A DNA stretch of 35,695 nucleotides from Candidatus Uhrbacteria bacterium CG10_big_fil_rev_8_21_14_0_10_48_16. Lineage in GTDB: Bacteria; Patescibacteriota; Patescibacteriia; UBA9934; GWF2-40-263. This document shows, one piece after another, positions 1 through 35,695 of this stretch (its first letter is position 1; each line of letters opens with the position of its first letter). Location of the stretch: the NCBI GenBank assembly GCA_002793515.1, contig PFEU01000007.1, positions 1-35,695 on the forward strand, read 5' to 3'. The translations under genes were made by a program, and so were the position numbers. The notes beneath the pieces were generated by a model that saw only the letters and a list, made by a program, of their open reading frames with translations, searched no databases and was not told the origin of the DNA.

Positions 1-129
1 TTGCCAGAGAGCCTCCTGAAAGTCCTCCTCCCCTTCGCCCTCCTGAGAATCCATGTCCGTTGGATGCCATGGATGATCCAGGAGCAGGATATCGATGAGC
101 GTCTTCCGACTCAGATGTGGCCTGTCCAT
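1..129 (-). CDS. Partial CDS, product unknown (3' end runs off window); N-terminus MDRPHLSRKTLIDILLLDHPWHPTDMDSQEGEGEEDFQEALWQ
   Basis: Open reading from cat at 127-129 to the window edge on the minus strand; SD-like GGAGG upstream (cctggaggcgttccaATG). Confidence 0.5.
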   Translation of the reverse strand, partial: MDRPHLSRKTLIDILLLDHPWHPTDMDSQEGEGEEDFQEALWQ

Positions 130-180
130 TGGAACGCCTCCAGGTTTAGGAATACCAGATATTGATCCTTTCAAAAAAAC

Positions 181-213
181 AAAAAGACGTCAATCAACGA
201 TCGACGTCTTTTT
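181..213 (-). terminator. Intrinsic terminator of the aspartoacylase-like gene
   Basis: AAAAAGACGTC...GACGTCTTTTT hairpin with T-run. Confidence 0.75.
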
Positions 214-226
214 GAAGCAACACTGG

Positions 227-1102
227 TCAAATTTTCTTCGCAAGATAGGCGAGCGCCTTTCCTACTTTTCGATGTTCTGGCAGTTTTGGAAAAACAATCA
301 CGCCATTATACAAAGCCATGAACGGGGATTCGCCATGATATCCGAGAATTTCTCCTTCTTTAAATTCCTCCCATGACCCTTCTCCCAACCCTTCTGTAAA
401 ATGAAAACCTTCATCCGTAAGAATGATCGCCTCTGTCATCTCATACATCTCACGACTCCCATCAGGAATTTCAACCTGACCCTCGACAAGTCCCTGATCA
501 ATGAAGAGATTAATCACATTCTGTGTCACCTCATCGACGCGTCCTAAATCTGATGCGAGCCCTGTTTCATAGCATAATCCAATTCCCCCATGAGCTTCCG
601 CATATTCATCCGTTGTAATTGATTCTCCCGCCAAAACATAGTTTGGATCAGAGAGAACTTTTTCAGATCGGAACCATCGATACACTTCTTCGTGATACGA
701 GGAATGCACACAGGCAATAAATGGCTCAGAAGGTTTATTGGTGGCATGAAGATCAACGACCACATCGCTCTTTTGCAAAAACGGAGCGATGACTCTCGCG
801 CGCGCATCTTCATATTCCCCCGTTGGTTCGTGCATCAAAAGATCTGTTGGATAAGATCTGTTTAAATCAGCGAACGGCTCACTTCCACGTTCATTGATCT
901 CGATTGCTCGTGGATTTCCATGAATGAGCGTTAGGGTTCCTTGGGTAATCCTAAGATCCCCAGACTCAATCAGAGATTTCAGTTTTAGAACAACCTCAAC
1001 ACCCGTCCGCTCGTTTCCATGCGTTCCACCGATAATCGTAATCGTTTTGCCCTTTTGTTGACCCTGCACCTGCCAAATAGCATTTTGTACTTCTTGCATC
1101 AT
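227..1102 (-). CDS. Succinylglutamate desuccinylase/aspartoacylase (AstE/AspA) family zinc carboxypeptidase-like protein
   Basis: GGTHGNERTG and DLHAT zinc-site motifs; length 291 aa. Confidence 0.85.
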   Translation of the reverse strand: MMQEVQNAIWQVQGQQKGKTITIIGGTHGNERTGVEVVLKLKSLIESGDLRITQGTLTLIHGNPRAIEINERGSEPFADLNRSYPTDLLMHEPTGEYEDARARVIAPFLQKSDVVVDLHATNKPSEPFIACVHSSYHEEVYRWFRSEKVLSDPNYVLAGESITTDEYAEAHGGIGLCYETGLASDLGRVDEVTQNVINLFIDQGLVEGQVEIPDGSREMYEMTEAIILTDEGFHFTEGLGEGSWEEFKEGEILGYHGESPFMALYNGVIVFPKLPEHRKVGKALAYLAKKI

Positions 1103-1309
1103 ACCCTAGGAGGATACGACGACTTGCACGGATTGCCAAGCTATGGCAGACTCATTTTAGTATGAAATTTCTCTTGATCAGCAAGAAGAGCTTTAAAAAG
1201 ACCCTCCCCGCGGGAGTGTTTGCTTGAAGCTTGAAGAAATTCGTGCTAAAAGATAACACCTCCTGCGGGAGGCGTTTTCTTTTACGAGAAATCTTCTAGG
1301 AGAGCAGCC

Positions 1310-1987
1310 ATGCAGACCCTGACTGGAACGACTCACCCGACCAGCCCCCTGGAGTACGACAAGGATATCGATGGTGCGGAAAAAACGCCTGGGATCGACT
1401 ACCTGCACGGCGAAGAGCTCGATGACTTCCGCGAGGAGTGGTACGAAGCCATCGAGGCGATGACGCGCGCTGAACCGCACCTGCTCACCAAGACGCGTGA
1501 GGATCTCGAGCCTGCCGTACGAGAGCGTCGCATCGTGGTCGCCATCGATCGTACGCACGGCGACAAGGTCGTGGGATGCATCGTCCTGTGGCCACTGTGC
1601 AAGGAGGAGGACGGACTGGGGTGGTACGAACTGGGCACCTTCCTGGTGATCCCCTCATACCGCTTCGGTCAGACGAAGCTCCCGATCGGCGACAACATGT
1701 ACCGGTATCTTCTCGCCACCAATCGTGAGAAGAACATCCTGGGGACAACGACGAACGCCCATGCAATCCACACGGGGATGCGCCACGGGATGCAGATGAT
1801 CAGCTTCCATACTCTGCCACTGGTGGTCCACCGCGCCACCTGCATCTGCCCGTTCACGAAGACCGGCACGAACGACAACCTGCGCTGTCACATCAAGGAT
1901 GGCACGATCGGCCAGGGTGGCTGTCGCGTTCGCGTCAGCACTCCCACCTGGGAACGCATGGGCAAACCGCCCTTGTTCTCCTTCTAG
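1310..1987 (+). CDS. GC-rich ORF, possibly a GNAT-like acetyltransferase
   Basis: GC-rich third positions, SD taggag upstream of ATG, terminator downstream; VVGCIVLWPL...WYELGTFLVIPSYR resembles GNAT beta4-beta5. Confidence 0.6.
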   Translation: MQTLTGTTHPTSPLEYDKDIDGAEKTPGIDYLHGEELDDFREEWYEAIEAMTRAEPHLLTKTREDLEPAVRERRIVVAIDRTHGDKVVGCIVLWPLCKEEDGLGWYELGTFLVIPSYRFGQTKLPIGDNMYRYLLATNREKNILGTTTNAHAIHTGMRHGMQMISFHTLPLVVHRATCICPFTKTGTNDNLRCHIKDGTIGQGGCRVRVSTPTWERMGKPPLFSF

Positions 1988-2011
1988 CGAGCAACGCCGT
2001 GCTCGCCCTCC

Positions 2012-2044
2012 CTCCATCACTCATTGAGCGATGGAGATTTTTTA
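2012..2044 (+). terminator. Intrinsic terminator after GNAT-like gene
   Basis: CTCCATC...GATGGAG then ATTTTTTAT. Confidence 0.65.
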
Positions 2045-2052
2045 TCTCAAAC

Positions 2053-2083
2053 AAAAAACGATCAGTCATGTACTGATCGTTTT
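2053..2083 (-). terminator. Terminator of tRNA-Arg
   Basis: ACGATCAGT catgt ACTGATCGT with A/T runs on both sides. Confidence 0.7.
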
Positions 2084-2084
2084 G

Positions 2085-2161
2085 TGGTGCAGGCGGAGGG
2101 ACTCGAACCCCCGGCCCTCTGTTCCGAAGACAGATGCTCTATCCAACTGAGCTACGCCTGC
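2085..2161 (-). tRNA. tRNA-Arg (anticodon TCG), CCA encoded
   Basis: Reverse complement GCAGGCGTAGCTCAGTTGGATAGAGCATCTGTCTTCGGAACAGAGGGCCGGGGGTTCGAGTCCCTCCGCCTGCACCA; cloverleaf by eye. Confidence 0.95.
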
Positions 2162-2165
2162 AAGT

Positions 2166-2287
2166 AAAACATCCGGAATTGACGACCTTCCACCTTCTCA
2201 CTCCGCTCTTCGGTCAATGTGGGATTTACCTACATTTCCCTCAGTGCTCGCTCGGGCGGCGGAATCTCATTCAATTCCGAATGTTTT
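2166..2287. repeat. Imperfect 17-bp inverted repeat enclosing 88 bp next to tRNA-Arg (MITE-like or structured leader)
   Basis: AAAACATCCGGAATTGA (2166-2182) versus TCAATTCCGAATGTTTT (2271-2287), 16/17 complementary. Confidence 0.75.
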
Positions 2288-2322
2288 AATAACCTAAGAA
2301 CGAGGAAATCCTATCTCAAATC

Positions 2323-2351
2323 TTGACGGACGTCAATCAATCTGGCATATT
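2323..2351 (+). promoter_or_regulatory. Promoter of tRNA-Lys
   Basis: TTGACG-17 nt-CATATT; TTGACGgaCGTCAA palindrome over the -35. Confidence 0.55.
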
Positions 2352-2375
2352 AGTGCCGTTACGTACAAAAGAAAT

Positions 2376-2450
2376 GCGTCGGTAGCTCAGTGGTAGAGCA
2401 GGAGACTCTTAATCTCTTGGCCGTGGGTTCGAACCCCACCCGACGCACCA
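2376..2450 (+). tRNA. tRNA-Lys (anticodon CTT), CCA encoded
   Basis: GCGTCGGTAGCTCAG...GGAGACTCTTAATCTCT...GGTTCGAACC...CCGACGCACCA. Confidence 0.95.
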
Positions 2451-2451
2451 G

Positions 2452-2486
2452 AAAACACTCCGTCTTTGACGGAGTGTTTTCTTTTT
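2452..2486 (+). terminator. Terminator of tRNA-Lys
   Basis: AAAACACTCCGTC ttt GACGGAGTGTTTT CTTTTT. Confidence 0.85.
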
Positions 2487-2522
2487 GACTACACTGCTAG
2501 GAGTTCATGAGAAGGAGACTCC

Positions 2523-2927
2523 ATGGAGAGAATCGTCGCCCTCGCACGAAGTCGCATAGGACACTCTCGTTATCAACTAGGATCTGACCCAACACTTGCC
2601 CCAGAGATCGTGGATTGTTCAAGCTTCACACAGTGGGCATTCGAACAAATTGGAGTCGAGATCCCTCGCCTCTCAGCTGAACAAGCTCTTGTTGCCACTC
2701 GCGTCACGCGTGGCAACACGCGTCCGGGTGACCTCATCTTCATGGAAGGACGGTGCTATCGCCATGTTCCGAACCTCCCTCCCGACCATGTAGGTCATGT
2801 CGGTATCGTCGCAGAAGACCTCACACACTTCATTCATGCCACTCACCGACCCAATGGAGTCCATGTAGGACTCATCAGTCTCATTCCTCCCTGGCGACTC
2901 CGCTTCTTTGGTCGCATTGAGATCTAA
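2523..2927 (+). CDS. NlpC/P60 family peptidase-like protein
   Basis: VDCSSFTQWAFEQIG (Cys) and HVGHVGIV (His) motifs; SD aaggag. Confidence 0.85.
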   Translation: MERIVALARSRIGHSRYQLGSDPTLAPEIVDCSSFTQWAFEQIGVEIPRLSAEQALVATRVTRGNTRPGDLIFMEGRCYRHVPNLPPDHVGHVGIVAEDLTHFIHATHRPNGVHVGLISLIPPWRLRFFGRIEI

Positions 2928-2957
2928 AACCGACCCACAACGGGGTCGGATTTTCTT
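2926..2957. terminator. Intrinsic terminator (convergent NlpC/rnc)
   Basis: CCGACCC acaacg GGGTCGG ATTTTCTTT. Confidence 0.7.
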
Positions 2958-3652
2958 TACCAGGATTTTGCGATGATCCCTGCCTCTGCTGCAGCGACCT
3001 GTGCTTCTTGCTTCGATGTTCCAGTTCCTACAGCCACCTGTTCCTTGCCGAGAAAAACTCCTACTTCGAATTCTTTCTCGTGATCAGGTCCTGTCTCAGA
3101 AAGAACTTTATACGAAGGAGTAATACCGAGATGTTCTTGAGCGGCTTCTTGAAAACGACTTTTTGGATCCACATAAAGACGATGTTCCAAAATATTCGAA
3201 AGCTCTGTTAAGACACGTCGTTCGATAAACCCTTTTGCTGATTCCCAACCTTGATCGATGTAAATAGCTCCTATAATCGACTCAAATGCGTTTGCAAGAA
3301 TATACTTCCGTGCTTTTGAATCTTTATCTTTTGACTCTCCTTTGGAAAGATAGAGATAAGGCTCAACCCCAAGCGTTCCGCATAATTTGGAGAGCATTTC
3401 CGAGTTGACAAGCGCGGCTCGCCAGTTCGTAAGCTCACCCTCTGGATTCTCGTAATTCTGATAGAGGTTTTCTGTGACCACAAGTTCAAGGACGGCGTCA
3501 CCAAGAAACTCAAGGCGTTCGTTGTGTCCGAGAGGAAAATCTGGATGCTCATTCAGGTAAGAACGATGAACAAGCGCCTGGCGTAGCGTATCTTTATTTT
3601 GAAACGTCACGCCAAGGGTTTGTTCCAGATCTGAAAAATCTTCTTTTGGCAT
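2957..3652 (-). CDS. rnc: Ribonuclease III
   Basis: HNERLEFLGDAVLELVV signature and C-terminal dsRBD. Confidence 0.97.
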   Translation of the reverse strand: MPKEDFSDLEQTLGVTFQNKDTLRQALVHRSYLNEHPDFPLGHNERLEFLGDAVLELVVTENLYQNYENPEGELTNWRAALVNSEMLSKLCGTLGVEPYLYLSKGESKDKDSKARKYILANAFESIIGAIYIDQGWESAKGFIERRVLTELSNILEHRLYVDPKSRFQEAAQEHLGITPSYKVLSETGPDHEKEFEVGVFLGKEQVAVGTGTSKQEAQVAAAEAGIIAKSW

Positions 3653-3666
3653 AAAATGATTACGTA

Positions 3667-4152
3667 TTAGTTAGTTAGTTCTTCTTCCTCTTTGAGAGCT
3701 TCTATCTTTTGTTTATCAACGTCCTTCATATCTCCTCGTGTCACCATATCTTTATAGATGGCTCCTAACACCCCGTTCACAAAACGCCCAGAGGCTTGTC
3801 CCCCAAATCCCTTCGCAAGCTCAATCGCCTCATTGATAGCAACTTTTGCTGGAATCCGCTCCGAAATTTTCAGTTCATAGATTCCAAGACGTAAGACATT
3901 TCGATCGATCACCGTAATTGATTCAATCGGCCAGTTTGGGGCAAACCGAATGATCACCTCATCTAACTCTAAATAGTGTTCCTTCACCCCATTCACCAGT
4001 TCATCTACAAACCCTTCATCGTCGAACTTTGGCGCGAACTCATCGCGGTTAAACGCAATAATTTCAGGAAGTTTCTCTTCTGGCATTCCCAAAAAATCCC
4101 ACTGATAAAGTGACTGAAGAGCGATCGTACGAGAAAGATGTCGATTCGACAT
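3667..4152 (-). CDS. nusB: Transcription antitermination factor NusB
   Basis: NusB fold sequence, IDRNVLRLGIYEL...INEAIELAKGFGG; between rpmF and rnc. Confidence 0.93.
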   Translation of the reverse strand: MSNRHLSRTIALQSLYQWDFLGMPEEKLPEIIAFNRDEFAPKFDDEGFVDELVNGVKEHYLELDEVIIRFAPNWPIESITVIDRNVLRLGIYELKISERIPAKVAINEAIELAKGFGGQASGRFVNGVLGAIYKDMVTRGDMKDVDKQKIEALKEEEELTN

Positions 4153-4199
4153 AATGAGGAAAGAACTTAAAGGACGAAAACGAACAGGATTATAGTAGC

Positions 4200-4232
4200 A
4201 TAAAAGGCATCGTAAATTCTACGATGCCTTTT
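4200..4232 (-). terminator. Hairpin overlapping the rpmF 3' end
   Basis: AAAAGGCATCGTA aattc TACGATGCCTTTT. Confidence 0.6.
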
Positions 4233-4503
4233 CTTCAGTTTCTTTAGAATCGTGCTTCTCTTCGTGTGTGTGATTATGGGTTTCAGAAACGTTTTGCTGA
4301 GCCCTCTTCATCGCACGAGTCGCATTTCGACTCACATCCAGAACCTGTTTTCCTTTGTATACTCCACAGTTCGTACATGCCGTATGAGACACCAAAGGCG
4401 CCTGACATGTCTGACACACACCAATATTCTGGGCCTTAAGAGCATGATGTGAGCGTCGGCGACGAACCGATGATCGAGATTTCTTACTGGCTGGTACGGA
4501 CAT
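4219..4503 (-). CDS. rpmF: 50S ribosomal protein L32 with His/Glu-rich C-terminal tail
   Basis: MSVPASKKSRSSVRRRRSHHAL...CQTC...CTNCGVYKGKQVL; start moved from ORF-track 4539 to the MSVPASKK Met. Confidence 0.93.
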   Translation of the reverse strand: MSVPASKKSRSSVRRRRSHHALKAQNIGVCQTCQAPLVSHTACTNCGVYKGKQVLDVSRNATRAMKRAQQNVSETHNHTHEEKHDSKETEEKAS

Positions 4504-4568
4504 AATGGTAGATGATAAATAACGCGGGGATGTTAGCAATAAGACCTATTTTTGTCAATAATCACCCA

Positions 4569-7061
4569 CTAAATCAAGGCGACACTTGCAACCGTGTCTT
4601 CTACTTTCTTAAACCTCATGATGCGAACTCCTTGGGTAGCTCGACCCAATACAGAAATAGATTTTAGGGTTGAACGAAGGACCTGCCCCCCTTCAGTAAC
4701 CACGAAGAGGTCTCGCGTATCATCGCTTGGAACAATATAAGCAGACACAATATCCCCTGTTTTCTTTGTAATATTTGCTGTTTTGATTCCTGAACCTCCA
4801 CGTTTTTGAACCTTGTATTCTTTCAACGGACTCCTCTTTCCATATCCATTATGCATCACAACAAGCAATTGCTCCCCGTTCTTGGCACTCGCACTTGAAA
4901 CAACGGCCATGCCAACGATCTGATCATCGGCCTTAAACTTCATTCCACGTACTCCTGAAGCGGTTCGTCCCATTGGGCGAATATCGGACTCCTTAAATCG
5001 GATCGCCTGCCCCATACGGCTAACGAGAATTACCTCATCCTTCCCAGACGTTGGGCGCACCCACTCAAGACTGTCACCATCATTCAACTTAATAGCAATC
5101 AATCCTGATCGACGAATGTTATCAAACTCAGCAAGTTCCACCTTTTTTGCGGTTCCCTTGCTTGTCACCATAAGAAGGTACTTCATCGTCTCCATATCTC
5201 CCATAGAGAAGCTCGCAGAAACGGTTTCTCCCGGAGCGAGCTGGAGGAAGTTCACGATCGCTTGTCCCTTTGCGGTACGAGAAGCCTCTGGAACATCATA
5301 GGCCTTCAAACGAAATACCCGTCCACGCGTAGTAAAGAAAAGGAGATCTTTATGCGTGGTGGTTGAGAACACCTGTTCCACCACATCATCTTCTTTTGTG
5401 GTAAGCCCAGAGACCCCCTTTCCGCCACGATGCTGAACCTTAAATGTGTCTGGCGGGATCCGCTTGATGTATCCGGCCTTCGTGATCATCACCACGGTTT
5501 GCGTATCCGGAACCACATCTTCAATCGAGAATTCTTTTACTCCATGCTTGATAATCTGTGTTCGACGAGGAGTTCCGTATTTATCACGAAGTTCCTCAAC
5601 CTCTTGAGCAATCACGCTCAACATTTTCTTCTCTGAATTCAAGATGGCTTCTAACGCTTTTATCAGTTCAAGTTTCTCATTATATTCTGTCTCCACTCGT
5701 AGCGACTCAAGATTCGCGAGTTGCTGAAGGCGCATATCCAAAATAGCAACGGCCTGACGTTCAGAGAGCTTAAACTTTGCAATGAGATTCAAACGAGCCT
5801 CGTCTTTGTCTTTTGATTTTTTGATGGTCTTAATGATCTCATCAATTTTCAAAATGGCAATCATCAACCCCTCTAAAATATGGGCTCGATCGCGAGCTTT
5901 TTCCAAATCAAATTCCGTTCGACGTCGAACAACTTCACGACGATGTTTAATGTATTCTTCAAGAATCATCTTCAGACTCAATACACGAGGCTGAATCCCA
6001 TCAACAAGCGCAAGCATGTTGTAATGCGTTGATTCCTGAAGCTGAGACGTTTGATACAAACGATTCAAAACTTTTTTTGGATAGGCGTCCTTTTTCAACT
6101 CGATCACAATACGCACGTCTCCCTTACTTGATTCGTCTCGAAGATCTCGAATGCCTTCAATCTTCTTATCACGAACATTTTGTGCGATCTTCATCAGAAG
6201 ATTAGCTTTGTTCACCTGGTATGGAATCTCGCTCACGATAATCCTCCAGTTTCCTTTCTTGTCTTCCAAAATCTCCGTTTTTGCTCGCACGACAACACCT
6301 CCACGCCCTGTCGCAAGAGCCTGCTTAATATCTTTCGCATTATAAATAGTGGCTCCCGTTGGAAAATCTGGTCCAAGGACGATTTCAGAAAGCTCCTCAG
6401 GACTTGCATCCTTATTTTTAATCAAATGCAAAATCGCATTTGAAACTTCCGTCAGGTTATGTGGGGGAATATTCGATGCCATACCCACCGCAATTCCAAC
6501 GGTCCCGTTGATAAGGAGATTCGGAAGTTTTGCTGGGAGCACCTTTGGTTCTTTATGTGTCCCGTCAAAGTTCGGCATGAAATCTACCGTCCCCTTTTCA
6601 ATATCTAAAAGAAGTTCTTCAGAAATCTGTTCAAGCTTTGCCTCCGTATATCGATAGGCTGCAGCAGAATCTCCGTCGAGTGAACCAAAGTTTCCTTGAC
6701 CTCGAATGAGGGGGTTTCGCATGGAGAAATCCTGTGCCATTCGCACGAGCGAATCATAGACGGCAGAGTCACCGTGGGGATGGTACTTACCAAGAACATC
6801 TCCAACAACAGACGCACACTTTCGAAACTTGGCACTTGAACGAAGCCCTGTCTGCCACATGGAGTACAAAATACGTCGATGAACAGGTTTCAACCCATCT
6901 CGAATATCTGGAAGCGCACGACCGACAATCACGGACATGGCGTAATCCAGGTACGATGTTTGCATTTCATCGACCAAGCTCTGTGACACGATGGCTTCGC
7001 GCTTGAGTGGCTCGTGCGTTGATTCTTCCTCTTTTGATGTCTTCTTTGGCATAAATATCAT
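4569..7061 (-). CDS. gyrA: DNA gyrase subunit A
   Basis: [29 protein letters not shown] active-site Tyr, QHRGGKG box, C-terminal repeats. Confidence 0.97.
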
Positions 7062-7390
7062 GGTTGATCAATCTGTGTCGTCTCTGATTCTTCTTGCTTG
7101 AGTCTCTCTTGTTCGTACCCGGCTTTCAGCAATTCAATCGCCTCTGAAAGATCTGTCTTCTTTTCCTGAGCCGTTATGTTCAATGCCCCAGCCTCCTCTG
7201 TCACTTTCTGCAATTGCTCATCGATTTGTCCACGAATTTGTGGAGCTTCTGTATGAACGAACTGTCGAATGGTGATGTACCACCCGACACCGATCACCAC
7301 CGCCCCCAAACACATGAGTCCCCAAAACCAATAACGTTGTTTGGGAGAAAGCGCTCGCAATGACTGTGGACGGGCCCGACGAGCAGACAT
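7058..7390 (-). CDS. Hypothetical single-TM protein
   Basis: One TM ([18 protein letters not shown]); stop overlaps gyrA start. Confidence 0.7.
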
Positions 7391-7393
7391 ACG

Positions 7394-8044
7394 TTATCGC
7401 GTGAGTGAAACAATCAACATATCGTCTTCCGGAAGGTCCGTTCGTGAAACCTTGAATTTATTCATGTCCTCACGGCGACAGGCACCGAGAACTTTACAGA
7501 ATTCATCAACGCTTCCAAGTTCTTCCTTGGCTCCCGGAACCATGTGTGTCATGGGAATCACAATACGAGGTTCGATTTGAGAAATAACCTCGAACGCAAG
7601 TTTTGGACCCAACACTCGCCCCCCACCAACAGGAACCATAAGGATGTCGATATTCCCGAGCTTTTGAAGTTCCTCATCTGTCAGCGCTCGATCGAGGGCC
7701 CCAAGATGGGCAAGTTTCATTCCCTCTGCTTCCATACGGAAAATCAAATTTTTGACGCGCATTCCTTTTTCTTCGCGTTTAAGTGGAGCTTGTATCCCAA
7801 ACACAAACACACTTTTCACCTCAAACTCCCCTGGCAGATCGATGACATAAGGCTCCCCTGCAACGGCCTCAAAATTATTCGCCTCGTCTTCATCATGAGA
7901 AGAAAGAAGTATTTCTGCCTGAAGCGTACGAGGAAATCGTAGTCCGGTAGCATTTTGATAAGGATCCGTAACGAGACGTACATCTCCGTTTGCGGTCTTT
8001 GTTGTGATTTCAAATGAAGAAAATCCATTCCAAGTAATTTGCAT
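7394..8044 (-). CDS. Metallo-beta-lactamase-fold hydrolase-like protein
   Basis: MQITWNGFSSFEITTK...LLSSHDEDEANN...LAHLGALDRALTDEEL...PRIVIPMTHM. Confidence 0.8.
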   Translation of the reverse strand: MQITWNGFSSFEITTKTANGDVRLVTDPYQNATGLRFPRTLQAEILLSSHDEDEANNFEAVAGEPYVIDLPGEFEVKSVFVFGIQAPLKREEKGMRVKNLIFRMEAEGMKLAHLGALDRALTDEELQKLGNIDILMVPVGGGRVLGPKLAFEVISQIEPRIVIPMTHMVPGAKEELGSVDEFCKVLGACRREDMNKFKVSRTDLPEDDMLIVSLTR

Positions 8045-8090
8045 ACGCACAAAATAGTAGCATACCGAGGTGGTCTTAACAACCAATAAA

Positions 8091-8110
8091 CGGGGTCTTA
8101 TGACCCCGTC
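8091..8110 (-). terminator. Hairpin after the 8114 gene
   Basis: ACGGGGTC ttat GACCCCGT. Confidence 0.5.
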
Positions 8111-8113
8111 TTT

Positions 8114-8794
8114 CTATTCTTCTTCTGCAAATGTTTCTGTCCAATAATCAATCTCTTTTTGCACTTCTTCAAGCTGAGGATCCGGTTCTGTTACAAGAAA
8201 TCCTTCTCGAAGGCGCGCCACCTTTCCCTTAATCTCAGCCTGTTGGTTCTCATCCCCTCCTTGCGCAAGCTTTTCAAGAGTTACAAGAGCTTCTTGAATC
8301 TTCCCCGCTTCAGACGACCATTTATCTACCAACGCTTTGTAGTGATCTGACTGTTCTCCTACCTGTGCCTTAAGGGTTTCAGCAAGTTTATCTTTTGCCA
8401 CGAGAATACCGTCTTCCACCTGATAGCGTTGCTTTGCATCTAACTGCTCCGAAAAAATCTTACTTGAAACAAGTTCTTCAAGTGAAACTCCCTCATCTAG
8501 ATGAGGCTTAATAACACTGCGAACCGTCTCATCCACATGCTCAAGGACCATCGATTTCATTTGTGCTTCTGCACTTGAATGCGTGAGTTCCTCGTAGGCT
8601 CGGCGATAGGGATATTCTTTAATGCCAATCGTGTAGAACGCCTTTTTAACGGCAACCTCATCTACCGATTCATTTCCGGCAATATCATCATGAACTTTCT
8701 GAGCTTCTGCCTTTACAGCCTCTGGCACCGTCGGAGCAAAATGCTTAATAGCAAACTGGAACTCATCCAGCATGGATTGATGTGGGTGGGACAT
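8114..8794 (-). CDS. Hypothetical alpha-helical protein
   Basis: 226-aa ORF in backbone composition, terminator downstream. Confidence 0.65.
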   Translation of the reverse strand: MSHPHQSMLDEFQFAIKHFAPTVPEAVKAEAQKVHDDIAGNESVDEVAVKKAFYTIGIKEYPYRRAYEELTHSSAEAQMKSMVLEHVDETVRSVIKPHLDEGVSLEELVSSKIFSEQLDAKQRYQVEDGILVAKDKLAETLKAQVGEQSDHYKALVDKWSSEAGKIQEALVTLEKLAQGGDENQQAEIKGKVARLREGFLVTEPDPQLEEVQKEIDYWTETFAEEE

Positions 8795-8871
8795 ACAAGA
8801 TTTACCCTTTCATGAATAACGAATTAACTAGGCTCATTCTATCAATATTCTCGCCAATGATCAACTATTTA

Positions 8872-8900
8872 TTGACAATAAAAGGGTAAAACGATACACT
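8872..8900 (+). promoter_or_regulatory. Promoter of S1-domain gene
   Basis: TTGACA-17 nt-TACACT followed by ~80-nt leader. Confidence 0.65.
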
Positions 8901-8985
8901 CCCCCCGTCATTAATTAACCATAACTCCGCGTGGACCCTCTTTAAGAGCAATGCTCTGAGTGACCGTCTGCCGGCCTATTTTTAT

Positions 8986-10188
8986 ATGACAGAACAACCT
9001 TCAGAGTTTGAACAACTCCTTCAGGAAGGACCTTACTTAAACATCCCACAAGTGGGAGATGTCGTAACTGGAACCGTCATTGGAACTGGACGACGAGAAA
9101 TCCGTATCGATCTCGGTGGTGTAGCCACAGGAGTCGTACGTGGCAAAGAACTTTTTGCCGAATCAAGTGAATACGCAAACCTTGAACCTGGAACAGAGGT
9201 TGAGGCGACCGTCATGGAACTTGAAAATGAAGGGGGAGAAATTGAACTTTCTTTCCGTTTCGCTGGTCAACAGAAGGCATGGGAAGAAATTCGATCCTTT
9301 TTTACTTCAGGAGAAATTATCGAAACAAAAATTCTCGAAGCGAATAAAGGTGGGCTCATCGTTCGTGTAAACACCGTAAATGGTTTTCTTCCGGTCTCAC
9401 AGCTTTCTCCAGAACATTATCCACGTGTAAGCGGTGGTGACAAAAATAAGATCCTCGAAAAACTTAAGAGTTATATCGGGATCAAAATGAAAGTTCGTGT
9501 GATCGATGTCAACGAAACAGATGAAAAACTCATCGTTTCTGAAAAAGCTGTTTGGGAAGACCAACAGAAGAACGTCCTTTCACAGTTCAATGTTGGTGAC
9601 GCCGTTGAAGGAGAAGTTACCGCCCTTGCTGACTTCGGCGCTTTCATTAAATTCGGTGCTCTTGAAGGCCTTGTACACATTTCAGAGATTGCTTGGCAAC
9701 GAATTGACCATCCCCGCGATCTACTTAAGATAGGGGAAATGGTAAAAGCAGAAATCATTGGAATCGAAGGAAGCAAAATCTTCCTTTCTATGAAGAAGCT
9801 GATTCGAGATCCATGGCAGAATGTGAGCGAACGCTACAACATCGGGGATACCGTCGAGGGAACCGTCCTCAAAGTAAATCCTTTTGGATTCTTTGTAGAG
9901 CTTGATGAGGAAATCCATGGTCTCGCACATGTCTCAGAACTCTCTGATAAGCCTATTGTCGACGTAAATGAACTTGGAAAAGAAGGCGAGCGCATGAAAT
10001 TCAAAATCGTATCGATTGAACCTCATGAACATCGCCTCGGTCTTTCTCTTAAAGCCATGACAGAAAAGACAGAAGCATCGTCTGATACAGAAGAAGCTCC
10101 AAAAGAAGAGACCCCAGCACCTGCGGAGGAACCAACTCCTGAGGAAGTTCCTGCAAAAGAACCTGTAACCGAAACAACAACTCAGTAA
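8986..10188 (+). CDS. rpsA: S1 RNA-binding domain protein (30S ribosomal protein S1-like, about four S1 repeats)
   Basis: Repeated GxVxxFGAFI/GFFVEL...GLVHISE motifs; acidic/Pro tail. Confidence 0.88.
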   Translation: MTEQPSEFEQLLQEGPYLNIPQVGDVVTGTVIGTGRREIRIDLGGVATGVVRGKELFAESSEYANLEPGTEVEATVMELENEGGEIELSFRFAGQQKAWEEIRSFFTSGEIIETKILEANKGGLIVRVNTVNGFLPVSQLSPEHYPRVSGGDKNKILEKLKSYIGIKMKVRVIDVNETDEKLIVSEKAVWEDQQKNVLSQFNVGDAVEGEVTALADFGAFIKFGALEGLVHISEIAWQRIDHPRDLLKIGEMVKAEIIGIEGSKIFLSMKKLIRDPWQNVSERYNIGDTVEGTVLKVNPFGFFVELDEEIHGLAHVSELSDKPIVDVNELGKEGERMKFKIVSIEPHEHRLGLSLKAMTEKTEASSDTEEAPKEETPAPAEEPTPEEVPAKEPVTETTTQ

Positions 10189-10266
10189 TCTCCCGCCTGC
10201 TTCCCCGGCGGGCATTCAACGCCGATCCTTAGGTCGGCGTTGATCATTTCCAACCACAACGTTCTT

Positions 10267-12090
10267 ATGAAACCACTCTCAAAAAACATTGTCTTCTCCT
10301 TGTTGGCCATCCTTCTTGTGTCTGCTATTTTCTCGGGGTTTACGTTGAACTCGGAAAAACCAGAAGAAGTCAGCATGGCAACCTTGGTTGAAGAAATCCA
10401 AGCGCAAAGTGTTGAAAAAATCGAAATCGAGGGCGCAGAAGTGCGTATTACCCTCCATGACGGGACTCAACAAGAAACACGAAAAGAATCTTCTGTTTCA
10501 CTCTCAGAAGTATTGATTGATTACGGGATCTCTGCCGAAGAACTCAAGGCCGCGGATATCATCGTAAAGGACCGTTCAACACGTTCCTACATTTTAGGAG
10601 TCATTCTCCCATCTCTCCTCCCTCTTTTTCTGTTGATCTTGATTTTCTGGTTCATGCTCCGACAGATGCAGGGAGCAAACAACAAAGCCATGTCTTTTGG
10701 ACAAAGCAATGCGCGAGAAATTAAAGACACAAAACAAAAAGTGACGTTTGCGGATGTTGCGGGAGACAAAGAAGCAAAAGAAGAACTTGAAGAAGTGGTC
10801 GAGTTTTTGAAGAACCCAAAGAAGTTCTCTGATCTTGGAGCGAAACTTCCAAAGGGGGTCCTTCTTATGGGACGACCTGGAACAGGAAAAACACTCCTTG
10901 CACGAGCGGTCGCTGGGGAAGCAGCTGTTCCGTTCTACCATCTCAGTGGATCTGAATTCGTTGAGATGTTTGTGGGAGTAGGAGCGAGTCGTGTACGAGA
11001 TCTCTTTAATCGCGCCAAAAAATCTGCTCCATGTATTGTCTTCATCGATGAAATTGATGCGGTTGGACGACAACGTGGCGCTGGACTCGGTGGATCTCAT
11101 GACGAACGTGAACAGACATTGAATCAGATCTTGGTCGAGATGGATGGATTCGCTCCGAACATTGGCGTGATCGTCATTGCCGCTACCAACCGACCTGATG
11201 TTCTCGACCCAGCCCTCTTACGTCCAGGTCGCTTTGACCGTCGTGTGGTCTTGGATCTTCCAGACATTAACGATCGTGAAGCCATCCTTGGGATTCACGC
11301 AAAGAACAAACCTCTTGCCCCTGACATCGATCTTCGTCGTGTCGCACAACGCACGCCTGGATTCTCCGGAGCAGACCTCATGAACCTCCTGAATGAATCG
11401 GCGATTCGTGCAGCCCGTCGTAATGACACAAAAGTTCTCCAAGAAGATGTTCTTGATTCCATCGAAAAAGTTCTCTTGGGACCAGAGCGAAAGAGCTATG
11501 TCATGACCAAAGAAGAAAAGAAGGTTACGGCATACCACGAAGCCGGTCATGCGCTTGTGGCTCACATGCTTCCAAACTGTGACCCGATTCATAAAGTTTC
11601 CATTATTCCTCGCGGAACCGCAGGGGGATACACCATGAAACTTCCCTCTCAAGATCGACGTCTGCACAAGCGTGCGGAGTTTATCGATGATATGGCGATG
11701 ATGCTTGGAGGCTATCTTGCAGAAAAAGAAACCTTTGGGGATGTCACAACAGGAGCCTCTGATGACTTACAAAAATGTACCAGTCTCGCACGTGAAATCG
11801 TGACACGCTACGGAATGAGTGATGGACTTGGACTGCGCGTGTTCGGTGGATCTCAAGAGATGGTCTTCCTCGGCAAGGGCATTCACGAAGGTCGTGACTA
11901 CTCAGAAAAGACTGCGGAGGCGATTGACGCAGAAGTTGAAAAGTTTGTGAATGGCGCCATGCAGACAGCTCGTGATATAATTCGCAAAGAAAAGTTGTTG
12001 CTTGATAAGATTGCGAAGGAGCTTCTTGAAAAAGAAGTCATCGAGAAGGAAGCCTTCGAAGCACTTATGAGCCCAACCGCGACATCATAA
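10267..12090 (+). CDS. ftsH: ATP-dependent zinc metalloprotease FtsH
   Basis: N-terminal TMs, AAA Walker [17 protein letters not shown] zinc motif; start at MKPLSKN. Confidence 0.97.
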
Positions 12091-12109
12091 GTCTGAACCT
12101 TAGGAGGAT

Positions 12110-13093
12110 ATGCCACGAAAAAAATCCACAACGCTTTACCGCCCTTTTTTGCGTGACGCTTGGCGTGTCACATGGGAGCGTAAGAGCTTGTGGATTTTTG
12201 GTATCTTCGCCGCCCTCATCTCAACAGGAGGGGTTATAGATGTGGTCTGGCAATCGCTCCAAAAAGTTCAACGTGCAGAATCGCTCTTGGAGAACCTCAT
12301 GAACCACTCGTTTATCGGGTATGAACTTGCCTCAAGTTATATCAATCAACTCGGGGTTCTTGGACCACAACGCATGAGCTTCCTCGTCATCGTCACAACG
12401 CTCATCGGGATCGCCCTCGTCGTGATCGCCACGCTCTCCCAAGGAGCCTTACTCTTAGGGATCAGAGCAAAAGATCCAGAAGATCCATACGTTCTTCGTA
12501 CAAAAGCAGGGACGCACTTTTGGTCGTTCTTTGTTGTGGGTGTTTTGAACAAAGTGCTCATGGGAATCCTGATCGTTCTCATGGCCCTTCCCTTGTGGTT
12601 GATTACTCTCTCAACCGTCCCTGGTCATGCGGTTATCTTCTTCCTTCTGATGCTCTTGTTCATTCCTGCGTGTATCATCGTGAACATTATTTACATGTTT
12701 GCCCTTATTGATATCGTCGAGAAGAATGCGCATCCGTTAGATGCCATTCATGCAGGAATGCGACTCTTTGCCAAACAGTGGCTCGCATCCATTGAATACG
12801 GTGTCTTACTCTTCTTTCTGGTCTTTGGAGCAGGAGTTGTCTTTCTTATTCTCTTATCTCTTCTCCTTGTTCCTTATTCCATTGCCTTCACGGCGATCCT
12901 TCTCACGGGATCCTTTCCCCTCTTCCTTTCGTTAAATATTCTGAGCGGTTTTCTTGTTGTCCTCTTGATTATTTTGTTTGGAGGAATCTGTGTCACATTT
13001 CAATACAGCGCTTGGTACATCTTCTATAAACGAGGATTGCACAAAACACACGGGAAAAAGGCGTTCTCAAAAATTCTAAGAGCTTTTTCATAG
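12110..13093 (+). CDS. Hypothetical multi-pass membrane protein
   Basis: SD aggagg, several TM helices. Confidence 0.75.
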   Translation: MPRKKSTTLYRPFLRDAWRVTWERKSLWIFGIFAALISTGGVIDVVWQSLQKVQRAESLLENLMNHSFIGYELASSYINQLGVLGPQRMSFLVIVTTLIGIALVVIATLSQGALLLGIRAKDPEDPYVLRTKAGTHFWSFFVVGVLNKVLMGILIVLMALPLWLITLSTVPGHAVIFFLLMLLFIPACIIVNIIYMFALIDIVEKNAHPLDAIHAGMRLFAKQWLASIEYGVLLFFLVFGAGVVFLILLSLLLVPYSIAFTAILLTGSFPLFLSLNILSGFLVVLLIILFGGICVTFQYSAWYIFYKRGLHKTHGKKAFSKILRAFS

Positions 13094-13128
13094 ATGAGCT
13101 AGCAAGAATGACCTCATCCCTGGTAAAC

Positions 13129-13150
13129 TAGAGGAGCAATTCTCTAGTTT
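13129..13150 (+). terminator. Terminator-like hairpin immediately upstream of pilB
   Basis: AAACTAGAG gagcaatt CTCTAGTTTTT. Confidence 0.55.
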
Positions 13151-13159
13151 TTGGTTGTT

Positions 13160-14893
13160 ATGTCCAATGATATACAAAGCATTGAAGATCTTCTCAAGTA
13201 CACCGGGTCTAAAACCGCGACAACGACGGCCCCTGCGGTAGGTGAACGATCGACGGTTGAGAAGTTTGATGAAAAAATGCACGACGTGCGGTTGAAAGAA
13301 AAGGAAGTGCAGGCGGAAAGCTCTGCAGGATCTCTTGGAGTTTCTTATGTGAACTTAAAGGGATTCCCTATCTCTCCTGAAGCACTTCGCTTGATTCCTA
13401 AAGATCGTGCCGAAGCTCTGAAAACCGTCTGCTTTTTATTTACCGGTCCAGAAATCCGTCTTGCATCTCTCAATCCAACTGATCAAAAAGTTAAAGATCT
13501 TCTTTTTGAGCTCCAAGAACGCCACAAAGCAAATGGCGGAATTTACCAAATTTCTGAAGAAAGTCTTCGCGTCTCGATTAAAGCTTACGACACCCTTCCC
13601 AAAATCACGGAGATCGTGAAGGGGGTTCAAGTAACCGACGGTGAGCTTGAGAAATTTAAAAGTCAGCTCAACGCCTACACGGATGTCCAACAGGTCATGG
13701 ATCGTGCCAGTGTCACAGATATCATTACCATCATCATGGCGGCCGCCCTCCAGTTTGGAACCAGTGACGTCCATATCGAGGCAGAAGACGAGAAAATCGC
13801 CGTCCGATTTCGTATCGATGGAGTTCTCCAAGAGGTTGCAAAACTCCCTCATGATTTTTGGAAAAAAATCGTCGCGCGTATCAAGCTTATCAGTGGGCTC
13901 AAAATTAATGTCACCAACCGACCGCAAGATGGACGCTTCACGATTTTTCTCAAGGCGGGTGACACAGATGTTCGTGTATCAACGATTCCAACGACCTGGG
14001 GAGAGTCCATCGTGATGCGACTTCTCAAGCCTGGCTCGATCAATGTGGAATTCGGACAACTCGGCTATCGACCTCTTGCAGAAGCAAAACTTCTCAAGGA
14101 AATCGCAAAGCCTCACGGCATGATTATCACGACCGGTCCAACAGGTTCTGGTAAAACAACAACGTTGTACGCCATTCTGCGAAAGCTCAATACCTCGGAC
14201 GTGAAGATCATCACCTTGGAAGATCCAATTGAATATAAGCTCGAGGGAATCAACCAGTCTCAAATTGACCAATCAAAAAATTACACCTTTGCCGGAGGTC
14301 TTCGCTCCATTCTTCGACAGGATCCAGATATCGTCATGGTGGGAGAAATTCGTGACCTTGAGACGGCTGAAGTCGCGATCAATGCTGCTCTCACGGGTCA
14401 CTTGATGCTCTCCACGCTTCACACAAACGATGCGGCAGGAGCCATCCCCCGCTTTCTCTCCATGGGAGTGAAACCATTTTTGCTCGCTCCGGCATTGAAC
14501 GCTATTATCGGACAGCGCCTGACACGAAAAATCTGTGAAGGATGTAAGCAAGAAATAACGCTCGAACCAGATCAACTCGCCTTTGTCAAAAAAATCACGG
14601 CAGATATTCCTGAAGCCTCAGGAGAAAAAGTCGCTCCGGAAGCGGAGTGGAAATTCTATAAAGGAAAAGGGTGTGAAATCTGTAACGGATCCGGATATAA
14701 AGGACGTGTCGGAATCTACGAAATCCTCACAATGAGCGAGGAGATCAAAGCCTCACTCTCTGAATCTATCTCTGAATACCAAGTCCGTGAACTCGCCAAA
14801 CAACAAGGAATGACAACCATGCAACAAGATGGCATTCTGAAAGTCTTGGATGGACTCACAACGGTTGAAGAGATCCAACGCGTCGCAGGATAA
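13160..14893 (+). CDS. pilB: Type IV pilus assembly/type II secretion ATPase PilB/GspE
   Basis: GPTGSGKTTTLYAIL, Asp box, GEIRDLETAEVAINAALTGHLMLSTLHTN, CxxC zinc motifs. Confidence 0.95.
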   Translation: MSNDIQSIEDLLKYTGSKTATTTAPAVGERSTVEKFDEKMHDVRLKEKEVQAESSAGSLGVSYVNLKGFPISPEALRLIPKDRAEALKTVCFLFTGPEIRLASLNPTDQKVKDLLFELQERHKANGGIYQISEESLRVSIKAYDTLPKITEIVKGVQVTDGELEKFKSQLNAYTDVQQVMDRASVTDIITIIMAAALQFGTSDVHIEAEDEKIAVRFRIDGVLQEVAKLPHDFWKKIVARIKLISGLKINVTNRPQDGRFTIFLKAGDTDVRVSTIPTTWGESIVMRLLKPGSINVEFGQLGYRPLAEAKLLKEIAKPHGMIITTGPTGSGKTTTLYAILRKLNTSDVKIITLEDPIEYKLEGINQSQIDQSKNYTFAGGLRSILRQDPDIVMVGEIRDLETAEVAINAALTGHLMLSTLHTNDAAGAIPRFLSMGVKPFLLAPALNAIIGQRLTRKICEGCKQEITLEPDQLAFVKKITADIPEASGEKVAPEAEWKFYKGKGCEICNGSGYKGRVGIYEILTMSEEIKASLSESISEYQVRELAKQQGMTTMQQDGILKVLDGLTTVEEIQRVAG

Positions 14894-14900
14894 AACAGTC

Positions 14901-14938
14901 ACACATAAAAACGAGCGGAAACGCTCGTTTTTATGTGT
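14901..14938. terminator. Bidirectional terminator between pilB and tsaE
   Basis: ACACATAAAAACGAGCG gaaa CGCTCGTTTTTATGTGT. Confidence 0.9.
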
Positions 14939-14939
14939 C

Positions 14940-15362
14940 TTACTTTTCTATGGTAATCACGTGCCTATTTTCTCTCTCCGTGAAACGTAGGTGGTGCGTG
15001 GGTGAAATTGTGTGTCCCTCATCCTTCTCTGGCCATTCGATACAGACGATCGTATCGGGTTGTCCCACTTCTTCCTCAAGAGCCAGGGGGGGGATTTCTG
15101 AAGGGTCATCTATACGATAGAAATCTATATGCAAAATCTGTGTGATCTCTGAACCTGTAATCGGATATCGATTAACGATCGTAAACGATGGGCTTCGTAC
15201 AGGATCAGAAAAACCGAAATATTCTGCCACTCCTCGGACGAATGTCGTCTTCCCCATTCCTAAATCACCGGACAAGAAAATGACATCTCCCCCCTTCAAT
15301 GTTTTTGCAAATTCGCCAGCCACTTTCTTTGTTTCTTCTTCGTTGTGTGTGAGGTATTCCAT
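14940..15362 (-). CDS. tsaE: tRNA threonylcarbamoyladenosine biosynthesis ATPase TsaE
   Basis: LSGDLGMGKTTFVRGVAEYFG, SPTF-like SPSFTIVNRY, HIDFYRI. Confidence 0.93.
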   Translation of the reverse strand: MEYLTHNEEETKKVAGEFAKTLKGGDVIFLSGDLGMGKTTFVRGVAEYFGFSDPVRSPSFTIVNRYPITGSEITQILHIDFYRIDDPSEIPPLALEEEVGQPDTIVCIEWPEKDEGHTISPTHHLRFTERENRHVITIEK

Positions 15363-15363
15363 A

Positions 15364-16371
15364 TTAGGCGAGTCTCATGTTTGGGTCAGCTACAAGCGTA
15401 AGCGGGTCAACATATTCTCCGCGTGAGGCTTTCATTAGTCCTGCCACCGCAATCATCACCGCGTTGTCCCCACTCAAAGAGAGATCCGGTGCATGAAAAG
15501 TCACTTCGGCATCAAGCTGGGAGATGCTTGATTGAAGCGTCTCGCGCAAAACGCGATTTGCCGAAACACCTCCGGAGAGAATAACAGAAACAGGCTTTGT
15601 CTGTGTGATTGCTCGCATCGTCTTTGCCACTAATGTATCGACAACCGCCTGAAGAAAACTCGCAGAAACATCCGCGACAGAAATGTCATCATGTTCAGAA
15701 AGATAGACCCGAACAGCCGTTTTTAATCCAGAAAAACTAAGATCTAAATCTTGTGAATCGAGCATAGGGCGAGGGAAAGAAATCGCCGTTGCATCCCCCT
15801 CCAATGCTTCACGAGAAATCTGTGGCCCTCCCGGATACGGGAGACCAAGCATCTTCGCCACTTTATCAAATGCTTCTCCGACAGCGTCGTCGCGTGTCAT
15901 TCCCAACAACGTATAGTCCCCATGATCTTTCATGAGAATGAATTCCGTATGCCCACCTGAAACCAAGAGGCTCAGCGCAGGAAAAGAAGGAGGTTTCTCT
16001 GTATTGAGCCAGACGGAGTAGATATGCCCCTCAAGATGGTTCACCGCAACAAGTGGTTTATTCCATGCCCAAGCCAGGGTCTTTCCAAGCTCAACTCCAA
16101 TACGCAACGCTGGAACAAGTCCCGGCCCTGCGGTCACCGCAATCGCATCGATTCCTTCTCCCTCAGGGGAAACTCCAACGTCTTTCATGAGCGGAAATAT
16201 CCAAGCCGCATGCTCACGCGCCGCCACCTCAGGAACAACTCCCCCATACAATGCGTGAATTTTTGCTTGTGAAGAAAGAATACTTTTCTCAATCGTAAAC
16301 ACTCCGTCCATCATCGATACGATGGCAACGGCCGTTTCGTCACAACTTGTTTCAATCGCGAGAATACGCAT
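15364..16371 (-). CDS. tsaD: tRNA N6-adenosine threonylcarbamoyltransferase TsaD
   Basis: AIETSCDETAVAIV, HLEGH, LVSGGHTE, GGVSANRVLR. Confidence 0.97.
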   Translation of the reverse strand: MRILAIETSCDETAVAIVSMMDGVFTIEKSILSSQAKIHALYGGVVPEVAAREHAAWIFPLMKDVGVSPEGEGIDAIAVTAGPGLVPALRIGVELGKTLAWAWNKPLVAVNHLEGHIYSVWLNTEKPPSFPALSLLVSGGHTEFILMKDHGDYTLLGMTRDDAVGEAFDKVAKMLGLPYPGGPQISREALEGDATAISFPRPMLDSQDLDLSFSGLKTAVRVYLSEHDDISVADVSASFLQAVVDTLVAKTMRAITQTKPVSVILSGGVSANRVLRETLQSSISQLDAEVTFHAPDLSLSGDNAVMIAVAGLMKASRGEYVDPLTLVADPNMRLA

Positions 16372-16392
16372 AGTTCTATGCTTAGGATAATG

Positions 16393-16417
16393 AAAAACGG
16401 CCTCGCAAGGAAGCCGT
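16393..16417 (-). terminator. Terminator of the nucleotidyltransferase gene
   Basis: ACGGCTTC cttgc GAGGCCGT TTTTC on minus strand. Confidence 0.65.
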
Positions 16418-16421
16418 CGTG

Positions 16422-17306
16422 TTACGCCGCCACCTGGGACGTCGTCTGGCTCAGCAAACTGCCGAGCCTCCCGATGGCGCGCGAGAGGAGTCCCACGCTG
16501 GTGTGGAGCACACGAGAAATGATGTTCCGGGTGCTCTGCTGGTACAGCGGTTGGTCGATGCCGTCGTCGTTTCGGACGGCTTCGAAGAGGTCATCGTATT
16601 GGGCATCGAGTGCCCTGAGCTCGTCGACTTCCTCGTGGAAGTCGCTGAACTCGGGTTCTTTCATGAACGCTTCCACGACCTCTTCCTTTCCGTCCGGGAA
16701 CGGACTCTGGTGCTCCCACCACATGAGCCACCGGACGAATCCGATGTACAGTCGCATGGGTCGATCACCCTTTGCCCATTCCTGCTGGATCCAAGCATCA
16801 AGTTCGCGGTCATCCTTGATCTTGTTGAACCGGTGAGTCGTTCCCGAAGTGGCCTCGAGGACCCGGCACAGACGCCGAAGCATGTCCGGTCGGATGTCCT
16901 GACCCGGACAGAGGTACCACTGATGGGGAACGCCCTTGGCCAATCCTTCGGCGACGAGCTCACGCATCGTGAGGCGATGCGAGCTGTCGAAGGGATGCTC
17001 CCCACGGCGAGCTTCCGCCACCGTGTGCAGGTGTGCGGACAGGCGGATGTGCCTCCGCCGTGCCTCGCCCTCGAGGAGCTTGATGTGCTCTTGTGCGATG
17101 GCGTGGTCTGCCTGACGTGTGACCGCCATGACGTCGACATCGCTCCGAAGCGTCCAGTCTCCCCTACGAAGAGAGCCGAAGAGCGAGGCAGCCAGGAAGT
17201 GAGGTTCTTCAAGGGCTGCCTCAAGGACTCCGTACATGTGCACGTAATCCTCTGTTCTGGGAATCCGCTCTTGGCGGATGTCGTCCAGCGTATAGAGGTA
17301 GCCCAT
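16422..17306 (-). CDS. GC-rich gene: MNT/Pol-beta-fold nucleotidyltransferase domain protein
   Basis: GSLRRGDWTLRSDVDVMAV = GSxxRG...SDxD; start moved to MGYLYTL after SD caggaggaatctt. Confidence 0.75.
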   Translation of the reverse strand: MGYLYTLDDIRQERIPRTEDYVHMYGVLEAALEEPHFLAASLFGSLRRGDWTLRSDVDVMAVTRQADHAIAQEHIKLLEGEARRRHIRLSAHLHTVAEARRGEHPFDSSHRLTMRELVAEGLAKGVPHQWYLCPGQDIRPDMLRRLCRVLEATSGTTHRFNKIKDDRELDAWIQQEWAKGDRPMRLYIGFVRWLMWWEHQSPFPDGKEEVVEAFMKEPEFSDFHEEVDELRALDAQYDDLFEAVRNDDGIDQPLYQQSTRNIISRVLHTSVGLLSRAIGRLGSLLSQTTSQVAA

Positions 17307-17389
17307 AAGATTCCTCCTGTTGAGCGTGTAGCCTCCTGAAACGAACGTTTTCCAGTCTTTCAACGTGGCTTCTCGCCACATTTGACGAA

Positions 17390-17418
17390 ATCTTAGAAAA
17401 AAAACGGCCTCATGTCAA
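17390..17418 (-). promoter_or_regulatory. Promoter of the nucleotidyltransferase gene, -35 overlapping the upstream stop codon/terminator
   Basis: Minus strand TTGACA-17-TAAGAT. Confidence 0.65.
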
Positions 17419-17426
17419 CCGGCCGT
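17396..17426 (-). terminator. Terminator of the phosphotransferase gene
   Basis: ACGGCC ggttgacatga GGCCGT TTTTTTT on minus strand. Confidence 0.7.
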
Positions 17427-18431
17427 GTAGATGCTCCGACAAAATGGTTCCCAATTATCTGTCAGATGACGAATACGATTTGCATGCGCTTCATAACAGC
17501 GTTTTATCTCTTCTCCCCCATCAAAGAGGTGTTTCACTTCAAACCAAAGTTTGTGAGCATTCTTAATCATGTACATCTCTACCCCTTGTTGAAATTCTTC
17601 AAATGAAATCGGGTACACGTGCTGATACGCCCTAAAAAAAGTACGGGCTTGATGAAATTCCTGATCTCCCCACCCACGCTCAAAACAATTAATCAAAATC
17701 GCGCGACTTACCTCATACGCACGCGGGCCCACACAAGTATCTTCCAAATCAAACAAGGCGATCACCTGATCTGCATCATTGATAAACGTATTTTGATAAA
17801 TAGGATCTCCATGCAGGAGACAATCAAAGGGAAGGGTGAAGTCTTTCGCTGTTCTCTGACATTGCGTGACAAACTTCATTTTTTTCTCCAAGGTTTCAAA
17901 AACCAATGACGGAACTCCTGATTTCTCCTGCTCTTGCTCTAACAATGTGTTAAGCTCGACGACTTCGAAGACGAACTCTTCTTCGTCCCATAATCGCAGT
18001 CTCCTAAATGAATCAAGACGGACAAGTGACCCCACTCGATGAAGCTTCGCAAGTTGCGCTCCGAGAGAAGCCAAGAATGTATCTGTCAGATGCTGTGAAT
18101 CTGGTTGTTTCGCGTGCACAAAATCAAACAAACTAAACCACTCATCTGCGTACTTAAATGCCGGACGTTGAAAACGATCCTTCACCGGCAATAAGATCGG
18201 GATCTCATTCTCAGAAAAAAACTGTTCCGCAAACTTTGTTTCAAATACCTCCTCGCTACTTCGGCCTCGGTATTGCTTTAAAAAATACTCTTGATTTGGG
18301 GTTGAAATCCTGTAATTCAAACAACGATACCGCTCATACACCAACTCAATCTTTGTCACCGTGGCAAAACCGAATAACTCACACAACAGATCTTTTAACG
18401 CCTCTCTATCATGGACATCTGAATCATTCAT
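17415..18431 (-). CDS. APH/choline-kinase-like phosphotransferase (aminoglycoside phosphotransferase/homoserine kinase fold)
   Basis: LLHGDPIYQNTFIN...IALFDLEDTCVGPRAYEVSRAI. Confidence 0.85.
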   Translation of the reverse strand: MNDSDVHDREALKDLLCELFGFATVTKIELVYERYRCLNYRISTPNQEYFLKQYRGRSSEEVFETKFAEQFFSENEIPILLPVKDRFQRPAFKYADEWFSLFDFVHAKQPDSQHLTDTFLASLGAQLAKLHRVGSLVRLDSFRRLRLWDEEEFVFEVVELNTLLEQEQEKSGVPSLVFETLEKKMKFVTQCQRTAKDFTLPFDCLLHGDPIYQNTFINDADQVIALFDLEDTCVGPRAYEVSRAILINCFERGWGDQEFHQARTFFRAYQHVYPISFEEFQQGVEMYMIKNAHKLWFEVKHLFDGGEEIKRCYEAHANRIRHLTDNWEPFCRSIYTAG

Positions 18432-18503
18432 AGGATACCTCGAGCATAGCCGGTTTTGCACAAAAGAACCAGTTATCCTCATATTCAGGTATAATTATCT
18501 CCT

Positions 18504-19706
18504 ATGTTCAAAGACCTTGCTGTAACCCAAAGACGTCTCCTTATTTCCTTTTTTCTTTTTGGGCTCGCATCCCCGATGGTCGTCGTCTATGCCAACACAT
18601 TCCTTTGGCGCCAATCAGAAGATCCGATCATCCTCGCCATTTTCAATATTGGAAGTTACTCCGGAATCGCCATCGGCTTTTTCCTCAATGCCTATCTTCT
18701 GAGACTCTTTGAGAGCGGACGACTCTACGCATTAGGGTGTGTGCTTCAGGGGATTGTTCCAATGATCCTTATTGCGTTGGGAACCCAGACGAATACTACT
18801 GTACTTCCTCTGGGGATTGCGCTTGGGATCGCTCAAGGATTTTTCTGGGGGAACAGAAATGCCTTAACCTCAAAAATCACGCAAGGTCCACACCGTTATC
18901 AATTTGTCAGTCTTGAAACAACGCTTGCCATCACCGCAGGAATTATCTCTCCGCTATTGATCGGGTGGTTTATCGTTTTTGGAGAACGTGTGTCTTCTTA
19001 CACAATCGAACAGGCTTACCAGATCACGTCTGTCGTGGGATTTATCTTGCTCGTTCTTGCCGGATCGTTCGCCTGGTCCTACACCATGGAACCGTTTGCT
19101 CCCAAAAGATTTCTTTTAAGAACTGTGAGCCGACGCTGGAACGAGCAACGCATCCTTGAGTTAATTAACGGGATCGCCAGTGGAGTTGAGACGATTCTCC
19201 CTCTCATCATTATTCTCCTTTTTCTTGGGCAAGAAGAAGCTGTGGGAACAATAAAAGCCTTCACCTCTGTGCTCTCAGCTGGAGTCATTTTCAGCCTCGG
19301 AAAGTATGTAAAACATAATCATCACGCCCTCCTCTTCAGCTTCTGGATGGCCTTCAACCTTGTTGGAAGTATTCTTTTTGCCGCGTTCTATTCTCCTGAA
19401 TCTGCCCTGATCTTCTTTCTGCTCTCCGGACTTGTCGGATCTCTTCGTTGGTCCTCATTTGTCAGCGTGATGTACGAAGTGGTTGATGAAGAAATTGGTC
19501 AGAATGGAACACATCGATTTCTCTACCTACTTGATCGAGAATTCTTTTTAAACCTTGGCCGTGTGTTGGGACTAGGACTCCTCATTCTTCTCTCCCTCGC
19601 GAGCCACGAACTCCTTGTCCGTTATGGACTTCTGATCATTGTGATCATCCAAATCCCAACCGTTTTTCTGCTCCAGCACATGACCAAAAAACTCCATCAT
19701 CCCTAA
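18504..19706 (+). CDS. MFS-type transporter
   Basis: About 10-12 hydrophobic segments, MFS-like topology; TATAAT 8 nt upstream of ATG. Confidence 0.8.
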   Translation: MFKDLAVTQRRLLISFFLFGLASPMVVVYANTFLWRQSEDPIILAIFNIGSYSGIAIGFFLNAYLLRLFESGRLYALGCVLQGIVPMILIALGTQTNTTVLPLGIALGIAQGFFWGNRNALTSKITQGPHRYQFVSLETTLAITAGIISPLLIGWFIVFGERVSSYTIEQAYQITSVVGFILLVLAGSFAWSYTMEPFAPKRFLLRTVSRRWNEQRILELINGIASGVETILPLIIILLFLGQEEAVGTIKAFTSVLSAGVIFSLGKYVKHNHHALLFSFWMAFNLVGSILFAAFYSPESALIFFLLSGLVGSLRWSSFVSVMYEVVDEEIGQNGTHRFLYLLDREFFLNLGRVLGLGLLILLSLASHELLVRYGLLIIVIIQIPTVFLLQHMTKKLHHP

Positions 19707-19727
19707 CACCCCAACACGGGGTGTTTT
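19705..19727 (+). terminator. Terminator abutting the upp promoter
   Basis: AACACCCC aacac GGGGTGTT TT. Confidence 0.7.
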
Positions 19728-19754
19728 GACAAACATCCTTACAAAACGTACCCT
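19726..19754 (+). promoter_or_regulatory. Promoter of upp
   Basis: TTGACA-17-TACCCT. Confidence 0.6.
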
Positions 19755-19780
19755 GACCGCGGTCTAACCAAGGAGAATCC

Positions 19781-20428
19781 ATGTCTCATGTGCTGGAAGA
19801 AAGCCTCGCGTCCGTTCTGCTGACGACCTTACGCGACAAGCGCACGCGCTCGCCCCAGTTCCGCAACGCGCTCCACCGCCTGAGCCTGCTCCTGGCCGTG
19901 CGGGCCTGCGAGCACATCGCCGTGGAAACCGAAACGGTGCACACGCCGTTGGAGACGGTCGAGGGCACGTACTTCGAACCCCGGATCGCGCTCGTCCCCA
20001 TCATGCGCGCGGGCGCCGGCATGGTGGATGCCTTCCACACGTTTCTGCCCGAGGCGGACGTGTGGCACATCTCCATGAGCCGGAACCCGGACACCCTCGA
20101 ACCCGAGTTCCACGGTTCTAAGGTGCCCCGCATGATCGATCCCGGCATCGAACCTCACAACCGCATCTGCTTCGTGCTCGATCCCATGCTCGCCACGGGA
20201 GGCAGTGCGTCTCTGGCGATCCAGAAGCTCAAGGACGCAGGCGCGCAGAACATCGTGTTCGTCGGCATCTTCGGAGCTCCCGAGGGAGTCGCTCGACTCG
20301 AACAGGACCACCCCGACGTCCCGATCCTCCTCGCCGTCCTCGACCGCCAGCTCAACGCCATCGGCTACATCCTCCCCGGCTGTGGCGACGCCGGCGATCG
20401 CCTCAACGGCACCCAGCACCCGAGCTGA
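19781..20428 (+). CDS. upp: Uracil phosphoribosyltransferase (GC-rich)
   Basis: VPIMRAGAGMVDAF, CFVLDPMLATGGSASLAI; SD aaggag. Confidence 0.95.
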   Translation: MSHVLEESLASVLLTTLRDKRTRSPQFRNALHRLSLLLAVRACEHIAVETETVHTPLETVEGTYFEPRIALVPIMRAGAGMVDAFHTFLPEADVWHISMSRNPDTLEPEFHGSKVPRMIDPGIEPHNRICFVLDPMLATGGSASLAIQKLKDAGAQNIVFVGIFGAPEGVARLEQDHPDVPILLAVLDRQLNAIGYILPGCGDAGDRLNGTQHPS

Positions 20429-20507
20429 GCTCGGTTGGTCCTTGCAGAGGGCGAAGCTGAGCTTCGCCGAACACCAACCGAAATCTTGCTCAGTAACGGC
20501 TCAGCTC
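20422..20507 (+). other. Nested multi-stem RNA structure spanning the upp stop codon and 3' UTR
   Basis: GAGCTGAGC/GCTCAGCTC, TCGGTTGGT/ACCAACCGA and GGCGAAGCT/AGCTTCGCC nest properly. Confidence 0.6.
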
Positions 20508-20523
20508 AGCTGGGTAGCATCTC

Positions 20524-20547
20524 CTGATCCTCACGGGTCAGTTTTTT
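20524..20547 (+). terminator. Terminator downstream of upp
   Basis: CTGATCC tcac GGGTCAG TTTTTT. Confidence 0.8.
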
Positions 20548-20598
20548 CTTTCCTGTCGGACATCAGATGTTTACCTGATTGAATTTTCTCTATCAAAA

Positions 20599-20626
20599 AA
20601 GCACCCTCGATAAACTCAGGGTGCTT
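20599..20626 (-). terminator. Terminator of typA
   Basis: AAGCACCCT...AGGGTGCTT. Confidence 0.75.
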
Positions 20627-20635
20627 CTTACTTAC

Positions 20636-22453
20636 TTATTTTGACTCCCGTTTTCGTAACACAGAATTGAGCTGTGCCTTACGAATGCGGAGACTCTTTG
20701 GTGTCACCTCGAGAAGTTCATCATCTGAGAGAAATTCGAGACTGATCTCAAGGGTCATCTCACGAGGAGGTTCTAGAATCTCAGAAGGCCCGTCACCCTT
20801 GGAACGCATGTTCGAGAGTTTCTTTGCTTTACATGGATTGACCTCCATGTCTTCTGCGCGAGAATTTTCTCCAAGAATCATTCCCACATAGACCTCGACT
20901 CCTGCCCCGACGAAGAGATTTCCTCGTGACTGAAGGTTTCCAAGGGAGTACGCAATCGTCGTTCCGTTCTCCATGGAAATCATCGCCCCATGATTTCCTG
21001 CGGCAATCTCACCAGCTTTTTCTCGGTATCCAAGCAAGAGTGTGTTCAAGATCCCCTGTCCCTTTGTATCTGTCAGAAATTCATTTCGGTACCCAATAAG
21101 TCCACGTGTAGGGATTTCGAATTCGAGAAATGCGGTGGCATTTTCAACCAACATATCTTTCATTTCTCCACGACGCTTCCCCATCTTTTCAATGACAATT
21201 CCCGCAAAATTCTCTGGACACTCAATGGACACCGCCTCAAATGGTTCCATGGTCTTTCCGTTTTCCTCTCGGAAAATAACTTGTGGGCGAGAAACTTGGA
21301 GTTCATATCCTTCCCGTCGCATCTTCTCGATCAAAATAGCTAAGTGAAGTTCTCCACGTCCGGAAACAATAAACTGACTGTCTCCCTCTCCTTTTTCGAT
21401 CTTGAGGGCAACGTCATTCAGGAGCTCTTTATCAAGACGCTCTTTCAAGTGACGTGCGGTTGAATACTCCCCTTCGTTTCCTGCAAACGGTGAGGTGTTC
21501 GCTCCGAACGTCATCTTCACGGTTGGCTCCTCAATGTGGAGAACCGGCAGGGCCTTTCCTTCAATTGGATCGACAAGAGACTCTCCGATTTGAGCATCTT
21601 CAATTCCCGCAAGCACGACAATCTCCCCTGCTTCTGCTTGCGCGACATCCGTGCGACCAAGACCATCATAAATCTGCAAAGCGGAAATACGTGCCATCTT
21701 CTCGTTTCCATCACGATCAATATGCTTTATCTGTGCACCTTGCTTCACGATCCCATTCACGACGCGACCAACGGCAATACGTCCTTTGTAATTGTCGTAA
21801 AAAATGTTCACCACAGGGATCTGCAACGGCAACGTCTTATCTCCACTTGGCCCTGAAATATGATCAACAATGGCATCCAAAATAGGTGTGATGTCTTTCA
21901 TGCTCTCAATTTCTGGTTCAAGACTGGCAATCCCATTAATCGCTGACGCATACACCACAGGGAAGTGAGCTTGCTCATCTGTCGCTCCAAGATCAATGAA
22001 GAGATCAAAGGTCTTGTCCAAAACCCATGATGGACGTGCGTCTTTCTTATCAACCTTGTTGATCACGACAATGACACGATGTCCGGCTTCAAGCGCCTTC
22101 TTCAACACAAACTTTGTCTGAGGCATCGGTCCTTCTTTTGCGTCCACGAGCAACAAACACCCATCAACAAGATTCATGATGCGTTCAACTTCTCCTCCAA
22201 AGTCCGCGTGACCTGGGGTGTCTACAATATTTACCTTTTTCTCTCGCCACACGATGGCTGCGTTCTTAGAAAAAATCGTAATTCCACGCTCACGTTCAAG
22301 TTCATTTGAGTCCATGATCGTGGTGCCTTGGGCGTCGGCATCGCGAAAGGTATGAGATTGCTTCAAAAGCGCGTCGACCAGGGTTGTTTTTCCATGGTCA
22401 ACGTGAGCAATGATCGCAACGTTTCGAATGTCTTCTCGGATAGTTTGTGTCAT
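20636..22453 (-). CDS. typA: Ribosome-associated GTPase TypA/BipA
   Basis: AHVDHGKTTLVDALL, RGITIFSKNAAI, DTPGHADFGGEVER; start at MTQTIREDI. Confidence 0.97.
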   Translation of the reverse strand: MTQTIREDIRNVAIIAHVDHGKTTLVDALLKQSHTFRDADAQGTTIMDSNELERERGITIFSKNAAIVWREKKVNIVDTPGHADFGGEVERIMNLVDGCLLLVDAKEGPMPQTKFVLKKALEAGHRVIVVINKVDKKDARPSWVLDKTFDLFIDLGATDEQAHFPVVYASAINGIASLEPEIESMKDITPILDAIVDHISGPSGDKTLPLQIPVVNIFYDNYKGRIAVGRVVNGIVKQGAQIKHIDRDGNEKMARISALQIYDGLGRTDVAQAEAGEIVVLAGIEDAQIGESLVDPIEGKALPVLHIEEPTVKMTFGANTSPFAGNEGEYSTARHLKERLDKELLNDVALKIEKGEGDSQFIVSGRGELHLAILIEKMRREGYELQVSRPQVIFREENGKTMEPFEAVSIECPENFAGIVIEKMGKRRGEMKDMLVENATAFLEFEIPTRGLIGYRNEFLTDTKGQGILNTLLLGYREKAGEIAAGNHGAMISMENGTTIAYSLGNLQSRGNLFVGAGVEVYVGMILGENSRAEDMEVNPCKAKKLSNMRSKGDGPSEILEPPREMTLEISLEFLSDDELLEVTPKSLRIRKAQLNSVLRKRESK

Positions 22454-22558
22454 AACGGCGGAAGAATACGTGAAAAACAGGTTTTGGTCAATGGCAAAAC
22501 CCACATAGTAGGCTTTTCCTGTATAATCAAAAAAGAGATGATCAAATAACAACTTTTT

Positions 22559-24310
22559 ATGTCCCAAAAACAAGAACAAATTTATCTAGGTATTATTGGG
22601 CTCCTCATCCTGATTATCTCTATTTTAGGAGGATGGTATCTCACACGCTCAAACATCTCCCTCCTCCCTAGTTCAGATCCTGTCGCGCAGAATCTCCCCC
22701 GTGAGGAGACAACCTTGCCCTCTGTAGAATCTTTTTCTGTTCCAGAGGGACCATCTATTAGAGATACCCCTCTCGTGAATGCGCCGAATTATATTTATCT
22801 CTTCACCCACACGGAAGATCCTTTTAATCATGAACTCTCAGAAGACCGTTGGTGGCGCGTGGGAAGCATGCTTGAATCCATTGCCTCAACTTTTCCATCT
22901 AGCAATATATCTTGGACAATTGAATTCATGGGATCAGATGCAAAAACGATTTCAGACCGTAATCCTGAAACAGGAACGGTGGATTATCTTCTGAGCTTGA
23001 AAGAACAAGGTCTTGTCGAGTTTGGCTACCACGCCCATCACGACCCAACCTACATGAATAGACCACAGAACAGTCTTTCAACAAGCCCATCCTACGAGGA
23101 AACCTATGAAGCGCTCTGGAGTTGGATTACTTGCGAGAAGGATCCTCTCTACGGAGGGTGTGTCGCAGAACGAGGAGGAGGACTTGAAGCCGTACTCAGC
23201 GCGTTTGGAGAAGTAGAAATTGTCACGGGTCTAGGAATCGGAACAGGTGTTCAATACGAACGCTCTGCCGGAAGCCAAGCCGTCCGAGAACTTCTTCCAA
23301 ATCGATGGCTCGGCTTTGGGATCCCAGACCATGGAGCCGTCGCAAGTAACAAAGAAATAACAACAGCAAAATTAAGTCTCATGGAACTTCTCACACCAAC
23401 ACACGAGACAAGTTCCTCAACCTTTTGGATGGATAATGCCATCCGCATCAATGACGATGCTCCCCTTGAAAACTTGAACATCAATAAACTTACCGAGGGA
23501 GCTCGGCTTGTAGAAGCGAGTCTTTCTTCTCTTGATGGAACAAGACCTCACGTCTTGAATGCAGGGATTGCCGATAAATTTCTGTACTCAGTCGATAAGA
23601 CCAGTCCTACCGTATGGGGATACGCTCACCCTGAATCCCCCGAACTTCCATCCATCTCTATCAAGCCAACGAAGGACATTGAAAAAGGCTATAAACTCAC
23701 ACAAGAAGCTCTCGAGTATCTCGCCCAACTTGTCTCGAATGACTCCACAAAGTCGTTTGTGGACTCCCAAGACGTCGTCGATCTTTTTACCTCAGAGGAT
23801 TATTGGAATGTCACAGAAGAGGAGCTCAAACAGATGGCCCTTTGGATTCTTAACGAGTGGGGTAACACTCCTCCAAACTTGGTCTATGATGGAGAGGACT
23901 TCTATTCCCTCTCAGATGCCTTTGCTCTTTTACATGAAGGACTTCAGGGTTCCTACCCTGCCGAAGGGATTGTATCGATGGTCTATGGACCATGGTCTCT
24001 GAAAAAAAATAGTTCATCTGAGATAGAAATCTCGACAGAGGATTTCTCTACGCTTCTACGTGGAAATCTCTATACGGACAACCAGATTCAAGAGACTTAT
24101 AAGGTCGGAAATCAAACCCTCACATCAACACAGGTCCTTTATGCCATGAGCTACCTCTTCGTGCTCGGACAAGAAGGTGTGTCAATGGATCGGATCACCA
24201 TTCCTCAAACACAATCTGCTCCACTCACCTATGGAATTCTTGAAGATCTTGGATGCACAGATTGTCTGGATACAGCCTGGTCACTTAAACCCGCACGTTT
24301 TCAAGATTAA
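22559..24310 (+). CDS. Secreted/membrane-anchored protein of unknown function, weak resemblance to polysaccharide deacetylase fold
   Basis: N-terminal TM anchor; YIYLFTHTEDPF...VEFGYHAHHDPTY. Confidence 0.6.
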   Translation: MSQKQEQIYLGIIGLLILIISILGGWYLTRSNISLLPSSDPVAQNLPREETTLPSVESFSVPEGPSIRDTPLVNAPNYIYLFTHTEDPFNHELSEDRWWRVGSMLESIASTFPSSNISWTIEFMGSDAKTISDRNPETGTVDYLLSLKEQGLVEFGYHAHHDPTYMNRPQNSLSTSPSYEETYEALWSWITCEKDPLYGGCVAERGGGLEAVLSAFGEVEIVTGLGIGTGVQYERSAGSQAVRELLPNRWLGFGIPDHGAVASNKEITTAKLSLMELLTPTHETSSSTFWMDNAIRINDDAPLENLNINKLTEGARLVEASLSSLDGTRPHVLNAGIADKFLYSVDKTSPTVWGYAHPESPELPSISIKPTKDIEKGYKLTQEALEYLAQLVSNDSTKSFVDSQDVVDLFTSEDYWNVTEEELKQMALWILNEWGNTPPNLVYDGEDFYSLSDAFALLHEGLQGSYPAEGIVSMVYGPWSLKKNSSSEIEISTEDFSTLLRGNLYTDNQIQETYKVGNQTLTSTQVLYAMSYLFVLGQEGVSMDRITIPQTQSAPLTYGILEDLGCTDCLDTAWSLKPARFQD

Positions 24311-24331
24311 TCAGACGACGTTCTCTCACAC

Positions 24332-24365
24332 AAAAAACCACCCACCGTCATGGGGGTGGTTTTTT
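24332..24365 (+). terminator. Terminator of the 22559 gene
   Basis: AAAAAACCACCC...GGGTGGTTTTTT. Confidence 0.85.
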
Positions 24366-24383
24366 GATTTATATGAGTTTTTA

Positions 24384-24412
24384 TTGACAAACAGGTGATC
24401 CTTCACTATGCT
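24384..24412 (+). promoter_or_regulatory. Promoter of the ECF sigma gene
   Basis: TTGACA-17-TATGCT; the ORF-track start at 24408 is inside the -10. Confidence 0.7.
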
Positions 24413-24458
24413 CATCTCTCCCTTCAGAGGGATGTGCCAGCCACCCACGGAGCCAACC

Positions 24459-25043
24459 ATGGAAGAAGGTATTGAGAACGGCTCTGAGCGTGATGCTCAG
24501 ATCAAGACTCTGGCGCAGAATGACCCAAACCAGGCTCACGAACTTCTGGTGATCAGCTACCGCCAGAAGCTCGTGTTCCACGCGTATGGGATCGTGAAGA
24601 GCCTGCAGGACGCGGAAGAGATCGTCAGTGAGACGTTCATCCGCGCCATGCGACAGAGGAACCTCTTCGATCCCGACTTCCGCATCGGGGCTTGGCTCTA
24701 CAGAGTCACGAGCAACCGATCCATCAACTTCCTCCGCGATCATCATCGTCACGCGGAACTCGTAAACAAGCGGTACAACGAACTCGTTCCAGACGAAGCT
24801 GAGAGCCTGGAGGATCTCCTTCTCGAGGAGCAGAGAAGACTCTGGATGGAAGCACGTCTCGAGTGCCTTTCGCCGGTTCACCGAGAGATTCTCCTCCTGC
24901 GTTACTGGCGGGACTTCAGCTACGTAGATATCGCAGAAGCCCTGAACGTTCCAATCGGAACCGTCATGTCGCGCCTCTCCCGCGCGCACGGGAAGCTCCG
25001 AGACAACCTCACAGAAGACCCAGAGACACCGGCCTACGTCTAG
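24459..25043 (+). CDS. RNA polymerase sigma factor, ECF type (GC-rich)
   Basis: DAEEIVSETFIRAMRQ (region 2) and HREILLLRYWRDFSYVDIAEALNVPIGTVMSRLSRA (region 4). Confidence 0.93.
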   Translation: MEEGIENGSERDAQIKTLAQNDPNQAHELLVISYRQKLVFHAYGIVKSLQDAEEIVSETFIRAMRQRNLFDPDFRIGAWLYRVTSNRSINFLRDHHRHAELVNKRYNELVPDEAESLEDLLLEEQRRLWMEARLECLSPVHREILLLRYWRDFSYVDIAEALNVPIGTVMSRLSRAHGKLRDNLTEDPETPAYV

Positions 25044-25061
25044 GCAACCTCCTACGCTCGC

Positions 25062-25097
25062 GTCGCCCCAACTCCTCTCGTGGGCGACTTTTATTTT
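25062..25097 (+). terminator. Terminator of the ECF sigma gene
   Basis: GTCGCCC...GGGCGAC TTTTATTTT. Confidence 0.8.
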
Positions 25098-25126
25098 GAG
25101 TCGAGCGCTGATACCATGAGGTCATC

Positions 25127-26938
25127 ATGAACCAAGAAGAAAAGGATACCTTGTATATTCGAGCAAAGAAGCATGTCGAACACACATGTTTTTCTATTCG
25201 TCATTCCGTATCAGAAATCCGCAAGTCGATCGCAAAGAAACAGGATGAATACAAAACATTAGATCCCGGTGAGAAATTCATCTTCTCAAAACTCCTCCAG
25301 CACGAAGAGACACGTGCTTATGAGTTAGATCACCTCAAACGTTCTCCTTTTTTTGTAAAATGCGAAATCACTATTGATGGGGAGCAGAAGAACTGGTATT
25401 TTGGCAAGTTTGGTCACAAAGAGTCTGATATTTTCTCTTGGGTAACTCCGGCGGCTGCCATCCGATTTGAAACACCCGGTCATTTTTCTTACGTTCCGAA
25501 AGACAAGAAGATTATTCAAGGCCAATTGCACGCGAAAGATCAATACATGATCGTCGACGGGAAGATTCTCTTCTTCACGACGGAGTCCGAAGAGCATCCA
25601 CGCGAGCTTATTTACCAAGAACATTTTTCCGCTCGAAAAACAGGTTTTGTCCTGCCAGAGATCGTGGCTCAAATGGAGCGTGCACAGGACCAAGTGATTC
25701 GCGCCAGTCACGAAGGGCCATTTGTGATATCGGGGCCTGCAGGCTCAGGAAAAACAACCTTGGCCCTCCACCGTATTGCCTATCTTGTTCAATCGCCTGA
25801 AACGACCGAACGCTTCCCCCCTGATTCGATCATTGTGTTCGTTCAAGACGAAGGGACAAAAGATTACTTCTCACATATCCTTCCGGAACTTGGGATCGAA
25901 CACGTGACCATTACCACGTTTGCCCAATGGGCCATGAAGATTCTGAATAGACAAGACGTTGTGTTCGCGGAGAGAATCGGCGAAACAGAAGAAGAGCGAG
26001 ATCATTATGAGTTAGTGAAATTGAAAGTGTTGCAGTCACTCTCAAGCACTCCCTTAAAATCAGAGAAAGACATGTTTAAAACCCTTGAGCATGCCTACAC
26101 ATCATCCTTTTCTCCTGCACAGCAAACCCTTTTCAAACAGCAAGTTCGTGAACGAATTCTGGACCGCTTTGATCTGACGATCTTATTGAGTCTCATGCAT
26201 ACCACGTCAGGAGCACTCAGCATGATGAAGGAATATTATCTTGAACTCAAAAATGGAGCCTTGAAAAAGAAGATCGGGGCACTCCCCATCGGATACTCCC
26301 TTGTCGTGGTAGATGAGTTTCAAAACTACCTGCCAGAACAAATTCAGCTCATGAAAACCTGTAAGCACGATCAGCTTCCCTCCATGGTGTTTGTCGGGGA
26401 TATCGCTCAGCAGATACAGCTCGGAACACTTAAGAGTTGGTCAGAAATTGGGGAACAGATTGCGGACGAACGACTCGTGACGCTCAAAAAAGTCTATCGG
26501 AATACAAAAGAGATCCTCTCGTTTGTGAAGTCGCTCGGCTATCCCGTTCACATTCCATCACAAGTGAAGAGCGGAAAGCCTGTCCATGAAGTTCACACGC
26601 AAGATGCGCAAGAAGAAATTGCCTATATCCATCAACTGGCAGAAACGCTTGAAGATGGCCAAACGATCGGCGTTCTGTCGCGACATCGGGCGTACTTGGA
26701 ACCGTTTGTCTCTGCTTTTAAAGACAATAACTCCATACGCGTTTTTGACATCAAGGAAGCACAAGGTGTCGAGTTCGATATCGTCTGTCTTGTTGGTGTC
26801 CAAAAAGATACCTTTACTGCCCCAGAGGACCACCCCGAGAAACAACGCATTCTCAAAAACCTCCTCTACATCGCCCTCACACGAGCCATGTCCGAGTTGC
26901 ATATTCTTGGTAAGGAAAAACTAAAGAAACTCCGCTAA
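25127..26938 (+). CDS. UvrD/Rep superfamily 1 helicase, HelD (helicase IV)-like
   Basis: GPAGSGKTTLALHRIAYL, VVVDEFQNY, QGVEFDIV, LLYIALTRAMSELHI. Confidence 0.85.
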   Translation: MNQEEKDTLYIRAKKHVEHTCFSIRHSVSEIRKSIAKKQDEYKTLDPGEKFIFSKLLQHEETRAYELDHLKRSPFFVKCEITIDGEQKNWYFGKFGHKESDIFSWVTPAAAIRFETPGHFSYVPKDKKIIQGQLHAKDQYMIVDGKILFFTTESEEHPRELIYQEHFSARKTGFVLPEIVAQMERAQDQVIRASHEGPFVISGPAGSGKTTLALHRIAYLVQSPETTERFPPDSIIVFVQDEGTKDYFSHILPELGIEHVTITTFAQWAMKILNRQDVVFAERIGETEEERDHYELVKLKVLQSLSSTPLKSEKDMFKTLEHAYTSSFSPAQQTLFKQQVRERILDRFDLTILLSLMHTTSGALSMMKEYYLELKNGALKKKIGALPIGYSLVVVDEFQNYLPEQIQLMKTCKHDQLPSMVFVGDIAQQIQLGTLKSWSEIGEQIADERLVTLKKVYRNTKEILSFVKSLGYPVHIPSQVKSGKPVHEVHTQDAQEEIAYIHQLAETLEDGQTIGVLSRHRAYLEPFVSAFKDNNSIRVFDIKEAQGVEFDIVCLVGVQKDTFTAPEDHPEKQRILKNLLYIALTRAMSELHILGKEKLKKLR

Positions 26939-26973
26939 ACAAAAGACACGATCATGATGATCGTGTCTTTTGT
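26939..26973. terminator. Terminator between the helicase and tRNA-Glu (convergent)
   Basis: AAAAGACACGATCA tga TGATCGTGTCTTTT. Confidence 0.85.
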
Positions 26974-27048
26974 TGGTGACCCCAGGGGGAGTCGAACCCC
27001 CCTTTCCAGGATGAAAACCTGGCGTCCTAACCGATAGACGATGGGGCC
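26974..27048 (-). tRNA. tRNA-Glu (anticodon TTC), CCA encoded
   Basis: GGCCCCATCGTCTATCGGTTAGGACGCCAGGTTTTCATCCTGGAAAGGGGGGTTCGACTCCCCCTGGGGTCACCA. Confidence 0.95.
27027..27048. repeat. Direct repeat copy 1 = tRNA-Glu nt 1-22
   Basis: ctaaccgatagacgatggggcc, identical to 27331-27352. Confidence 0.97.
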
Positions 27049-27287
27049 GAATATTTGTCCTTGAGTTCCTTACGAATTCGGCCTGATTTTTTGATAAGGA
27101 TCTCTCGTTGTCTTGCTTCTCGCAAAGTTGAAAAGGTCTCCGTATGGACAAGTCTATACGGGATGTATGGCTTAGTCGAGCGAACCTTTCCTGCATTATG
27201 ATAATTCAAGCGAAGTGATACATCTTGAGTGCAACCAATGTACCACCTCCCAACAAGTTCACTTTCTATGACGTAGACGTGGTACAT
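27027..27287 (-). CDS. Small GIY-YIG nuclease-domain protein; stop codon lies inside the tRNA-Glu gene
   Basis: HVYVIES...WYIGCTQDVSLRLNYHNAGKVRST...EARQREILIKK; ends ...KYSAPSSIG* using GGT TAG of the tRNA D-loop. Confidence 0.88.
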   Translation of the reverse strand: MYHVYVIESELVGRWYIGCTQDVSLRLNYHNAGKVRSTKPYIPYRLVHTETFSTLREARQREILIKKSGRIRKELKDKYSAPSSIG

Positions 27288-27295
27288 AGGCGTCT

Positions 27296-27330
27296 CCGGC
27301 CTAAAGGCCGGACCAGGCCTTTAGGCCTGG
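27296..27330. repeat. Tandem palindromes CCGGCCTAAAGGCCGG and CCAGGCCTTTAGGCCTGG
   Basis: 6-bp and 7-bp stems with complementary loops TAAA/TTTA; can also form one longer hairpin CCTAAAGGCC ggacca GGCCTTTAGG. Confidence 0.95.
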
Positions 27331-27352
27331 CTAACCGATAGACGATGGGGCC
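27331..27352. repeat. Direct repeat copy 2 = detached 5' fragment of tRNA-Glu
   Basis: ctaaccgatagacgatggggcc, 22/22 identical to the intact tRNA 5' end. Confidence 0.97.
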
Positions 27353-27388
27353 TGATACATGAGGGGAATCTCATCAATAGGCGGCGGT

Positions 27389-27417
27389 ATCATAGAAAAA
27401 AAATCTTCGATCGTCAA
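27389..27417 (-). promoter_or_regulatory. Presumed original tRNA-Glu promoter, now upstream of the GIY-YIG element
   Basis: Minus strand TTGACG-17-TATGAT, ~30 nt before the tRNA 5' fragment. Confidence 0.65.
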
Positions 27418-27455
27418 TAGAGCCAAAATAAATACCACACCAAGCAATGATGTGG

Positions 27456-28649
27456 TCAGGACGAGTGATGCGAGTCTTTCTGCCTCACAGGAAAAACGAG
27501 GATGGCAAGAACACACAGCGATACCCCCAAAAAGAGAGGCCATTGGAGGTCTTGGGTGGTGAGCCAACCCGCAAGCAGAAGAACCGGAATATCCAGAACG
27601 CTTTTGATGACGTTCAGGTTCGAAAGTGTGGTCGCTCGGCTTCTGTGAAGCACATGCCGATTGATGAGATGCGCGAAGATAGGTTCCCGAGCACTCCCAA
27701 TACCAATCGCAAGAACCAACACCGTGAACAGGACCCAGACGTTCTCGCTCAGACCCGCCACGAACAGACACAGGGCCGTGACAACAGCCGTGAGAAAGAG
27801 CAGGTTCTGGGCTCCCCATCGAGCTTCGAGGCGTCCCAAATACCATCCTCCGAAGAAGATAAGGATATGGGTAAACAAGTCGAACACCCCAAGCCAAACC
27901 ACTGCTAATCCCTTCCCCTCAAGAAGTGGCTGGTTGATGCGCCACGCAACGAAGATCGCCACGAACACGATCAGTCGGTTCAATGCGACTCGCAGGAGCC
28001 ACGGTTCACGACGAATCGTATTGAGACTCTCTCGAAAAATCCCGACCTCGCTCGCAAGCACCTCTTTCTTGTGACGAGGCTCTCGAAGCTGGAGAAGACA
28101 GGCGACCGCTATGGCGAGCGCGAGCGCGTTTACTCCAATGAGAAGTTTGAACTGCCACTCGAGAATGTCTTGCGCGATCCACGCCCCGACAAGAGGAATG
28201 AACATCTTGAAGATCGAACGCGCGGAGAACAGACGACCGTTCTTCTGGGTCATCTGATCTTCTTGACCGAGTTCCACGAGACTCTCGTAGAGCATTGCCT
28301 CCTCTGTGCCGGAGAAAAACGAGAACGCAGAACTCATGATGATGAAGACCGGAACGAACTGCCAGAAGCCGAACGCAAACCAATCTCCCACGTGCATGAG
28401 TCCGAGCAAACCCGCCCCGAGAAGAAGCGTCCTCTTTCGTCCAATCCGATCAGCGAGATATCCTGAAGGCACCTCTGTGATGAGCGCCGTGAGCGACCAG
28501 ATGATCGAAAGCCAAAAGACCTGCTCCATCGTGACGCCACGATGGAGATAGAACAAGACGATCACTGCTGTCATCGCCTTGATTTCAATGAACGCCCGCG
28601 CCCAAAAGAGCAGGCGAGGATTTCGAGCAATCTGGCTCTGATGGGACAT
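27456..28649 (-). CDS. MFS transporter
   Basis: WSLTALITEVPSGYLADRIGRKRTLLLGAG MFS loop 2-3 signature; SD ggagg before MSHQSQIARN. Confidence 0.9.
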   Translation of the reverse strand: MSHQSQIARNPRLLFWARAFIEIKAMTAVIVLFYLHRGVTMEQVFWLSIIWSLTALITEVPSGYLADRIGRKRTLLLGAGLLGLMHVGDWFAFGFWQFVPVFIIMSSAFSFFSGTEEAMLYESLVELGQEDQMTQKNGRLFSARSIFKMFIPLVGAWIAQDILEWQFKLLIGVNALALAIAVACLLQLREPRHKKEVLASEVGIFRESLNTIRREPWLLRVALNRLIVFVAIFVAWRINQPLLEGKGLAVVWLGVFDLFTHILIFFGGWYLGRLEARWGAQNLLFLTAVVTALCLFVAGLSENVWVLFTVLVLAIGIGSAREPIFAHLINRHVLHRSRATTLSNLNVIKSVLDIPVLLLAGWLTTQDLQWPLFLGVSLCVLAILVFPVRQKDSHHSS

Positions 28650-28711
28650 ATCATCCTCCGGAATGGGAGAATAACACACCCCTCAACCAAAGCAAACGCT
28701 CATAACATAGA

Positions 28712-28740
28712 TTGACACATGAGGAAAAGAGGAGTAGACT
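28712..28740 (+). promoter_or_regulatory. Promoter of the 28778 gene
   Basis: TTGACA-17-TAGACT; the ORF-track TTG start is the -35 hexamer. Confidence 0.65.
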
Positions 28741-28777
28741 CGATCTCTCCGGAATCACTCTGGACACAGGAGTCCCC

Positions 28778-29191
28778 ATGCGACGAACACTCCTCGATCT
28801 CTACCTCGCGGTCGTGCAGAACGCCCACCGCACCCACCCCAACCCTCTCCCCCACACCACACTTCGTCACCTCCTGAATGAACTCCGGGAGCTCGGCGTC
28901 CCGCTCGACAACGACGCGGTGTGCCTCGTCTTCGCCAAGCACATCTTCGGCGGAACCATCGCCGAGCTGGCCCCTGGGTGCTGGCTCAACTACGTCCCCA
29001 ACGGTGAGGGGGTCCGCTACGAGGACCTCTGCGGGGCGGGAGCTCGATCGGGTCGTCCGATCGGCATGGCAACCAACCGCTGGGAACCGGAAGCCTTCCT
29101 CCTGCGCGACGAGACCGGCTCCCTGGAGTCGCGCGCACACAGTCTGCAAACCAGGTTCCGCGACCTCCTCGAGTCCAAGCTCGCCTCCTAG
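28778..29191 (+). CDS. GC-rich hypothetical protein
   Basis: SD caggag before ATGCGACGAACA, GC-rich codons, terminator directly after stop. Confidence 0.7.
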   Translation: MRRTLLDLYLAVVQNAHRTHPNPLPHTTLRHLLNELRELGVPLDNDAVCLVFAKHIFGGTIAELAPGCWLNYVPNGEGVRYEDLCGAGARSGRPIGMATNRWEPEAFLLRDETGSLESRAHSLQTRFRDLLESKLAS

Positions 29192-29220
29192 AACGCCACG
29201 CCCGCGTTCTTTTTCTTTCT
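29191..29220 (+). terminator. Terminator of the 28778 gene
   Basis: GAACGC cacgccc GCGTTC TTTTTCTTT. Confidence 0.75.
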
Positions 29221-29230
29221 CTATCTACAT

Positions 29231-30217
29231 CTATAACTTCTTGGCAAATTTAATAACCACGGCGAGATAGGAACCATCTTCTAATTGAATGACAGCTGGG
29301 TCAGCTCCAATAAGGTTCACACGTTGCTCTTGAGTCCAGATAAACCCATCTTCTGAGTCAGCCCAAGCAATCTCCCCTTTTGTGAATCCATAAAAACGCA
29401 TTCCTGTAGAAGAAGTTGTAACATTTCCCAACCAAATCAAACTCTCCCCCTCTGTAATATCCTCTTCAACGGTAAAGTCGATTCCATTTTCTGACACCCC
29501 ATGATTCATCACTCCATCCTCACTATGTGCAGGTGAGAAGATATGAAACCGTTCATCAAAATAGATCACTGTACTATCTCGCGTAAGATCTTCATCTGTA
29601 TCTTCAAACCGAATTCCTGGCTCGTAAACGTAGGTCAACCCGTCATCCGAAATAGCCGATGAAATGTAGGTGTCTGTCGAACCAGAGAACTTCTTAGGAT
29701 TCACAGTAAAGTACATGCACACCCGCCCATCTGGAAGTGTTACAAGTGCTGGATCAAACGGTACCGCCCAATCCTCTGGATATCCAACAAGCTTCATGGG
29801 TTCTGGATCCGTCCATGTATTCCCTGCATCCTCTGAGATCATAAGAGCGGGAAAATCAAACCATTCTGAATCCGGAAACCATTGAAAGACGAGAATGAGA
29901 CGTCCATCTTGCACCTGAGTCATCGACGGAACTCCTGCTTTCTCAACCAAAAGAGTTTGGGGTGAGAAATCTATCCCATCTTCAGAAGTCGCGATCTCTA
30001 GACTATTTCGCCATGGACCATTCTGATTAAAGTCTACCTCTTCTTTAACGGGAGTATAGTAAGCGACTTCAGAAACTTCGATCTCTTCTTCCACAACCTC
30101 AATGGCACCCACAGACTCAGAAGGCTCATCACTAAATTGAGTAAAAAAATACACCCCTACCATGAGAAAGATGAGTATCATGATGAACCCAACGAAGAAG
30201 TTAAAAAAACGTTTCAT
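29231..30217 (-). CDS. Membrane-anchored beta-propeller (sialidase/glycosidase-like) protein of unknown function
   Basis: N-terminal TM; repeated SEDGIDF/SEDAGNTW/ISDDGLTY/SENGIDF/SEDGFIW motifs. Confidence 0.7.
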   Translation of the reverse strand: MKRFFNFFVGFIMILIFLMVGVYFFTQFSDEPSESVGAIEVVEEEIEVSEVAYYTPVKEEVDFNQNGPWRNSLEIATSEDGIDFSPQTLLVEKAGVPSMTQVQDGRLILVFQWFPDSEWFDFPALMISEDAGNTWTDPEPMKLVGYPEDWAVPFDPALVTLPDGRVCMYFTVNPKKFSGSTDTYISSAISDDGLTYVYEPGIRFEDTDEDLTRDSTVIYFDERFHIFSPAHSEDGVMNHGVSENGIDFTVEEDITEGESLIWLGNVTTSSTGMRFYGFTKGEIAWADSEDGFIWTQEQRVNLIGADPAVIQLEDGSYLAVVIKFAKKL

Positions 30218-30305
30218 AAAAGCCGAGCTAATAATAATCTCTATTTTAGTATAACACCCTAGGCTTCTTTGTTCTTCAGCCGAAACCAGGTAAACTGAAC
30301 GTACT

Positions 30306-31367
30306 ATGCCTACACAACCACAACACATGACCATTGAGAAATGGTTTTTTCTCCTCGTCATGGGAGTCGTTCTCTATCTTTTTTGGCAGATTATACAACC
30401 GTTCATTCTCGTTATTATTGTGGCAGGAGTCGTCACGGTCATTTTGTCGCCCATTGATCGACGCCTCAAAAAGCTCCTTAAACGTCCTCGTCTGAGCGCG
30501 GCCCTTCTCTCGATTGCCACATTCTTTCTGGTGTTCATTCCGTTGTTGATCATTCTGTTTCTTATGGTCACTCAGGCGTCTGAGCTTGTTCGAACCGCCA
30601 CAAATGACACGTCCTGGCTGGATCAGCTTAATCCTGCCACCTCCCCACTCATTCAGGCACTCCCTGAAGTTATCCAACAAGAAATCGTCACCATTGATGT
30701 TGGGGCGATTGGAAAGTCAGTGGCTTCTTGGGCGTTCGACAACATTGGAAACATTTTCTCCAGCTCAACAAAACTCATCCTCAATACCTTCATCTTTTTC
30801 TTGTGTCTCTATTATCTTCTTGTGAATCGAGAAAATCTCTACACAGAAGCACTGGCGATCTCACCATTAGACGACAAAACCGATGAGAAACTCCTAAAGC
30901 GCATCGTTAACACGATCCGTGGAGTCGTATTCGGCGTCCTTCTTGTTGCGCTCATTCAAGGAATCATTGCGGGAATCGGCATGACGATCTTCGGAGTCCC
31001 TGGGTCACTCCTTTGGGGTGCCCTCACGGCCATTGCGGGACTTGTTCCTCTTCTTGGAACGGCGGTCGTCCTTATCCCAGCGGTTCTCTATCTCTTTTTC
31101 ACCGGCTCAACCGCAAGCGCTCTAGGCTTACTCATCTGGTCGCTTGTATTCGTTAGCACCATCGATAACCTTATTGGTCCTCACCTCATCGGAGGAAAAG
31201 CCCACCTCAATTCGTTCCTCGTGCTTATTAGTGTCTTGGGAGGATTGACGGCTTTTGGCTCTGTTGGAGCTATTGCAGGACCAAGCATTCTCGCGGGGCT
31301 TCTTGGACTCATCGAACTCTACAAATCAGGGATTCTCACAACAGGAAGAATTCAAAGAAAAACATAA
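30306..31367 (+). CDS. AI-2E family transporter (PF01594-type permease)
   Basis: Eight-TM pattern, GxPGSLLWGALTAIAGLVPLLGTAVV, DNLIGPHLIGGKAHLN. Confidence 0.88.
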   Translation: MPTQPQHMTIEKWFFLLVMGVVLYLFWQIIQPFILVIIVAGVVTVILSPIDRRLKKLLKRPRLSAALLSIATFFLVFIPLLIILFLMVTQASELVRTATNDTSWLDQLNPATSPLIQALPEVIQQEIVTIDVGAIGKSVASWAFDNIGNIFSSSTKLILNTFIFFLCLYYLLVNRENLYTEALAISPLDDKTDEKLLKRIVNTIRGVVFGVLLVALIQGIIAGIGMTIFGVPGSLLWGALTAIAGLVPLLGTAVVLIPAVLYLFFTGSTASALGLLIWSLVFVSTIDNLIGPHLIGGKAHLNSFLVLISVLGGLTAFGSVGAIAGPSILAGLLGLIELYKSGILTTGRIQRKT

Positions 31368-31380
31368 ATGCCAGAGACAG

Positions 31381-31407
31381 GCCCAGGAATCGTTCCTGGG
31401 CTTTTTT
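31381..31407 (+). terminator. Terminator of AI-2E transporter gene
   Basis: GCCCAGGAA tcg TTCCTGGGC TTTTTT. Confidence 0.9.
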
Positions 31408-31432
31408 GTTTCAAAAGTAAGCCCCATCTAAA

Positions 31433-31460
31433 AGAAAACCGGACCTCATTGAGATCCGGG
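31433..31460 (-). terminator. Terminator of the MopE-like gene
   Basis: CCGGATCTCA atga... GGTCCGG TTTTC on minus strand. Confidence 0.65.
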
Positions 31461-31486
31461 CGTTGAGTCAGAGCGACTCAGGTTGT

Positions 31487-33712
31487 TCAGTGGGGCGACG
31501 TGGTCGACCCGCTGAAGTAGTAGCCGTAGCCGGTGTTGCCGACCACGTCGCAGCCGTCCGAGTTCCCGGAGCTGGCGCAGAAGCCGTCGGCGTAGGTGTT
31601 GCACACCTCCTCGACCGGGCGAACCCAGTCGGAGCAGTCGGAGGTATCGACCGAGGTCGAACCGTCCGACCCCAGGCTGGAGATGAACCAGCCGTAGCTG
31701 TATCCACTTCCGCTGGGGGTGATGCACCACGCGTCGACGGAGACGCCGTCGATGGTGATGGTGCTGACGCTCACACCGGTGGAGGTGGACAGACTGGTGA
31801 GACTGCCCAAGTCCTGGACGTAGACCGTCGACCCGGACCAGTCGGGCTCGTACAGGTTCTCGGTCACGGCGCACAGGTCCGTGCCGTTCACCTCGTAGGG
31901 GTCTGCACCGTTCTCGATGCCGTCCCCGTCGTTGTCCATGCAGGCCCAATCGGCGGAGTCGGCGTTGCCGTCGCAGTCGTTGTCCAGACCGTCCGAGCAG
32001 TAGTCCACCTCGGTGAGGTAGTCGGTGCTCGTGGGGTCCAGGACGAAGTCGAACTCGACGGGTCCTCCGGGGTAGGCGTCTGCGCTGGTGTCGTCGCAGT
32101 CGGTGTTGTCCTCGACGTAGCCCGAGGGCTCGTCGCAGTCGTCGAGGCTGTCAGCGGGGTTGCCGTAGCCATCGAGGTCGTCGTCCGCGTACCAGGTGGT
32201 GGCGTCGGTCGCCTCCTCGTCGATGCTTCCGTCGCAGTCGTCGTCGATGCCGTTGCAGGTCTCGGAGGAGCCGGGGCCCACACTCGCATCGTCGTCGTCG
32301 CAGTCACCGCTCGCGCTCACGTAGCCCGTGGGGGCGGAGCAGGCGTCCGCGGAGACGGAGGCATCGCCGTAGCCGTCGGCGTCGGCGTCGTCGTACCACG
32401 TGGTGGCGTCCACCGCGGAGGACTCGTTGATCGAGCCGTCGCAGTCGTCGTCGTAGGTGGTCGAGCAGTACTCGTATGCGCCGGGGTTCACCCCCGAACG
32501 CGTGTCGTCGCAGTCGGTGTCGTCGAGCACGTAGCCCGAGGGCGCCGAGCAGGACTCCACCGAGGTGGTCGCCTCGCCGTACCCGTCGCCGTCCGCATCG
32601 CGGTAGTAGTCCGTCGCGTCCGTGGCACCATCGTCCACCGTACCGTTGCAGTCGTCGTCGACGCTGTTGCAGGTCTCGGTGGCGCTGGGGTTCACGTCCG
32701 GGTTGGTGTCGTCGCAGTCGGTGTCGTCGAGCACTCGGCCCGAAGGCTCCGTGCAGGACGAATAGTAGTCGGCGCTGTTGCCGAATCCGTCACCATCCGC
32801 GTCGGCGTACCAGTTGCTCCCCATGGTGTCGTTGGAGGGGTCGCAGTCATTGTCGATGCCGTCGTCGCAGACCTCGGCTTCGCCGGGGTTCACGTCGATG
32901 TCGGCATCGTCGCAGTCGGTCTGACTGGCGACGTAGCCCGTGGGGGCCTCGCAGGCATCCTGGGTGATGGCCGTGCCACCGAACCCGTCACCGTCCATGT
33001 CGGCGTACCAGGTGGTGTAGGTGCTCGGGTCGACGTTGCCCGATGCCGAGCCGACGTCGTCGTCATCGACGCGACCGTCACAGTCGTTGTCGATGCCACC
33101 ATCGCAGATCTCGATGGCCCCGGGGCTGATGTTCGGGTTGGTGTCGTCGCAGTCGGTGTCCTGAGAGACGTAGCCCATCGGCTGGACGCACGCGTCCATG
33201 CTGTTGTACTCGTCTCCGAAGCCGTCGGCGTCCTCGTCGGCGTACCAGGTCTGGATGAGACCCTCGTCGATCTCGCCGTCGCAGTTGTCGTCGGTCCCGT
33301 TGCAGGTCTCGGTGGCGCTGGGGTTCACGTCCGGATCGAAGTCGTCGCAGTCTCCGAGGTCGGCGACGTACCCATCGGGTTCACCGCACGCCTCCACGAA
33401 GTCCTCTTCCGTTCCGAACCCGTCACCGTCTTGATCGGCGTACCAGGTCTTCATGACCCCTTCGTCGATCTCGCCGTTGCAGTTGTTGTCGATGCCGTCG
33501 CAGGTCTCGCTGGCGTCGGGACGCACGCTGGCGTCAGAGTCGTCACAGTCATCACCAGCCGACCACCCGTCGCCGTCGGCGTCGGTGTAGTCCCAGCCAG
33601 TGTCACCCTTGTCATCGAAGACGATCTTCCCGGGCTCGCACCCGGTGAGGATCATCAGGATGGCCAACAGCCCCCACAACCGGTGGAGACCAGCCTTGAG
33701 TTCACGATACAT
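31487..33712 (-). CDS. Lipoprotein with eight MopE-type (PF11617-like) putative metal-binding repeats
   Basis: Lipobox LTGC; repeated DGDGxG...DCDDxxxxVxPxAxExCxxxDDDCxGxIDE. Confidence 0.9.
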   Translation of the reverse strand: MYRELKAGLHRLWGLLAILMILTGCEPGKIVFDDKGDTGWDYTDADGDGWSAGDDCDDSDASVRPDASETCDGIDNNCNGEIDEGVMKTWYADQDGDGFGTEEDFVEACGEPDGYVADLGDCDDFDPDVNPSATETCNGTDDNCDGEIDEGLIQTWYADEDADGFGDEYNSMDACVQPMGYVSQDTDCDDTNPNISPGAIEICDGGIDNDCDGRVDDDDVGSASGNVDPSTYTTWYADMDGDGFGGTAITQDACEAPTGYVASQTDCDDADIDVNPGEAEVCDDGIDNDCDPSNDTMGSNWYADADGDGFGNSADYYSSCTEPSGRVLDDTDCDDTNPDVNPSATETCNSVDDDCNGTVDDGATDATDYYRDADGDGYGEATTSVESCSAPSGYVLDDTDCDDTRSGVNPGAYEYCSTTYDDDCDGSINESSAVDATTWYDDADADGYGDASVSADACSAPTGYVSASGDCDDDDASVGPGSSETCNGIDDDCDGSIDEEATDATTWYADDDLDGYGNPADSLDDCDEPSGYVEDNTDCDDTSADAYPGGPVEFDFVLDPTSTDYLTEVDYCSDGLDNDCDGNADSADWACMDNDGDGIENGADPYEVNGTDLCAVTENLYEPDWSGSTVYVQDLGSLTSLSTSTGVSVSTITIDGVSVDAWCITPSGSGYSYGWFISSLGSDGSTSVDTSDCSDWVRPVEEVCNTYADGFCASSGNSDGCDVVGNTGYGYYFSGSTTSPH

Positions 33713-33820
33713 TCGAACCTCACATCAGCGAATTGCGTCCTTTCTACACCACTAAAGAGAAGTTGGTGCATAGCGCATGTTAGAGGCAGTGAGCGAACAC
33801 CATGTCCGCACATGCTAACC

Positions 33821-33844
33821 CCTGCCAAACCTCCATTTGGCAGG
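33821..33844. repeat. Perfect 9-bp-stem palindrome between the MopE-like gene and ribE
   Basis: CCTGCCAAA cctcca TTTGGCAGG. Confidence 0.85.
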
Positions 33845-33865
33845 AACTACCATCCCTCTAAAAGA

Positions 33866-33905
33866 CGAAACACCCAGTAGAATTGATCTTTCTGAGTGTT
33901 ATTCA
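33866..33905 (-). terminator. Putative ribE terminator
   Basis: AACACCCAG...CTGAGTGTT, followed on minus by TCGTCTTTT. Confidence 0.5.
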
Positions 33906-33937
33906 AGTTTTGAACCTATCAAATTATTGAAGAACTG

Positions 33938-34552
33938 TCAAGCCTTCTGGTTCATCATTCTCTCAACCGTTTCAACCATCACTTGTGTTTGTGGATCAAT
34001 TTCCACGTTCACAAAATGTCCTATCCCTTTTGTGCCGAAGCGCGTCACACGAAGGGTCTCTGGGATAAACCATACCTGAAATGTGCCTTTGTCTTTATCC
34101 GCGTCAACCACGGTAAGACTGGCTCCATCGAGTCCAATGAATCCTTTTGAAAAAATAAACTTCATCCATTCAGGACTAACCTTAAACGTGACAGCTTTGT
34201 TGTTCTCCTGATCTGTCACTTCGATTATCTCTGCCATCGTTGAGACATGCCCACTCATGGGATGTCCCCCGATCTCGTCTCCCATCTTTGCACTCCGTTC
34301 GATGTTCACGAAGTCCCCTTGCTTCAGAGATCCAATCGTCGTTTTTACAAGTGTCTCTTGCATCGCGTCAAAACTGACAAGATTGTTCTCAATGAGAGTC
34401 ACGGTAAAACAAGCCCCATCAATAGAAACACTTGCTCCGATCTGTAAACCTCCCAGAAGTCGATCTGGAAGCTCCACACGAAACGACGTAAGTCCTGGCT
34501 TTTCTTCGAGTTCAATAACCGGACAAAGCGCTTGGATAATTCCTGTATACAT
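33938..34552 (-). CDS. ribE: Riboflavin synthase (alpha chain), two lumazine-binding domains
   Basis: MYTGIIQ, SIDGACFTV, GGHPMSGHV, GFIGLDGASLTV; start moved from ORF-track 35005. Confidence 0.93.
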   Translation of the reverse strand: MYTGIIQALCPVIELEEKPGLTSFRVELPDRLLGGLQIGASVSIDGACFTVTLIENNLVSFDAMQETLVKTTIGSLKQGDFVNIERSAKMGDEIGGHPMSGHVSTMAEIIEVTDQENNKAVTFKVSPEWMKFIFSKGFIGLDGASLTVVDADKDKGTFQVWFIPETLRVTRFGTKGIGHFVNVEIDPQTQVMVETVERMMNQKA

Positions 34553-34573
34553 ATATAAACAGCTTGCCCCAAA

Positions 34574-34602
34574 TTGGATGACCCAGCAAGCTCTGTTATA
34601 AT
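34574..34602 (+). promoter_or_regulatory. Promoter of arfB-like gene, leaderless arrangement
   Basis: TTGGAT-17-TATAAT, ATG 8 nt downstream of -10. Confidence 0.65.
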
Positions 34603-34610
34603 CTTCGTAT

Positions 34611-35099
34611 ATGACATCAGAACGACGCGGGGGTGGACCCCCACCAGAAGTTACACAAGAACGACGACCAAAAGCGGTTGAATTTGATTGGAAGAATGGG
34701 GAAATCCCTCGTTCTGAAGTTGAAATTAAAGCCACTCGTGGAGGAGGACCTGGTGGACAAGCCATCAACACCACGTCAAATAACATGGAGGTGCGATGGA
34801 AGATCGGAGCTTCCCGATCTCTTTCAGAGGAACAAAAGATACTCTTGCGTGCATCGGCAAAGAGTCGCATCACCAAAGCAGATGAACTCATCTTTACCTG
34901 CCAAAGTGAACGCTCACAAAAACAGAACACAGAGGAAGCTCTCGAGAGACTCAATGCATTCATCCGAGAAGCCCTCACACCAGAAGCGGAACGTGTTGCC
35001 ACCACAAAATCGAAAGGACGAAAGGAAAAGGAAAAACGATTAAAGCAAGGAGATAAAAAGAGGAGAATCGCGCGTGGTCGCGTAAAAAATTGGGAATGA
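34611..35099 (+). CDS. arfB: ArfB/YaeJ-like peptidyl-tRNA hydrolase (RF1 GGQ domain)
   Basis: RGGGPGGQAINTTSNNMEVRW, basic C-terminal tail. Confidence 0.88.
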   Translation: MTSERRGGGPPPEVTQERRPKAVEFDWKNGEIPRSEVEIKATRGGGPGGQAINTTSNNMEVRWKIGASRSLSEEQKILLRASAKSRITKADELIFTCQSERSQKQNTEEALERLNAFIREALTPEAERVATTKSKGRKEKEKRLKQGDKKRRIARGRVKNWE

Positions 35100-35103
35100 C
35101 ACC

Positions 35104-35128
35104 AACCCGCTCATTGAGCGGGTTTTCT
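35104..35128 (+). terminator. Terminator of arfB-like gene
   Basis: ACCCGCTCA TTGAGCGGGT TTTCT. Confidence 0.7.
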
Positions 35129-35159
35129 CATACGATTAAATCAGCTAAACTATAGGGAT

Positions 35160-35695
35160 ATGACCTCCTTTCTTCTCGTTGCTCTCATCTTCTTTGTTCT
35201 CTGGCTTGCATTCTTTTTGTTCTCAAACGAGACACGCAGAGAACAACTCATCATGAGTGTTGTGGGACTTGTTCTTTCCCCTGGAATCCTCATCATCTCC
35301 GCCAACGATTTTCGCAACATCATTTCCGACCAAACAACAAGTCGTATAGGAATCGAAGATTTCCTTTTTGTCTTCTCATTCTTTGGGGTCTCGGCCGTTA
35401 TTTACCAAGTCCTCGTCGGAAAGCATGCACACAAAATTCGTGGAAGTCGTTATCAAATCAAGCATCTTGGTCACTGGATTGGTCATTTAGCCCTCGTTCT
35501 TGGACTCTGGGCGTTTGCCTCCCTCTTGCTCATTCATGTCTTCGCGCTTTCGAATATTCAAGGCCTTATCGTTGGAGGCCTCTTAATCGGCATGTACATC
35601 ATTGCAGATCGCCACGACCTCACCATGAACGCGCTTCTCTCGGGGCTCTTCATGGTAGGCCTTGTCTTCATCGTTGAACAGATCTTTTTCGTACG
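35160..35695 (+). CDS. Multi-pass membrane protein, partial (runs off window)
   Basis: Open frame MTSFLLVALIFFVLWLAFFLFSNETRREQLIMSVVG... to the end; absent from the ORF track because no stop in window. Confidence 0.75.
   Translation, partial: MTSFLLVALIFFVLWLAFFLFSNETRREQLIMSVVGLVLSPGILIISANDFRNIISDQTTSRIGIEDFLFVFSFFGVSAVIYQVLVGKHAHKIRGSRYQIKHLGHWIGHLALVLGLWAFASLLLIHVFALSNIQGLIVGGLLIGMYIIADRHDLTMNALLSGLFMVGLVFIVEQIFFV

Follow-up and report, generated by a model that had tools for sequence, protein, structure and literature searches.

The locus analysed here raises the question of how a small nuclease gene came to end inside a tRNA gene while a second copy of the 5' part of the same tRNA lies upstream of it. 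The best explanation, to which a probability of about 0.7 is given from sequence comparison, is that a mobile GIY-YIG nuclease element that targets tRNA genes, and would be a free-standing homing endonuclease gene, was inserted in the single tRNA-Glu(UUC) gene of this genome.

Layout of the tRNA-Glu locus

The locus occupies positions 27417-26938 on the minus strand of the window, that is, the whole 35.7-kb stretch of DNA that was analysed. Its features and neighbours are as follows:

28679-27456, minus strand: MFS transporter gene, 5' neighbour of the element
27389..27417, minus strand: promoter-like site TTGACG-17-TATGAT (10 of 12 consensus matches), the putative original tRNA-Glu promoter
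27331..27352, minus strand: displaced tRNA-Glu copy, nt 1-22, with no mismatch in the comparison with the intact tRNA
27295..27330, minus strand: 36-nt double palindrome in the D-loop of the displaced copy, with two 7-bp stems and 4-nt loops
27289..27294, minus strand: GACGCC, continuation of the displaced tRNA copy (nt 23-28)
27027..27287, minus strand: GIY-YIG nuclease ORF (86 aa, PF01541), whose last residues and stop are encoded by the tRNA
26974..27048, minus strand: intact tRNA-Glu(TTC) (anticodon UUC)
26938..26974, minus strand: 18-bp inverted repeat 3' of the tRNA, a probable terminator (similar hairpins follow the tRNA in relatives)
ending at 26938: UvrD-like helicase gene, convergent, the other neighbour

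The 3' end of the ORF reads AAA TAT TCG GCC CCA TCG TCT ATC GGT TAG, and its overlap with the tRNA covers tRNA nt 1-22. The original prediction was made for this locus alone, and its letters and coordinates all hold. It missed that the displaced copy, although exact over tRNA nt 1-22, does not stop at nt 22, as GACGCC (nt 23-28) resumes after the 36-nt insert, one base before the nuclease ATG. Identity to the tRNA breaks at nt -1 on one flank and at the palindrome on the other. The insert is the sole double palindrome of such a build within the window, and the tRNA is the sole TTC tRNA-Glu that searches found in the genome.

The 86-aa ORF matches PF01541 with E=2.2e-11 and 44.3 bits (cut-off 22.6), and Y5, Y16, G18, R26, H30 and E62 are among the residues invariant in 13 relatives. 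With this catalytic domain and the conserved Y, Y-x-G, R, H and E, the protein belongs to the GIY-YIG superfamily; NCBIfam gave it no name. A group I or II intron in the tRNA was considered and rejected, as Rfam finds only the tRNA above threshold at this locus and in 16 relatives. Because of this, and because the ORF is a lone nuclease domain, the gene counts as lying outside any self-splicing intron or intein. Unlike I-TevI, the protein has no evident separate DNA-binding domain, and it is much shorter than SegB; both points count against the homing reading. The solved structures nearest to it by sequence profile are the single-domain UPF0213 protein BH0048 (E=1.4e-13) and EF2693, followed by SLX1; neither UPF0213 proteins nor SLX1 are known as tRNA-nested mobile genes. 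SLX1 acts with a partner on branched DNA. As this structure-specific nuclease is among the nearest profile relatives, recognition of stem-loop-forming DNA is a thinkable, though speculative, route by which so small a protein might reach tRNA arms. Shine-Dalgarno-like motifs are rare upstream of the nuclease ORFs at all types of loci, and no inference is drawn from their absence.

Recurrence and apparent mobility beside tRNA genes

Homologues of the nuclease were collected by protein similarity only, in a first set of 59 related genomes, at order level (73 genomes) and in the wider class (192 genomes); these are draft assemblies, with flanks cut in some. The best matches in the first 59 genomes nearly all lie beside tRNAs, most with partial tRNA copies upstream. 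In total, 132 distinct GIY-YIG relatives were found: 64 are placed 5' of an intact tRNA at a distance of up to 150 nt (5' type) and 43 are placed 3' of one at up to 400 nt (3' type), on the same strand with rare exceptions (three opposite-strand tRNA neighbours in the order-level set, all more than 300 nt away). About one fifth of the relatives have no tRNA in view, in some cases because the contig ends, and this was counted against the homing reading. The tRNAs that neighbour 5'-type nucleases include those for Glu, Gln, Asn, Ser, Tyr, Thr, Trp, Leu, Gly, Phe, Arg, Met and Ala. When flanks of a few hundred bases are compared with the tRNA, a partial copy is present at 36 of 44 5'-type loci, against 0.3% of shuffled flanks and 6 of 50 3'-type loci. 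Most of these copies begin at or within a few bases of tRNA nt 1, and the most complete ones extend to nt 46-71. The arrangement is thus recurrent in many genomes and no local accident, which the original prediction missed: it belongs to an apparently mobile, tRNA-targeting element with relatives in many genomes. A chance meeting of an unrelated small ORF, a tRNA and a stray repeat would agree with the promoter match, which by itself is not significant (1 found, 0.9 expected), but it is refuted by dozens of loci against the 0.3% of the shuffled control and by the structural covariation of the insert, and we consider it negligible.

The same genome holds a second copy at tRNA-Glu(CTC) (G000:C15:107662, locus L002), decayed and with its N-terminal part lost; its build is the same and its stop lies again at tRNA nt 22. 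3' of this tRNA (L002 1694-2100), several remnants of its 3' part (nt 57-75) stand in tandem. Each ends in CCA followed by a terminator-like hairpin, and long imperfect hairpins, seemingly inserted in the T-loop, keep them apart. Break points in the T-loop, with copies ending in GGTTCG or remnants starting from nt 57-58, occur in L138, L182, L002, L055 and L113, and tRNA 3' remnants lie downstream in L104, L106 and L107. More complex loci also exist, such as a tandem GIY-tRNA-Thr-GIY-tRNA-Tyr (L107), two partial tRNA copies in tandem from which the nuclease is absent (L070), and a nuclease behind which a tRNA copy with two interruptions precedes the intact tRNA (L100 and L014). Among homologues in named records, L004 is from Harrisonbacteria and L003 from Stahlbacteria. 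In the latter (L003 2875-3750, Candidatus Stahlbacteria contig JAUWGT010000004.1), tRNA-Asn shows the same architecture, with two partial copies in succession and an intact tRNA flanked by one nuclease on either side; the record is named for another phylum, so transfer or misbinning is possible. Members of the 3' class (L130, L132, L114, L121, L029, L133, L139 and others) show an intact tRNA, often tRNA-Trp, and the nuclease 3' of it after about 80-360 nt, with a perfect palindrome (for example CGTCGNTCGCGANCGACG) directly after CCA, then GTGGCC/TGCCAC repeats, and few partial tRNA copies.

Integrases use tRNA arms as sites, and integrative islands usually duplicate the tRNA 3' part. The locus could be the leftover of a larger tyrosine-recombinase island, with the GIY-YIG gene as cargo and the partial tRNA copies as att sites. 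The partial copies do break in tRNA arms that integrases also use, and some loci have tRNA 3' remnants downstream. However, only about 300 bp separate the two copies, which leaves no room for a recombinase (27331-27048 is filled by the 86-codon GIY-YIG ORF alone), the copies are of the 5' part including nt 1, and the gene found is always the same small nuclease. We regard this origin as very unlikely.

A phylogenetic tree was built with the 132 nucleases over 79 columns, and many of its forks are weak. At 5'-type loci, tRNA identity requires 19 changes on the tree against 39.1 after shuffling (0 of 500 shuffles as low), while host family requires 34 against 39.5 (1 of 500 as low); the nuclease lineages thus track the tRNA type over the host family. 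The 3'-type loci are much less constant in tRNA type, with 23 changes against 27.4. The eight nucleases 5' of tRNA-Trp form one clade that spans two families, and the tree joins the nuclease of the window to a partner in another family (support 85/89). This pattern looks like that of a site-specific, horizontally moving gene. Regarding the features expected of a free-standing homing endonuclease gene, horizontal mobility appears in the poor tracking of host family, read from few columns and many weak forks, and a conserved target in a tRNA type that is largely constant per nuclease lineage and in element-free tRNA-Glu genes of the same genus, these empty sites belonging to other species and not to strains of one species. 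One same-genus genome (G001) has the intact tRNA without a nuclease, and its adjoining gene is 81% identical to the gene at 30294-31364 of the window; in another (G004), C-terminal codons of the nuclease precede tRNA-Glu at a contig end.

A domesticated host system, in which the nuclease would act on tRNAs or tRNA genes for the host and its placement in the tRNA transcript would have been selected for regulation, must be weighed against this. Conserved catalytic residues, the steady co-orientation with the tRNA and the very wide distribution (56 of the 73 genomes of the order) are all compatible with it. On the other hand, the gene is patchy at any single tRNA and is found beside many tRNA types, decayed and truncated copies exist, and the tree follows host family poorly, so this possibility is given little weight.

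According to the preferred reading of a mobile homing element, the nuclease would cut the same tRNA gene, within a tRNA arm, in an element-free chromosome, and repair from the element-bearing copy would install the element. The resident tRNA promoter and the 5' part of the tRNA would remain upstream, broken by the double palindrome and followed by the nuclease gene, and an intact tRNA would be regenerated directly downstream, so that the essential tRNA survives and is made from the nuclease transcript. Because the element would be flanked by tRNA 5' sequence on either side, the insertion would not be lethal. The local tRNA is matched by both copies, which a target duplication would explain no less well than co-conversion from a donor. 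Moreover, the intact tRNA downstream of the nuclease should remain a target for cutting, which counts against homing.

Promoters, a probable shared transcript and the stop codon

The 60 nt upstream of displaced copies and tRNAs were scanned on a scale of 12 points, a score of at least 9 being taken as promoter-like. Such a site precedes 68% of the displaced copies and 65% of element-free ordinary tRNAs, but none of the 28 intact tRNAs inside elements, and shuffled sequences give 5-6%; the window's own promoter starts 65 nt upstream, just outside the 60-nt span, and is excluded from the 68%. In same-genus G003, whose tRNA-Glu is element-free, TTGACGAATG...TATGATATTGCCG is found directly upstream of it (TTGACGA...TATGATAnnGCCG), compared with TTGACGATCG...TATGATACCGCCG before the window's displaced copy, a short homology; G022, from the same family, has a similar promoter-like site before tRNA-Glu. 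The capture of the tRNA promoter, as originally proposed, is supported by these percentages and by the G003 promoter. These promoter positions also support as probable the proposal that one transcript reads through the displaced copy, the palindrome, the nuclease and tRNA-Glu, and the only TTC tRNA-Glu found in the genome probably depends on this read-through. A start site right before tRNA-Glu would have argued against the original prediction, and the consensus scan found none.

The original prediction went further and suggested that maturation of the tRNA by RNase P would destroy the nuclease message by leaving a non-stop mRNA; each RNA could then either be matured into tRNA or serve to express the nuclease, but not both. 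The switch is possible at the window locus, where the stop lies in the tRNA and the intact tRNA has no promoter of its own in the scan, and the stop is also inside the tRNA at L002 and in 24 of the 37 5'-type relatives whose tRNA is no more than 60 nt away. In the other 13 of the 37, however, the stop lies at or before the tRNA start, and the stops inside the tRNA vary in position and frame (for example nt 10, 15, 22, 38 and 47). Because of this, the loss of the stop to RNase P is no conserved device of the family, and it is the promoter arrangement that recurs, not the stop overlap. tRNAs offer stops in several frames (U8-A9-G10 and UAA/UAG in the D-loop), and the nuclease has a short C-terminal tail ending near the tRNA, which would often meet one of them by chance. 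For this reason the overlap is more likely a by-product of the insertion boundary, with the loss of the stop to RNase P likewise a by-product in some members, and a regulatory fusion selected as such seems improbable, although less so than domestication. Competition in folding between the displaced fragment and the 3' half of the tRNA, also suggested before, is allowed by a thermodynamic model, which at many loci predicts pairing between the 5' strand of the displaced copy and the 3' strand of the tRNA (mean 0.57); the model has no distance penalty and ignores the order of folding during transcription, and this value was not relied on.

The palindromic insert and comparison with known systems

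A palindrome breaks the tRNA copy in nearly all 5'-type loci that bear one. It follows nt 8-16, 18-22 or 27-37 and is most frequent in the D-loop or the anticodon loop. About 15 inserts of 30 nt consist of two hairpins, each of 6 bp with a 3-nt loop, and the window's insert is a longer form, 2 x (7 bp + 4 nt). When 17 inserts were aligned gap-free, 99.0% of the cells were paired against 79.5 after shuffling, and 9 of the 12 stem pairs had changed on both sides. Stem covariation was 0.514 compared with 0.156 for shuffled data (0 of 500 as high) and was lost when the alignment was slid by one column. A strict hairpin sequence pattern has no match in this genome because the palindrome keeps its build and not its letters. 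Since one sequence version of the palindrome also occurs away from tRNAs in some genomes, the palindromes look mobile in their own right. A CCGGC...GCCGG double hairpin lies far from tRNAs in L073 (near 1500) and in L071 and L086 (near 1500), maybe in coding or intergenic DNA.

A role as folding insulator was discarded, as removing the palindrome in silico at 41 loci changed neither the predicted acceptor pairing of the tRNA (p=0.92) nor its mispairing with the displaced copy (p=0.46). As a guess, the palindrome may spoil the target in the displaced copy and shorten the direct repeat, so that recutting is avoided and deletion is hard. The operator of I-TevI is bound by the nuclease yet uncuttable, and by analogy the displaced copy could, again as a guess, act as a bindable, uncuttable operator.

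REP/BIME sequences with RAYT and the Rickettsia palindromic elements are mobile palindromic repeats. Like these, the inserts are short double hairpins scattered in genomes, also away from tRNAs; unlike them, the palindrome is a part of the displaced tRNA copy in almost all nuclease elements, its build being kept and its sequence changed.

Concerning nucleases, the nearest system in behaviour is SegB of T-even phages, a free-standing homing endonuclease of the GIY-YIG type encoded in the phage tRNA cluster. It is reported to cut inside tRNA genes, with homologues co-localised with many tRNA types in phages and a motif RAWTSGAAC (PMC13096335). In our own reading, this motif would correspond to the reverse complement of a T-loop sequence. 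The likeness lies in a GIY-YIG gene directly upstream of a same-strand tRNA; in phage T4 (L213 1674-2419), segB shares its strand with tRNA-Arg and ends 5 nt 5' of it, an order also seen in the 5'-type elements. SegB, however, has 221 aa compared with 86 aa here and is located in phage tRNA arrays, for which the text consulted mentions neither a displaced tRNA copy nor a palindrome (PMC13096335), whereas the element described here is chromosomal, encodes a single-domain protein, interrupts one tRNA gene whose promoter it takes over, and has palindromes. Phage origin was tried as an explanation and rejected: a tblastn search of 50,697 phage records, T4 included, gave no match at E<=1e-3 and no sequence link to the SegB family beyond the GIY-YIG domain. 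Two weak relatives are on viral contigs, with no tRNA in view.

GIY-YIG ORFs that are not group I or II introns have also been found within bacterial rRNA genes, inserted at the tops or bases of stem-loops (PMC11270868). They resemble the present element in being GIY-YIG ORFs in structured-RNA genes of bacteria of a similar general kind, but their target is rRNA, with tRNA unmentioned (PMC11270868), and here it is tRNA. No description of a tRNA-targeting homing element in bacterial chromosomes, or of GIY-YIG genes with tRNA genes in CPR/Patescibacteria, was found in the open-access literature searched.

The elements could tentatively, at somewhat less than even odds, form a distinct class of chromosomal mobile elements. 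In such a class, a minimal single-domain GIY-YIG nuclease would split tRNA genes at their arms, duplicate the 5' part and capture the promoter, with obligatory covarying 30-nt double hairpins and lineages specialised by tRNA type (a type-specific 5' class and a 3' class after the tRNA); essential tRNA synthesis would depend on transcription of a selfish gene, which the host could lose only by precise excision. If this is true, the tRNA genes of very small bacterial genomes harbour a large, apparently undescribed family of selfish nucleases tied to the promoters of single-copy essential tRNAs, a cellular counterpart to phage SegB, and this would explain why small GIY-YIG genes abound in such genomes. 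It would also pose two testable questions: by what means a GIY-YIG protein of a single minimal domain locates a tRNA gene, and what purpose the covarying palindrome serves in nearly every element.

Finally, a complete tRNA-Glu with a 30-nt double hairpin inside its anticodon is present in L104 (1196-1297, minus strand) and also in L077 and L089; in L104 it adjoins the intact tRNA-Glu and the nuclease, and Rfam still scores it as a tRNA.
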